Positions 1-64,000 of a stretch of 64,000 nucleotides of DNA are shown here, piece after piece. Position 1 is the first letter of the stretch. Each line of letters starts with the position of its first letter. Location: positions 558,001 through 622,000 of the forward strand of contig NZ_CP006681.1 in the NCBI RefSeq assembly GCF_000565175.1, given 5' to 3'. The DNA is from Spiroplasma culicicola AES-1. Its GTDB lineage: Bacteria > Bacillota_I > Bacilli_A > Mycoplasmatales > Mycoplasmataceae. The position numbers were made by a program, and so were the translations under genes. The notes under the pieces were generated by a model that saw only the letters and a program-made list of their open reading frames with translations, searched no databases and was not told the origin of the DNA.

Positions 1-1
1 T

Positions 2-2269
2 GAAGAATTTGATAATTTGTGAGTAGAGGATTTTATTAATTTTTCAGATACAGAACAAAGAGAATTTTTAATTCAAAGAGTTAAAGAAAATCAAGAAGCC
101 AAAATTCAATTGGATTTAATGAATCAAAATTCAAATTTTGTTTATGTAAGACGATATTTATATAAATTTCAAAAAGAAGTTATTAATAAGCTATCATATC
201 GACGATTTATGGGTAAAGATAAACATTTAGTTGTTATGGCAACTGGTACTGGAAAAACACTTGTTTCTGCTTTTGACTATAAAAGACAAATTGAAAGTGC
301 AAAACAAAATTTAAGAATTTTATTTTTAGCACATCAAAAAGAAATTATTGATCAAGCTATTAAAACTTATCGTCAAGTTTTAAATGATCCTAATTTTGGA
401 GAAGTGTTATATGATGGTCAAAACATTAGTCAAAAACCAAAACATCTTTTTGCAACCATACAGTCACTTTCAAACAAAATTAGTGATTTTGAAAAAGACC
501 AATTTGATATCATTGTTTTTGATGAAGCACATCATATTGCTGCAAACACTTTTGATAAAACTTTTAATTATTTTCAACCAAAACAAATTTTAGGTTTAAC
601 AGCAACTCCTGAAAGAGAAGATGGAAAAGACATAAAAACATATTTTAATAATGAATTTGCGTCAGAATTAAGATTATGAGATGCTGTAAATCAAAAATTA
701 CTTTGTCCTTTTGATTATTATTGTGTTGATGATACTTCAACTGATTTAACTGGAGTTGATTTAGATTCAGATAAAGAAATATTTAAAAAAATAAATACTG
801 ATTCTAGAAATGAATTATTATATAAAACAATTGAAAAATATTTGGGAATATATGCAAGACCAACTGCTTTGATATTTTGTGTGACAATTGAGCATGCCAA
901 TATTATTGCTAGTTTTTTAAAATTAAAAAATTTAAAAGCAGAAGTATTAACTTCTGAAAATAAAAAAGAGCGTAAAAGAATTTTGCATGAATTTAGTACT
1001 GGAAGAATAAATTACTTATGTGTTGTCAATATTTTTAATGAAGGAATTGATATTCCACAAATTAATACTATTATTTTATTGAGACCAACAAATTCCAAAA
1101 CAATTTATCTTCAACAACTTGGAAGAGGGCTAAGAAAAACAGAACTTAAAAATAAATTAGAAGTTTATGATTTAATTTCTAATATAGATAGTAAATATGA
1201 TTTAACTTTAGGAATTAGAAATTTATTTGATCCAAAAATTATAGGAACTAATTTTATTTCTGCAAAACAAGGTTTACCATATAATTCAACAATTACTTTA
1301 GAAAAACGTGCAGAAGAATTAATTTTAAGAAGTCTTAAAAAATGATATGGTAATAAAATTATTCTTAAAGATCAAGTTGTTAAATATTATAAAAAATATC
1401 AAGATAAAGCTTTGGAAATGATTATTAAAGATTATGATTTATCTCTACAAGATTTTTATAATACTTTAGATGATTTATTTTTAAAAACAGCGAAACAAAT
1501 AGGCAAGTATCAAAAATTTGAAAATGAAACTAAAAGAAATAAAAATATTTTAAAACAATTTATTTTCTTAGATAATTATCAAATTATAAATTACTTTTTA
1601 AAACGATTATCTAATCAAATTTTAAAATCTGAAATTGATTTAGATTTTGATAATTTATTAATGACTTCGTTTTTATATGAAATTACAAGTATGGATAAAT
1701 TTTTACAATTGTATCCAAATTATTTAGAAATAAATGATCTTGTTGAACATTTCATTAATAATAATAAAATTATTGTTGAAGAATTAATCTTAATATTAAA
1801 ATATAAGCTTGAAAATGAAACTTTAATTTTTACAAGTAATATTGATAAGCTTTTATCAATTGATTCAACTTATACAGTAAAACAATCACTTGCAGCAGTT
1901 GGAAGAACCAATTTCTTACATTATCGTGAAGAATTAAAAGTATTGACTTTTCAAGCTGGATATTTAACTTGACAAAATTCAAAGCAAATTATCTTAGCAG
2001 ATGAAGATGGAACAGGATATGGAAAATTGACAAAATATGATCCTGATAATAAGAAGTTTTATTGGTCTCTTCCCGAAACAATGACTTTAAAGCATAAAAT
2101 TATTAAAGATTTTAAAGATGAAAATATAATTAAATACTTATTTATTCATGATCGCCAAAATTATGAACAAAAAAATATGTTTTTAAAATTATATAAATTC
2201 ACTGGAATTGGAACTTTTAAAGAAATGTTGGTTAATAATTATTTAACAGCAGAATTTGATATTTTTTAA
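2..2269 (+). CDS. DEAD/DEAH-family helicase with DUF3427-like C-terminus (5' end missing)
   Basis: Open frame entering from the left edge and ending at TAA 2267-2269; 755 residues are in the window. It reads through in-frame TGA codons at 679, 1345, 1972 and elsewhere as Trp. Helicase motifs are in order: Walker A ATGTGKT (near base 240), DEAH (near 520), GLTATPERED (near 595) and a superfamily 2 motif VI-like QQLGRGLRK (near 1115). The long C-terminal part resembles DUF3427 of proteins that also carry an N-terminal phospholipase-D nuclease; that part would lie outside the window. The family is thought to act in DNA repair or defence, but the role is not established. Followed by a strong terminator. 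Confidence 0.85.
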
Positions 2270-2276
2270 ATATATT

Positions 2277-2303
2277 AAAAGGAGATAGATACTATCTCCT
2301 TTT
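2277..2303 (+). terminator. Rho-independent terminator after helicase
   Basis: A perfect 12-bp stem (AAAAGGAGATAG with CTATCTCCTTTT) with a 3-nt loop, 8 nt after the helicase stop. Confidence 0.85.
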
Positions 2304-2396
2304 AAATTACACTTTTTGTTTATTGTAATCACTTTTATGCTTATTATAATAAAAATAGTATTAAAAGAATGAATGAAATAATAACTCTATCAAAAA

Positions 2397-2411
2397 GGAT
2401 GGCAGGGTGGG
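2397..2411 (+). promoter_or_regulatory. G-rich leader element, possible two-tier G-quadruplex
   Basis: GGATGGCAGGGTGGG stands 26 nt before the start codon of the next gene in an otherwise very A+T-rich leader. It has four G runs with loops of 1-2 nt. It also contains an ATG (2399) preceded by AAAGG that opens a short frame of 17 codons ending inside the downstream gene. Function is unknown. Confidence 0.35.
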
Positions 2412-2436
2412 TTTGTCGAATGAAAGGAATTAATAT

Positions 2437-3324
2437 ATGTTTAAATTACTAAGTTTAATTGGAACTTTATCAGTTGGTTCATCAGCTGTGACGCCAATTG
2501 TAATTGCAAATCATAATGTAAATGAAGAAATTTCAACTGATGTTGAAAAAGGAATGATGTATATTTTTATTGATAATGATAAACATTTTGATAGTGAGGG
2601 AAATCTAATACTTGGAACTCAAGATTACAAAGAGATTTTAATTAAAGAAGTAGAAAGACAAAGACAATTTAATCAAGAAAATGGTGTTACAAATTTTGAA
2701 ATTAAAGAAAGTACTACAAGATTTCCTGGAACTCAAAAAGATGGAGAAATTCAAGTAGGAAGAAATATTGCAAGAATAGTTAATGCAGTTGAATATGAAA
2801 TTTTAAATGTTAATGTGAATATTGAAAAACTAGATAACTTTGGAAACTTTACATACGCAATCGAATATACAGCAATTGCTGATGGAGAGCAATATACTGA
2901 AAATTTATATGGATATCAACCAAAACAAGCTTTAACAGATTTTCAAATTAAACCAGGATATGTAATTCAATTCGAAACAGAATATGAAATTGGAAATTCA
3001 ATTGAATATACTGATAATAATTTTGAATCTGGAATTTATTTACCTGATTTAGGAATTGATTTCTTAGTATGGCAAGTTATTGATATGTTTAATTATTCAA
3101 ATTCAAATTTCAATTCTGACGCAATTGATTATATTAATAAAACTATGAATACAAAAATTGAATCTGCAACTTCAATCGAAGTTTATTCAGCAGTAAAAAA
3201 TAATGAAGGTTATGAAAAGGGTTCACAAATTTTAAATGATGAAGTTGTAAGTGATGAATATTTCTATGTTTCATTCACATCAAGTGATGCAACTGGAACA
3301 TTCAACATGCTAGTACATAAATAA
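2437..3324 (+). CDS. Secreted protein, lipoprotein-like without lipobox cysteine
   Basis: 295 residues with a typical mollicute export signal (residues 1-24, FKLLSLIGTLSVGSS core) but no cysteine. At residue 24, where every lipoprotein in this window has Cys, it has Ala followed by Asn. The protein would therefore be released or held by an uncleaved signal rather than by lipid. The mature part is acidic, rich in Glu, Asn and Tyr, with no recognised domain. It uses a TGG tryptophan codon at 3069. SD-like AAAGGA lies 7 nt before ATG. It stands alone between two terminators. Confidence 0.75.
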   Translation: MFKLLSLIGTLSVGSSAVTPIVIANHNVNEEISTDVEKGMMYIFIDNDKHFDSEGNLILGTQDYKEILIKEVERQRQFNQENGVTNFEIKESTTRFPGTQKDGEIQVGRNIARIVNAVEYEILNVNVNIEKLDNFGNFTYAIEYTAIADGEQYTENLYGYQPKQALTDFQIKPGYVIQFETEYEIGNSIEYTDNNFESGIYLPDLGIDFLVWQVIDMFNYSNSNFNSDAIDYINKTMNTKIESATSIEVYSAVKNNEGYEKGSQILNDEVVSDEYFYVSFTSSDATGTFNMLVHK

Positions 3325-3327
3325 AAT

Positions 3328-3386
3328 AAAAAATATCTTTATTAACTAATCAAAAGATTGATTTAGTTTTATAAAGATATTTTTTT
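3328..3386 (+). terminator. Terminator with long imperfect hairpin
   Basis: AAAAATATCTTTAT pairs with ATAAAGATATTTTT, with a T tract on the right. An inner imperfect pairing (ACTAATC with GATTGATTTAGT) extends the stem. It lies between convergent genes and probably works from both sides. Confidence 0.75.
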
Positions 3387-3394
3387 ATAAATAA

Positions 3395-3949
3395 TTAATA
3401 TTTGAAATCACAATCATTAACATGATCATTTATTATTCCAATTGCTTGTAAAAATGAATAAACGGTAGTTTTTCCCAAAAAAGCAAATCCTTTTTGCTTT
3501 AAGATTTTGCTAATTTCAATTGATAAATCTGAATAGGCAAGTATTTCTTCTTGTTTTTCAATTGAATTAACTATTTGTTTATTGTTAACAAAACTTCAAA
3601 TAAAATTACTAAAACTTTGATATTCTTCTTGAATTTTTAAAAAAGCATTAGCATTAGTAACAGCTGCTTTAATTTTTAATCTATTTCTAATAATTCCAGG
3701 ATTATTTAATAATTCATTTTTTTTACTTTCATTATATTGTGCAATTTTTTGATAATCTCAATTATCAAAAGCTGTTCTAAAGTTAGTTCGTTTCTTTAAA
3801 ATCGTATTTCAACTTAAACCTGCTTGATTTAATTCTAAAATTAGCATTTCAAATATTTTTGTATCATCATAAACAGGTTTACATCATTCATTATCATGAT
3901 ATTCTTGATCAAATTGATCTTTTGTAGCTCATAGACATCTCTTTTTCAT
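3395..3949 (-). CDS. tag: DNA-3-methyladenine glycosylase I
   Basis: 184 residues on the minus strand, starting MKKRCLWATKDQFDQEYHDN. It contains several TGA Trp codons, so it appears broken under the standard code. The family pattern is clear: an N-terminal RC-W motif, YHDNEW, DDTKIFEMLILELNQAGLSW, ILKKR-FR-AF, and a C-terminal HVNDCDF that supplies the Cys/His zinc ligands. It removes 3-methyladenine from DNA in base excision repair. Length matches the family (about 185). It is divergent from the following plus-strand gene. Confidence 0.92.
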
Positions 3950-4020
3950 TTTTTATTTCCTTTGTTTTCAATTTATTATACCACTTAAAGTATGAATAAA
4001 TATTTGAGAATAAATTCATA

Positions 4021-4067
4021 AATGATTATACAACCCTTAGTGGCGAGAGGGTATATTTTTAATCATT
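4021..4067. other. Nested inverted repeat in divergent intergenic region
   Basis: Outer arms AATGATTA (4021-4028) and TAATCATT (4060-4067) enclose an inner ACCCT/AGGGT stem (4033-4037, 4048-4052) with loop TAGTGGCGAG. The loop and inner stem are unusually G+C-rich for this genome. It lies between the starts of tag (minus) and the 4119 gene (plus), just upstream of the extended -10 at 4072-4080. It could be an operator or a small structured RNA. Confidence 0.4.
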
Positions 4068-4071
4068 TTTT

Positions 4072-4080
4072 TGCTATAAT
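4072..4080 (+). promoter_or_regulatory. Extended -10 promoter (TGCTATAAT)
   Basis: TG-C-TATAAT, 38 nt before the ATG at 4119. No convincing -35 was seen, as is common for extended -10 promoters in mollicutes. Confidence 0.6.
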
Positions 4081-4118
4081 CTATTTAAATAGTTTGATAT
4101 TTATAGGGGAGAAATTGT

Positions 4119-5504
4119 ATGTTTGTAAAGAAAATACTTGTAAAAAACTTCATAATACCAGGAGAACAAGAGTTCATTTTTGATGAGGAACAAAACTTAA
4201 TTGATGGGTGATTTTATAACATTAAAGAATTACCTTTAATTAATGAATTGTTAAACGGTAAGTGAAATGAAAATACTTTAAGTTTTGAAAAATATTATCC
4301 AAAATTTGCAAGAAAAATTGCAGATATGGATTTACAAATTGATGCTTTAATTGTATTTACACCAGAAGAATTAGAATTAATGAATAAACATATTATTCAA
4401 TATACTGGAAAAGCTCAATATTCAAGAGCATGATATTATTCAATTAAATGTACATATCCATACATTTTCCCAGTAGTATCATTAGTACCAGCTGAAAATC
4501 CAAAAGATAATACTTTTGGTATTGGAACTCATTATGAAAAATTTATCAAAGTTAATTCAACTAAAAAAGATATTTTAACAGTTACAGGAATGAATGCTGT
4601 TGGACTATTACGTGAAAAATACTTTGAATATAAAGCAATGCAAGTTAGAGTTGATCAATTAAAAACTCATAAACGTTATTTAGATGTTATTAAATCAACA
4701 TATAGATATGATGAACAATTTATTAAAAAAATTGGACAAGTAGTTTACGCAATTGATGATGGAGATGTAATCAATTATGGAGACCAAGCAGATTTCTTCT
4801 TAAGAAATAAAGGGTTTGCAGAGTTTTTAGATTCAGTGCCATTATTAAAAGAGAATTTAGAAATTAAATTTGATTTTGCAGAAATGTTATATGAAGTATA
4901 TTTAAGAGATTTACAATGAATATATTCAGTAAAAAGTTCAAATGATATTTTAGAAATTAGAAAAATAATTGTTAAAGCTCACTGTGAAAAACCATTAAAT
5001 GATCGTAATGTTTTATCATTAATTAAATTTGATTTAAAATATGATCCAAAAATGGATATAACAGAAATGCAAAAAGAATTTATTGAAGATCCAACAAATG
5101 CAACAGTGTTAAAAGAAAAAGATGAACCAATTAATATGTTTGATAAAAGCGTTGTTGAAGAGGTTGATTTAACTAAATATGATGATACTTCTGATTTAGA
5201 AGATTTAGCAATTTTAAAATCTTCTTTAAAAGATGAAGAGAAAAAAATTAAAGAAGCTCGTAAAGCTGAATTATTAAAAGCTAAAAGACAAATTCAAGAT
5301 GCTAAAGAACATGAAAAACGTGTTACTTTAGAAGAAAAACAAAAATTAAAAGCTGCAAAAGAAAAAATGAAAGCAAAGGAACTTGAAACATCAAAAAAAA
5401 TTGCTGAGGGAAAAAGAAAAGCAGCTGAAAAACAAAAACAACAAGATTTAATTCTAAAACAACAAAGACAAAAAAGAAATGAATCTCAACAAAAAGCAGA
5501 TTAG
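4119..5504 (+). CDS. Unknown protein with C-terminal charged coiled coil
   Basis: 461 residues beginning MFVKKILVKNFIIPGEQEF, after an AGGGGAGA ribosome site. Two in-frame TGA codons at 4209 and 4431 are Trp. The N-terminal two-thirds is an apparently globular region with no family I recognise. Residues from about 360 to the end are almost all Lys, Glu, Ala and Gln and should form a long single helix or coiled coil. No signal peptide or membrane segment, so probably cytoplasmic. Monocistronic: its own promoter and a terminator that contains the stop codon. Confidence 0.8.
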
Positions 5505-5517
5505 TATCTGCTTTTTT
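5491..5517 (+). terminator. Terminator overlapping stop codon
   Basis: AAAAAGCAGAT pairs with ATCTGCTTTTT. The TAG stop of the preceding gene sits in the loop, so translation to the end would cover the left arm. Confidence 0.85.
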
Positions 5518-5600
5518 ATTGCACTAATCGATATGTTTTATTAATGAGTGTAATAAAAGTATAGAATTTATGTATAATCTTAGTATAAGAGGTATTTATC

Positions 5601-6911
5601 ATGGACAAATCAAAAAACAATAAACTTGTAGAAGAGTATGATTTTATTGATCGTGCTGCTTTGTATAAGGAATTAAAAAATAACCAAATTTCTAATGAAG
5701 ATGCTCAAAAATTTGTTGAATCTATTTTTGAAAATTATTTCTTAGATAATGATAATATTAACTTTTTACAAATGAATGGGTATCATTTTTTTTCATTTTT
5801 AGATGATGAACTTTGTTTTTGTTTAAGCGCAAAACCATATGGAGAATGTTGCAAACTTAATTTAAAAACAGATATTCATAAAGAATATGTTGCATTTGAA
5901 AAAAGTTTAGTAAATGACAAAGAATATCAAAAATACTTACTAAATTCACAAGAAATTTATCAAGCAGTTTATAAAAAAGTTGCAAAACAAGAAGTATGTA
6001 ATTATGTTTCATGTTCAGAACCAACAGTTGCAAATAATTTATATAACTTTGATTTTGCAAAACAAAAATTTGTAACTACAAAAAAAGATATTCCATTTGA
6101 TAATAAATACAAAATGGGAGATATCTTCTTTGACTTAGCTGTTAAAAAAACATTCACTTTCAATGGTTTTTGTAAAAAACATGATGAGCTTACAAATATA
6201 AAGCTATCAAAAGATTCTAAAGATAAAGATATCATTAATTTGCATTATCGTGCATTAGTGTTTAAAGCATTTAACTATAAAGTTTATTTAAATGCTTTAA
6301 AAGAAGAATATTTAAAATATTTTAATTCAATTAAAGAAGAAGGTTTTAAATCGTTATTTATCTTTAGATTAAAAAAAGTTTCAAACCAGACTAGTTCAGT
6401 TTTTAATACACTAGTTGAATATCAAAAAAATTTAAAAACTAATAATGAAATTGAAATTGTTAAAATTAATTTACCAGTTTCAGAAGCAATTGAGGTCTTA
6501 GATCTAGTTTATCCTCAAATTTGTCCAAATGATTTTAAACTTGTAAACTCTGTAAATAATATCTTTATTCAAGAAAATATTGCTATTATGAATGTTGCAA
6601 ATGAGAATAAACATTCGTTTACAACATTCAGTTATATTAAAAGTAATAAAGCATTGAATGAATTCTTCAAACAATATTTAAAAATAATTAAAGATAAAGC
6701 AAAATCAGAAGCTGCATTTGTTTCAAATTGTGCTTTGATTTTAACTGATAATATTTTGTTTAAACAAGAGTATTTTGATCAATTATCTCAAGAAAATAAA
6801 GCTTTATTTTCTGCATTAAATAAATTTAGATTTGAAAATCCTAATATGGGTCAAGAATACATTAAGATGAAATTCTTTGCGGGATTTAATAAAGGTAACA
6901 ATTTCTTTTAA
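5601..6911 (+). CDS. SEC-C-motif-like cysteine protein
   Basis: 436 residues. CFCLSAKPYGECC near residues 74-86 resembles the SEC-C zinc motif (CxC...CC). A second Cys/His set follows: CNYVSC near 134-139 and GFCKKHDE near 192-199, then LHYRALVFKAFNYKVYLN. This order (SEC-C-like, C-x4-C, GFCxKHD, then a helical RAL-E/K-x-YL segment) matches a widespread uncharacterised bacterial family, which is a recollection rather than a search result. Probably binds zinc. It is followed after 31 nt by a P-loop ATPase, so the two are likely co-transcribed. Confidence 0.65.
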   Translation: MDKSKNNKLVEEYDFIDRAALYKELKNNQISNEDAQKFVESIFENYFLDNDNINFLQMNGYHFFSFLDDELCFCLSAKPYGECCKLNLKTDIHKEYVAFEKSLVNDKEYQKYLLNSQEIYQAVYKKVAKQEVCNYVSCSEPTVANNLYNFDFAKQKFVTTKKDIPFDNKYKMGDIFFDLAVKKTFTFNGFCKKHDELTNIKLSKDSKDKDIINLHYRALVFKAFNYKVYLNALKEEYLKYFNSIKEEGFKSLFIFRLKKVSNQTSSVFNTLVEYQKNLKTNNEIEIVKINLPVSEAIEVLDLVYPQICPNDFKLVNSVNNIFIQENIAIMNVANENKHSFTTFSYIKSNKALNEFFKQYLKIIKDKAKSEAAFVSNCALILTDNILFKQEYFDQLSQENKALFSALNKFRFENPNMGQEYIKMKFFAGFNKGNNFF

Positions 6912-6942
6912 TAGAAATTGTTTTAAAGAAGGTTAGTTTTAT

Positions 6943-8307
6943 ATGTACAATGAAAAATACTTTGATAAAGTGAACGGGAAAAAATTATTACAAAAGATTT
7001 TAAATAATATTTTTAATGAATATAAAGGCGCTATTGCAATTGATGGACCAAGTTTATCTGGAAAATCTTCAGTTGTTAATGAAACAATTGAAAGATTAAT
7101 TCAAGAGGGTTTTATTAATGTTTATTTTGATTTTAAAAACTTTGTAGACAATAGAGACATTTTAAGTGAATTTACTGGAATGTTAATTTTTAAATTGAAA
7201 TCACTATTGGGAAAAAGATTTATTAAAAGATTTTTAAAAGCAAATCATATTAAAAAAATTGAATATACAAAGATTGCTTCTTCAAAACAAAAAGCAATTA
7301 CATTTACTTTTAGAAAGAAAAAGAAAAAACATGATAAAGAATTTAATTATTTGCTAAATACATTATTAGAAATTGATCAATTAATACAAACACACAATAT
7401 TAGATTATTATTAACATTTGATAATTTAGAAAATCTAGAATTATATGAAATTTATGATGCATATAAATTATTAGAGATAATTTCACAAAATATTAAACAC
7501 ATTTATACAATTACAACAGTGGATTCAAACTATTTAAAAACAGACTTAAATATTAAAGATGAGTTTGAATCAATGTTTCCAACAATCTTTGAAATTAAAA
7601 AGGAATTTGATTTCTATGATCATCATAATAAATTTGTGAAACAGTTTATTGCTCAAGAAAAGATTTATGATATTTCTTTAATTAAATCAATTGATATTGA
7701 TTTGGACTTAATTGAAAAATGATTAAAACGTACTTATGATTTTCATTTGATTGAAGATGATAAAAAATATTATGAAGAATTATGTTTTATCTTTTGAACA
7801 CTAAAATATTACAAAATTCAAGATTTTGAATTAATTGATACATTAAATAATTCAATGGAATTTATAAAAGATGTCAAAAGAAATAATAAAATTTATGATA
7901 TTGATTCAGTTTCAAATCTTAATTTAATAACTTTGGCCCTAAAAAATGCAGGTTTCAAATTTAATCAAAAGAATACTTTCTTAGAATTAATTCAAATACT
8001 TGAATTACCAACCAAAAGTGCTTTACCAGTATTAATTTATTTTTCAAATGACAATAAATTTAGTGTTGTAAATGAGCTATACATTTTCTACATATTTGTT
8101 GCAAACTTAACACAAATTAAGTCGCCTTACAATCAAAGAGAAAATATTGCCTTTTTAATTGATAATAATACTTTAAAACCAAGTGTATTATCAGTTTTAA
8201 AAGTAATGAATCAAAGAATTGTAGAAGAAATGAGTTCTTCAAGAATTAAAGAAATTTATGACATTGAATTCTTTGAAATATTAAAAAATTTCTTAGAATT
8301 GTTATAA
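6943..8307 (+). CDS. P-loop NTPase, KAP/AAA-like
   Basis: 454 residues, reading through TGA at 7723 and 7798 as Trp. Walker A is GPSLSGKSS (about residues 34-42). The Walker B-like strand is RLLLTFDNLENL (about 150-160). This resembles the KAP/STAND-type AAA ATPases, whose Walker B is followed by D-x-D/E. The central segment is basic (RKKKKKHDK). No transmembrane pair typical of classical KAP proteins is obvious. It is the second gene of a pair with the SEC-C-like protein and ends at a strong terminator. Function unknown; a defence or stress role is only a guess. Confidence 0.6.
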
Positions 8308-8310
8308 ATA

Positions 8311-8347
8311 AAAAGCCATTATTATAAATATAATAATGGCTTTTTTT
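8311..8347 (+). terminator. Bidirectional terminator, 15-bp stem
   Basis: AAAAGCCATTATTAT pairs perfectly with ATAATAATGGCTTTT, with T tracts on both strands. It separates the plus-strand ATPase gene from the convergent minus-strand gene. Confidence 0.9.
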
Positions 8348-8362
8348 ATTAGTTATTAATGA

Positions 8363-8551
8363 TTATTTTTCTGTTTCTTCAACCGAATGATCTCAGTCGA
8401 TATTGTTATCTTGATCTTTTTCTTTTTTGTAACAATCATCGCAAACTGCCACAGGCACTTCGTCTTCAATTGTTTCATCAAAGATATAAATTCTTTTGGG
8501 ATCTAAAGCATTAACTTCTTTTCCACAGTTATTTAATTCACATTTAGTCAC
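8363..8551 (-). CDS. Small zinc-ribbon-like protein
   Basis: 62 residues with start codon GTG (8551-8549), chosen because AAAAGGAG lies 7 nt upstream. The sequence has CELNNC near the N-terminus and CDDC in the middle (C-x4-C and C-x2-C), consistent with one zinc site, then an acidic tail with one TGA Trp. Too short to classify. It follows guaC after about 40 nt on the same strand and may be co-transcribed with it. Confidence 0.65.
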
Positions 8552-8591
8552 AATATCACTCCTTTTTATTATTTTATCTTAAAATAATAAA

Positions 8592-9554
8592 TTAGAAGTT
8601 ACTTGTTTTTAAAATTACATAATCAACTTTTTTGATGTCACTTACAATATTTCCCCCTGAATAAGAGATTGATGATTGTAAATCTTCTTGCATTTCTTTA
8701 TAAGTTTCTAGTAATTTTCCTCTTACTTGAATTAACTCTTTTTTACCCTCAACATAACGTTTTTCACCTTTGTTATATTCACTAGCACTTCCGTAGTACT
8801 CTTTAAACATTACTCCATCAATTTCAACGTTTGCTCCAGGTGATTCTTCATGAGCTGCAAATAAACTACCTACCATACACATAGTTGCACCAAATCTAAT
8901 TGATTTAGCGATATCTCCATTTACACGTAATCCACCATCAGCAATAATTGGTTTTTTTGCAGCTTTGCTACATCATTTTATTGCTCCAAGTTGTCATCCA
9001 CCAGTTCCAAAACCTGTTTTTAATTTAGTAATACATACTTTTCCAGGGCCAACTCCAACTTTAGTTGCATCAGCACCTCAGTATTCTAAATCTCTAACAG
9101 CATGAGGGGTTCCCACATTTCCAGCAATGATAAATGTTTTATCTTGCATATGTTTTCTAATATGTTCAATCATATTTTTAACACTTAATGAATGTCCATG
9201 AGCTATATCAATTGTGATATATTCAGGAATTAAGTTTTCTTTTACTAAGTTTTCGATTAAATCATAGTCTTCTTGTTTTACTCCAACAGAAATTGAAGCA
9301 ATTAAACCAAGTGATTTCATTTTTCTAGTAAATTCAACACTATTAACATTGAAACGATGCATTACATAAAATTGATTTTCTTTTGCAAGTAATTCACATA
9401 ATTCTTCATTAATAACTGAAGCCATATTTGCTGGCATTACTGGCATTTTAAATGTGTGATTTCCTAATTTAACTGAAGTGTCACACTCACTTCTTGATTT
9501 AACAACACACATACTTGGAATAAGTTGTATATCTTCATAATCAAATGCGTACAT
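8592..9554 (-). CDS. guaC: GMP reductase
   Basis: 320 residues, with TGA Trp codons in the middle. Features are of the IMPDH/GMPR TIM-barrel: [15 protein letters not shown] at the N-terminus, [33 protein letters not shown] (containing the catalytic Cys), [19 protein letters not shown] and a C-terminal [18 protein letters not shown]. Absence of CBS domains and the short length favour GMP reductase over IMP dehydrogenase. It converts GMP to IMP with NADPH, linking guanine and adenine nucleotide pools in a purine-scavenging cell. Confidence 0.92.
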
Positions 9555-9592
9555 AATAATTTCTCCTTGTCATACCTATCAATTTATAACAT

Positions 9593-9622
9593 AAAAAAAA
9601 TGAGTTTGAACTCATTTTTTTT
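9593..9622 (-). terminator. Terminator downstream of azoreductase gene
   Basis: A8-TGAGTT pairs with AACTCA-T8. The symmetric A/T tails allow function in either direction, but the gene it closes is the minus-strand azoreductase gene, which ends at 9628. Confidence 0.8.
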
Positions 9623-9627
9623 ATTTT

Positions 9628-10230
9628 CTAAAAGTTTTTTACAACTTCTTTAATTTTATCTTCAATAGTTAAAAATGCTTCTTTTGGATTCATTGTTGAA
9701 ATTGGAGCAATTTTTGTTCCAGCAAATAAAATAGGTTCATTTACAGTAGCTCCTGTAAATTCTCAAGTTCCTTTTAAATATGCTGTGTGATCTCCAAATA
9801 AATATCATCCATAAGGAGCACCTTGAGTTGTTAAAATTTGCACTTTTAAGTGATCTAATAGACCTACAGCATCTCCTTTTTTAACATATTTATATGAAAA
9901 AGTTTGATCTGCTAATAAAATATGGTCTAAATAGTTTTTAATTAAAGTTGATACATTGAAGTTGTTCATTGGACTTGCAATAATAACTTTGTTAACTTCT
10001 TTTAATTGATTAATATATTTTAATGCATCATTTTCATTGAAGTAAGTTCCAAAATTATCTCTTGTAATAGTAATTGCAGCCATTGCTTCATTATTTAAAT
10101 CTAAATTAATAATTTCATCATTTGGATTTAAAGCTTTATATTCTTCAACAAATTTATTTGTTAAAGCCATTGAAAAAGATTTTTCAGGTGCACTTACAGT
10201 TCCTGTGATTACCAATACTTTGTTTGACAT
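9628..10230 (-). CDS. azoR: FMN-dependent NADH-azoreductase (flavodoxin-fold)
   Basis: 200 residues. VLVITGTVSAPEKSFSMALTN gives the flavodoxin-like FMN phosphate loop. IIASPMNNFNVSTLIKNYLD is the AzoR/AcpD signature, followed by TTQGAPYGW, which lines the flavin site. Length equals the family norm. These quinone/azo reductases use NAD(P)H for two-electron reduction and probably handle quinone or electrophile stress. GGAGG lies before the ATG. Single-gene unit. Confidence 0.88.
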
Positions 10231-10343
10231 GTTTTATACCTCCATAATTGATTTTATTCCAAAAAAAGTGAAATATTTTTTTAAATTACTAAATAGTTTA
10301 TTTATTATTTTGTTAAAATCTAGTAGGTTGGAGAATTTCATAT

Positions 10344-10967
10344 ATGAAAAAAGTTACAATAATAATCATCGCGGGGGGTAGTGCTAGTGGAAAAACCACA
10401 GTTGCTACAAAAATTGCGGGTGAAATATTAAAAAGTGAATCTGTATCTCATATTTCAATGGATAGCTACTATAAAGATTTTAGTGACTTAACATTTGAAG
10501 AAAAACAAAAACTGAATTTTGATCATCCAAATACAATTGATATTGATCTTATCTGTAAGCATTTAGATGATTTAAAGAACTGAAAAAGCATAGAAGTACC
10601 AATTTATGATTTTAAAAAGCATGCACAATCGGGAAAATCAATTAAGGTTGAACCAAGTGATGTTGTTATTTTAGATGGTATTCTATCGCTACACGTTGAG
10701 CAAATACGTAAAAAAGCAGATATCAAAATTTTTATAAGAACTGATGATGATATTCGTTTTATAAGAAGAATGATGCGTGATACAAAAGAAAGAGGACGTA
10801 AATTAGATGATGTTGTTAATCAATATTTAACAACAGTTCGCCCAATGTATAAATATTTTGTAGAACCTTCAATTGATAATGCAGATATTATTGTTCCTTA
10901 TTATGAGGGAAATAATATTGCAATTGATTTAATAGCTACTAAAATTAAAAGTCTATTAAACAATTAA
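10344..10967 (+). CDS. udk: Uridine kinase
   Basis: 207 residues. IIIIAGGSASGKTTVA is the P-loop, and SMDSYYKDFSDLTFEEK, FDHPNTIDIDLI and YDFKKHAQSG are strong Udk landmarks. VVILDGILSL is Walker B, and RRMMRDTKERGR forms the lid. It phosphorylates uridine and cytidine using GTP or ATP. One TGA Trp at 10581. Directly followed (21 nt) by a ribokinase-family gene, giving a nucleoside/ribose salvage pair. Confidence 0.93.
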
Positions 10968-10988
10968 AGTAAGTTAGGGGTTATATTT

Positions 10989-11909
10989 ATGAAAAAAGTA
11001 GGTGTTGTTGGGTCAATGACAGTTGACTTAACTTTACATGTAAATGACTTTCCAAAAGAAGGTGACAAATTTACATTTGCAGCTAATGCACGTAGTGAAT
11101 TTGGTGGAGTTGGTGCCATCACTGCAATAGCTTTGGCTAAATTAGGAGTAAATGTTGCTATGTGTGGTAAATTACAAGATGATCACAATGGTATGGCAAT
11201 AATTGCAAACCTAAAAAAACATCATGTTAATACAAACCAAATTTTGAGAGATCAAAACTCTCCAACAGGAATGAGTATGGTTTTAATTAACAAAAATAAT
11301 AAAGCAAATACTATTAATGCACCAGGAAGTAACTTGGCATTTGATAGTAACGATATTGAAGATGTACAAAACTTCATTTATTTAAATGATGCGATTGTAT
11401 TTCAATTAGATATTAATAATCCATTTATTTTTGAAATGATCAACTATGCAAAAGAAGAAGGAAAATTTGTTGTTTTAAATGCTGTTCCAGGAAGCTTTGT
11501 TCCAACTGAAATTTTAAAAGATATTGATTTATTAATTGCAAATACACATCAATTAGAAACAATTCTTGGAGTAAAAACTGCAATAAAAACAGAAGAACAA
11601 ATTAAAATGTCTGCAGAAAAATTGGTTGACATTGGAGTTGGACAAGTTGTAGTTACTCTAGCAGAAAAAGGTTGTGCTTATTTTGATGGTAAAAAATTCT
11701 CAGTTATTAAACCATTTGAAGTTAAAAAAGTTAAAAGAGCAGGAGCAAATGAAGCATTTACAGCAATGACTGTAAAATCTATTATTGATGAAGCACCAAT
11801 TCTAGAAGGATTAGCAACAGCAAATAAAGCTGCAGCTTATGCATTAACTATTGATGGTTATGCAGATTCATTGCCAACAGTTGAAGATTTAAAAGGATTT
11901 AAAGGTTAA
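10989..11909 (+). CDS. rbsK: Ribokinase-family sugar or nucleoside kinase (PfkB)
   Basis: 306 residues, preceded by AGGGG. PfkB landmarks: VGSMTVDL near the N-terminus, the EFGGVGAITAIALAKLG signature region, VNTNQILRDQNSPTGMSMVLI, and a C-terminal RAGANEAFTAM where ribokinase has GAGDxF. The replacement of the consensus GAGD by GANE means the catalytic Asp is not in its usual form. Activity should therefore be treated cautiously. A partner of udk in what looks like one transcript, ended by a terminator. Confidence 0.78.
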   Translation: MKKVGVVGSMTVDLTLHVNDFPKEGDKFTFAANARSEFGGVGAITAIALAKLGVNVAMCGKLQDDHNGMAIIANLKKHHVNTNQILRDQNSPTGMSMVLINKNNKANTINAPGSNLAFDSNDIEDVQNFIYLNDAIVFQLDINNPFIFEMINYAKEEGKFVVLNAVPGSFVPTEILKDIDLLIANTHQLETILGVKTAIKTEEQIKMSAEKLVDIGVGQVVVTLAEKGCAYFDGKKFSVIKPFEVKKVKRAGANEAFTAMTVKSIIDEAPILEGLATANKAAAYALTIDGYADSLPTVEDLKGFKG

Positions 11910-11916
11910 TATATTT

Positions 11917-11943
11917 AAAAGTCAGATATTTCTGATTTTTTTT
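11917..11943 (+). terminator. Terminator
   Basis: AAAAGTCAGA pairs with TCTGATTTTT (one G-T pair), loop TATT, followed by T's. Confidence 0.7.
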
Positions 11944-12052
11944 ATACTAAATTTTGATTAATTTGGTATAAAAAGTAACAAAATTTTCATTTTAATTATT
12001 TTGTGTTATATTATTGTTATTAACTATATTCAACTAATAGGGGAGTATTTAA

Positions 12053-13996
<1,944 letters not shown>

Positions 13997-14024
13997 AATT
14001 AAATAGTTTGTGAGGCGAGCAATC

Positions 14025-14999
14025 GTGAGAGATACTGAATTTGATAAAAAAGTTTTAAAGATTACAGAAATCTTTGATAAATACAATAGTATCAATAAAT
14101 ATATTAAGAGATTTGGTATATTTAATTCTTTTAGTGTGTCTCATCAAGTTGATGGAAGAAACTTGTATTTTGAACTAAGAAATACTGACAATGAAGAATT
14201 TGATTTAATGACTTCAGCTGAAAGTGAACAATCAATTATGATAAGCATTGACAATAATGTTGAATATAATTGACTTGTAAAAACAATGCACCGTTTCTTA
14301 GAAAAATCAAAAGCTGCAAGTGATAAAGCTCGCCAACTTGCAAAACCACAAGTGGGTATCTTAATTTATGATGAATTTACAGATACATATTATTTAAATC
14401 CACATACTGGTCCAATTTTATTAAAAACTAAAGAAATTTCAAAAGAAATTGCATCAACTAGACTGGATATCTTTGGTATCTTTATGAATTTAAGAACAGC
14501 TATTCTTGAAAGAAATAGGGTAGCTGAAGTTATGACAGACAATTATCAAACAATTAATAAAAAGATTATAAAATCAATTGAAAACATTAATCAATTAGAA
14601 TTAAAGTTGAAAAAAATTGAAGATATTCCTCGTTATAAAATTGTGATTAAAAATGAGGGTGAAAAAAATATCGCATATGCTTATGCAACAGTTGATTTTG
14701 GAGATAATATCAATGATTTACAACGAATTTTCAATGAAAGTGAATTTGCTTTAGATTCAGAAAATACTAATGAAGTTGAAAATAATTATAAATTAGTCAG
14801 AATGATTGAAGAAACTCAAAAACAAATGGTAGAACTTGGAAGAAGTTTAATTACTAGAATTGATCCAAAGTTATATTGACAAGATATTGATACTAAATTG
14901 TGACGTCTAACAGCTGAAGGAAGAGAGACCATGAATAATTTAAATATTATGGATTTCTTAAACAATGATATTACAGAAGTTGATTTTGAAATTAACTAG
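14025..14999 (+). CDS. Unknown protein encoded between parE and parC
   Basis: 324 residues. I chose GTG at 14025 because GAGG lies 9 nt upstream; a GTG at 14010 would add five residues. No membrane segment. It contains helical, Lys/Glu-rich stretches (ILERNRVAEVMTDNYQTINKK near residue 160; a second helix in the last third) and an LITRIDPKLYWQDIDTKLW segment. No recognised motif. It lies 28 nt after parE and 16 nt before parC on the same strand, so all three genes probably share one mRNA. This suggests, but does not prove, a link to topoisomerase IV or chromosome handling. Confidence 0.8.
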
Positions 15000-15015
15000 A
15001 AAGGAATAAATAATT

Positions 15016-17577
15016 ATGTCTAACAAGCAAGAAAAAGGAATCTTAAATTTATCACTTGAAGAATTAATGGGTGATCGATTTGGAAGATATGCAAAATATA
15101 TTATTCAAGAAAGAGCTTTACCTGATGTAAGAGATGGATTAAAACCCGTTCAAAGACGTGTACTTTTTGCGATGAATGATCTTAATTTAACTCATGAAAA
15201 ACCATATAAAAAATCTGCACGTATTGTTGGAGATGTTATTGGTAAATATCACCCACATGGTGATTCATCAGTTTATGAAGCCCTTGTTAGAATGAGTCAA
15301 CCTTGAAAATTAAATATTCCTCTAGTAGATATGCACGGAAATAATGGTTCAATTGATGGAGATAGTGCAGCTGCCATGAGATATACTGAATCGCGATTAT
15401 CAAAAATTACAAGTTTGTTGTTAAACGATTTACAAAAAGATACAGTCTTATATGCACCAAACTTTGATGATTCAGAAAAAGAACCAACAGTTCTGCCTGG
15501 ATACTTTCCAAATATTTTAATTAATGGAGCAACTGGAATTGCTGCAGGATATGCAACAAATATGCCTCCACACAATATCAATGAAATCATTGATGCAACA
15601 ATTCAAATTATTAAAAATCCAAAAAGTAATTTAGCAGATATTTTAAAAATTGTAAAAGGTCCAGATTTTCCAACTGGAGCAATTGTAATGTCAAAAGAGG
15701 GAATTGAAAGTGCTTTTGAAACTGGAAAAGGTCGCGTAATTATTCAGTCAAAAATGCACAAAGAAGATAATAATATTATTATTGATGAAATTCCTTATGA
15801 AACTGTTAAACAAGATTTAGTCAGAAAAATTGGAGATGTAGCTGATGCAAATCCTCAAATTGAAGTAAAAGAAGTTAGAGATGAAACTGATCGTACTGGT
15901 TTAAGAATTGTAATTGAATTATCACCAAAAGCAGATTATGAAATTACAAGAAAGTTCTTATTAAAAAATACGCCTTTGCAAATTTCATATAACTATAATA
16001 ATGTTGTTATTGTTGACAAACAACCAAAACAATTAGGAATTATCAATATTTTAAAAGCATATATAGCTCATTACCAAGAAGTATTTTCAAGAAAAACAAA
16101 ATTTGATCTTGAAAAAGCACAAAAACGTAATGAAATTATTGAAGGATTAATTAAAGCAATTTCTATTTTAGATTCAGTAATTCAAATTATTCGTGAATCA
16201 AAAAATAGAGGAGATGCTATTGCTAATTTAATGGCAAAACATCAATTTAGTGAAACCCAAGCAATTGCAATTGTTGATTTAAGATTGTATCGTTTAACTT
16301 CAACAGATATTGAAAAATTACAGCAAGAAAAAGCTGAATTATTAAGTATGATTTCAAAATATAAAGCAATTTTAAATGATAAAAAAGTTTTAAATAATGA
16401 AATTATTAAGCAACTTGAAGAAACAAAATCTACATTTGGAATTGCAAGAAGAAGTGCAGTTGTTGATGAAATTGAAAATATTGATGTTGAAATCAAAAAA
16501 ACAATCGTACAAAAAAACTATACAATTTGAATTTCACAAGATGGATATTTAAAAGCAATTGAAGATTCACAACTTGGAAAATTCCCAATGAGTGACTTTA
16601 AACGTAAACCAAATGATATTTGAATTTCACAAGTTCCAGCATCAAGTTTAGATTTTATTTTATTGGTTTCAAGTGCTGGAACATATTATTCAATTCCAGT
16701 TTATAAAATTATTCCAAGTAAATGAAAAGAAACAGGAATGCATATTAATAAAGTTGCAACATTAACTGGTCAAAATGAAAAAATTCTAGCAGCTTTTGTG
16801 GTTCATGAATATAAAAATGCAAAACAAGAAATTTTATTAGCAACTAAAAATGGAATGATTAAAAGAACTCCTGTTGAAGATTTAGAAACAAAAATGTTTT
16901 CAAAATCATTTAGAATTATGAAATTGGCACAAGGCGATGAAGTTGTATCTGCATCATTGGTAAGCAGCAAAACAAAAACTGTAACAATGTTAACAAAAAC
17001 TGGATTTGCAGTTCGTTATGATATTACAGAAATTCCAAGTGCTGGTCCAAATGCAAAAGGAGTTAAATCAACTGTTGTTAAAGATGAAGATATTATTGCT
17101 GGAAAAGCGTTTGCAAGTGGTGATGTTTTAATCTTGACAAATAAAGGAAATGTTAAAAAAATTAAACAAGATCTTGTACCAATTATGGCAAGACCAAAAC
17201 GTGGTGTAAGACTTTATCCTTGAAATAAAAAACGTGATGAGTTTGCAACATTCTTGTATAATGTTCAACAAAAAGATATCTTAAACATTTTAGATGAAGA
17301 AGATAAATTAACTCAGTTGAATGTTAAAAACTTTAAGTATGCAGAACTTGAAGATGTCCCAGAAGACTTAGATATGAATGAAATTCTAACAACAACTTTA
17401 GAAAAATCATTTGTAGTTAAAAATGGTGATGTTCCTCCAGCTCCAAAAACAAGTGAAGAAGAAGCAAAACCAACACCAGTGAAAGTAGTTGCAAAGCCAG
17501 CTGTTGTTAAAGAAACTAAAAAAGTTGAAGATGAATCGACACAAGAATTAAAACTTGATCTTGATGATTTAGTTTAA
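15016..17577 (+). CDS. parC: DNA topoisomerase IV subunit A
   Basis: 853 residues. N-terminal [19 protein letters not shown], the [15 protein letters not shown] winged helix, and catalytic Tyr123 in [30 protein letters not shown] is ParC-like. The C-terminal region holds repeated beta-pinwheel strands, then a low-complexity acidic and Pro/Lys-rich tail from about residue 810. Many TGA Trp codons. It forms the DNA breakage-reunion subunit of topoisomerase IV with ParE. Confidence 0.93.
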
Positions 17578-17599
17578 AATACCTTTAAAGGTATTTTTT
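17576..17599 (+). terminator. Terminator overlapping parC stop
   Basis: AAAATACC pairs with GGTATTTT, with TTTAAA in the loop and following T's. Confidence 0.8.
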
Positions 17600-17633
17600 T
17601 ATTTATGTACAATATATTTAAGAGGTCAAAAAA

Positions 17634-18149
17634 ATGAAAATACAGATTTTGGGGTATAGATTAAGTGGTAAAACACAACTTGCAAAATATTTATCTAAAA
17701 AACTTTCAATTAAATATATTGATACTAACCAATATCTAAATGTTGAATTAGAACAACGTTATCAAAAATATTTTCAAGATATTCAAAACTTTGACTCTTA
17801 TATTGTTGATGGGTGAACTACTCAATGAATGCAATCTGGTTTTTATAATGTTGATTATGTTTTTGTTTTAATGTTAGATAAAAATGAAATTATTCAAAGA
17901 GCAAATCAAATTGAAATGCAACAAGATCATTTATTTGAAATGAAAATTATAAAACGCAAAGATTACAGTACTGAAGAACTAGAATACATTAGAAGTGATA
18001 AATGTTTTTTAGAAATGGAAAGTGAATTACAGTTAATTGTAAATTCTTCAAAATCAAATGTTATTTTATTAGATGGCTCAAACTCATTAAAACAAAATTA
18101 CTTTAAAGTAATTGATTCATTAAATTTTAAGAAAGGTAGAAAAAAATAA
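17634..18149 (+). CDS. Small P-loop kinase-like protein
   Basis: 171 residues. MKIQILGYRLSGKTQLAKYL is a P-loop (G-x4-GKT) followed by IDTNQYLN, as in AAA_17/adenylate-kinase-like or shikimate-kinase-like proteins. IVDGWTTQW (Trp from TGA) sits where the D-G-W Walker B/substrate strand is found. FVLMLDKNEIIQRA and a lid-like basic KIIKRKDY follow. The substrate cannot be named. Its stop codon overlaps the ATG of recD2 by one base, so the two are translationally coupled. Confidence 0.7.
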
Positions 18150-20347
18150 TGAAATTAAAAGGTAAGATTAAAAGTTTTTTATTTAATAATAATGACAATT
18201 TTGGAGTTGCTATTTTTACTTTGATGGACAATGATAAACGCTCAACAGTAATTACTGGAAATATTTGTCTAATGAAAATTGGAGTCATTTATGAAGTTGA
18301 AGGAAAAAATACAATTGATCCAAAAAATAATCGTCAAAGTTTTTTAGTTTCAAGTTTTAAAATAATTAAAGAATTTAGCAATGATTATTATATTAAATAT
18401 TTAAGTTCGTCTTTATTTCCTACAATTGGAAAAGTTTTAGCATCAGAAATTGTAAATCATTTTAAAGAAGATATTTTTGAAAAAATTATTACCCAACCTG
18501 AAGAACTTTTTAAAATTAATGGAATGACAGAAACTAAAAGCGAAATTATTTTAGATGTAGTAAAAACTACTTTTCAAAATAATGAAATTATGGATAAATT
18601 TGTCAAACATGATTTAAAACTTGAAGTTTATAATATATTAGATAAAAAATTTATTGATAAAGAAGAACTAAAGTCAATTTTAGAAAATGACTTTTATAGT
18701 TATTGAAGTCAAAATAAATTTTCAAATTTTATTGATATTGATAAAATTGCTCTAGCTTTTGGGGAAGAAGAATTTGGAAAAGTTAGAATTAGTTGATGAG
18801 CAAGTTATATTGGTGAAAAAATTTTAATGGCAACAGGAAATACATATTTTGATTTAACTATTTTAAAAAATGAACTAAAAAAAGTATTTCCTTATTTAGA
18901 ATTTTCAGAAATGGATCATTTATTAATGTATGCAAAGGAAAATAATATTTTAATTTTTGAAAATAAAAAAATTTATACAAAAGAAAGTTATGATGATGAA
19001 AAATATATTGCAACACGTTTAAAAGAAATTGAAAATCAAAATCATCAAACAAAAGCAATTGATTTTGAAAAAGAGATTTTAATTATTGAAAAATATGTAG
19101 GGGAAATATTAAATATTTCCAATTTCCAATATAATGATGAACAAAAATTTGCAATTAAAAACTTTTATGAAAATAGTATTTCAATAATTACTGGGGGACC
19201 TGGAACTGGAAAGACAACTGTTATTATTGGAATTGTTAAAATGTATGAAGTACTTTTTGGTAATAATGATTTTTCAATTGCAGCACCAACTGGAAGAGCT
19301 GCAAGTCGAATAAAAGAAACTTCAAATTATAATGCACAAACAATTCACAGACTTTTAAAATATATTGGAAATAATAATTTTGAATATAATTTAGAAAGAC
19401 AACTTTCAAAAGAAATGTTAATCATTGATGAATGTTCAATGATTGATAATCATTTATTTGCATCATTGTTAAAAGGTATAACCGATGTTAAAAAAATAGT
19501 TTTAGTTGGAGATGTAAATCAATTACCAAGTGTAAGTTATGGAAATGTCTTTGAAGATATTATTGATTCAAAACAGTTTTCAACAACAACCTTGATTAAA
19601 AATAATCGAACAATTAGTAATGATAATAAGAATTCAATTATTGATTTGTCAATTGCAATTAAGGAAAATAATATTGAAGATTTTAATTTTAAAGAGACAA
19701 ATAATTTAGAAGTTTTATTTTCAAATGATGAAAATGAGATTAAGAATTTTATTTTAAACATTTATAGTAAACATAAGCCATCACATATGTCTGATGAATT
19801 ATTTGATTTACAAATAATTGCACCAATGTATAAGGGCGCTGTTGGATTAGAAGGTTTAAATAAGTTAATTCAAAATAACTTTAATGATAAAACAACGCCA
19901 AATTTTAAAAGAGGGGAAACTAATTATTATATAAATGATAAAGTAATGTATTTAGAAAATGATCCTATTTTAGAATTGTCAAATGGAGATGTTGGATATA
20001 TTGAATCTTTTAATACAATTGATAATAAAGTTTCAAATGCCTTAATTAACTTTAACTCTTTGACTAAAAAGATTGAAAAACACCTTTTTGAAAAAATTAA
20101 TTTAAACTATGCATGCAGTATTCACAAAACACAAGGTAGTGAATATAAAAATGTAATTTTAGTTTTAGATGAAACTAATAATGCATCAAAATTCTTTTTA
20201 AATAAAAAAATGGTTTATACTGCTATTACAAGAGCTAAAGAAAAATTATATATTATTTCAAGTGAACAATTATTTAAATATGCTTGTCAAAAAGACATGA
20301 AAACTCGTCAAACTACACTTAAAGAAAGATTGGAATTGATAAACTAA
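18149..20347 (+). CDS. recD2: ATP-dependent RecD2-type 5'-3' DNA helicase
   Basis: 732 residues. Superfamily 1B motifs: ITGGPGTGKTTVI (Walker A), AAPTGRAASR, TIHRLLKY, IIDECSMID (Walker B), VGDVNQLPSVSYGNVFED, and near the end YACSIHKTQGSEYKNVILV and YTAITRAKEKLYI. The N-terminal region with paired helix-hairpin-helix-like KINGMTE is typical of RecD2 that works without RecBC. In-frame TGA codons are Trp. Involved in DNA repair and replication-fork processing. Confidence 0.92.
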
Positions 20348-20384
20348 ATCTATATAATATTTTCATAAGGGGGAACTATGTTTT

Positions 20385-21599
20385 ATGAAACATAAGGTTG
20401 TATGAACAGTTACAATTTGTTTTGCTATAATTTTTACAGCATTATTTGTAACTACTCTATGTTTTGGATTTTCAATTGATGTTAAAAAAGAAATAGATAA
20501 TTTAATTAAAACTTCATCTGAAGCAACTGAATATCTGACATTAGCATCACAAAATATTAACAGCTCATTTGGATTAGCTCACTTCATATTTGGGGTTGAA
20601 GGAATTAGTTCAATAATTAATAATCACAGTTTTAACACAGCTTTTTTCACATTAATGTGATCATTTTTTTTACCATTATTAGGAGTGATTTTGGGATCAC
20701 TATCTTTGATAGTTTTCAGTTTATTTTTTGTAGAAAGAATAAAAAGACAATTTAAATATCAATATGTTAAGAAAACAGGAATTATTGGGATGTATATTAG
20801 TTTTTCATGTTTCTTACTATTATCATTAATTGCTATTGTTTTAATGTCAATTTTAGAAACTCAATTTAATAGCAATGATGGCTTAAAATCTATTTTAGAC
20901 TCAATTAATCTATCAAACGTACATAATGGTTTTTCATATATTACTATAATTAAATATTGAACAAATAATGGTTTAAGTAAGATGATAAACGGAGGTATTA
21001 AAAATATTGAAGGACTAGATTTTACAAATATTAATACTTCAATGTTAAGTGCTGCTATGATAATTTGTATTATAGGATTACCTATAACATTGATTTTATC
21101 AATTGTTTTTAATTCAATTTGAATTTCAACTTTCATTAGTAGTCGTGAAGGGGGAATGTCAAAATTCACTCTTTGATTACAAAATGTTAGAATTGATTCA
21201 AAAAGAGAATTTTATGGTGCAATCTTTAAAAATATTTGGGTATTAACTGGATTAATTTTATTTATTACATCAATTATTTTTCCAGGAATAGTCCATCCAT
21301 ATCAAAATTCAATGCATATTGTTTTAACAGTATCTTCGCTTATTGTTTTGCCAATAGCTTTAATTCCACTACTGATTTGTTGAATAAAAATTATTAGAAT
21401 TCAACGTTTTAATTTTAATAAAATGATGTTTATTCAAATGCTAATTTTTACTTTATTTAACTCTTCAATGCAATTAATTGTTTGAGTCTTATTTAGAGAA
21501 GAAATGAATATGCCTTTATGAATGATCTTAACTTGACCATTTATTTATATTTCACTTTCTGCAATTATTACATATGGATTTATTAAATGAAAATCATAA
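20385..21599 (+). CDS. Unknown multi-spanning membrane protein
   Basis: 404 residues. About eight hydrophobic segments: one at the N-terminus, then an extracellular-looking loop (about residues 35-85), then seven further segments grouped in the second half. Several TGA Trp codons. The start at 20385 was chosen. A closer ATG at 20378 opens only a five-codon frame, although it lies nearer to the strong AGGGGG ribosome site. No transporter family signature is recognised. Ends with a strong terminator. Confidence 0.75.
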
Positions 21600-21606
21600 T
21601 AAAGAT

Positions 21607-21639
21607 AATAAAAAACCCAATAAAAATGGGTTTTTTATT
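21607..21639 (+). terminator. Terminator, 13-bp stem
   Basis: AATAAAAAACCCA pairs with TGGGTTTTTTATT, 7-nt loop. Confidence 0.9.
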
Positions 21640-21700
21640 ATATTGCTTTAAAATTAAATGATTTGGAATATAATATAAAAAGTAGGAGGTACTAAATCAA

Positions 21701-22843
21701 ATGATTATTAAAAATGTAAAAATTGTATTATCAGATAAAGTAATTGAAAATGGATGAATTGAAATTGAAAATGATGTAATTAAATCTATTAATTCTGGGG
21801 TTTGTCATGAAGAGGGAATTGATGGAGAAAACAAAATTTTAATGCCAGGATTTATAGATTGTCATACTCATGGGGGGTATGGGGTTGATTTTGAAAATTC
21901 ATCAGTTGAAAACTACATGAAATTTTCAAAAATGTTAACTCAAGAGGGAATTACTTCTTATATTCACTCTTCTGTAACAAACTCATTGGAAAACAATAAA
22001 AAGTACTTACAAACATTTAATGAGTTTAAAGAAAAAGACAATGAATATGCAAAATGTTTAGGAGTTCATTTAGAAGGACCATTTATTTGTAAGGAAAAAA
22101 AAGGTGCCCACGAACTTGCTTTACTTGAAAATCCAAATGTTGCAACAATGAAAGAATTAAACAATGTAGCACATAATAATATTGCAATGGTAACTTATGC
22201 ACCAGAATTAGACAATGGTGATTTTGTTAAGTATCTTTTAGAAAACAATATTGTTCCAGCTGCTGGACACTCAAATTGTGATTATCCTGTTTTTGATAAA
22301 GATGTAGCACTTGGCGTAAAACATATTACTCATTTATTTAATGGAATGAGTGGAATTGCACACCAAAAACCAGGATTAGCATTGGCTGCAATGGATGCAA
22401 AAAATGTTTTATGTGAAGTAATTACTGATGGAATTCATATTGATCGTCAAGTTTTAAAACTAATTTATCGTTTAATTGGATTTGAAAGAATTGCAATTAT
22501 TACAGATTCAATGATTGCAAAGGGAATGCCTGATGGAAATTATAAATTAGGAAATCTTGATGTTATTAAAGTAGGAATGAAAGCAACATTAACTGATGGT
22601 GCAACACTTGCAGGAAGTGCTGCAAATTTCAATCACAATGTAAAAGTAATGTACGAAACAATTGACAACTTAACATTAAATCAATTAATTCATATGACTT
22701 CAATTAATGCTGCAAAACAATTTAATATTTTTGATAAAACTGGAAGTATTGAAGTTAATAAATACGCAGATTTAGTATTAGTAGATAATGATATGAACGT
22801 TTATAAAACATTTGTAAATGGAAAATGTGTTTATGAACAATAA
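21701..22843 (+). CDS. nagA: N-acetylglucosamine-6-phosphate deacetylase
   Basis: 380 residues; AGGAGG lies 12 nt before ATG. MPGFIDCHTHGGYGVDF is the first metal motif of the amidohydrolase barrel. GVHLEGPFI-KKGAHE carries the metal-binding Glu, HLFNGMSGIAHQKPG the His residues, and ITDSMIAKGMPDG the catalytic Asp. It removes acetate from GlcNAc-6-P so the sugar can enter glycolysis through NagB. nagB is not in the window. First gene of a probable operon with a membrane protein, an oxidoreductase and deoC. Confidence 0.92.
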
Positions 22844-23411
22844 AATAAATCCAAAATCATATACAATGTTAAAATATCTCTTAACATTGTCATTATTAGG
22901 GTTTTATTTAGTGGGTTTTTTATCATTAATTGTTGGAATCAAAGAAAAGGATCAAAATTTATCTTGAGTTATTGAAAATTATAACTTACTTGCAATTTTA
23001 GATATTGCAATATCTTCTGGATTAGGGATTTTATATATTGTTTTAAGAACTTGAATGCACAAAATTTCAGGGTATGTTTTTTCTAAAAAGGAAAAAAATC
23101 AATATTTGATTTGAACATCCTTACTAGGAGTAGTAATCTTAGTATCAGTTATCATAACTGTAAGTCATTTATTAAGTAATCAAGCTTTTTTTATAATAGT
23201 TATTATTGGATTTTCAATGATGTTTATTCTTGGAATTGCTATTTCGATGTTAGAAATTTATTCACGATTACATGAACAAGAATTAATTAATCAGAAATGA
23301 CATTTTGAAGATATTGAATCTAAACCAAAGGAAATTAATTTAAAAAAAGCATCTAAAGAAACACAAGAATTATTTGAAAGTAAAAAAGATAATCCATTTT
23401 CGGAGGACTAA
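22833..23411 (+). CDS. Unknown four-helix membrane protein
   Basis: 192 residues, starting at an ATG that overlaps the last 11 bases of nagA (ATGAACAATAA), so translation is probably coupled. Four hydrophobic segments at about residues 14-35, 55-72, 95-115 and 120-140, with Trp from TGA in several. The C-terminal 50 residues are charged and cytoplasmic-looking (KKASKETQELFESKKD). No family recognised. GGAGG for the next gene lies within its last codons. Confidence 0.75.
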
Positions 23412-23414
23412 AAT

Positions 23415-24401
23415 ATGATTAAATTTGGAACAATTGGTACAAGTACAATTACAAAAGAATTTATTACTAGCGCAAAAACAAATGAAAATCTAAAAATTGT
23501 ATGTTGCTATTCAAGAGATAAGCAAAAAGCACGTGATTTAATTAATGAATTTTCTTTATATGCAAAAGCAGTCGATAATTTTGCAGTTTTAGTTGATGAA
23601 GTTGATGCAGTTTATATCGCAAGTCCTAATGGATTGCATTATGAACAAGCAAAGTATTTTTTGCTTCAACAAAAACATGTTTTATTAGAAAAACCATTAA
23701 CGCTTGATTATCAACAAGCTTGTGAATTATTTGAAATAGCTGTTAAAAATAATGTTATTTTAATGGAAGCATATAAAACAATTCATACACCTGGTTTTGC
23801 AAAATTATTTGATTCAACTTCATATTTAGAACCATTTTTAGCAAATTTTAACCTAAATCAATATTCTTCTAGAATGAATGATGTTAAACAAGGAATTTTT
23901 AATTCAGTATTTGATCAAAATCTAGGAAAAGGCTCAACATATGACTTATTAATTTATCCAGTTGAATTAGCAATAGCTTTATTTGGGCCAATTAAAGAAG
24001 TTAAAGCCATGGGGTTAAAATTACCTAACGGTAGTGGATTAAATGACGTGGTTTTAATTAAACATGAAAATGATGTTATTGTAAATATTACTTGTAGCAA
24101 AGCAAGTAGTGGTAAAATAAATAATGAAATACTTTCAGACAAAGCAACTATTGTTTTTGATCATTGTACAAGTATTGGTAATATTGATATTTACAAAATT
24201 GAAGAACAAAGTGAAAAATATAGTGCTTTTAAAAAAGAAGAACAAAGTGAAAATCTTTTTGACTATGAGATTTCTGTTTTTGTTAAAATGGTTTTAAATA
24301 GTGATTATGATCTACGTGATTATTTGTTAGATATAAGTTGTGAAGCCATTAAAGTATTAAACTTGGTTGAAAAAGACCAGCAAGTTATAGGAGAAAGTTA
24401 G
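23415..24401 (+). CDS. Gfo/Idh/MocA-family oxidoreductase
   Basis: 328 residues. N-terminal Rossmann fold: [14 protein letters not shown] (nucleotide loop), [27 protein letters not shown] and [12 protein letters not shown], the classical EKP motif with the conserved Lys. The C-terminal half is the beta-sheet substrate domain. NAD(P)-dependent oxidation of a sugar or cyclitol is the family reaction, but the substrate is unknown. It sits 3 nt after the preceding gene and 2 nt before deoC, so it is an internal operon gene. Confidence 0.88.
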
Positions 24402-24403
24402 AA

Positions 24404-25069
24404 ATGAAGCAATTAAACAAATATATTGACCATACATTATTAAAACCAACAGCAACAGTTAAAGAAATTGAAATATTGTGTAATGAAGCAAAAGAATATG
24501 ATTTTGCAACAGTTTGTGTAAATCCTTGTCAAATTGAATTAGCTGCTAAATTATTAAAAAACACAAATGTAGGAATTACTACAGTAATTGGTTTTCCACT
24601 TGGAGCAAATACAAGCGAAGTTAAAGCTTTTGAAACAATGGATGCAATTAAAAAAGGGGCAACTGAAATTGATATGGTTGTCAATATTGGTGCTATTAAA
24701 GATCAAAATTGAGATTTAGTGTTAAACGATATGAAAGCTGTTAAAAAAGCAGCTCCAAATAACACAGTTAAAGTTATTATGGAAAATTGCTTACTTGAAA
24801 AAGAAGAAATTGTAAAAGCATGTCAATTGGCTGTAGAAGCTGGACTTGAATTTGTTAAAACTTCAACTGGTTTTTCAACTGGAGGAGCTACATTTGAGGA
24901 TGTTAAATTAATGGCAGATACTGTTAAAGATAAAGCCCAAGTTAAAGCTGCTGGGGGAGTTAGAACATTTGAAGATGCTCAAAAAATGATTGAAAATGGA
25001 GCCACTAGACTTGGAACAAGTGGAGGAGTTTCAATTGTTAAAGGACAAGACAATACATCAAATTATTAA
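24404..25069 (+). CDS. deoC: Deoxyribose-phosphate aldolase
   Basis: 221 residues. [50 protein letters not shown], then VKTSTGF with the Schiff-base Lys at residue 152 and KAAGGVR with Lys181. Length and spacing match the family. It splits 2-deoxyribose-5-phosphate into glyceraldehyde-3-phosphate and acetaldehyde, the final step in using scavenged deoxynucleosides. One TGA Trp (24710). Last gene of the nagA operon. Confidence 0.95.
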
Positions 25070-25098
25070 AAAAATAGAAGATTTACTCTTCTATTTTT
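25070..25098 (+). terminator. Terminator after deoC
   Basis: AAAAATAGAAGA pairs with TCTTCTATTTTT, loop TTTAC. Confidence 0.88.
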
Positions 25099-25139
25099 AG
25101 TTAAAATCATTTAAAATAATATATATTGGGGGGTTTAAT

Positions 25140-25625
25140 ATGAGAAAAATATTATCTTTTTTAGCATCTTTTTCTTTAGTACCCTCAACTGTTGCCACAA
25201 CAATTAGTTGTGAAATGTTAACAGATCAAGAAAAAGTAATGAGATACATTTCATTAATAGAAGAAGCTGAAACTTTAAGAATGTATTGATTAAAAGATTA
25301 CAAAACAATCTTAAATATTAATTGAGAAAATCCTTCATATGCTGAGATTATGGAAGCACAAAATAGTGCAGAATTACAGTATTTTATAATTGCAAATGCA
25401 GAATGATATTTAAATCAGCATTTAGCAACATTAATTCCTGATTATAAAGAATATGATAAAAAAGGTAAAATAAGTGAAATCTATGCTCAAGATGAAGTAT
25501 GGTTTCCTCCATTCTTTAATGCAGCTACAGGAAGAGCTGCTTTAATTACTCCATTAAATTATAAGTTTTTTTCAAGAGCTACTAGAATACATTTAAATAA
25601 TCAATTAGCTAAATATACACCATAA
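25140..25625 (+). CDS. Small lipoprotein
   Basis: 161 residues with an export signal and lipobox TISC (Cys24). A G6 run serves as the ribosome-binding site 6 nt before ATG. Five TGA Trp codons hide most of it under the standard code; one Trp is TGG. The mature part is rich in aromatic residues with no recognised domain. It stands alone between two terminators. Surface-exposed and lipid-anchored by inference. Confidence 0.78.
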
Positions 25626-25630
25626 TAATA

Positions 25631-25666
25631 AAAAAACATATTCTGTTAAAAAGAATATGTTTTTTT
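25631..25666 (+). terminator. Terminator, 14-bp stem
   Basis: AAAAAACATATTCT pairs with AGAATATGTTTTTT, loop GTTAAAA. Confidence 0.9.
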
Positions 25667-25706
25667 ATTTTCAAGTTTGACTCTCATAAAAAATAGACCT
25701 TTATTT

Positions 25707-25715
25707 TGGTATAAT
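25707..25715 (+). promoter_or_regulatory. Extended -10 promoter (TGGTATAAT)
   Basis: TG-G-TATAAT ends 31 nt before the ATG at 25746. This argues against the in-frame ATG at 25677, which lies upstream of the promoter. Confidence 0.65.
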
Positions 25716-25745
25716 TATAGTGAACAATTTTGGAGGAATTTTTTT

Positions 25746-27869
25746 ATGGCTAAAAGACACGGTTTTGAAATTGGAGATTATGGTCTACCAGCTTCTATTA
25801 GAAAAAGAATTGATGATTTAATTGAATTAAATCTAAATCCTTCAACAATTAATTTATTAACAAGTGAATTTTCAAATATTGATGATGATACTCGCGAAAA
25901 TGTGGGACGTTATATTGCCAATCTATTAGAAATTGAAACAATAATGTTAGAAAGACATTTTGAAAAAATTAAAGAAGTAAATGTTTTTGGAAATTCAAAA
26001 CAGGAATTGATTTTAAAACAAAGAAAAACTAATTTATTAAGAATTCAACAAATATTTGCAAGTAAAGATGAACAATTAAATAAAATGAGAGGTGGAAACA
26101 ACTCACGTTTTGAAGAAGAACCATCAACTTCAACAATTGATTTTAAAAATGCCATGGTAACTAATTCTCATAATTTAAATCAAGAACAGTTAGCAAAAGA
26201 GAAATTAAAAGAACTTGCAAATAAAAAGCGTTTAATTGAGTTAGCAATTTTTGAAGAAGAAAATAAAATTAAAGTTGCACAAAAACAATATCAAGAAGCA
26301 AAGAATAATAATGATTCAACAACACAAGAATTAAAATTAGATTTAATTGATAAGTCAAATAAAAAACTTAAAAAAATTGATAAAGCCATTAAAAAATATA
26401 AAACAATTGAAGACTTACCATTAAATATTTTATTAGATGATGATCAAGAAATTGATTTTGCACGTGATGAAAAGAAATTAAGAGAATATCTTGCAAATAA
26501 AGATAAAATTGCATTTGAAAAAATGCAAAATGATTTAAAAGAGTTAAATAATTCAAATCATTTGACAGAAGAGGACTTTGAAGATTTCTTCTCAGTAGAA
26601 GGCTATGAAGATTTTGATTTTCATAACCTAGATCAAGATAATGAAGAACAAGCTGATGAATTAGATCCTTTTGAACTTTTAATGCAACAAGAAAAACAAT
26701 TAAAAGAAGCAGAAATAATTAAAGCAAAAGAATTAGAAGAGCAACAAAATAAAATAAAAGAGCAAAAAGAAAAACAAGAAAAAGAATTTAATGACAAAAT
26801 AATTAAAGCTAAACAAGCAATTCGTGAAAAAGAAGAAAATAGAATTAGAAAATTAGCAGAAAAAGAAAAAACTCAAGCAATTGCAAAAAGTAAAGCAATT
26901 CAAGAAGCTATGGAAGTTGCTTCTTCTGAAAAAGAAGTTAGTGAAAGAATAATTAAAAAAATTAAAAAGAATTCAAAAGCAAAAGATAAAAAAATTGAAA
27001 AAATAACAAAAGAAAAAGAGATTGCTGTTAAAGAATTAAAAGACTTAAAAGAGAAACAAAAAGTAGAAGAGTTAAGAAGAATTGAAATTTCTAAACGTAA
27101 AGCTGAAGAAAAAACTGAAGCAATTATAAAAAAAGAAAAACAAAAAGTAGATACTTCATATAATATTTTAGAAAGAAAATGAAGTGCTTTTAGAATTAAA
27201 ACTACTTTATTTTCAAAAGAAAAAGCAATCAATGCAATTAGATTAATAAAAGCACGAGCTGAAGAAATTGAAAGACAAAAATTAGAACAAAATGATGATT
27301 TAATTGCTTATCCTGAAGTAGAAGAAGTGATTTCTGAATCATCAATATTAGAAGAAGAACAAATAATTGTTGAAGAATTAGTTATTGATGATTCAGTTAT
27401 AGATGAACAATCACATGAAGAAAATAATGATACTTTAGAAATCGAAGAAATAATTGAACATAAACTTGAAGAACCTATAATTGAAATTGAGGAAAAAGAA
27501 CAAATAATTGTTGAAGAAGAATCAAATGATTATCAAGATAATTTAGAAAATGAAATTGTTGCAGAACAAAAAGAAATTAAAAATATTGAAAAAGTAGAAA
27601 AAATTCAAGAAACTACTAAAGAAAATGACAATGTTAAAAAATTCTTAGAAAAGAAAAAAAATTCATCACGTGAGTCAAAACCTGTAGGTGAAATTGATTA
27701 TGATGAATTTAAAAGAATTGATTATTTAGAAAGAAAGAAAAAACTAAATATTATTTCAAATGATGAATTGGTTGAATTGGAAAATAAAAAAACGAATCAA
27801 AAAAACAAACAAATAAATTCAAAAGTAAATTTAAAGAAATTTACTTTAATTAAGAAAAATAATTTTTAA
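25746..27869 (+). CDS. Large coiled-coil protein of unknown function
   Basis: 707 residues. ATG 25746 follows GGAGG by 9 nt. The N-terminal about 100 residues (KRHGFEIGDYGLPASIRKRI) look globular. Residues from about 150 to 490 are mostly charged heptad-rich helix (Lys/Glu/Gln). Residues about 525-635 are extremely acidic (runs of Glu with Ile/Val), ending in a basic tail. No membrane segment or signal, so a cytoplasmic scaffold or cytoskeletal role is plausible but inferred. One TGA Trp at 27180. Followed within 25 nt by a PTS permease gene. Confidence 0.78.
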
Positions 27870-27893
27870 TAAAATAGATCTGAGTTTAGAAAA

Positions 27894-29747
27894 ATGACTA
27901 GAAGCGAATTTGATAAAAATTTTGAACTTTCATGATATACAAAAAATAATTACAAAACTTTTTTACAAAAACTTAGCAAAAGTTTTGGATTTGTAATTAT
28001 TTTGATGCCAATTTTTGGGATCTTACTTTCAATAGGGAGTATCATTGATAACTATTCAAATAATGAAATTGCACAAAAGTTATTTAAAAACATAGGATCT
28101 ATTTTATTTTCAAATATTGGTATTTGATTTTGTCTGGCAATTGTAATTGGTTTTGCAAATAATAAAGGTGCTGCAATTTATAGTGCTTTGATATTTTACT
28201 TAATATTTAATGTTTCAATTTCTGCATTCATTGTTCCTTCAGCTGAAATTCCAGATCAATTTAATATTTTATTTTGAAAAAAATTAAATTCAAAAATATA
28301 TTTAACAAATATTTTTGGTATTAATACTTTTAATACTGGAGTTATTGGAGGATTGTTTTGTGGAACAATTGCAACAATTAATTATAGAATTTTTAAAGAT
28401 ATAAAACTAATTAAAGGATTAGAATTTTTTGCACAAGAAAAATTTGTATTAATCATGACTCCAATCTTTTCACTTTTATGTGCATTTATTTTTATGATTA
28501 TTTGACCAATGATTGGTTGAGCACTTATGAGTTTTGGGGTATTGGTTGCAAAATCTCCAGTTGGAGTTGATTCATTTATTTTTAGAACTTTACAAAGAAT
28601 GCTAATTCCATTTGGATCAAGTTTATTATGACAAGCACCAATGTGATATACAGATATTGGAGGTAATTTAATTAACTACCAAGATCAATTGTTAGTTCAA
28701 TATTTAAATAGAACTAATGCTGATTTATCAAGTTCTCCAGGTATATTAGAGTATATTCTTGAACAAAATGTTTTTGGTGACCAATTATATGAAGCTTTAA
28801 AAGAAAAATTAGAAACAAATCAAGAATTATTTTCAATAATTGATAATTGATTTTCTCAAACAAATCAGTTAGGTCTTTGAGACCTAAGAGGGGATCAAAT
28901 AATTTCAGCAGGGGTTTTACATAATGAGTATGTTACAATTCAAGATTGCTGAAACTCAGGTTTAAGAGTTACAAGATTCTTGACGGGAGGATTTGTAAAC
29001 TCAATGTTTGTACTTCCTACAATTGCAGTTGTAATATTTTTGAGAATTCCAAAAGATAAACGAAAACAACATATTGGAATGTACAGTTCTGCAATTTTAA
29101 CTTCATTTCTTTTAGGAATTACAGAACCAATTGAATACATTTTCTGTTATTTAAATCCAATTTTCTTTTTTGCAATTTATGCTCCTTTAACAGGTGTAAT
29201 TGGAGCAATAACGTCTTTATTGGAATTAAAAATTGGAACAACTTTTTCAACTGGTTTATTTGATTTAATATTTCAAGGAATTATTCCAACCATTAATGGT
29301 CAAAACACTAGAATATGAATACTTCCAATTTTAGGAATTTGTTTTGGAGCAATTGTTTTTACAATTAGTTATTTTTATTTTAAAGCAATTAATTTTGATC
29401 CATTAACAACTAATGTTCAACAAAAATATATTGATAAACAAAATATAGTTCAATTAAAATTATTCTTTTTAAATTTTAAAAACATTGAAGCAATAAAAAA
29501 AGAAAATAATAAATTAAATATTAAATTAAAAAAATCAATTGAAGTTAATCAGTTTGATTATTGATTTATTTCAATTGAGAAACAAAACTTAGAATATTAT
29601 TTTGTTATTAAAGAAAATTATATTACAACAATTGAATTATTTATTGAAATCTATAATAGTAAAAATAATTTAAATACTTTTAAAGTAGAAAATAAAAAAC
29701 AATTTTTGGAGTTCAAAAAACAATTTGTAAAACAAAATAAAAAATAG
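27894..29747 (+). CDS. PTS sugar permease IIC of the glucose/N-acetylglucosamine family, atypical
   Basis: 617 residues, with many TGA Trp codons. Membrane segments from residue 30. Family landmarks: GFANNKGAAIYSALIFYLIFN, FGINTFNTGVIGGLFCG, FFAQEKFVLIMTPIFSLL and the hallmark GITEPIEYIFCYLNPIFFF. No EIIB active-site Cys motif (C-x-T-R-L) is seen. The C-terminal about 100 residues are a charged remnant-like domain (LKKSIEVNQFDYWFISIEK) where EIIB would be. It therefore needs a separate EIIB or is a non-phosphorylating or sensor paralogue. The sugar is unknown. Confidence 0.8.
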
Positions 29748-29777
29748 ATATGCTTTAAAAGTTAGAGCATATTTTTT
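29748..29777 (+). terminator. Terminator
   Basis: ATATGCT pairs with AGCATAT (about 11-nt loop), followed by T's. Confidence 0.7.
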
Positions 29778-29934
29778 ATTTTGTTATTTTCCTCCCAATA
29801 TATTTATCGTCATAAAAGAATTACTTTTGTCATAAAAAATAAAAATTTAACTCTAATAATTTAATGAAAGTTATTAAAAAATATTGAAATTGTTTTTAAA
29901 TATTGTATTATTTTTTTCGAAAGAAGTTGAAAAA

Positions 29935-30438
29935 ATGAATAGAATATGCAAGGCAAGAGCTATTGCAAATTATGTGGTAAATTATGTTTACCAAAAGTGT
30001 GAGGGACTTTTTTCATATAGAGATCTAATTTACGCAGAAGAAGATGTAATAGATTTTAAAAATATAAAATTACAAAATATTTTATATTTTTTATATGGTT
30101 TATATTATTCCAAAACTGGAAAACAAATATTTGATGATGACTTTATTGCTCATAAATATGGACCAATCATTAATGAAGTATACTATGAAGTAAAACAACG
30201 TTTAAGAAATCCATTTAGAAATATTCCAAAGTTTTTCTTTAGCGATTCAAACTATTCTGAACTAAATACAGATTTTGATATTATAAATGAAATTTTAGAC
30301 TCAATTTTAAAATTTTCTTCTTGAAGATTAATTGAATTAAATCACCTCAATAATTCACCTTGAAAATTAACAAAGAAATTAACAATTATGAATAAAACTC
30401 AAATTAATAATTACTTTTTAAAGATCAAGTTTGAATAA
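29935..30438 (+). CDS. Panacea (DUF4065/SocA-like) domain protein
   Basis: 167 residues. ANYVVNYVYQK, then LQNILYFLYGLYYSKTGKQI, FDDDFIAHKYGPIINEVYYEVK and a C-terminal W-LIELNHLNNSPWKL match the Panacea pattern (L-K/Q-L-LY-A-G...EA-KYGPV...LT-PW). I start at ATG 29935; a TTG at 29884 is less likely. Panacea proteins often act as antitoxins next to varied toxins. Here the left neighbour is a PTS permease and the right neighbour is convergent coaBC, so no toxin partner is visible. TGA Trp at 30322 and 30361. Confidence 0.8.
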
Positions 30439-30471
30439 AAAAAGAAACTAATGTTATTTAGTTTCTTTTTT
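30438..30471. terminator. Bidirectional terminator
   Basis: AAAAAAGAAACTAA pairs with TTAGTTTCTTTTTT between convergent genes. It overlaps the stop codon region of both. Confidence 0.9.
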
Positions 30472-31636
30472 AAATTGCTTCATGGATTAAACGCAAAATT
30501 TCAGCTGATACATTATTTTTATTATCATAAGGGATATCAATTACTTTTTTATCTTTAACTGTTAAAACCTTTACCTGGTTAAAATTATCACCCATAGCAC
30601 TTGTTAAATTAACAATTAACATATCAACATTTTTTTCTGTTGCTTTAGTTCAGGCTTTTTCTAAGTCAAATTCATTTGCAAGACTAAAACCTACTAAATA
30701 TTGATTTTTTTTGATTTTTCCCAATTCTTTTAAGACATCAATTGATCCTTTTAAATTAATTGAAAGTTCATGTTGCTCTCTTTTTTCAATTTTATGATCA
30801 ACTTTATTTTCAACTTCAAAGTCATAAAGAGCAGCAACACATATAACAATATTTGCATCATCAAAGTGAGTTTTCATAGCTTCAAGCATGTCTTGATTAG
30901 TTTTACAATGAATATTTAATTCATCCTCAACGTTGACAACATCAGTATCTCCAAAAATATTTACCAATTCTTTAACATGACCTTTTAGATTATCACGAAT
31001 TGACATACCCATTTTTCCTGAACTTTCATTTGTAATATAGCGTACTTTATCAATGTAGCTTCTTGTTCTTCCAAAGTTTAAAACAACTTTTTTATCATTG
31101 AATTTTACATAATCTTTAAAGTATTGACCAACAATTTCATCAACTTCTTCAGGTTCTAAAGCTCTTCCAATTCCCACATGGCCACTAGCCATTTTTCCAA
31201 CTTTAGGTTCAATTCATCTTACATTTGCAATATTTAATAGTTTTTCTTTATTTGCATGTAAGATTGGATTGGCATACATATTAAAGTTCATACTTGGAAA
31301 AAGCAAAAAGGGTGCTTTACTTGCAGCAAATAAAAGCGAACTTATATCTCCAGCCAAACCATTAGCAATTTTGCCAATATAACTATAACTTGCTGGATAA
31401 ACGACATTTAATTCAGCTCCAAAAGCTAATTTAATATGTTCTCCAAATGTATGATTTTCATAATAATCTTGATCAAAGATTTTATCAATATAGTTAATAT
31501 CGTCCAATTTTACAAATCTTTTAGCATTTTCTGACACAATTACATTTACTTGATATTTTTGTGCAAGTAAATCATAAACTTTTCTAGATTTACTTGCAGC
31601 AATTCCACCTGTGATAATAAGATTAATGGTTTTCAT
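30470..31636 (-). CDS. coaBC: Bifunctional phosphopantothenoylcysteine decarboxylase / phosphopantothenate-cysteine ligase
   Basis: 388 residues with TGA Trp codons at two joints. N-terminal flavoprotein (CoaC): LIITGGIAASKSRKVYDLL, NVIVSENAKRFV and PSMNFNMYANPI. The C-terminal CoaB half begins near residue 190 (VVLNFGRTRSYIDKVRYITNESSGKMG) and includes VICVAALYDFEV and ELGKIKKNQYLVGFSLAN. Together they make 4'-phosphopantetheine precursor for coenzyme A. The sequence is divergent (N-terminal GR-T-R-YIDKVRYITN in place of TAGPT-E-ID-VR). Single-gene unit, divergent from rpsU. Confidence 0.85.
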
Positions 31637-31730
31637 CTCAATTTTCTCCCTGTTTGCTATAATTTTAACTATTTTTTGAGTTTTTTTGTAAAAAAAATAA
31701 AAAAATAAATATGTATTTTTTGTTTTTGTG

Positions 31731-31736
31731 TATAAT
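31731..31736 (+). promoter_or_regulatory. -10 box of rpsU
   Basis: TATAAT preceded by TGTG, 27 nt before the rpsU start. No clear -35. Confidence 0.55.
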
Positions 31737-31763
31737 TATTTTGTATTAGGAGTTGAAAACTAA

Positions 31764-31928
31764 ATGGCAAGTGTTACAGTACGTGAAGGAGAGCCAATCG
31801 AAAAGGCTTTAAAAAGATTTCAAAAGGTAGCCGCTTCTTCAAAGGCAGAAGCAAGAAAGCGTGAATATCATTTGAGTAAAAAAGAAAAACGTATTTATAA
31901 ACAAAAACAAAACAGAAAATTTGGTTAA
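31764..31928 (+). CDS. rpsU: 30S ribosomal protein S21
   Basis: 54 residues beginning MASVTVREGEPIEKALKRFQ and ending in a basic tail (KREYHLSKKEKRIYKQKQNRKFG). This is the full S21 pattern at normal length. It helps the small subunit bind mRNA. AGGAG before ATG. Monocistronic with its own promoter and terminator. Confidence 0.95.
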   Translation: MASVTVREGEPIEKALKRFQKVAASSKAEARKREYHLSKKEKRIYKQKQNRKFG

Positions 31929-31944
31929 TAGCCAAATTTTTTTT
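31917..31944 (+). terminator. Terminator overlapping rpsU stop
   Basis: AAATTTGG pairs with CCAAATTT, then T's. The stop codon TAA is in the loop. Confidence 0.85.
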
Positions 31945-32067
31945 ATAATATTTTTACAAATTCAAGTATAATTTAATGTGTATATTAATAATGCTAAGGG
32001 TATGTAGAGCAATTATTTAATATTTATAAGTTATAATAAGTTTATTACAAATGAGGAGAAATCAAAT

Positions 32068-32553
32068 ATGGCAGCAAAAAGCACAAGCACTAAAAGCACA
32101 AATTTAAATAATTTAAAACCAAAAGGTGATGCAAATAAAATGACATCAGGTAAAAAATTAGAAAGACCAACTATTTTGCCAGATAAAAATAATAAAGTTA
32201 ATTTATTAACTCAATCAAAACAAATGTTATCTGCAAAAAAAGGTAAAGGAGATATTTCTGCATTACCACAAGGTGTTCAAGATTCTGTAAAAAATAAGGA
32301 AAGAATTGAATCAATTTTAAATTATGGTGCAGGACAAAATACTGTTGATGAAATTAGAAAAAAATATGATATTCAATCAAAACCAATTACTTTAAAAACT
32401 GCAAGAATAATTACAGAAGAAAGAAATCAATTCTTTGAAGAAAACAGAAAAAAAGCAGGGAAAGCCAAATCATTACCTTTAATTGGTGAAAAAAAAGCAA
32501 AAGCTCCAGCTGCCAAAAAAACAGCTACAGCTAAAAAAGCTACTAAAAAATAA
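32068..32553 (+). CDS. Lysine-rich basic protein of unknown function
   Basis: 161 residues with no Trp or Cys. Both ends are low complexity: Ser/Thr/Lys at the start, and an Ala/Lys tail (KKAKAPAAKKTATAKKATKK) like histone H1 tails or nucleoid-associated proteins. The middle (NKERIESILNYGAGQNTVDEIRKKYDIQSK) may be a small helical domain. A strong GAGGAG precedes ATG and the leader is well spaced, suggesting good expression. Binding of nucleic acid is an inference from charge only. Confidence 0.75.
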   Translation: MAAKSTSTKSTNLNNLKPKGDANKMTSGKKLERPTILPDKNNKVNLLTQSKQMLSAKKGKGDISALPQGVQDSVKNKERIESILNYGAGQNTVDEIRKKYDIQSKPITLKTARIITEERNQFFEENRKKAGKAKSLPLIGEKKAKAPAAKKTATAKKATKK

Positions 32554-32557
32554 TTGC

Positions 32558-32583
32558 AAAATACACAAAAGTGTATTTTTTTT
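32558..32583 (+). terminator. Terminator
   Basis: AAAATACAC pairs with GTGTATTTT, loop AAAA, then T's. Confidence 0.85.
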
Positions 32584-32603
32584 GTACAATTTCTCAAATT
32601 TTA

Positions 32604-32622
32604 TGACGATAACTATATTGAG
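32604..32622 (+). promoter_or_regulatory. Shared 19-nt element, copy 1
   Basis: TGACGATAACTATATTGAG, identical to the copy at 33472-33490 in front of ruvA. Weaker similarity runs about 25 nt further upstream (GTACAATTT versus GTGTAATTT). It lies 43 nt before the start of the 32666 gene. Confidence 0.6.
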
Positions 32623-32665
32623 AGAAAAAGCTCTTGATATGTCATAAGAATAGGAGAAATTAAAA

Positions 32666-33394
32666 ATGAATGACAGTAAAAATATTTTATCAAATAGTAG
32701 CAATCAATTAATACATATTATTTATCATCAAAGTATTCCTGATCAGTTTGTACTTGAATGACAAAAAGAAACTAAATTTGATCTCAATTGTGATTATCAA
32801 AAATTTTTGAAATTTGTCAAAATTAATTTTAATGTAGATTTTAAGTTTGAAGATCCAAAAAGTATAAGTAAAGGAAAATGAGTGAGTACTCGTGAAAATG
32901 ATATAATGCTTATGGAAACAAGAAAAGATAAATTGCTTTGTCAATATATTAAATCTTATAATGATTATGTTTCCATAGATAAGGGTGATCTTATGCCTCG
33001 ATTTACACTTGAGTGTCGAAAACTCTATTTGCAACAAAATGAAGATATGAAAAAAATAGAGCAAGAATTTAAAAATCAAAATGCAGAACTTGAAAATTTA
33101 AAATCAATTTTAAAAGATAGTGGGCTAGAAATCAAAAATATATTTAAAAAAATAGATTATAGGTTCGAGACAAATATTTTAACTGTGGGGGATATTAAAA
33201 AAATAAAACTTTTAATAAATACTAATATAAAATTTATTTCAGGAAATGATGAAATATTGAAAATTGAAAAGTTAGAATCAAGCTTACAAGAAGGATCAGA
33301 ATTTAATATTCATGCTTTAAAATCTGGTAAGACAAAAATTATTTTTATAGCAATAAATTATGAAGCATTAGAAATTGAAATTTTAATTAACTAA
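32666..33394 (+). CDS. Unknown protein sharing an upstream element with ruvAB
   Basis: 242 residues; AGGAG precedes ATG at 32666. In-frame TGA Trp at 32759 and 32879. The N-terminal half is mixed, a short coiled coil lies near residues 125-150 (MKKIEQEFKNQNAELENLKS), and the last about 75 residues (FETNILTVGDIKKIKLL ... LKSGKTKIIFIAINYE) look like a beta-sandwich of the BIG2/Ig-like kind, which is an inference. No signal peptide, so a cytoplasmic location is likely. The element at 32604 hints at co-regulation with Holliday-junction repair genes. Confidence 0.72.
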
Positions 33395-33407
33395 AATTTT
33401 TGTTTTA

Positions 33408-33435
33408 AAAAGTTGAACTTTAAAGTTCAACTTTT
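33408..33435 (+). terminator. Perfect 28-nt palindromic terminator
   Basis: AAAAGTTGAACTTT followed directly by AAAGTTCAACTTTT; in practice a stem of about 12 bp with a small loop. Confidence 0.8.
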
Positions 33436-33471
33436 ATTTTATTGAAAAAAGTGTAATTTTTTTCAATTTTG

Positions 33472-33490
33472 TGACGATAACTATATTGAG
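33472..33490 (+). promoter_or_regulatory. Shared 19-nt element, copy 2 (ruvA leader)
   Basis: Identical to 32604-32622. Its last three bases (GAG) begin the ribosome site GAGGTGA of ruvA, so anything bound here could also affect translation. Confidence 0.6.
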
Positions 33491-33499
33491 GTGAAAAAA

Positions 33500-34051
33500 A
33501 TGTTTTATTTAAAAGCAAAAATTATTAAAATATATCAAAATGAAATCATTTTGGAAGTTAACAATACTGGATATCATGGTTATTTAATTGAAGTTAGTTC
33601 AATTCAATTAAATCAAGAAGTTTTAATCTATTTTATAAATTTAAAAACAGATTATAGTGACCAATATTTATTTTTTACAGATAAAGAAAATTATCTAATG
33701 GCAAAATTGTTATTAGAAATTAAAAATGTTGGTATTAAAACTATTTTATCAATTTTTAAAACTCTCACTGCAAATGAATTGATTGCATATGCAAAGAATA
33801 GTGATTTAAATGCAATTTTATTAGCAACAAATGTAGGGCAAAACATTTGCCAAAAAATCATTATAAAAATTAGATCTAAATATTTAAGCCAAAAATATAA
33901 TAAAATTCAATTAAATGTTATTCAATCTCTACATAAATTAGGTTACAAAATTGGTGATATTTATCAAGCGATTTTAAAAGTTGACCCCAATCTAGACCAA
34001 GATAATTTATTAAAAAATACAATTATAAAATTAAATGAAGTCTATTATTAA
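33500..34051 (+). CDS. ruvA: Holliday junction DNA helicase subunit RuvA
   Basis: 183 residues; start ATG 33500 follows SD GAGGTGA. The N-terminal OB fold is MFYLKAKIIKIYQNEIILEVNNTGYHGYL with YLFFTDKENYLMAKLLLEIKNVGIKTIL. The helix-hairpin-helix DNA-contact region is divergent (NVGIKTILSIF, NVGQNICQKIIIKI replacing GIGPK/GVGKK-A-RI). Domain III is short. It overlaps ruvB by 17 nt. Identification rests on domain pattern plus ruvB linkage. Confidence 0.88.
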   Translation: MFYLKAKIIKIYQNEIILEVNNTGYHGYLIEVSSIQLNQEVLIYFINLKTDYSDQYLFFTDKENYLMAKLLLEIKNVGIKTILSIFKTLTANELIAYAKNSDLNAILLATNVGQNICQKIIIKIRSKYLSQKYNKIQLNVIQSLHKLGYKIGDIYQAILKVDPNLDQDNLLKNTIIKLNEVYY

Positions 34052-34982
34052 TAATATTCGTCCATCAGTTTTTGATGAATATATTGGTCAAGAAAAAATC
34101 ATTAATAATTTAAAGGTATATATTGATGCTGCAAAAATTAGAAATTCAAAGTTAGATCATATGATTCTTCATGGAAATAGTGGTCTTGGAAAAACTAGTC
34201 TAGCTTATTTAATTGCCAAACAATTGAATAAAAAAATTTATATTTTAAATGGTCCAACTTTACAAAAAGCAAGTGAAATAATTTCACCTTTAACCAGTTT
34301 AAAAGAGGGTGACATACTTTTTATTGATGAAATACATGCTGTTTCAAAAGATGTTTACGAAATTTTATATCCAGTTTTAGAAGATAATCAACTAAATTTA
34401 ATAATTGGAAAAGAATATAATTCAAAAATTGTCAATATTAAATTACCAAATTTTACGTTAATAGTGGCAACAACAGAATTAAATCGTTTATCAGATCCTT
34501 TTATTAATCGTTTTGCTATTAATTTTGATTTTCAAAATTATACAAAACCAGAAATTAGTCAAATTTTAACCTTAAATGTAATTAAAATGAATTTAAATTT
34601 GTCAGTTGAAGTAATTGAATATTTAAGTGGATTTTGTAAATTAAATCCAAGAATTTGTATTAATTTACTTAAGAGAATTAATGACTATATTATTAGTCAA
34701 AAGCCAAAAAAAATTACAATTAAATATATAACAAATGTTTTAAATAATTTAAATATTTATCAATATGGACTAAATTTACAAGATATTAATTATTTAAAGT
34801 TAATTTCAAAACACAAATATATTGGTTTAGATACTATTCGCCAAATTTTGAATATTTCAACTGCAACTATTTTAAATATTATTGAACCAAATTTAATTTC
34901 TAATGAATTAATTACAAAAACAGTTAGGGGAAGAACAATTACTAAAAAGGGAGTTGATTTACTTAAAACATGTGATGTATAA
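34035..34982 (+). CDS. ruvB: Holliday junction DNA helicase subunit RuvB
   Basis: 315 residues. NIRPSVFDEYIGQEKIINNLKVYI at the N-terminus, Walker A HGNSGLGKTSLA, Walker B ILFIDEIHAV, sensor 1 VATTELNRLSDPFINRF and a C-terminal winged helix with RGRTITKKGVDLL. It drives branch migration with RuvA. Divergent from the Gram-positive consensus (LHGNSGLGKT for LYGPPGLGKT) but all ATPase motifs are intact. Translationally coupled to ruvA. Confidence 0.93.
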   Translation: MKSIINNIRPSVFDEYIGQEKIINNLKVYIDAAKIRNSKLDHMILHGNSGLGKTSLAYLIAKQLNKKIYILNGPTLQKASEIISPLTSLKEGDILFIDEIHAVSKDVYEILYPVLEDNQLNLIIGKEYNSKIVNIKLPNFTLIVATTELNRLSDPFINRFAINFDFQNYTKPEISQILTLNVIKMNLNLSVEVIEYLSGFCKLNPRICINLLKRINDYIISQKPKKITIKYITNVLNNLNIYQYGLNLQDINYLKLISKHKYIGLDTIRQILNISTATILNIIEPNLISNELITKTVRGRTITKKGVDLLKTCDV

Positions 34983-35041
34983 ACACTTTTAGTGTATATA
35001 AAAAAAGTAAAAAATAAGATAGAATTAATAAAGGTGATTAT

Positions 35042-35917
35042 ATGAAATTAGGATTATTCCATCCATCAGATTTTTTAACAGATAATAAAATTGATTTCCA
35101 AAACTCAATTGATTTTTTCATTGAAAAAGGGTTTACGATTATTAAACCAGATGAAAAATCAAAAAATCATGGAAGAAATGTTGGTCTTGCTTTTGAATTT
35201 AATAAGATGATTCAAAGAAAACCAAAATTAGTATTACCAACTTATTGTTTTGAAAATACTAATACTTTAATTGATTTAATTGATTGAAAATTAGTTAAAA
35301 AATCTAATTCAATTTTTTGTGGAAATTCATATGCAACAACAATTTTGAATGCAGTTGTTTCTAATTCAAATAATCGTGTCTTTTATGGTCCCAACTTTAT
35401 TAAACAATTTAATCAAGAACAAAAAAATGAATACTATATTAACTTAATTGATTGTATTAATTCCAAATTTTCAAAAAAAGGCCAATATAATGAAAATAAT
35501 ATTTTATTAAATGATTGAATTTTTGAGGGAACTAAAAAAATTACTGGTAATTTAATCGGAGGAGAAATTGAGTCACTTATCAAAATTTGAAATACTCAAT
35601 ATATGCCTTCATTAACTTCAAATTCAATTTTATTTATTGATGGAATTCCAGAGGATGAATATGAAGTTGAATCAATTATAAGTTTCATGCTACATAATCA
35701 TTTATTTAAAAAGCCAAAAGCAATTATATTTGCAAAATCATTAATGGGTGATCAAAAACTACAGCAATTAATAAAAGAAAGATTAAAAAATAATTATCCA
35801 AAAAATATAGTATATGGAATCGAAGGTATGTTTTCAAATAATATTATTTGTTGAGAGTTAAATGCTCAAACAACAATTGATTTTGAAGGTAAAATAATAA
35901 CACAGATTTCACGATAA
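35042..35917 (+). CDS. S66-family (LdcA/MccF-like) protein, possibly inactive
   Basis: 291 residues, with TGA Trp codons. Overall layout follows S66 peptidases: LGLFHPSDFL..., FIEKGFTIIKPDEKSKNHGRNVG, IFCGNSYATTILNAV (where the nucleophile Ser loop lies), FYGPNF, LIGGEIESL (family G-N-L-S region) and ILFIDGIPEDEYEVES (E-D-EYE strand). The His of the usual P-x-GH motif is not visible; GIEGMFSNN stands in its place. A wall-less cell has no murein for an LD-carboxypeptidase, so a different substrate or a non-catalytic role is likely. Confidence 0.65.
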
Positions 35918-35990
35918 TAGTAGCAAACTAGTGATTTTTGCCAAAAAATAGTGTATAATTTAAATAATGTTTTAGGGAAGAGGTTTACAG

Positions 35991-36506
35991 ATGGATAAGA
36001 AAGTATACAACTTAAAAGAATCAAGTTTAGGAAAAATTACATTTTTGGATGGAACAGCATTTATCTCATTGAGTTTTATTGCAGATAGCGGAGAAAAAGT
36101 TAATGAAGTATTAATTTTGCCTTCAGTTGAAGAAGGACTAAGAAGATTTCCATCATTTGTTATGGAATTGGGATTTAAATACATTCAAGATAAATTTACA
36201 TACCATAACCAAGTTGTTGGTTGATTAATTGAAAATTGACTAGACCCAGGTATCAAAACATTCCAAAAAGAAATGGCTGAATTACATGGCTTTTCAGATT
36301 TCTTAAATCAAGATCCAATTGAATGAATTAAAACAGAACCTGAAATGGTATCATTAACTTTAGTTCATATTGCAACAAGATATACAAATGGATATTTAAA
36401 ATTACCAGTTAGAGATTTAGAAGTTTCTGTTAGATTTGTTAAAAACGTCTTAGCAATTAACTTCTGAGAAGATGGTAATCCAAAAACAAGTGAACCTCAA
36501 AAATAA
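35991..36506 (+). CDS. Unknown conserved-looking protein
   Basis: 171 residues, with TGA Trp in four places. No signal or membrane segment. Visible segments: an N-terminal beta-rich part (KITFLDGTAFISLSFIADSG), then helices (VEEGLRRFPSFVMELGFKYI) and a C-terminal VSVRFVKNVLAINFWEDG. No family recognised. GTGTATAAT upstream (near 35951-35959) is a likely promoter, and GGGAAGAGG the ribosome site region. Ends with a terminator. Confidence 0.75.
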
Positions 36507-36530
36507 ACAAGAATTTAATTCTTGTTTTTT
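36505..36530 (+). terminator. Terminator overlapping stop codon
   Basis: AAACAAGAAT pairs with ATTCTTGTTT, loop TTA, then T's. Confidence 0.85.
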
Positions 36531-36567
36531 TATTTGTTATAATTTCTAAAAAGGGAGTGTATTAAAA

Positions 36568-37485
36568 ATGCTAAAGAAATTTCTTAAAGCTAATTTGGGA
36601 TTAGTTTTAACAGCTCCAAGCTTATTACTAGTTTCATGTGGTAATAATGAAACATCAATTATTTTTAATGATATGAACAATTTTATAGCTTATCAAAATG
36701 TTTTTACATATACAGATGAACAAGAACAAAAACACAAGTTTGAATTATTACCTCAAGAAATTGATCAAAGTGAAAATGAGCAATGAGAAAGTCAACCAGC
36801 TTTTATAGTTGGAAATGACAATTATTTGAGATTAAATTGTGAAAGATATATTTGTTCGTCACTAATTTTTGAAGGTAATCCATTAACATATGATCAATAT
36901 AATAAACTATACGATAATGATTATAAAGAAACAACTAAAGTTCAATTCTCATATGATTATTTAGCCAAAACATTTAATTTAAATATTTCAGATCCAAATA
37001 CAACAGAAGAAAAAGTTTTCTATGATTTTTCAAGCACTTCAATTGAAGTTGATGTTGAAAAAAATACATATTATTATGATCAATATAAACAAGATGAAGA
37101 ATTAATTTTAATATCAAATCAAGATATTGAATTTGCAGCCAATGATGTATCTTCATCTAAAATTGATTTTTATGATCAAAATGAAAAATTAACAATACAA
37201 TATTTGAAAGAATTAACAAATAATGAAACATTAACATTTAATGAAACTTCTAATGAAATAGTAGGTACTATTACACAAGAAAATCAAAAAAATATTTTTT
37301 TACAAATATTTTCTCATTTTGATAGTACTTTGAATTTTATAGTTGATGAACTTGAAGAAACTAATGAAAATGAGACTCAAAAAAGTTGAACAGCAACTTT
37401 TAAAAAAGAATTTAAGATGGATAATACCATCATCAAAAGTATTAAGTTAAATTTAGAGCAAACAAATGAAGATGGGGGAAAATAA
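36568..37485 (+). CDS. Lipoprotein
   Basis: 305 residues with signal and lipobox LVSC (Cys24). GGGAG precedes ATG. TGA Trp at 36784 and 37387. The mature part is acidic, rich in Asn, Glu, Gln and Tyr, with no recognised domain. It is followed after 3 nt by a second lipoprotein gene, so the two are co-transcribed. Confidence 0.8.
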
Positions 37486-37488
37486 AGT

Positions 37489-38283
37489 ATGAAAAAATTA
37501 TTATCAATATTGTCAATACTTTCTCTTAGTTCTCAACCAGTGGCTTTAGTTGCTGCTTGTGAGCCAATTGAATCATTTCCCTCAGTTAGTTCAAGTATTT
37601 CAATTGAGGATTTAAATGCAAAATTATTTAAGCATAATCGTATTGAACAAGTTTATTTTGATAATTTAGAGTATGTAGGAAAATATTTTGAACATTTAAA
37701 TTTTGAATCAGGACTTGTAACTATTAAAACAACAGATCCCAAAATAAGTCTTAATGAAAATATGTCAGAACAAGAATTAATATTTTATAGTGATCTGGCA
37801 AATATTTTTAAACCAATCTCTTTATCAGAAAATGAGTATGATTATACTGGCTTAACATTTTTTATTGAAAACATTTTTATTGATGATTTTTCAATAAGTA
37901 GAAATGAAGATCAATTAGAAGCACATGTTGAAACTACAATGGCTGTTAGTGTTTTGAAAGGGTGAAAGATGACTGGAAAAATGTTATTAACAGTTACTCA
38001 AAATCAAAATTCAACAGGAGTAGTACCATTTTTATTTATCAATACTTGATTGAGATCAATTTATAGTGATTTTAATCCTATATTGGATGATAATGGAGTT
38101 TTTGTTTTAGATGAGGACTTTAATCAAGACTTAAATAATGTTAAAGAAACTATTTTAAAAAAACAATCAGCTCTTAAAGGATTAGCATTAACTGAAGAAG
38201 ATATTGTTATAAAAGAAAATAAAACGGGATTTAAAATCTTAAATCAAGAATATAAAATTAAAGAAAATGAAATAGAAAAATAA
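37489..38283 (+). CDS. Lipoprotein
   Basis: 264 residues, lipobox VAAC (Cys24). Start ATG 3 nt after the preceding stop, with GGGGG inside the upstream gene as ribosome site. TGA Trp at 37963 and 38047. No recognised domain. Its signal sequence (MKKLLSILSILSLSS) differs from that of the preceding gene, so this is not a simple tandem copy. Confidence 0.8.
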
Positions 38284-38317
38284 AAGACTGCATAATAATT
38301 CTTATGCAGTCTTTTTT
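38282..38317. terminator. Bidirectional terminator
   Basis: AAAAGACTGCATAA pairs with TTATGCAGTCTTTT, loop TAATTC, between convergent genes. Confidence 0.9.
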
Positions 38318-39119
38318 AAATAGCTGTCAATAATTGATGAGATAAGTGAATTTTTGAATATAATTCTTCACAAATAATGATACCTTGATTAAAAATAACA
38401 ATTTTAGAATTTTTATCAATTGCGCCAGGAGTTAAATTGCTAATTTCTTCATCATCAATTTCATTTCCTATAATTGTGCTAAAGTAATGTTCAATAATTT
38501 CAATTGCATCTTTTTTAGCCTTAATGTCCTCATCTGATAGTAAAATTTTTAATTCATCTTTATAGTTTTCTGCTTGATTTGGATTTTGCGTTGATCAGTT
38601 TTTTAAACGATCTGCGCTTTTTGAAAGTTCAGTATCAATAATATAATTGATATCTTCAATATCAATTTCTGAAAAACTAGTATCAATACCAAGCTTATTA
38701 TTTAAATTTCTTGAAATTTCTAAAGCTTTTGAGCAAGTTTTTACAATATTTCCCACTTGCATTTTAAAGATAATTTCTGTAATTTTTTCATGAATATTTG
38801 ATGGATTTTCTTTAATAGCGTCAACTAGTTCATTTTGTAAACTGATTTGTTCATCTTGTCCTTGTTGAATTTTAATTGTATGTTCTTCAATAAAATCTTC
38901 TAAATCTTTAAAATTATTGATTTCGCTTAAACTTTGTTTAATATTACTAAATATGGTATTTAAAGTTGTTACATCTAAATTTAAGTCACCCATCATTTCG
39001 TGTTCTGGTGCTTCAAGTAAACCAGATTTTAATTCATCTAATTTATTTGAGAAGAATTCTTTAAATCATTTAATTGAATTTGAAAAAGTAAATTCTTGTA
39101 AAACACTATAATTGCTCAT
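38316..39119 (-). CDS. Unknown helical cytoplasmic protein
   Basis: 267 residues on the minus strand, start ATG at 39119 behind AGAGGAAT. TGA Trp near 38592 and 39069. Strongly helical and acidic, without signal or membrane segment; regions such as FSNIKQSLSEINNFKDLEDFIEE suggest coiled-coil. No recognised family. Divergent from the exonuclease-like gene at 39209. Confidence 0.75.
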
Positions 39120-39178
39120 ATTTATTCCTCTTTTGCCTTTGTATATAATATTATATTAAACAAAAAAAACTAAAAGTT

Positions 39179-39187
39179 TGCTATAAT
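39179..39187 (+). promoter_or_regulatory. Extended -10 promoter (TGCTATAAT)
   Basis: TG-C-TATAAT, 21 nt before the 39209 start. Same form as the promoter at 4072. Confidence 0.6.
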
Positions 39188-39208
39188 ATTAAAAAGTAGG
39201 TAAATATT

Positions 39209-40144
39209 ATGAATAAGGAATCAATCAAGGTTATTGATAATGGTTATTTTCTTTTAAATGAATTTCAAAATTTTAGATTTGATAAAAATACTGCAAAAAA
39301 ACTTTTAGATAACATTCAATTTCCAATAATTGTTTTGGATACTGAATTTTTTAATTATTCGCATGATAATGGTGATTTTGAAACTAAATTATATAGCGAA
39401 GAGCAAAAAGATTTAGTTTATGTTATCCAATATAGTTTTGCAAAATCATTAAAAGAGATCGCAAATCGAGACAATAAGAAAGCCATAAAATCAATTACTA
39501 TTAGACGAGCATATAATGATAATGGATATAACTTCCATGCACAATATAAAAAAATGATTACTAGTTTTTTAAATATGTGTCGCAATAAAGAAATTAAAAC
39601 AATAGTTTGTGCTGGAGCTAGTAATGATATTAAAATTATTAATCAATGAATTAATGAAAATAAAAACTTATTTTCAAGAAAAACATTAAATATTGCATTT
39701 TATAATAAAGAGAAAAAAGAACTAAATGCCAATTACTTTGATATCTATGATGTCTTAGAAAATTCATTTAGTTTTTCAAACACTAATAAAGATGGTAGTG
39801 AATTTTATAATGCCAAAAACCTTCCTTCAGGAAAACAATCACAAGAAATGATTGCACTTACAAGTAGTAAAAAATTCTTTGATTGATTTGATTCTATTGA
39901 TAATAATAAAAATTGAAAAAATGAAGATGAAGATATTCGCAGTCTTTGCAAAACTGCCTATACTTTCTTTGCTGCTCCAAAAACTCATAAGATGAGTTTT
40001 GAAGAGTATAAAGTTATGAATAAAGCTATCAAAAAGGTGATTGATCATTGTTATAATGATGTTTTAAAGGTATTAGTTTTTTTAGAATTTGTTTATGAAT
40101 TTATTGCCTTACCTTATAATAAAAATTCATATATTAAAAAGTAG
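39209..40144 (+). CDS. DEDDh-like 3'-5' exonuclease domain protein
   Basis: 311 residues. IIVLDTEFFN gives the D-x-E motif (Asp44, Glu46); AGASNDIKIINQW supplies the second Asp as in exonuclease motif II; DHCYNDVLKVL near the C-terminus fits motif III (H-x3-D). The order suggests an RNase H-fold DEDDh exonuclease of the ERI-1/DnaQ type acting on RNA or DNA ends. Sequence between motifs is unusual, so the assignment is moderate. TGA Trp at several places. Ends just before the T18 tract. Confidence 0.6.
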
Positions 40145-40157
40145 ACATATAGTAGGT

Positions 40158-40188
40158 TTGCTTTTTTTTTTTTTTTTTTATCTATAAT
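40158..40188 (+). promoter_or_regulatory. Promoter-like site with T18 homopolymer in the spacer
   Basis: TTGCTT (40158-40163) and TATAAT (40183-40188) are 19 nt apart, and the gap is mostly the T18 run (40162-40179). Start of the lipoprotein gene is 61 nt downstream. Slippage in the run would change -35/-10 spacing. The run could also serve as the U tract of a weak terminator for the upstream gene. Confidence 0.5.
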
Positions 40189-40249
40189 GAAAGAATACAT
40201 TAAAGTTACTTTAATCTATCAAAAAAATGGGAAAAATGTGGGAAATATT

Positions 40250-41413
40250 ATGAAAAAAATACTAAATTTATTAGCTTTTTTTTGTGTGGCTAATACAAGT
40301 ATAACTTCAGTTGTTGCTTGTACTTTTGATTTATCAACACCACAAAATTTAAAGAAAATTGATACCAACAGACTAAGCTATGAAATATTAACATTTATTT
40401 ATACTTCAAAAACTTTGCAAAAATCTTTAGAAGAAGTTGTTAAAGATGCAAACGAAAATTTAATAATCTATACACCAGGAATTTTTCAAGTAAAGGCAGA
40501 AAGTTTAACAAATGATCAAATTTCTTTTGAATTTAATGTTTATTCAAATTATGACAATGTTGAAAATATTGATCATGAATATACTTTAGATCAAAATATT
40601 GTAGCAATTAAACTAGAAGACATTGAAGCACAAATTAATAAAGTTTTAGAGATTGAAAAAATTTATCATACAGAAGCTGATGCACAAAAAAGTATTAAAA
40701 AAGCATTACAATTTGTTGATGGGATTTCAATTAATAAAATAAATGCACTTGAAAATATTAATGATTTATTTATTTTTGAAACTATTGATAATAAAACTGA
40801 AAAATGAGTTTTAGATGTTGATTTTTTAAAGAGAAATTGTCTAAATGAAAATTATATTATTGATACAACAATAAAAACAATAAGTGGAGAATTTAATCTG
40901 ATAGACCAATCAGATCAATTAAAAGCATTTTTATATGAACCTTTAAGAAATATGATTAAAGGTTCAACAGGAACAGAATTTTTATATGACATAATTGATG
41001 AAAAAAATACTAGTTATAAAGATATGAGTATCTATACATTATTAGAATATTTAATTGGTGATATTCTAGATGAAAATAATAAAGAAAATATTGAAAAATA
41101 TTCAAAAAAAATTATTATACAAATTATTGAATTATTATCTAGTGATCCAAAAGGAGATACTCCAATTATATTTAGTTATGAAGGATTTGAAACTAAAACA
41201 TTAAGATTTAGATTTTTAGGACACGAATCATTTTTACAACCACAATTTGAGGATTTTTTAACTGCTAGCAGTGAAAAAATTGAAATCAGTCTAATGTCAT
41301 ACAACAATTTTATAGATAATACAAATACAAAAACTAGTTTAGTTTTTAATGCTTTGTTTAATATTAAACAAACAGAGTATTGATACTTTTCCGATTTTGT
41401 ACACAATGAGTAG
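40250..41413 (+). CDS. Lipoprotein linked to an ABC transporter
   Basis: 387 residues. I start at ATG 40250 (an in-frame ATG at 40187 lies too near the promoter and gives a poor signal). Lipobox VVAC with Cys24. Two TGA Trp codons, one near the end (41384) hiding the last residues. Mature domain acidic, no recognised fold. It lies 11 nt before an ABC ATPase gene, so it may be a surface partner of that transporter. Confidence 0.8.
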
Positions 41414-41424
41414 GGGTTAAAAAT

Positions 41425-42165
41425 ATGATTGAATTAAAAAATGTAACTCGCCAATTTAAAGAAGGCATGGGTATAAAAGATGTTAGTTTTAAAATTGCAG
41501 ATAATTCTGTTGTAGTTTTTATTGGTGATAATGGAGCTGGAAAAACTACAACTATTAGAGCAATTGCAAGTGAATTAAAATTACAAAAAGGGGAAATTTT
41601 AATTGATGGACAAAGTTTATTTGAAAATAATAATTTAAAACGCTTGGCATTCTTTCCTGATACAGAAGTGATTCCAAAAGATTTAAATGTTGATGAATAT
41701 GTTAGATATACTTGTGCAGCTCATGGAATTAGACGTAAAAAAATGTTAGAAAAGTCAGAAGGTATTTTTAAATTACTAAATTTAGAACCATATATAAATA
41801 AAAAAATAAAATTCCTTTCATCTGGAATTAAAAAAAGAGTTGCTATGGCTTCAGTCTTAGCACTTTCACCAACCTATATTTTTTTTGATGAGCCAACAGC
41901 TAATTTAGATATTGAATCTAAAATTGAATTTCAACAAATTATTAAAGTATTAAGTTCAATTGGTGTAACAATCTTAATCACAAGTCATTTAATTGAGGAA
42001 TTACAAGAAATTGCAACTCATTTAGTTTTAATCAATAAGGGAGAAATTGTTTATGATAAAGAATTTGATCCTAAAACAGAAAAAATAATAGAAATCTATA
42101 AAAAGTTTACTAAATCAATTGAGATTGACACAGAAGTAATTCAAAAATTATATTGGGAGGATTAA
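41425..42165 (+). CDS. ABC transporter ATP-binding protein
   Basis: 246 residues. Walker A IGDNGAGKTTTI, Q-loop region LAFFPDTEV, signature LSSGIKKRVAMASVLA, Walker B YIFFDEPTANLD, switch His ITSHLIEE. The short, DrrA/CcmA-like form suits an ABC-2-type exporter or a membrane-remodelling complex rather than an importer. Partner permease follows at 42172. Confidence 0.92.
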   Translation: MIELKNVTRQFKEGMGIKDVSFKIADNSVVVFIGDNGAGKTTTIRAIASELKLQKGEILIDGQSLFENNNLKRLAFFPDTEVIPKDLNVDEYVRYTCAAHGIRRKKMLEKSEGIFKLLNLEPYINKKIKFLSSGIKKRVAMASVLALSPTYIFFDEPTANLDIESKIEFQQIIKVLSSIGVTILITSHLIEELQEIATHLVLINKGEIVYDKEFDPKTEKIIEIYKKFTKSIEIDTEVIQKLYWED

Positions 42166-42171
42166 AACAAA

Positions 42172-44073
42172 ATGGATACATCTAAAACTGAAGCAATTGT
42201 TTCAAAAAAACCAAAAAAATTAAAAGCATTAGCAACTATTAAAAATTATGAAAAAACAAATTGAATGAGTGTAGCAATTCTTTTTAAGATTAATTTAAAA
42301 AGAATTGCAGTGTCTGTTTCATTCTTAACACTTGCAAGTTTATTTATTATTTTTAATATTTTATTTATTAGTGCAATGTATATTAATCAATCTATTAATG
42401 ATGGAATAATGAATTTATCAAAATTTTATTTATTAATATCAATCCAATATTTAGTGGGTTCAATGTTATTATCTTTTCTTTTAATTGTTACTTTAATCTA
42501 TTTAATAAAAGTACAAAAAAATAATGGAATGCAAAATATTGAAGTTAGAGCTGGAATTAAACCTTTTATTAGTCATTTAATTAGAGTATCAATTGGAATT
42601 ATTGTCATTGCAGTGACTCTAATTATTAATCTTATTTTTAGTACTCTTATCCCTTTAGGATTACACTTACCTCGAACTGGTTATTTATTAATTGTAAATT
42701 CTTCTGCTTTTTGAATGCTTTATGCTGTTGCATTTTCAGCAATTGCTTTAATAGTCGTTCAAATGTTTTCTTTTGCAAATAGTTTAATTTTTACATCAGT
42801 TATTACAATTGCTTTTTCATTATCTCCATTATTTTCAATGTTGATAAAATATTCACCTTTAATTGAGCAAAAAATGCAACAAGCCCAAACTCTTAATCAT
42901 ATGACGCCTTTCATTAAATCAGGAAAAGACTTCTTTGAAGCTTTAAATGCTTCAAACGTTCAAGAGGCTCAAAGTTTATTAGAAGGGGATAATAGTTTAT
43001 TTACAACTTTAAAAACAAATATTGGTGAAGTATTTTTCCCAAATTATGAAACGATTGATATAGGTTTTCAAAATTTTGCAGATGTTTATGCTTCATATTG
43101 ACTAGAGGATGCAAGTCATTTATTACAATTTATGGTTCAAACAGGAAACTATAATGCAAAAATTACTTCTTATTCAACACATCCAGAAGGTGATGAAATG
43201 AATAATTATTTATTTAAAAATACTAAAATTGCAAGACTATTAGATCGAATTAGAATTGCTTTAGACGGTTTTGAAGATAAAAATGAAAATATTTTCACAG
43301 GTTCATTAAAAAATGGAAGTAAAGTTAAAGCTAATGATTTAACTCCAGCAATTGATTATATTGTTTCAAAAGATCCAAATTTAAAAATTATAATGGATTG
43401 TATAAATGAGCAATATCAAGAACTTTCTCTTTCAAACAATTTAGTTCAAATTGAAAATCAAAATTATTATGAAAATCCTCAATTTGTTCCAATTGGAGGT
43501 TATTATTTACCAACATATCGTTATGAAAAAGATAGTAAATACTTTGAAATTGAATATGAAAACCCATTATCACCAATAATGCAAGAGATTGCCTATATTA
43601 CTTTGCAATTATATAAAAATATGTATTTTATAACAGGTCCCGAAGTTATTGATTTTAATTTGAATAGTTATATCAATAACAATAATGTTTTAAGTACATC
43701 AATAACTTCACTTAAAACATTAAATATTATAAATATTTTAAATCACATGTCATTTATTTATTTAAATGGAGCTCAAGATCCATTTTTATCAAATATTTTA
43801 GATCATGAATTTGGTTTTATGACTCGATTTAATGTATTTTCATATAAAGTACAATTATCACCAGCTCTAATAAAAATATATGAAGAAAATCAAGAAACTG
43901 GAATAATTAAATTAAATAGTGCTAGTTCTGAGAGAATTCTTTTTGAACAAACAAGTGAATTAAAAGTTAAAAAGAATATTTCAGTTACAGCGATTATTGT
44001 ATTCTACTTATTTATTGCTTTAGGGCTATACGCATTATCATTTAAGATTTATATTTCAAAAGCAAGATATTAA
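42172..44073 (+). CDS. ABC transporter permease with large extracellular domain
   Basis: 633 residues, 6 nt after the ATPase stop. Six or more hydrophobic segments lie within residues about 40-220. An exterior-looking region follows (about residues 230-600), and a last membrane helix (IIVFYLFIALGLYALSF) sits at the C-terminus. TGA Trp at several positions. The layout suggests an ABC-2-like exporter or a lipoprotein-handling transporter. Substrate unknown; the preceding lipoprotein may be its cargo or partner. Confidence 0.78.
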
Positions 44074-44091
44074 ATTTAAAAACTTAATATA

Positions 44092-44123
44092 ATTAAAAAA
44101 GTTGCTTAAGCAACTTTTTTAAT
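44092..44123 (+). terminator. Terminator
   Basis: ATTAAAAAAGTTGC pairs with GCAACTTTTTTAAT, loop TTAA. Confidence 0.9.
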
Positions 44124-44197
44124 AACTTTTAATAGTTGGTGTTAGATAAATATAGTGCTAAAAAGTGATATAATATAATAGATTAGGGGTGGCACAA

Positions 44198-44785
44198 ATG
44201 AGGGCAAATAAAAAAAATCACAATTTTTTACTTTTAAACTACTTTAAGCCTTCAATTTATCTTGAAAGTTACAAAAAGATTAATTTAGACTCACTAAAAA
44301 ATAGTGGAATAAAATTAATCATGTGTGATATGGACAATACCTTAATTGGATGAAATGAAAGAATTCCCACAACTGATGTCATTAATTTTGTTAAAAATGT
44401 TTATGCACATAATATGGAATTTGTTTTATTTTCAAACAATATTAGAAGTCGTGTTGAAAACTTTGCAAAAAAAGCTGGAATTAAAAACTACTTTTGAGAT
44501 TGTAAAAAACCACTCTTGGGCAAAATGAAAATTGTTAAAAAATTAATGCCTTATAAAGAAAACGAAATTGTTTTAATTGGTGATCAACTAATTACTGATG
44601 TTTTGGTTGCCAATAGAAGTCATATTAGAAGTATTTTGGTTTCACCATTAGGAAGAAGCAATGGTGAAAGTAAAATGGTTCAATTTTTAGAAAAAGCTAT
44701 TAAAAAACGATTAGCACAAAAAAATATTTTACATGAAGGATTCTATAATGAAGGGGAATTGGGAGGTAATTATGAAATACTCTAA
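44198..44785 (+). CDS. yqeG: YqeG-family HAD IIIA phosphatase
   Basis: 195 residues. HAD motif 1 MCDMDNTLIGW (the two nucleophile Asp residues), motif 2 VLFSNNIRSR, then GDQLITDVLVANR as motif 4. Length and gene order (yqeG then yqeH) match the Bacillus arrangement. GATATAAT upstream (44168-44175) is a likely promoter. The family role is probably a phosphatase linked to ribosome or nucleotide metabolism. It overlaps yqeH by 14 nt. Confidence 0.88.
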
Positions 44786-46070
44786 GAATACTGAAGTTGA
44801 AAAACTAGAAAAAGAAATTGATCAATTAGAAGATCAAGCCTTATTGGCACACATTAATGGAGTTAAACCTCCAAAAGTGAAGCAAAAAAATAAAGTTACT
44901 TTAACAGAAGTTAAACCAGGAGTTGGAAATACAACTAACTTGGACAAAACTGGACCAAAACGTTGTGTTGGATGTGGAAAAGATTTACAAATTGATGATG
45001 AAAGACGTCCTGGATATGTTTTAGATATTGAAAAACAAGATTATTGCTTAAGATGTTTTAAAATTAAACACTACAATCGTCTTGTAGAACAAGAAATCAA
45101 TGATCAAGATTTTATTGATATTTTAGATAATATTAATAAAACACAAGAAAAGATTAGATATTATTATGTTGTTGATATTTTTGATTTACCAGGAAGTAGA
45201 CTACCTTGATTAGAACAATTAATTTCAAAAAAAGAAGTTGTTATTTTAATTAATAAAGTCGATTTAATTCCTAAAGCTGTCAATAAAGTAAAAATTATTA
45301 AATATGTTCAAAAATTCTTTGAAGATTCACCAATTAAGGATGCAAAATTTATTTTGACTTCTTCAATGAAACCAGAACACGTGTATGCTTTAGTAAATGA
45401 ATTAAAATCAGTTAATTATGATCAATACATTATTGGAATTTCAAATGCTGGAAAATCAAGTTTAATTAATGCTTGTCTATCAGCAAATCAACAAATTCCT
45501 TCAATTGTTACTTCAAAATATGTAAATACAACATTAGATAAGATCAAAATTAACTTTACAGAAAAAAATTATATTTATGATACACCTGGATTGGTGAAAC
45601 ACAATCACATTGCAATTGCAACTTCACCAACTTATTGAGATTACTTCTTCTTCCAAAAAGAAGTAAAACAAGTAACTTATCAATTATTAAAAGGACAAAC
45701 TATTTTCTATGGAGGTCTTGCTTGATTTTCATTTGAAGATGGCGAAAGAATTGATCTTGCCAAAAATAAAACTTTAAAAACAAGTTTTCATTTCTATGTA
45801 AATAAGCAAATGCCTTTACATAGAACAAAATCTGATAATACAGAAAAATACTTTAGAACTCATAGACATGCATTGTCACCAAGATTAAAAGATAATGATG
45901 CAACTTTTACAACACATACTTTTACTTTTGACAAGGCAGCACCAATGGATATCCATATTTCTGGATTAGGGTGAATTAATTTTAAATCATTTGTTGGAAT
46001 GAAATTATCAGTTACTGTTCCAGAAACTGAATTTGGAATTAAAGTTCAATTATTACCAGCAATGATTTAA
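44772..46070 (+). CDS. yqeH: Circularly permuted GTPase YqeH (ribosome biogenesis)
   Basis: 432 residues. A zinc finger (KRCVGCGKDLQIDDERRPGY ... YCLRCF) comes first, then permuted GTPase motifs: G4 NKVDLIPK, G5-like TSSMKP, G1 ISNAGKSSLIN and G3 DTPGLV. The order G4-G5-G1-G3 is diagnostic. It is needed for 30S assembly in Bacillus. Start ATG 44772 follows GGGAGG. TGA Trp at 45208, 45636 and elsewhere. Confidence 0.93.
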
Positions 46071-46160
46071 AATAAATGATAATTATTGCTTATTTTGTTT
46101 TATAATTATTTATAAAGTACTAGTTAACATCAAAATAGTAAAAATAAGGGAGGAATTTTT

Positions 46161-47126
46161 ATGAATTTAATTTTAGCAATTGAAATTGGTCGCAATTCAT
46201 CAAAAGTTGCTCTAATTAACCAATATGGAAATATCCAAGCAAAATTCTTTGTAGAAAATAATTTTGAAAAAGGTTTATTAGAAAACTTATATCAAAAAAT
46301 CGTTGAAGGTTTAGAAACAGTTGGAATCAACTATGAAGAAGTAGTTGATAAAATTGGAATCTCAACAGCAGGTTATGTTGATCATATGTTGGGAATTGTA
46401 CGTTATTCAGCTGGATTAGACTGAAATAACTATTATTTAAAAGACAAAGCAGAAGAATTATTTAATAAACCAATCTTGGTTTTAAATGATGCTAATGCTG
46501 CTGCATTAGGAGAATTTTGAACTGGAGCTGCAAAACAGTATGACTCAATCGTTTTCTATACATTAGATAATGGAATTGGGGGAGCACTTATTTTAGAAGG
46601 TAAGTTAATGTCTGGTGCACGCGGATTTTCTGGAGAATTTGGACATGGTGGGGGAATCTACCAAACTAAATATGATTGTGTCTGTGGATTAAAAGGATGT
46701 ATTGAACCAATGTCTTCTGGAGTTGGAATTGCACGTTACTTTGCAGATAAATTCAAAGAAAATCCAGGGCATCCTGCAGAAACTTATTTTAAAGATTTAG
46801 AAACTTATAAAACAAAAGATATTATCTCAATTTATGAGGAAAATGGACATCCAGTTGAAATTTTAGATATTTTAACTGAAGCATTAGAACCATTAATTAT
46901 GCATATGGCAACAATGATTAATGGTTTAGATCCAGAAGCAATTATTATTTCTGGGGGACTATCAAACATGGGTCAATTATTAATTGACATTATTACTCAA
47001 AACATCAAAAAATACATCATTGAAAAATTTGCAGAAGATATTACAATTGAAATTGCAGAATTAGGAAATGATGCTGGAATTATTGGTGCTGCATATTATG
47101 CATTAAATGATTGAAAAATCTTCTAG
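46161..47126 (+). CDS. ROK-family sugar kinase (glucokinase-like)
   Basis: 321 residues, starting MNLILAIEIGRNSSK with AGGGAGG upstream. ROK zinc motif CVCGLKGCIEP, the DNGIGGALI phosphate loop, GFSGEFGHGGG, LNDANAAALGEF and a C-terminal ISGGLSNMG. N-terminal ATP loop is EIGRNSSK rather than DIGGTxxK. It most likely phosphorylates glucose or another hexose; the substrate is not certain. The stop codon is at 47124-47126 after a TGA Trp, so it is longer than under the standard code. Confidence 0.88.
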
Positions 47127-47143
47127 ATTTTTCAATTTTTTTT
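47111..47143 (+). terminator. Terminator overlapping ROK kinase stop
   Basis: TTGAAAAATC pairs with GATTTTTCAA, loop TTCTA, then T's. It includes the last codons of the kinase. Confidence 0.85.
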
Positions 47144-47169
47144 ATAGAATTATAATAGAGGAATAGATA

Positions 47170-47388
47170 ATGGAAAAGTTACTTAAAAGAATTAATGAAT
47201 TAGCAGCAATTCAAAAAACACGCTCATTGAGTGAAGAAGAAAAAACAGAACAAATTCATTTAAGAGAAAAATATTTAGAAAACTTTAGAGCAGGTTTTAA
47301 AGATCAATTAAAATCTTTAAAAGTTGTTGATCAAAAGGGTAATGATATTACTCCTCAAAAATTAAAAGAATTAAAAGATAAAAAATAA
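47170..47388 (+). CDS. DUF896 (YnzC-like) small protein
   Basis: 72 residues. KRINELAAIQKTRSLSEEEK, then Q-HLREKYLENFRAGFKDQL and DQKGNDITPQKLKELK, match the DUF896 pattern (INELA-K----LT-EE--EQ--LR--Y). Two-helix hairpin with a conserved D-GNDVTP-KL. Function unknown; in Bacillus the family is linked to the SOS-response cell-division region. GAGG upstream of the ATG. Confidence 0.85.
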   Translation: MEKLLKRINELAAIQKTRSLSEEEKTEQIHLREKYLENFRAGFKDQLKSLKVVDQKGNDITPQKLKELKDKK

Positions 47389-47417
47389 TGGTTTTTTAAA
47401 TTAAACCATTATTTTTT
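47382..47417 (+). terminator. Terminator
   Basis: AAAATAATGGTTT pairs with AAACCATTATTTT, then T's. A partial repeat (AAATAATGGTTTAATT) follows about 20 nt on, possibly a remnant. Confidence 0.85.
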
Positions 47418-47495
47418 ATTTCTAATTGTTAAATAATGGTTTAATTTATGGACTTTAACATATATAATCAAAATTGAAAGGTTAGGTTAATTTAG

Positions 47496-49460
47496 ATGAA
47501 CAAGAATAACACAAATTTAAATGCTTTAAGAATATTGGGAATTGAAGCAATTAATAAAGCAAACTCAGGACATCCAGGAATTGTTCTTGGAGCTGCTCCT
47601 ATAGTTTATACATTATTTACAAAAGTAATGAATATCAATCCAAATAATCCAGAATGATTTAATAGAGATCGTTTTGTATTAAGCGCAGGTCATGGAAGTG
47701 GATTATTATATTCAGCATTACATTTATCAGGATTTAATTTACCATTAGATGAAGTTAAAAAATTTAGACAATTAAATTCTTTAACTCCAGGACACCCAGA
47801 ATACAAACATACAGAAGGAATTGATTCAACAACTGGACCACTAGGTCAAGGATTTGCAATGGCTGTTGGTATGGCCCTTGCAGAAAGTCATTTAGCTGGA
47901 AAATACAACACAAAGGGACAAAAAATCGTTGATCATTATACATATGTTTTATGTGGTGATGGAGATTTACAAGAAGGAGTTTGCCAAGAGGCAATTAGTT
48001 TTGCAGGAAGATATAAATTAAACAAATTGATTGTTTTCCATGATTCAAATGATATTCAACTTGATGCAAGAGTTGAAGTTGCTCAATCTGAAGATATGCA
48101 AGCTAGATTTAAGGCTGCTAATTGAAATGTTTTAAAAATTGAAAATGGTGAAGATTTAGAAGCAATTGAAAAAGCAATTGCTAATGCTAAAAAATCAGAT
48201 AAACCAACTTATATTGAAGTAAAAACTGTAATTGGACTTGGAGCAACTAACCAAGGGACTCAAAAAGTGCATGGAGCACCTTTAGGAAATGATATTGAAA
48301 CAGTTAAAAAATACTTTAATTGAACTCAACCAGAATTTGAAGTTTCAAGTGAAGTTTATGATTTTTGAAAAACAAATGTAGCAACTCGTGGACAAGCTGA
48401 AAATGAAAAATGAGATCAATTATTTACACAATATGCAAAAGAAAATCCTCAATTAGCAACTCAATTGCAAAATGCAATTGTTGCTAAATTTGAAATTGAT
48501 CAAACTCAATTAGAAGCTTTAAACAAAAAAGAAGAACAAGCAACTCGTGTATCTTCAGGAACAGTTTTAAATTACTTAAGTGAAAATATTCCTTCATTAA
48601 TTGGGGGAAGTGCTGACTTAACTGAATCTACTAAAGCAAAAGGTGCTGATGGCAATTATGATTTTAATGCTTTAACTGGAAGAAATATTATGTATGGAGT
48701 ACGTGAATTTGCAATGGGAGCCATTAATAATGGAATTGCTTTACATAAAGGATTATTACCATTTGCTTCAGGATTCTTTGTATTCTCAGATTATTTAAAA
48801 CCAGCAATTAGATTAAGTGCTTTAATGAAAATCCAAGCTTTATATATCTTTACACATGACTCAATTGCTGTTGGAGAAGATGGACCAACTCATCAACCAA
48901 TTGAACAATTGGCAATGTTAAGAAGTATGCCAAATATTAATGTTTTTAGACCATGTGATATGGCTGAAACTCAAGCAAGTTATTTAGCTGCAATTAATGA
49001 CACTACAAAACCAAGTGTTATTATTGCAACTCGTCAAAACCTAAAAGAACTAGAGCACAATAATGTCTTTGAAGATGTTAAAAAGGGTGCATATTTAATT
49101 ACAAAAACAGATAATGCAAATATTACTTTAATTGCAAGTGGTAGTGAAGTATCATTAGCAATGGATGTAAAAAATATTTTAGAAACAAAAGGACATAAAG
49201 TAAATGTTGTTTCAATGGTAAATATGAATGAATTTAATAAACAGGATCGTTCATATGTTGATTCAATTATTGACAAAAACACAACCAGATTTTCAATTGA
49301 ATTGGGATCAACTTTTGGTTGACATAAATTCTTAGGAGATAATGGAAAAGCATTTGGAATCGATACATTTGGCTATTCTGCACCATTTAATGATGTAATT
49401 AACCATATTGGATTTACAGCTGATAAGATTTCTAATGAAATTTTAGATATAATAAAATAG
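47496..49460 (+). CDS. tkt: Transketolase
   Basis: 654 residues. Thiamine-diphosphate enzyme features: [76 protein letters not shown], and a C-terminal half with [21 protein letters not shown] and [28 protein letters not shown]. Full family length. It joins the non-oxidative pentose phosphate path, using ribose from scavenged nucleosides. TATAAT at 47463-47468. Confidence 0.96.
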
Positions 49461-49484
49461 TTAAACAAGAAGGAGAATCTATCA

Positions 49485-49700
49485 ATGGAATGATGAGGAG
49501 TATTGTTAATAGGTATAGCTTGTGCTGTTGTTGGGGGAATCTTAGGATTTATAATTACAAGAAAAGTAATTCAAAAGCAATTAAAAGATAATCCACCAAT
49601 TAATGAAAACCAAATTCGTGCAATGTACAGAAGTATGGGAAGAAAACCTTCAGAAGCTGATATTAAAAAAACAATGAATGCTGTAAAAAGAGGAAAATAA
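49485..49700 (+). CDS. yneF: UPF0154 (YneF) small membrane protein
   Basis: 71 residues. A single N-terminal membrane helix (residues about 5-25, GVLLIGIACAVVGGILGFII), then TRKVIQKQLKDNPPINENQIRAMYRSMGRKPSEADI. The ENQIRAMYRSMGRKPSE part is the family signature. Two TGA Trp codons right after the start. It follows tkt after 24 nt with AAGGAGA and is probably co-transcribed, as in Bacillus. Confidence 0.92.
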
Positions 49701-49744
49701 TTATTTTTCTCTTTTTTTTCATTTTTTTATCAATTTTACTTTAC

Positions 49745-49891
49745 TTTTTTTTTTTTTTTTACAATTAGATAGGCATATATTAATTTATAAAGGTAATAAT
49801 TTATCATTTAAATTTATTTGCTACAAATTTAATAAATCAAGAATTTTTTTAAAATAAAAATTTATTGCAATTTGCAAAAAAAAAAAAAAAA
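49745..49891 (+). repeat. Intergenic region with T16 and A16 homopolymers
   Basis: The 259-nt gap between the YneF-like gene and the MBL hydrolase holds T16 (49745-49760) directly before an ACAAT (TACAAT, 49760-49765) -10-like box, and A16 (49876-49891) just before a promoter-like TTTACT-N16-TATAAT (49894-49921). The two runs are complementary and could pair. No ORF in this gap. These may be remnants of a switchable promoter or contingency sites. Confidence 0.55.
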
Positions 49892-49893
49892 TG

Positions 49894-49921
49894 TTTACTT
49901 TTAAAATGAAATATATATAAT
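49894..49921 (+). promoter_or_regulatory. Promoter of MBL hydrolase
   Basis: TTTACT (49894-49899), 16-nt gap, TATAAT (49916-49921). The A16 run touches it on the 5' side and could act like an UP element of variable length. Confidence 0.55.
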
Positions 49922-49959
49922 TAAAAAGGTTTGATTAAATTACTAGAAAGGTGAACACA

Positions 49960-50646
49960 TTGATACAAGTATTTAGTGACAAGGAATTCAAAGACACTAA
50001 TGCCTATCTAATCTATAATGATGATAAAAAAGCGATTCTTATAGATACAGCGAACAAGAGTTATAAGGAAATAATTGATTTTGTGAAACGAAATGACATT
50101 ATCATCACAGATATTTTCATTACACATGGACACTTCCCACATTTTTATGGGATTAATGAAATCTGCGATGAGCTAAATAATCCAAACGTTTATATTGGTC
50201 AAGATGATATGATGTTATTATTTGATCCAGTGAAAAATTTAAGTTCACTATATGATGCGTTAGGAAAGCAATGAGCTGCTAAACCCATTAAAAACTTAAA
50301 TGTGGTTAGCAACAATATTGAAAGAGTTATCAATGATTACAAGGTCAAGGTTTTAAAAACTCCTGGACACACAAAAGGGACATTAACTTTAGAATTTCCA
50401 GAAATAAAATGTTTATTTAACGGAGACACTTTATTTCTAAATCGTGATGTTGTAGGGGTTTCAACTGCAAGTGACAATGAAGTTGAAATTCTTAATAACA
50501 TAAAGCATATTTTTGAATCATATCCAAAAGGATATTCATTATTTCCAGGTCACTATGACTTTGGATTTACAATTCGAGATATGTTAGAAAAGAATAACAT
50601 TATTAAAAAAAGATATCTAAAAATTATTTACAAAAATGATTTATAA
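49960..50646 (+). CDS. MBL-fold hydrolase with variant metal motif
   Basis: 228 residues starting with TTG at 49960, chosen because AGAAAGGTG lies 6 nt upstream; the GTG at 49951 overlaps that site. Glyoxalase-II-like fold: IFITHGHFPHFYGI, KVLKTPGHTKGTL, LFNGDTLF and LFPGHYDFGFT. In the first motif the usual Asp (HxHxDH) is Pro, so one metal-2 ligand is missing. Function unknown; GloB-like or a one-metal enzyme. TGA Trp at 50273. Confidence 0.82.
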
Positions 50647-50678
50647 AAAAATCGCATTCAATTGAATGCGATTTTTTT
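50645..50678. terminator. Bidirectional terminator (34-nt palindrome)
   Basis: A7-TCGCATTCAA followed directly by TTGAATGCGA-T7, between convergent genes. Confidence 0.9.
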
Positions 50679-50679
50679 A

Positions 50680-51459
50680 TTATTTGTTTTCATCTTTTTT
50701 TGCTGTTTTGTTTTCTGATTTCTTTTTTGTTCCAAAGAAAGCAGGTTCTGTTCCAGTTAAAATACGTTTAACATTCTCTCTATGTCTTGCAATTAATAAA
50801 AACATTGCTAAAGTAACTACAATATTAATAGTTAAGAAACTTTCATAGAATGAATTTCCATTTCAAGCATGGAATGAATTGAATCATACAAATGTTTTAC
50901 CTTGATCATAAATTGGAGTAAAAAATGCTGTTCCATCAATTATAAATTGACTTCCCCCTGAAATTTGGGGAATTCACATCAATATTCCAGCTAATAAAGC
51001 TGCAAAAATTGAAGCAACACTAACTCTTTTAAAAATCATTAATAAAATTAATCATGTTCCTAAGAAAACTAAGAAAATAATTCAATTTACAATTGCCATT
51101 AATCCTAAGAAACAGCTAACTGCTTTCCCACCCTTGAATTTATAGTAAACTGGATAACAGTGACCTAGAAGTGTAAAGAACGCTGGAATGATATAACTTG
51201 TTTTATCAAATAAATCATTTGGAATCATTGCAAACCCAATTGCAATAAATGCTGTAATAAAGATTTTTAATGAGTCTAATAACATAATTAGAATTCCTCA
51301 TTGTTTTCCCAATACACGACTTGCATTGGTTGCTCCTGCATTTTTACTTCCAAGTGTTCTTACATCTTGTTTGGTCTTTAACTTAACAACAGTAATAGAA
51401 AATGAAAAACTTCCCAATAAATACCCTATTACTGATGCTAGAATTGTACCTACGTACAT
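50680..51459 (-). CDS. plsY: Glycerol-3-phosphate acyltransferase PlsY
   Basis: 259 residues on the minus strand. N-terminal membrane helix SVIGYLLGSFSFSI, then DVRTLGSKNAGATNASRVLG, the acyltransferase glycerol-3-phosphate loop. KFKGGKAVSCFLG is the second conserved loop. Five to six membrane segments. It makes lysophosphatidate from acyl-phosphate. TGA Trp codons. The C-terminal about 25 residues are a charged extension (FFGTKKKSENKTAKKDENK). Confidence 0.92.
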
Positions 51460-51585
51460 TTTTCTCACACCTTTCATAATAAAACCATTTATAATAATAC
51501 TACAAAAAGATAAACATATGCAATAAAAATAAGGTAAAATAAAAATATTAAAGACTAAAAAAAGATAGTAAATAAGGGGCTATTT

Positions 51586-52269
51586 ATGGAATTATATACA
51601 AAAATAAATATTAATAAAATAATTTTTGATCTGTATAAGAAGGATAGTTTAGCATTAATTGCTTCACCAGATTTTCAAATAAGTGATACTACAAAACAAG
51701 AGTTAATCACAATGGCAAGTACTGAAAGTCTAAAAACATTATTTGAAGGGTTGAATAATATCTTTGAAAAGAACTTAGGTGACGATCAATTTGATTTAAG
51801 TTTAATGTTAACTTTATTTTTACAACGTTATAATTATTTTTATCACACAGAATTGGAATGAAAAAAATATTGTAAAAATGTTAAAGAAGTTGATTTTAAA
51901 GATCCTGGAACATTCTTTTTAGATTACATTGCCTTCTTTTTTGAAGGACAAATTGAAAAATATAATTCAAATTACTATAATATTTTGCATGATTTTCATG
52001 TTGAAGAATGAAACCCTAAATTTTTTAGTGATTTAAAAAATTTACTTGATAATGTTGAACAAACAAAAGATTTTCAAAGAAAATTAATGGCAACAGAAGA
52101 GTTAGTAAAATTCTTACAAGATACTAAAAATATTTATGCTTCACTTGAAGCAGTGGGGGTTGAACAAGAAAAGAAAGAATTTTTAGCTCATTCTAATGAA
52201 ATAAAGATTGTTTATCAATCAATGAATCACTTAATAAATGAAATATTAATTAAAGTTTTAAAATTCTAA
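51586..52269 (+). CDS. Unknown helical protein
   Basis: 227 residues. AGGGG before ATG. No signal; hydrophilic, Tyr/Phe/Glu-rich, with a coiled-coil-like end (EELVKFLQDTKNIYASLEA). TGA Trp at 51859 and 52009. No family recognised. The first gene of a small run with the next membrane protein and a MarR regulator. Confidence 0.72.
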
Positions 52270-52291
52270 TTAAAGAAAGAAGTGTATAAAA

Positions 52292-52579
52292 ATGTTTGAA
52301 AAATATAATACAATGAATCAAGAACAATTAAAAGATTCATTAAAAGAGTTAGAAATAAAATATAGTCATTTAAAAAAACGTGAAAAAAGTATTGAAAAAC
52401 AATTAAGAAAAAATCTTTATTGATGATTTATTTTACCTTTATTTGGTTTTTTTATTTTTAATTCAATTGTCATCAAAAGAAAGGAAAATACTCCTTTGGG
52501 AGATGAACTTTTTAGTGTAAAATCTAATATGGGTTTTATAGAGCTTGAACTTAAGTTCATAAAATCAAAGATTATCTAG
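52292..52579 (+). CDS. Small membrane protein with N-terminal coiled coil
   Basis: 95 residues. Residues about 5-45 are helical and charged (LKDSLKELEIKYSHLKKREKSIEKQ is the core). A membrane helix follows near residue 48-65 (WWFILPLFGFFIFNS; two TGA Trp), then a short tail. Preceded by AAGAAGTG. It lies 22 nt after the 51586 gene. Function unknown. Confidence 0.7.
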
Positions 52580-52580
52580 C

Positions 52581-52600
52581 ATTAGGAAGGAAAACCTAAT
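52581..52600 (+). promoter_or_regulatory. Inverted repeat before MarR gene, possible operator
   Basis: ATTAGG (52581-52586) and CCTAAT (52595-52600) with 8-nt spacer, ending 8 nt before the ATG at 52609. It contains AGGAAGG, the likely ribosome site. A MarR protein could bind here; an RNA hairpin is an alternative. Confidence 0.45.
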
Positions 52601-52608
52601 AGAAGTGT

Positions 52609-53052
52609 ATGGAGAGATATATAAAAAATTTTAATATACCTTCTTCTTTTATGTTCTTTGCAATAGGCAGAATTACTTTAGAACATGCAAGAAAGAAAAC
52701 AAATTTTCTCCATCTAAATGAAGAAGCTTTAATTATGCTAATGTTTGCAAATCGCATTCCAGGGATTAATCAAAGTGCATTAAATACATATTTTCACACT
52801 GATAAATCAACTGTTGCAAGAACTTTACAAAAATTAGAAAATAAAAAGTTAATTTATCGAAAAAGAGATGAAGAAAATTTACGAAGTTATAAAATTTATT
52901 TAACTCCAGAAGGTAATGAACAATTAAAAATAATAGAAGATGTTATTTTAGAATTTGAAAATAAGGTAGCTAGTTATACTAAAAATTATGATCAAAGCAA
53001 AAATGATATAGCAAGCATTTTTGTAACAGCATTATTTTCATGAGAAAAATAA
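52609..53052 (+). CDS. MarR-family transcriptional regulator
   Basis: 147 residues. Winged helix-turn-helix: NEEALIMLMFANRIPGINQSAL, FHTDKSTVARTLQKLENKKLIYRKRDEENLRSYKIYLT (recognition helix and wing), with N- and C-terminal dimer helices (GNEQLKIIEDVILEFENKV). True end is at 53050-53052 after a TGA Trp. Such proteins usually regulate a neighbour in response to small molecules or oxidants. Confidence 0.88.
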
Positions 53053-53065
53053 TTTTATAATAGAT

Positions 53066-53090
53066 AAATCCTATAAAATAGGATTTTTTT
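53066..53090 (+). terminator. Terminator
   Basis: AAATCCTA pairs with TAGGATTT, loop TAAAA, then T's. Confidence 0.8.
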
Positions 53091-53106
53091 ATTTAGAAAA
53101 ATATTG

Positions 53107-53200
53107 TATAATCCTTTATTTAAGGGGTTATATAATAGAGGTTGACCATTTTATAGGTCAAAAATATGATATAATTTATTTATATTTATTTAAGGGGAAA
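53107..53200 (+). repeat. Duplicated promoter-leader segment with inverted repeat
   Basis: Three TATAAT boxes (53107-53112, 53131-53136, 53170-53175) and two copies of TTTATTTAAGGGG (53115-53127, 53185-53197), 70 nt apart. TTGACC (53142-53147) and GGTCAA (53156-53161) form an inverted repeat in the centre. The last box is an extended -10 (TGATATAAT). This looks like a partial tandem duplication of the promoter region of the 53206 gene. Confidence 0.5.
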
Positions 53201-53205
53201 ATTAG

Positions 53206-53529
53206 ATGAGTGATAAAAAAGTCTTTGAAATGGATGAAAATCTAAAATTAAGAACTGATTTAATTTATTTTCATCAAACAATTCGTGAATGTATTCACAA
53301 AGAAATTGCTTTAGATAGTCGTGATGAACATTACAAATGTACCAATATGGGATGTTGAATGCAATTTTGATTTAGAACAGAAGAGGAATATCACGTTTTT
53401 GATCATCGTGTTATTAAAGAATTTGACTTTGTTAAGTCAGAAAAAGAATACAAAAAGAAAATTAAAAGTCTAAAGTTGAAAGCTAAAAAAGAAAAAGAAA
53501 TGTTAGAAAAATCAAAAAACTTATATTAA
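53206..53529 (+). CDS. Unknown small Cys/His protein
   Basis: 107 residues; AAGGGG before ATG. Potential metal ligands Cys and His lie in TIRECIHKE, then KCTNMGCWMQFWF (two TGA Trp codons) and EYHVFDHRV. The C-terminal third is a Lys/Glu-rich helix. No recognised family. The promoter region is unusual (see repeat 53107-53200). Confidence 0.7.
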
Positions 53530-53540
53530 ATAATAATTTA

Positions 53541-53569
53541 AAAAATACTCTAATTAGAGTATTTTTTTT
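53541..53569 (+). terminator. Terminator
   Basis: AAAAATACTCTAA followed directly by TTAGAGTATTTTT, then T's. Confidence 0.85.
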
Positions 53570-53611
53570 CTTTTTTAAAAGTTATACAATAACAAGTAAG
53601 GAGAAAAAAAT

Positions 53612-54499
53612 ATGACAAGCATTTTTACATATAATAATCTATCAATGATCATGTTACATCTTCAAGAAAGCGTTGCTTTAATTTGTGACTTTGAAAATTG
53701 ATGTGAATTTGAAAATCAACAAATTGAAAAACTTAAATTAATTGCAAAAGAAAATAATTTAAGTACTACTTTACTTGTACCAATTGCTGGAGATACTAAT
53801 CCAGGTTTGTGAAATCAAAATAATATTGGTACAAAAGCAAAGGAATTTAAAATTGATCAAGTAATCTTTTATGTAATTCATCCAATGATGAAATTATTAG
53901 ATGAACAATCTTTATATCAAAATTTACATGGATTTTTAAATCTTAAGAAAATTCTTAAACCAAAGCATTATACTTCAAGAATTGCTCAAGCTTTTAACTC
54001 ACAATTCTTTGAAAAAATGTGAAAAGAAGACTTTATTTTAGGTGATAATTTTCTTGAGAAAAAAACAGATCCAATCTTAATTGGAATGCTTTATGCAAAT
54101 CAATTTGAACAATTTTATAAAGCTACTGGGTTAAAATATCAATTTTCTGCAAGAGTGGTTGAAGGAAAAAAACTAGGACGTCAATTGGGATATCCCACAA
54201 TTAATCTATTAACTCCAGATTTAATTCCAGTAAATAAAGGTGTTTATGCTTGTGATGTTTATATTGAGCATCTAGATCAACATTTTCTAGGTGCTGGGTG
54301 TTATTGAAAAAACGAATTGGATCAAGATGTATTTGAAATATTTTTACTAGATTTTGATAAAGAAATTTATGGTTGAAAGGTTGATGTAACAATTATTGAA
54401 AAAATTCGTGACTCAATTCCAGTTACATCAATTCAACATTTAAAAGAACTTTTAGCGGGTGACGTTTTGAAAGTAAAAGATGTTAAATCTTGATTTTAG
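53612..54499 (+). CDS. ribF: RibF-like protein with intact riboflavin kinase part and degenerate FMN adenylyltransferase part
   Basis: 295 residues. The C-terminal half has GRQLGYPTINL, KGVYACDVYI and a LLDFDKEIYGWKVDV strand with preceding Glu, as in riboflavin kinases. The N-terminal half, where RibF has the adenylyltransferase GxFDGxHxGH motif, instead reads SVALICDFENWCEFENQQIEK with no HxGH. So FMN synthesis is plausible and FAD synthesis by this protein is doubtful. TGA Trp codons. It lies 15 nt before nfo. Confidence 0.75.
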
Positions 54500-54514
54500 A
54501 AAGAAGAAATTATA

Positions 54515-55420
54515 ATGAAACAAAATTTTTATTTAGGTAGTCATGTTGGTATGAATGCTAAAGGTCAATATTTATTAGGAAGTGCCCAAGAAGCTATTAA
54601 TAACGGGGCCAATACTTTAATGTTTTTTACAGGGGCACCTCAAAATACAATTAGAACTGCAACTGAAAAACTAAATATTGAAGCTTTTCAACAATTATTG
54701 GTTGAAAATGAAATTGATATTACCAAAGTAATTTGTCATGGACCATACACTATTAACTTAGCAAATACTATTAAACCTGATACTTTTGAATTAGGTGTTA
54801 GATTATTAAAAGAAGAATTAATCCGTCTTGAAGCTATTGGAGTACACACTGTAGTTTTACATCCAGGAGCAGCCGTTGGAGCAGAAAGAAGTAAAGCTTT
54901 AGAAAGTGTTGCAAATGGGTTAAACCAAGTTTATAGTCAATTGCCAAACACTCCAGTAAAAGTTGCTCTTGAAACAATGAGCGGCAAGGGGACTGAAGTT
55001 TGTATTACTTTTGAAGAAATTAAATATGTTTTAGACCGTGTTGAAAGAACAGACATGGTTGGAGTTTGTTTTGATACTTGTCATATGCATGATGCAGGAT
55101 ATGATGTAAAAAATAATTTTGATAAAGTAGTTGAAGAATTTGACCAAATTGTAGGGCTAGATAAATTACTTGCAATTCATTTGAATGATTCTAAAAATCC
55201 TATCAATGCTCATAAAGATCGTCATCAAAATATTGGCTATGGTCACATTGGTTTTACAGCACTTGCAAGTGTTGTTCACAATCCTTTATTTAAAGAAATT
55301 CCAATTGTTTTAGAAACACCTTGAATTGATGATAAAACTAGTCCTTATAAAGCAGAAATTGAAATGTTAAAAGCAAATCAATTTAAAAATAACTTTGGTT
55401 ATGAAATCATTGAAAAATAA
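54515..55420 (+). CDS. nfo: Endonuclease IV (AP endonuclease)
   Basis: 301 residues. NFYLGSHVGMNAKGQYLLGSAQEAINNGANTLMFF, VICHGPYTINLANT, VVLHPGAAVGAER, ALETMSGKGTEV, GVCFDTCHMHDAGYD, LLAIHLNDSKNPINAHKDRHQNIGYGHIG and IVLETP supply the His/Glu/Asp trinuclear zinc ligands. It cuts the backbone at abasic sites; with Tag it forms a base-excision path. The T16 tract with hairpin follows as terminator or promoter. Confidence 0.95.
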
Positions 55421-55444
55421 TTTTAAATAAAATCAAAAAAACGA

Positions 55445-55472
55445 TTGCGTTTTTTTTTTTTTTTTCTAAAAT
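55445..55472 (+). promoter_or_regulatory. Promoter-like site with T16 homopolymer spacer, copy A
   Basis: TTGCGT (55445-55450), then 16 nt mostly of the T16 run (55450-55465), then TAAAAT (55467-55472). Spacing is close to optimal. Length change by slippage would alter promoter strength. The overlapping hairpin means it could also be a terminator. Confidence 0.6.
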
Positions 55473-55492
55473 CAACATTAGAAAATATGCAA

Positions 55493-55562
55493 ATAACTTG
55501 TATAAATCAACATAATGGGTTGATGTCTCTACCATAGCACCGATGCTATGACTATAGGTTAT
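55493..55562 (+). promoter_or_regulatory. Purine-family riboswitch aptamer, copy A
   Basis: P1 ATAACTT/AGGTTAT; J1/2 GTATAA; short P2 TCAAC/GTTGA with loop ATAATGG; J2/3 TGTCTCTACC; P3 ATAGC/GCTAT with loop ACCGAT; J3/1 GACTAT. The loop GG/CC kissing pairs are possible. The C of GACTAT matches the specificity base of guanine-type aptamers. U48 of the family is C here. No clear downstream terminator or anti-SD pairing was found in this copy. Confidence 0.85.
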
Positions 55563-55645
55563 ATTCACAAAAATTAATAATTTTAAATACATCGTTATTT
55601 GTTATTTTCACTTTATTAAAGAGAGAAAGGTAATGGTGTTTTTTT

Positions 55646-56437
55646 ATGAAAAAAATATTAGCAATGTTAAGTGCTTTGTCACTAACTGCAACTCCTATAA
55701 CAGCTGTTGTTGCATGTGGAGATAATGATCCTACAACATCAAGAACAAGCTATGATGTTGTTGATGATATTAAAGATATGATAGTTGAAAAAATTAGTTT
55801 AGATACAGAAAAGATATATGAGATTCAAACTGAAGTGTATAATCCACTAAAGGATTTATTAGAAGACAAAGATATACTTGCAATTGATGGGTTACAAGAT
55901 GTAAATACAAGTATTAATGGTTTAACCCCAGAAAATGAATATAGTATTGTTATTAAAAGTTTTACAACTTCATCTGGTGGAGATGATTTTGCAACAAATG
56001 CAAATTATAATTTATGATCAATTGCTATTCAATATTGATACGCACAAAAAGATGAAAATGGTAATTTAAGTTTTAATAGTCGTTACTTTAGTAATTATGA
56101 TTTAGCTTTTAAAGCTGCAAAACAGCAATTAACTGTTACTTATAATGGTCAAATAATTGAACAAAATGGTGCAATTGAATTTGATGGAAATTCATTTGAT
56201 ATTAAATTAACAAAAGGAAAAAATAGAGAAAATATGGACTCTAATGTGAAAGTTGAGGGAATTGAAAATTACTTTACTGTAACTCAAAAACCAGAAGGAG
56301 GAAATTATCCTACTGGAAATACATTAACTTTTACTCCAAAAGAAATAAGTGAATTGACAGAAGACACTAAAGTTGTCATTAATGCACCTTCATTTATTCC
56401 ATTTACATTTACTATTAAAACTAACTCAATAAAATAA
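55646..56437 (+). CDS. Lipoprotein behind riboswitch leader
   Basis: 263 residues with lipobox VVAC (Cys24). No recognised domain; the mature part is mixed beta (LTVTYNGQIIEQNGAIEFDG and TGNTLTFTPKEISELTEDT). Three TGA Trp codons. The ribosome site GAGAAAGG (ends 55630) is 15 nt from ATG 55646, which is far. A better-spaced ATG at 55633 is out of frame, and T7 lies between them. It may be a purine- or nucleic-acid-related surface protein by virtue of the leader, which is an inference. Confidence 0.8.
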
Positions 56438-56447
56438 TAATGAATTA

Positions 56448-56484
56448 TTAAAAAATCTCCCATAAATACTGGGAGATTTTTTAA
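56448..56484 (+). terminator. Terminator, 15-bp stem
   Basis: TTAAAAAATCTCCCA pairs with TGGGAGATTTTTTAA, 7-nt loop. Confidence 0.9.
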
Positions 56485-56508
56485 TTTAAAACTTTTCTCG
56501 AAAAACAA

Positions 56509-56536
56509 TTGCGTTTTTTTTTTTTTTTTCTAAAAT
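56509..56536 (+). promoter_or_regulatory. Promoter-like site with T16 homopolymer spacer, copy B
   Basis: TTGCGT (56509-56514), 16-nt gap filled by T16 (56514-56529), TAAAAT (56531-56536). Identical arrangement and run length to copy A. Confidence 0.6.
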
Positions 56537-56556
56537 ATACATTAGAAAATAAGCAA

Positions 56557-56626
56557 ATAACTTGTATAAGTCAACATAAAGGGTTGATGTCTCTACCATA
56601 GCACCGATGCTATGACTATAGGTTAT
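56557..56626 (+). promoter_or_regulatory. Purine-family riboswitch aptamer, copy B
   Basis: Same P1-J1/2-P2-J2/3-P3-J3/1 layout as copy A, differing at two positions (GTATAAG for GTATAAA, loop ATAAAGG for ATAATGG). Here TGACTATA (56613-56620, J3/1 and P1) is exactly complementary to TATAGTCA (56661-56668) downstream, which could form an alternative pairing in the absence of ligand. Confidence 0.85.
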
Positions 56627-56724
56627 AAATCTTTTTTATCGTATAAAAATTTCAAAATAATATAGTCAGACTAAAACATTGTTATTTGTTATATTTTCGC
56701 AAAAGTAATAAGTGGAGGAAATTT

Positions 56725-58503
56725 ATGAAAAAATTACTTACTTTACTGGCTGCGAGTGCTAGTATAGTTTCTGCGAGTGCAACAGTTGTTGCTTGTGGAA
56801 ATAAAGCTCCAACTAACGTTGTATTTATGTTTGATGCTTCAGTTGGAACAAGTTCAGCAATTACAAAACAATATCAAATTTTAGTAGATAAATATAATGA
56901 ACAAAACCCAGATAATCCTGTAGAAGTTGAAATTGAATTTGCAGCTGCAGGTGCAATTCAAAATGCAATTTTATCAGGAGAAGTATTACCTGATCTTTAT
57001 GTAACTTATCCAGATAATGTTACAAGATACTTAACAACTGCAGAAGAAGAAGTTGTTAAAATGGACGATTACTTTGATACAGAAACATTTGAGCCAATGA
57101 TTGACTCTTTCATGGATGAAGGAAAAATTGGAGATGGACAATATGTTTTACCAATGGCAAAATCATTTGATGTAACAAATGTTAACTTAAGAATGTTAAA
57201 AGAACTTTGTGAAATTGTTTTAGGAACAGAATCAACTACTGGACAATTTTGACAAAAAGATGGATTTCATGAGGAATACACAATTGAATCATCTAATTTA
57301 TTTATTGATACAACTGTAGTAGAACCAGATGAAAATTTGAAAACCTTAATGACAAATATTGCTACAGTAAATAATGCTAATGATTTAAGAAAGATTCTAT
57401 TAAAAGATTCAAATAATGTCTTACTTGCAAAATTAATTTATGAATTAAATGATAAAGTTGACAGAAATGTATTAAGAGATACAGATAAAGTTTATGGTAT
57501 AGGATTAGATGATATGCCAAATAAAGTTTATAGTCAATATGCAGAAAGCATTGAAAAAAGTAGAATTATAACTTCAGCACAAAATAAGGAATTTTTCTAT
57601 AACTATTATGATGATCAATTCTATATAAATGATGACACAGGTATGGAAGGTATTGACTCAGCTTTTAAAATGTTACAAGATTTAAAAGATATTAAAGAAC
57701 CAGGTCAATCACTTTCAGGTAATATAGATGAATCAAAGCAAAATGAATTAATTTACACAATTGATCCATCAATGAGTGGAACTAAAAAATATTCAAGTGA
57801 CTTCTTTGCAGCTGGAACAATGTTAATGGCTTCTGGTTCAACTGCGGGATCATTCTATTATCAAAGCAAAACTGGTGTTAAAGATGAAGTTTTTGTTAAA
57901 ATGAATGATATCTTAACTATTGGAACTCCAACAAAAGATGGAGAACAATACATAATGCAACAAGGTCCTGGAATTGCAGCATTTAAATCTACAAATGATG
58001 AAAAAACAGAAGTTGCAAAAGACTTTGTAAGTTTCATGATGGAAGCACAAAATATGGCAGAATTTGCAATTTATACAGGTTATATGCCTTCAAATGCAAA
58101 AACATATTCAGACACAGATTACATGGAATGATTAAAAGGTACTAAAAATCCTGGTTCTTCTTCAAGAGATAATGCCATTTTATTACAAGTTGCAGAATTA
58201 ATTGAAGATAAAACAAATTCACACTTCGTTACAATTGAAGGTTCACCAATGGGAACTGGAGTTAGAGATAAAGTATTTAAAAACGTAGTTCAAAACCAAA
58301 TGTTTAATGATGCAAAAGCAGTATTTGTAAATTCTGATAAAAAAGTTGGAAATAAAAATTCTACTGATACAACTTTCTGAAAAACTGCACAACCAGCAAT
58401 TCACAATATTTACACTGACTTTATTGCTACTGGAAAAGAAAAATATCAATCTGATACTAAAAATAAAAGCGCAATTCTTAATGAAAGAAAAAAATCTTTA
58501 TAA
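56725..58503 (+). CDS. Extracellular solute-binding lipoprotein of an ABC importer
   Basis: 592 residues. I start at ATG 56725 with GGAGG; the longer frame from 56686 adds a poor leader. Lipobox VVAC (Cys24). Family 1 binding-protein pattern: [31 protein letters not shown] start, [31 protein letters not shown] and [24 protein letters not shown], similar to UgpB/MalE proteins. TGA Trp at 57251, 58129 and 58378. Stop overlaps the start of the next gene. The cargo is unknown; the purine riboswitch suggests nucleosides or nucleic-acid fragments. Confidence 0.85.
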
Positions 58504-59438
58504 TGCAATTATTAAAACAAATTGAAAATGAAATTAAAGATTTTGACACAATTATAATCCATAGACATGTTAATCCAGATGGTGATGCTTATGGAAGTCA
58601 ATTGGGTTTAAAATGATTAATTGAACAAAACTTTAAAGATAAAAGATGTTATGCAGTAGGTGAATCAATTGAATGACTGAACTATGTTGGGTCATTTGAT
58701 GTTATCGAAGATGATAACATCTTTCATAATTCTCTAGTAATTGTGACAGATTGTGCAAATGTAGAAAGAATATCAGATCAAAGATTTACATTAGCAAAAA
58801 AGGTTATTAAAATAGATCACCATCCCAATATTACAGAATATGGTGATTTAATGTGAGTTGATACAAGTTATACTTCAGCCAGTGAAATGGTTGGTTATTT
58901 AGCAATTCAATTAGGATGAGAAATTCCTCAAAAAGCTGCAAGAGCAATTTTTAATGGAATTGTAACTGATTCAGGCAGATTTATGTATCGTGGTGTTAGT
59001 CCAAGAACATTTGATGTAGCAAGTAAACTATTGTCAACTGGTTTTGACTTGGATGAACTATATAGAAATTTAAATACAAAGAAATTAAGTGATTTAGAAT
59101 TTACAAATTATATCTTTAACAACTTTAAATTATCAAGTAATGGTTTAGCTTCAATTGTAGTACCAATTTCAGAAATGGATAAACATGGTTTATCTGCAGA
59201 AGTTATGAACAAATATGCAAATACACTTGCTGGTTTTGAAGAAATTAAAATGTGAATTACTTTTAGTGAAAGAACTGATGGTCAATATCGTGTAGAGTTT
59301 AGAAGTTCAAAAACAATTGTTAATGAATTAGCAGTTAAATACGGTGGGGGAGGTCATGCCCTTGCATCTGGTGCAATTGCACCAGATTTAGAAACAGTAA
59401 ATAAAATTATAGAAGATGCCGATCAACTTTTAAAATAA
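58503..59438 (+). CDS. nrnA: NrnA-type DHH oligoribonuclease / pAp phosphatase
   Basis: 311 residues. [20 protein letters not shown] and VIVTDCAN supply the metal-binding Asp/His; IDHHPN is the DHH motif; [14 protein letters not shown] and [12 protein letters not shown] follow; the DHHA1 domain ends with [14 protein letters not shown]. It degrades 2-5-mer RNA and dephosphorylates pAp. The gene overlaps the preceding one by 1 nt and is followed after 3 nt by the ABC ATPase, so it is part of the importer operon. TGA Trp codons. Confidence 0.92.
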
Positions 59439-59441
59439 GTT

Positions 59442-61322
59442 ATGAGTATTAAATTAAGAAACGTAACAATTGATTATGGAAATTTTATTGCTGTTGACAA
59501 TTTAAGTATTGATATTAAATCAGGCGAATTAGTTTCAATACTTGGACCTTCTGGTTGTGGAAAATCTACAACTTTAAATGCCATTGCTGGCTTAATTCAA
59601 ATTACAAGTGGTCAAATCCTATTTGACGGAATTGATGTTACTCACAAAAGTACACAAAAAAGAAATATAGGTTTGGTTTTTCAAAACTATGCACTATATC
59701 CACATTTAAATGTTTTTCAAAACATTGCATTTCCTTTATATCAAAGCAATGATTTTAGAAGAAGTGTTAAAATTAAAAATAACGATTTAAAACTTAATCG
59801 TTTAATCTTTGATAATAGTTTAAATAATAAAAATATTTTTAATCAATTATCAAAACAAAATATTTCCTTTAATAATTACTTATCAGAAATTGAAGATCAA
59901 TTATCTGATGTCGAAAATATATTTATAACAAAAGCAAACACTTATATCACTGATTTTATTAAACAAATTTATATAAGTGATAAATATGAAGTTTTTAAAA
60001 ATAAACAGACTTCATATTTATTTGATAAAATGAAAGTTATCTTTTGAGAACAATACTTAGAAGTATTTAATCAAATAAAAACTTTATTAACACAAAAAAA
60101 TGAAGTATTAGTTTCAAGTGAAATTAAACATAAAGAGAATATTATTTCAATTATGAAAAAAATACTTTCGAATTTAGAATATAAAATTATTTTAAAAATT
60201 AAAAATAACATTAAGTTATTTAGTGATTCTTTAAAACTACATATCTCTTCAATTCGTAAAGAAATAAAATTAGCACAAAAAAATGCTAAGAAAATGAATG
60301 AAGAATTTAGTTTTGAATTAGATGACGAACAATTTAATTCAAAAATGCAAGAGTTTGAAATTAACTCACAAAAAATTATGGATGAAATAAATAATGAAAT
60401 TGAAAAAACAATTTCAAAAAATATTTCTATAAAAATTGATGATTTAATAAAACAATTTCAAAATATTTATTCTCAACCAATTAAAAGTGAACAAACTTTT
60501 AATGAAGAAGAAACATTTGAATTTAAAAAGGCTCATCAATTAACAAGTTTTAAAAAAGAATTAAGAGCAGCTGTTATGGAAGTTGCAACTAAAGTTGAAA
60601 TTCAAGATCAACTTCATAAAAAACCTTCAGAATTATCTGGAGGACAACAACAACGTGTTGCAATTGCTCGTTCTGTTGTTAAGAAACCAAAAATATTATT
60701 ACTTGATGAACCATTGAGTAACTTAGATGCAAAACTTAGAGTTTCAACTCGTGAATGAATTAAAAGATTCCAACAAGAAACAAAAATTACAACAGTTTTT
60801 GTAACTCACGATCAAGAAGAGGCTTTAAGTATCTCTGATAAAATTTTTGTTATGTCAAAAGGTTTATTACAACAAGGGGATGTACCAATAAATATTTATG
60901 AAAAACCAAACAACATTTTTGTTGCAAACTTTATTGGAACACCAACTATGAATTTCTTAAAGGCAACTACTTCAAGTGATGGATCAATTAGTTTTGGAAA
61001 TACAATTCTGACTAAAAAGTCTTCTCATAAAAATAAGGAAATTGTTATAGGAATTCGTCCAGAGCATTTAAAAATTGCTCAAGATAATTTAAATAATAAA
61101 TTTTTATCAAAAGACTTAATGTCTGGTAAGGTAGTTAACTTTGAACTACTTGGTAAATCAAATTTTGTTAAATTAGATTTTGATAATTCAGAACTTGGAA
61201 TTATTTATGATTCACATATTAAAAAAGAAATAGATTATAATGAAGAAATTAAATTTAATATCTTAGAAAATAATTTATTTATTTTTGATACTGAATCACA
61301 TACTTTATTGGAAGTTATTTAA
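59442..61322 (+). CDS. ugpC: UgpC/MalK-type ABC ATPase with a roughly 260-residue insertion
   Basis: 626 residues. Walker [14 protein letters not shown]-loop [21 protein letters not shown] (about residue 85), signature [14 protein letters not shown] (starts residue 398), Walker [13 protein letters not shown], switch VTHDQEEAL, and a C-terminal TOBE-like regulatory domain ([10 protein letters not shown]). In usual family members Q-loop and signature are about 50 residues apart. The extra residues here are Lys/Glu/Asn-rich and largely helical ([20 protein letters not shown]). Mycoplasma orthologues also carry long insertions. The stop overlaps the permease start. Confidence 0.9.
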
Positions 61323-62308
61323 TGAGAATTCAAGAAAGTAAAAATTTTGAAATACGTAATGATATTTCAAAATCACAAGTTACAAAAAAGAAAAAAACAA
61401 AATCTATTAACATGGAGCGAACAAAATTTGATTTTCTATACCAAATGATTTGAATCACACCAGCGTTAGCATTTTTATTTATATTTTCATATTATTCAAT
61501 CTTTATAGTCTTTAGAAATGGATTTAACTCTGCTTCAAGACCAATTTTAAATTTTGAATTTTCATTTATAAATTTTAAAAATGTTGCAAATGATGCTTCA
61601 TTTCAAATTGCATTGAGAAATTCATTGCTGTATTCAGTTGTTGTTATTCCAATTTCATTAACATTTTCTATGACTACAGCAAAACTATTATCAAATGTAT
61701 TAAATAAAAAATTATTTTCATTTTTACAATCATTATTCTTTTTACCATATGTAACATCTGCAATGGCAATTTCAATGTCTTTTGCTTTTATCTTCTCACC
61801 AGATAATTATGGTTTAATAAATCAAATTTTACTTGCTTTGGGATTTGATAAAGTTGATTGAACTTCAAAGAGTAATGGAATTATTTTGGTAATGATCTAT
61901 GGAGTTTGAAGATCATTACCATTTGAAATAATTATGTTCACTGCAACTTTTTTAAGAATTGATAAAAGATATTATCATGCAGCTGCAGTTGATGGAGTTC
62001 CAAAATGAAAACAATTTTGAAAAATATCAATCCCAAGAGCAATGCCAATGATTGTTTATATGATAACAACTGGAATCATTAGTTCATTTAAAGTATTTCC
62101 ATTAGGATTATTTGGTTCATATGAAGGTGCAGCACAAGCAAATGCACAAACAGTTGTGTTTTATATTTTTGATAAAGTAAATGCATCTTCAACTTCACCA
62201 TCGTATGGAAAAGGTGGAGCCGCTTCAATTATCTTAATGACAATCATATTAGCAATAACTATAGTTAATAAATTTATTACAAATCATCTTTCAAAGAAAT
62301 ATAGGTAG
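61322..62308 (+). CDS. ugpA: ABC importer permease (UgpA-like)
   Basis: 328 residues with a charged N-terminal tail, then about six membrane helices. The EAA-loop region YYHAAAVDGVPKWKQFWKISIPRAMP (conserved as EAA-xDGA----F--I-LP) is clear. The periplasmic-side loop FGSYEGAAQANAQTVVFYIF and a final helix follow. Several TGA Trp codons. It pairs with the 62316 permease; named by similarity of layout only. Confidence 0.85.
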
Positions 62309-62315
62309 TTAAATT

Positions 62316-63668
62316 ATGAATAAAATTAAATCTAATAGTAATTTTGCAAAATTACATTCACAATATTTACAACAACAAGAAAGTTTGAAAGATGACAAAC
62401 TTGCTTTAACAAATGTTAAAGCTGAATTTGAAAACAATGTAATAAAATTAAATGATAGTAATGATTTTTATACTTTTAAAGAAATTAATCATGCTCGAAA
62501 AATTAAAGTAAAAAATATTAAGTCACAAATTAAAGCTTCAAAAGATATTGAACAAAAATATCTTTTATCAAATCAGATATTTAATCTTAATGATCAAGCA
62601 ATTAACTTTACTAATAAAATAATTTTTAACAGTTATATCTTATTTTTCATTTCAATTTATTTTTGATTCATCAAAAAAGGAAATAAAAAATATTTAAACT
62701 TTGTAAATTATAAATACAATCGAAAATTGAATAAACAAATTTTATTTACAAGCACAATGGCTGGTGAAAAATTTGTACAAAAATTCTTTAATAAATTATG
62801 ACAAGGAACATTCTTATTTGTAATGGCAATTATTATTATTTTTCCATTCTACTGAATGTTAATCACTTCACTTAGAGGTTCTGATGAATTTGATCCAATG
62901 AATCCAATGTCATTCTTTCCAAAGACATGATCTTTTGAAGCTTATCGAAAATTATTTGAATATATAAATGATGATTCATCAAAATTTAAAATAACTTTGA
63001 TTAGATTCTTTATAAACTCAATCATAATTAGTTTAATAACAACAATTTTACAATTAACAGTTTCTGTTATTGCTGGATTTGGTTTAGCAAACTGAAAAAC
63101 TAAACCTCAAGGAATTATTTTAATAATTATGTTATCAACAGTTATGATTCCAGGAGAAGCATTATTAATTGGACAATACATTTTTATGGTGCAATTGGGT
63201 TGAAAAAATACCATTCTAGCTTTAGTCGTACCATTTATTTCAAATGTCTTTACCATCTATTTAATGTCAAGTGCTTTTTCACAAGTTGGGGGTAGTGTTA
63301 AACATGCTGCCAAAGTTGATGGTCTTTCAACTTGAAAATACTTTTGAAAAGTTGCTTTACCTTCAATTAAATCAACAATTGTTACATCATTTGTAATTTC
63401 ATTAATTTCATCATGAAATGCAGTCTTGTGACCAACAATGGTTTTAAGTAATGGTTCAGATTGAGTAACATTGCCAATGCTCTTGTGAGATTTAATGAAA
63501 GCTAGTGGGGGAGAACCTGGTACTATCTTGGAAGATTTTGCACGTGATCCTCAAAACTTAAAAATGGCTGGAGCAATTTTATCCATCTTGCCAATGTTAA
63601 TAATGTTCTTATTCTGTAATAAACTAATAATTCGTGGAATTTCACGAGATAAAGGAGATAAGGGATAG
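62316..63668 (+). CDS. ugpE: ABC importer permease (UgpE-like)
   Basis: 450 residues, longer than usual because of an about 150-residue N-terminal part with a coiled-coil segment and one extra membrane helix (IIFNSYILFFISIYFWF). The core begins at FLFVMAIIIIFPFYWMLITSLRG, followed by ANWKTKPQGIILII, the EAA region HAAKVDGLSTWKYFWKVALPSIKS, and a C-terminal WPTMVLSNGSDWVTLPMLLWD. Seven nucleotides after the first permease. TGA Trp at many positions. Confidence 0.85.
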
Positions 63669-63669
63669 G

Positions 63670-64000
63670 ATGAAAAAACTAATTTCTTTAATGCTTTCTT
63701 TTAGTATTACAAGTTCACTTGCAGCAAATGTTGTTGCATGTGGAACTAATTTTAATGTCAAAATTTCATCTGATGTGTCATATTACACTTTGTCTGTTGG
63801 TAATGGTTTATTTTCTTATTTACAAGTTGAAAATAAAGCAATTCTCTTTGATGCAGGTGTAGGTTTACAAGATGGAGCTTCTTGAACTGGTGAATTACAA
63901 AAGGGAAATCAATTTCAAAGTGATTTTATGAAATCAACTGGAGTTGAAGAAATTGAAGCAATTTTTATCACTCATAATCATTCAGATCATTATGGGAATT
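63670..64000 (+). CDS. MBL-fold surface lipoprotein (3' end missing)
   Basis: 110 codons in the window, frame open at the edge. ATG 63670 lies 1 nt after the permease stop, with AAAGGAG inside the upstream gene. Lipobox VVAC (Cys24). The mature part has YYTLSVGNGLFSYLQVENKA, ILFDAGVG and FITHNHSDHYG, the first metal motif of the MBL fold (HNHSDH). Resembles the ComEC-type/exonuclease MBL domain. It is probably a metal-dependent surface phosphodiesterase or nuclease coupled to the importer. TGA Trp at 63883. Confidence 0.85.

Follow-up and report, generated by a model that had tools for sequence, protein, structure and literature searches.

Poly-T promoter spacers ahead of probable guanine-type riboswitches in Spiroplasma culicicola: candidate slippage-tuned contingency promoters

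In Spiroplasma culicicola AES-1, two copies of a promoter-like block, in which a run of 16 thymines fills the space between a -35-like and a -10-like hexamer, lie ahead of purine riboswitches and lipoprotein genes, as the original prediction of duplicated promoters with a riboswitch downstream had described. On balance, we favour the reading that this T16 run separates the -35 and -10 elements of a slippage-tuned contingency promoter of the sigma-70 type, placed ahead of a guanine-type riboswitch, a view that draws on sequence comparison within the genome and among its relatives. The window, that is, the whole stretch of DNA analysed, comprises 64,000 nucleotides (G000:C1:558001-622000) of a genome of 1,175,131 bp.

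The duplicated promoter and riboswitch block

The features of the two copies, designated A and B, are as follows.
55445-55450, forward strand: -35-like hexamer TTGCGT, copy A (sequence)
55450-55465, forward strand: T16 homopolymer, copy A (sequence)
55467-55472, forward strand: -10-like hexamer TAAAAT, copy A (sequence; TAAAAT also at the orthologous promoters of two relatives, G006 and G015)
55496-55559, forward strand: purine riboswitch aptamer, copy A (Rfam 2dG-I match; pocket bases guanine-type)
55646-56437, forward strand: lipoprotein of no known family, 263 aa (NF038029 LP_plasma above cut-off; no Pfam match)
56509-56514, forward strand: -35-like hexamer TTGCGT, copy B (sequence)
56514-56529, forward strand: T16 homopolymer, copy B (sequence)
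56531-56536, forward strand: -10-like hexamer TAAAAT, copy B (sequence)
56560-56623, forward strand: purine riboswitch aptamer, copy B (Rfam 2dG-I match)
56725-58503, forward strand: ABC solute-binding lipoprotein SBP_bac_8 (family match; VVAC lipobox)
58503-59438, forward strand: DHH/DHHA1 phosphoesterase in the operon of 56725-58503 (family match)
59442-61322, forward strand: MalK-like ABC ATPase (family match)
61322-62308, forward strand: ABC permease (family match)
62316-63668, forward strand: ABC permease (family match)

Both copies read identically as TTGCG-T16-C-TAAAAT, with a single C (at 55466 in copy A and at 56530 in copy B) between the T run and TAAAAT, and a simple repeat therefore lies within the promoter spacer in each. 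The predicted distance of 16 nt between TTGCGT and TAAAAT was confirmed in both copies, as was the equal length of the two T runs; the gap itself, which had been described as the T16 run, consists of T15 plus C, the first T of the run being the last base of TTGCGT. Equal length was nevertheless dropped as evidence, since T16 is the commonest length class in the genome (25 of 54 tracts) and the copies represent a single duplicated block of promoter and riboswitch, approximately 120 bp long, which extends from the -35 element through the purine aptamer. Outside this block, A and B align poorly, apart from one more conserved patch, CAT(C/T)GTTATTTGTTAT, further downstream. The -35 hexamer agrees with TTGACA at 3 of 6 positions, and a consensus promoter scan misses both sites because this element is reduced to TTG.

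An alternative that we regard as very improbable is that T16 serves the upstream gene (nfo in the case of copy A) as the U-tract of an intrinsic terminator. A hairpin, AAAAAACG-ATTG-CGTTTTTT, does lie upstream of T16 in copy A (55435-55456) and had been put forward as the nfo terminator, but its predicted stability is low (-5.8 kcal/mol, z -1.7), and its counterpart in copy B is weaker still (-3.3 kcal/mol, z -0.75). The hairpin arm has diverged between the copies, whereas the TTGCG-T16-C-TAAAAT block has not, and most of the other tracts in the genome lack such a hairpin yet have TTG and TANNNT. At copy B, furthermore, termination is already provided for by a strong hairpin that lies 25-60 nt upstream:
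56447-56485, no strand assigned: strong hairpin terminator between the copy A gene and the copy B promoter (-17.1 kcal/mol, z -5.5)
The terminator reading is accordingly rejected for copy B, which has its own terminator, and is unlikely for copy A, where the hairpin is weak.

A candidate surface lipoprotein is placed downstream in both copies, recognized by NF038029 in copy A and, in copy B, by the VVAC lipobox of a solute-binding protein. The DHH/DHHA1 phosphoesterase gene lies between the genes for the binding protein and the ATPase of the riboswitch-controlled ABC operon, a placement that suggests nucleotide or oligonucleotide uptake by this operon. A search of 55400-58600 for tandem coding repeats of the kind found in M. 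hyorhinis Vlp yielded a single weak 9-nt array.

Riboswitch ligand and leader RNA

The best Rfam family for both aptamers is 2dG-I (RF01510), with scores of 58.5 and 57.9 bits against a gathering cut-off of 51. They depart from its consensus in the position after P1, where U replaces C, and in having CUACC instead of cGCC. In an alignment to xpt, whose numbering we take as the reference, the residues corresponding to U22, U51, and C74 are all kept, and the pocket changes away from U22 and U51 that characterize 2'-dG-I were not found in these aptamers. U22, U51, and C74 are the ligand contacts of guanine-I riboswitches (PMC9295807). The three-stem purine aptamer is common to guanine-I and 2'-dG-I riboswitches (PMC9295807) and to the present pair, which, unlike guanine-I riboswitches, score best as Rfam 2dG-I. 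The ligand is probably guanine, despite the Rfam name, and 2'-dG is disfavoured by the pocket bases. RF01510 matches in this genus that exceed the 2dG-I cut-off carry a guanine-type pocket, and the Rfam name probably misstates their ligand.

A structure that involves the leader was predicted by RNA folding:
55481-55502, pairing with a 3' arm at about 55597-55616, forward strand: leader plus 5' strand of P1 (anti-P1 helix), copy A
In this structure, GAAAAUA-GCAAAUAAC, comprising the leader and the 5' strand of P1, can pair with GUUAUUUGUUAUUUUC located 3' of the aptamer; in copy B, the corresponding segments are 56545-56566 and about 56674-56700. The anti-P1 helix is predicted in A, in B, and in the orthologous G006 and G015 operons, with energies of -15.2 to -18.9 kcal/mol that were matched by none of 200 shuffles in each of the four leaders, and compensatory changes in G006 and G015 preserve the same pairing with different bases. 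The helix starts about 9 nt 3' of TAAAAT, and transcripts would therefore start at or before approximately 55481. The placement of TAAAAT and of the start site in the original prediction thus receives independent backing from a conserved leader RNA structure, which makes it very probable that TAAAAT is the true -10 element. The conserved helix is likely the expression platform of both riboswitches. In copy A, ligand binding would allow P1 to form, and the freed arm could then pair over the ribosome-binding region; this alternative pairing implies that the ligand likely represses expression.

In G006 and G015, the orthologous promoters show a TAAAAT-like -10 at the equivalent site and carry no T tract, indicating that the tract arose in the present lineage. 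Among 30 RF01510 loci, only the locus in this window has a T run longer than 8 nt within 100 nt upstream; poly-T promoters were found neither at 28 of these 30 loci nor at two to three further riboswitches in this genome. A general link between poly-T and RF01510 riboswitches is ruled out, as the other loci compared have no tract.

Long homopolymers across the genome

Counted on both strands of the whole genome, A/T runs of at least 10, at least 11, and at least 15 nt number 54 in each case, and no run of 10-14 nt was found; four T9 runs were seen in a partial scan from which some sites were lost. The tract lengths (n = 54) are 15 (3 tracts), 16 (25), 17 (20), 18 (3), 19 (2), and 20 nt (1), and such long runs exceed chance. 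TTG adjoins 30 of the 54 tracts in the T sense, and exact placement between TTG and TANNNT holds for 31 (22 in the T sense, 9 in the A sense), whereas the same flanks surround 7 (T) and 2 (A) of 132 intergenic runs of 7-10 nt (Fisher p 1e-8 and 3e-4, values that are descriptive, as the motif classes were chosen after the tracts had been seen; the tracts are also longer than the runs used as controls). Around runs of 5-6 nt, the counts are 28/408 (T) and 10/408 (A), giving an overall control range of 1.5-7%. A whole-genome pattern search for spacer tracts returned 21 matches versus 2 in a reversed control, and the coding/intergenic statistics cover about 260 kb around the tracts together with the window. 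Spacer length across the 31 tract promoters ranges from 13 to 19. Copies A and B are two of these 31 spacer tracts, and the notion of two special promoters was rejected.

Lipoproteins account for at least 11 of the 28 assigned downstream genes, compared with 6 of 54 window genes that have a lipobox pattern (p 0.004, likewise descriptive); the other downstream genes encode PTS permeases, an ABC-2 type transporter, and several unannotated membrane proteins. Surface proteins, the targets originally proposed, are therefore represented by lipoproteins, but PTS and ABC uptake genes are targets as well. At three places (G000:C1:722516/722548, 731603/731635, and 1086410/1086435), two tandem T16-19 tracts no more than 15 nt apart precede the same gene. 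Beyond this genome, an excess of runs of 15 nt or more over runs of 10-14 nt is found in many Mycoplasmatales, though it is not universal in the order; in G018, G001, G002, and G019, T16-17 is directly followed by A16-17, forming long junctions that are self-complementary and do not serve as promoter spacers.

One-T differences in tract length are seen among close promoter copies, namely between 697378 (T16) and 737555 (T17), between 397298 (T16) and 763683 (T17), and between 674321 (T16) and 687452 (T17). Among such T16/T17 paralogues, the downstream flanks are 91% identical for the first pair and 74% identical for another. Between G004 and G010, three of nine orthologous tracts (flank identity 93-98%) differ by exactly one T and six are equal, in a comparison of one genome per species that is limited to sites with a tract in both genomes, so that losses go unseen. 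A search for MutS domain I gave no match in any of 30 relatives, this genome included, whereas 11 of 14 control genomes were positive. The one-T differences, the absence of MutS, and the enrichment in spacers support slippage-tuned promoters.

Under this favoured reading, TTGCGT-T15C-TAAAAT would start transcription near 55479 in copy A, driving the riboswitch leader and the lipoprotein gene, and near 56543 in copy B, driving the riboswitch leader and the ABC-uptake operon. In a MutS-less cell, slipped-strand mispairing would add single Ts to the runs or remove them, at a rate that we infer, and each such change would shift the -35/-10 spacing by one base and could raise or lower promoter strength. 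The resulting change in expression would be heritable, reversible, and presumably adaptive, and the riboswitch would then act on any transcript that is produced.

Several observations speak against slippage-tuned promoters, namely the six of nine orthologous tracts of equal length (very fast slippage should have produced more drift), the equal length of A and B, a spacing that ranges from 13 to 19 across the 31 promoters, and a -35 element reduced to TTG. The first two also favour an explanation that we consider improbable, in which rigid poly(dA:dT) of fixed length is retained as a non-switching structural spacer because it favours promoter function or serves as a protein-binding site. Such a constitutive spacer is at odds with a hexamer spacing that varies from 13 to 19, with the G006 and G015 orthologous operons, which work without a tract, and with close copies that differ by one T.

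A mutational attractor is a more serious alternative, although as the full explanation we hold it to be rather unlikely. Without MutS, A/T runs that pass about 9 nt would slip up to an equilibrium of 16-17 nt, their location in promoters would reflect intergenic tolerance and a workable 16-17 nt spacer, and switching would be a by-product. This is consistent with the gap at 10-14 nt, with the sharp peak at 16-17 nt both inside and outside promoters, with the same lengths across the genus (including the T16A16 junctions that are not spacers), and with the excess of runs of 15 nt or more in many Mycoplasmatales. The 23 tracts lacking promoter-like flanks measure 15-18 nt, the same lengths as the 31 with flanks, and promoter spacing alone therefore does not dictate length. 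However, mutation alone does not predict the 8-10-fold excess of promoter flanks at long tracts, and several MutS-less genera of the order have few or no runs of 15 nt or more (e.g., G044 and G050). The attractor is thus a serious rival or a partner of slippage-tuned promoters, in that a slippage equilibrium may determine tract length and selection may account for the many tracts found in spacers.

Relation to known systems and implications

In M. hyorhinis vlp (Citti and Wise 1995, as reviewed in PMC10502178), ON/OFF switching of surface lipoproteins has been demonstrated for a homopolymeric promoter tract. The originally proposed likeness to vlp holds in principle and for the homopolymer in the promoter region of lipoprotein genes; the details differ. 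The vlp tract is poly(A) in a clustered gene family with coding repeats, whereas here it is mainly poly(T) at some 30 dispersed loci; and switching, demonstrated for vlp, is here proposed from sequence, with a riboswitch downstream and no coding repeats in either gene. In M. capricolum vmc, a dinucleotide repeat reportedly occupies the promoter spacer of lipoprotein genes. The same arrangement is described for M. mycoides vmm (PMC10502178). Both systems, which belong to the same order, resemble the present one in having a repeat in the promoter spacer of lipoprotein genes and differ in that the repeat is a dinucleotide rather than a homopolymer. No report of poly-T promoters in Spiroplasma was found in the open-access literature, in which older mycoplasma work is thinly covered.

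More tentatively, about 30 promoters with poly-T/poly-A spacers of one length class could form a genome-wide stochastic regulon that diversifies the lipoprotein and nutrient-uptake surface of this insect-associated Spiroplasma, its length class held by a slippage equilibrium common to many MutS-less Mycoplasmatales, and layered over guanine riboswitches. The gap at 10-14 nt and the peak at 16-17 nt offer a simple, testable system for studying what fixes homopolymer length in cells that lack mismatch repair. If the proposed reading is true, phase-variable promoters would extend beyond vertebrate-pathogen mycoplasmas that evade antibodies, a mosquito-associated spiroplasma-type bacterium would apply phase variation to dozens of uptake and surface genes, and random and nutrient-sensed regulation would be combined at those genes that are also under riboswitch control.

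Follow-up and report, generated by a model that had tools for sequence, protein, structure and literature searches.

What two short aptamers of the purine class sense, how they act and what they control is the question raised by a locus of Spiroplasma culicicola AES-1, where one of them leads a gene for a surface lipoprotein and the other a lipoprotein/ABC-transporter operon. We consider it likely that they are two paralogous, cis-acting guanine riboswitches of the short-loop form of Mollicutes, which turn down both the lipoprotein gene and the operon, the latter probably salvaging nucleic-acid breakdown products; in this reading we infer the ligand, the OFF direction and the cargo. An earlier note on the same DNA had described the aptamers as independent of the adjacent promoters and possibly of a new specificity, and its claims are taken up below with the results that bear on them.

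Detection and fold of the aptamers

The window, i.e. the whole 64-kb stretch analysed (positions 558001–622000 of a single contig of 1,175,131 bases, translated with code 4), gave two Rfam matches over threshold with cmscan and no more (Table 1). The top family for both copies is 2dG-I (RF01510, cut-off 51 bits), not Purine (RF00167, cut-off 37 bits). Both models are above cut-off for both copies, and the purine model gives slightly higher bits (59.7 and 58.4 versus 58.5 and 57.9), the RF01510 scores being from the scan of the 64-kb window and the RF00167 scores from a search of the whole genome. The earlier note, which had recognised two purine-family aptamers and proposed a search with the Rfam purine model as a check, is thus borne out. 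Model alignment also agrees with its description of J1/2, J2/3 (GUCUCUACC), J3/1 (GACUAU), the short L3 (4 nt) and the C at position 48; as to its short P2 of 5 bp, the short loops stand but P2 has 6 pairs, on which model and folding agree, with G-U as the lowest pair in copy 2. P1 is longer by 3 pairs in the leader fold of copy 1, which matches the outer coordinates 55493 and 56626. The two aptamers differ from each other at 2 of 64 bases.

Since the aptamers on their own fold with unexceptional energy (z −1.46 and −1.09), the evidence for them consists of the covariance-model match and of the pairing kept in relatives. A mechanical parse of 37 short-loop relatives in the genus found most positions of P1, P2 and P3 paired in 32–37 of them, and two P3 positions in just 27. 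As to the loop letters, GG in L2 is kept by all 79, and CC in L3 by 78, of the 79 U51/A52 aptamers with short loops that were inspected across the family.

Two other elements of the genome may be mentioned here. A sixth purine match (G000:C1:688817) was rejected as a chance one, with 20.7 bits and a position inside an ORF of the same (minus) strand that looks by eye like a sugar kinase of the ROK type. Behind another guanine-type aptamer, which has a promoter-like box (L003, G000:C1:232654–232717), there is no clear gene; some 300 bases further on comes a convergent gene, thioredoxin reductase-like by eye, and the element is possibly a small RNA or the remnant of a lost gene.

Table 1. Features of the locus, in window coordinates
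Feature	Position	Strand	Basis
Copy 1 promoter, TTGCG, T16 spacer, C, TAAAAT; −10 at 55467–55472	55445–55472	+	sequence
Copy 1 P strand GAAAATATGCAAATAAC, in the 5′ leader, last bases within the extended P1; predicted to pair with T	55481–55497	+	folding
Copy 1 aptamer, short L3, guanine-type pocket	55496–55559	+	RF01510 58.5 bits, E 6.9e-10; RF00167 59.7 bits
Copy 1 T (switching) strand, predicted partner of P (antiterminator) or H (terminator)	55593–55609	+	folding
Copy 1 terminator-like hairpin (55589–55639) and U7 (55639–55645) reaching the ATG; contains Shine-Dalgarno-like GAGAAAGG	55589–55645	+	MFE
LipoA lipoprotein gene, 263 aa, code 4	55646–56437	+	lipoprotein signal NF038029; homologues before ESBP in G160 and G163
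Copy 2 promoter, identical 28-base TTGCG-T16-CTAAAAT; −10 ends at 56536	56509–56536	+	sequence
Copy 2 P strand GAAAATAAGCAAATAAC	56545–56561	+	folding
Copy 2 aptamer, guanine-type pocket	56560–56623	+	RF01510 57.9 bits, E 1e-9; RF00167 58.4 bits
Copy 2 T strand GTTATTTGTTATATTTTC, kept despite divergence of the surrounding leader from copy 1	56681–56698	+	folding, copy comparison
ESBP solute-binding lipoprotein, 592 aa	56725–58503	+	Pfam SBP_bac_8 E 3e-16
DHH/DHHA1 protein nearest NrnA (oligoribonuclease/pAp phosphatase)	58503–59438	+	NCBIfam NrnA 288.9 bits (below the cut-off of 350); PDB 5j21 E 2.2e-72
MalK/UgpC-like ABC ATPase with long insertion	59442–61322	+	family matches
UgpA-like permease	61322–62308	+	family matches
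UgpE-like permease	62316–63668	+	family matches
Start of metallo-beta-lactamase lipoprotein nearest ComEC/Rec2	63670–64000 (ends 64716, past the window)	+	TIGR00361 E 1.7e-25, below cut-off; PDB ComEC 9vc6 E 2.3e-10

Pocket letters and ligand

In the model alignment both copies have U22, U51, A52 and C74, compared with C22, C51, G52 and C74 in the 2dG-I pocket, where positions 22, 51 and 52 correspond to C31, C58 and G59. The available text of PMC8872408 names these three as pocket positions, states that C58/51 decides between nucleoside and base, and reports that U51C alone turns a guanine riboswitch into one for 2′-dG. The letters diagnostic of 2dG-I (C51, C22, G52) are absent from both copies, as are the C51 diagnostic of 2′-dG-II and the U74 of adenine riboswitches, the copies having U and C, respectively, at these positions. 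The features of the xanthine-II variant, described in the accessible part of PMC9295807 as G at position 51 with insertions in J2/3 and J3/1, are absent too (U51, no insertions). The guanine-type C in J3/1 and the retained U51 to which the earlier note drew attention are therefore present in both copies, and guanine, which it held to be a possible ligand, agrees with all four letters. Judged by these letters, both aptamers most likely sense guanine.

An altered core, C48 included, had been taken as a hint of a new specificity. Comparison with relatives does not support this view: position 48 is C in 34 of 83 guanine-type aptamers (U in 44, A in 5), so that C48 is no sign of a new ligand, and the GG of L2 and the CC of L3 are nearly invariant, as reported above. 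As far as the letters go, nothing indicates a new specificity; C48 is ordinary and the short loops are common to the group.

The elements can be placed among known systems accordingly. With the guanine riboswitch (RF00167) they share the three-way junction, the four pocket letters, the GG/CC loop letters and a score over the cut-off, but they have a 4-nt L3, C48 and lipoprotein/ABC targets. To the 2′-dG-I riboswitch of M. florum (RF01510) they are alike in their short loops, in the position on the same operon and in the P/A/T/H layout (for copy 1, by prediction), whereas the pocket is U22/U51/A52 here and C22/C51/G52 there. U22 and A52 also occur in 2′-dG-II, in which position 51 is C instead of U; the 2′-dG-II letters named in the available text of PMC8872408 are those of the intermediate pocket (see below) of g2, g10, g11 and g12.

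Promoters and a duplicated cassette

P1 starts at 55496 in copy 1 and at 56560 in copy 2, downstream of −10 boxes that end at 55472 and 56536, i.e. just before it; each promoter would therefore transcribe straight into its aptamer, and the stretch from −10 to P1 supplies the 5′ strand of the antiterminator predicted below. The independence of aptamer and poly-T promoter assumed in the earlier note is thus contradicted. The copy 1 promoter was absent from a consensus promoter scan, its −35 match being weak. The two copies are near-identical from the promoter through the stretch leading to P1 and through the aptamer to the first few bases 3′ of it; further 3′ the leaders diverge, except for the strand ACATYGTTATTTGTTAT present in both. 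Promoter, P strand, aptamer and T strand having been kept while the rest diverged, we conclude that a cassette was duplicated.

A search of the genome for T12 or longer followed within 8 bases by TAAAAT returned 7 distinct places; the 4 with T16–17 all lie before lipoprotein genes, and the other 3 have T12 and are on the opposite strand. By analogy, the length of the poly-T tract is likely to vary. Spacers of T16–18 without aptamers also occur before lipoprotein genes (window 40162–40179; L233 and L250) and are candidates for phase variation; the T18 at 40162–40179 of the window precedes a gene that is lipoprotein-like by eye. The T16 at 49745 does not appear to follow the poly-T/lipoprotein pattern.

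A predicted OFF switch

The 2′-dG OFF switch of M. florum is described, in the available text of PMC5838219 and also of PMC12268651, by a scheme of P, A, T and H strands. A separate 5′-end helix, ‘P0’, that we had considered as a novelty of the window was dropped, as it equals the P-T antiterminator logic of PMC5838219. In both copies P can form a duplex with T, which lies about 95–120 bases downstream (−15.4 and −15.6 kcal/mol), and this duplex would keep P1 from closing. A duplex as good was obtained in only 3 and 4 of 2000 shuffles and, for each copy, with 2 of 141 downstream regions swapped in from other genomes. The same test was made at 145 of 175 loci of relatives, those with an assigned gene start within 25–320 bases: the locus's own downstream region was in the best 5% of swapped regions at 75 of the 145, with about 7 expected. 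With 38-nt arms and shuffles, p≤0.05 was reached at 65 of the 145, so that the pairing is not universal; in this 145-locus test it was mostly not found in genus g8 and in genomes outside the family. In some Mesoplasma-type leaders (e.g. L112 and L115) a strand beyond the terminator is complementary to the 5′ end of the RNA (CAACTTAA.../...TTAAGTTG), a second pairing that may come on top of this scheme and could hold the leader in its read-through form or shield that end.

The copy 1 hairpin has an MFE of −12.4 kcal/mol (z −3.55; equalled by 1 of 200 shuffles) and is no better than shuffles when cut shorter, with part of its 5′ arm missing (z 0.73 and 1.05). The two states of the whole copy 1 leader are close in energy, −32.9 kcal/mol with aptamer and terminator versus −34.3 with P-T, and a bound ligand could tip the balance between them. 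The probability that the Shine-Dalgarno sequence is unpaired is 0.15 with the aptamer and 0.59 with P-T. The copy 2 leader prefers the P-T state by 9 kcal/mol, the change of state neither frees nor masks any clear element, and Shine-Dalgarno accessibility is equal in both states (0.29 and 0.29); folding and scans of this leader found no terminator, the best hairpin having a z of −0.16, and a terminator in copy 2 was rejected on that ground. The mutually exclusive P-A, P-T and T-H pairings, together with a terminator, are predicted for copy 1, by energy models only, and P-A and P-T only for copy 2.

The proposed course of events would be as follows. RNA would start at the poly-T-spaced promoter, a few bases 5′ of the P strand. 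Without guanine, P would pair with T, giving an antiterminator and read-through; with guanine bound, P1 would close and T would be freed. In copy 1 the free T would then form with H a terminator ending in U7 at the ATG, which would also mask the Shine-Dalgarno region. Copy 2 has the same P, aptamer and T elements but no clear output structure. Copy 1 is therefore, by prediction, a complete transcriptional OFF switch, and for both copies we infer the OFF direction.

The operon and its probable cargo

Copy 1 leads LipoA, and copy 2 leads an operon coding for ESBP, the NrnA-like protein, the ATPase, two permeases and the ComEC-like protein. ESBP relatives occur in 18 of 60 genomes of the family. 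Four genomes of the window's genus together hold 5 ESBP genes, one of which is broken; an aptamer precedes each of the 5, of guanine type in four cases and of adenine type in one (G195:642175). The latter (L074, G195:C2:642175) has U74 and precedes an ESBP paralogue; the second, broken ESBP of the same genome has a guanine-type aptamer. In the MalK-like ATPase an insertion of some 250 residues separates the Walker A half from the signature half; the G160 and G163 homologues of this protein are longer still.

The NrnA-like and ComEC-like partners and the purine control make nucleic-acid salvage the better guess for the cargo, and the operon probably salvages nucleic-acid breakdown products. A putative nucleotide-transporter operon of Mycoplasma (PMC4045577) resembles it by description, with a surface lipoprotein, an ABC transporter and a nuclease-like partner; MslA, a homologue of one lipoprotein there, is cited as DNA-binding, and the available text differs in that it mentions no riboswitch.

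A competing reading is that the operon imports a sugar or glycerol phosphate and that its purine control is incidental. Its best family names are indeed UgpA-, UgpC- and UgpE-like, and the closest solved (PDB) relatives of ESBP are named as sugar-binding. We nevertheless hold it unlikely in view of the partners just named, of purine riboswitch control across genera and of the ESBP paralogue under an adenine-type aptamer; moreover, according to the accessible part of PMC12838404, nucleoside uptake in M. bovis involves a UgpE-like permease whose operon carries a glycerol annotation.

Relatives and a series of pockets

In a survey of 320 genomes of the order, RF01510 matched in 35 and RF00167 in 61, giving 212 distinct aptamer places, 175 of which were fetched and parsed; the other 37 were matched by RF00167 only. 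Pocket letters (22, 51, 52, 74) were read by a pattern script: guanine-type UUAC in 83, 2dG-I CCGC in 26, adenine-type UUAU in 25, CUGC in 17, intermediate UCAC in 16, and others in 8, at least one of which (G181:246662) is a misread partial match. The first gene is a purine base or nucleotide gene for 46 of the 83 guanine-type pockets and for 0 of 42 with C51, and it is nrdF for 0 of 83 and 11 of 42, respectively, counts that come from related loci and hence not from independent events. Among the 72 RF01510 matches over the cut-off, the pocket is 2dG-I in 26, CUGC in 17, guanine in 14 (two of these being the window aptamers), intermediate in 11 and other in 4.

The intermediate pocket U22 C51 A52 C74 is found in 16 aptamers (G151, G152, G201–G205 and G209; e.g. 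L127, L130 and L080), 3 of which precede nrdF; these are likely 2′-dG sensors, with 2′-dG-II pocket letters on a 2dG-I frame. In one genome (L264, G195:C2:738644 and 742039) guanine-type aptamers precede genes that are, by eye, adenosine deaminase-like and nucleoside hydrolase-like, both apparently broken.

The same operon is met outside the window's genus, where its leaders carry 2dG-I, CUGC or intermediate pockets. The order ESBP-ABC-permease-permease was seen in the 10 other loci of a two-permease tree (697 columns, 11 loci), with LipoA before ESBP in G160 and G163. In this tree, rooted at midpoint only, a split with 100% support places the four genomes of guanine type on one side and the remaining seven on the other. 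Among these seven, the loci with 2dG-I and CUGC pockets group together (100%) to the exclusion of the three intermediates, whose own order is in part weakly supported (55%). Pockets are mixed in the G160 cluster, two LipoA-type leaders having C51 and the ESBP leader U51 G52. The direction, from guanine to 2′-dG, would rest on the phylogeny of the group, not on this midpoint rooting. On balance we lean towards the view that one operon, its order kept across genera, presents a natural series of pockets, from guanine U22 U51 A52 in the window's genus through intermediate U22 C51 A52 in three other genera to 2dG-I C22 C51 G52 in Mesoplasma-type genomes (some with C22 U51 G52). The guanine form would be the older one, the aptamers of the window would be present-day equivalents of the 2dG-I ancestor, and RF01510 would mix four pocket types.

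Other explanations for the aptamers

Both elements might instead be 2dG-I riboswitches sensing 2′-deoxyguanosine, since they exceed the RF01510 cut-off and 2dG-I pockets occur on the same operon in Mesoplasma-type genomes. This we regard as very improbable: the three discriminating positions (U22, U51, A52) all differ, the score stems from the short loops and from P1 and J3/1, which are common to the lineage, and the C22 C51 G52 C74 pocket is present in only a minority of the RF01510 matches, the full guanine pocket occurring among them as well. In addition, C58U weakens binding 83-fold in 2dG-I (PMC8872408, available text). The 2dG-I label was dropped, the pocket letters being guanine-type at every position that discriminates 2′-dG from guanine. 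A new or relaxed specificity, for hypoxanthine, guanosine, xanthine or another purine, could be read from C48, the shortened loops and the unusual lipoprotein targets; it seems to us quite improbable, because some of the guanine-type aptamers with C48 stand before NCS2 permease genes and the loops match those of relatives on classical purine genes.

Another possibility is that the aptamers are decayed relics, duplicated with the promoter cassette, and that poly-T length alone sets expression. Copy 2 is without a clear output structure, and T16–17 promoters precede two other lipoprotein genes of the genome, where no purine match was found. We give this little credence too, as aptamer and T strand have been kept in leaders that otherwise diverged and as an aptamer stands before every ESBP gene of the genus. 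Two guanine riboswitches therefore remain our preferred reading.

Significance

A search of the literature on riboswitches of M. florum, Spiroplasma and Entomoplasma, on 2dG-I in Rfam and on poly-T lipoproteins found neither these elements nor the pocket series described, which is weak evidence of novelty, most subscription papers being outside the search. Shortened loops and some guanine binders were reportedly already noted in M. florum by Kim et al. in 2007. The window aptamers are thus ordinary in their pocket and new only as members; the evolutionary setting is the informative part. In practice, the pocket letters should be checked wherever 2dG-I is assigned automatically, the diagnostic pocket being present in 26 of the 72 matches over the cut-off. 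In these leaders, moreover, a riboswitch is coupled with a poly-T promoter that is a candidate for phase variation. If our reading is true, regulation would provide independent evidence that, in wall-less bacteria, nucleic-acid products are handled by a transporter whose best family names point to sugar or glycerol phosphate, and the shift from a base to a nucleoside pocket could be followed, inside one gene cluster, in a testable natural series.
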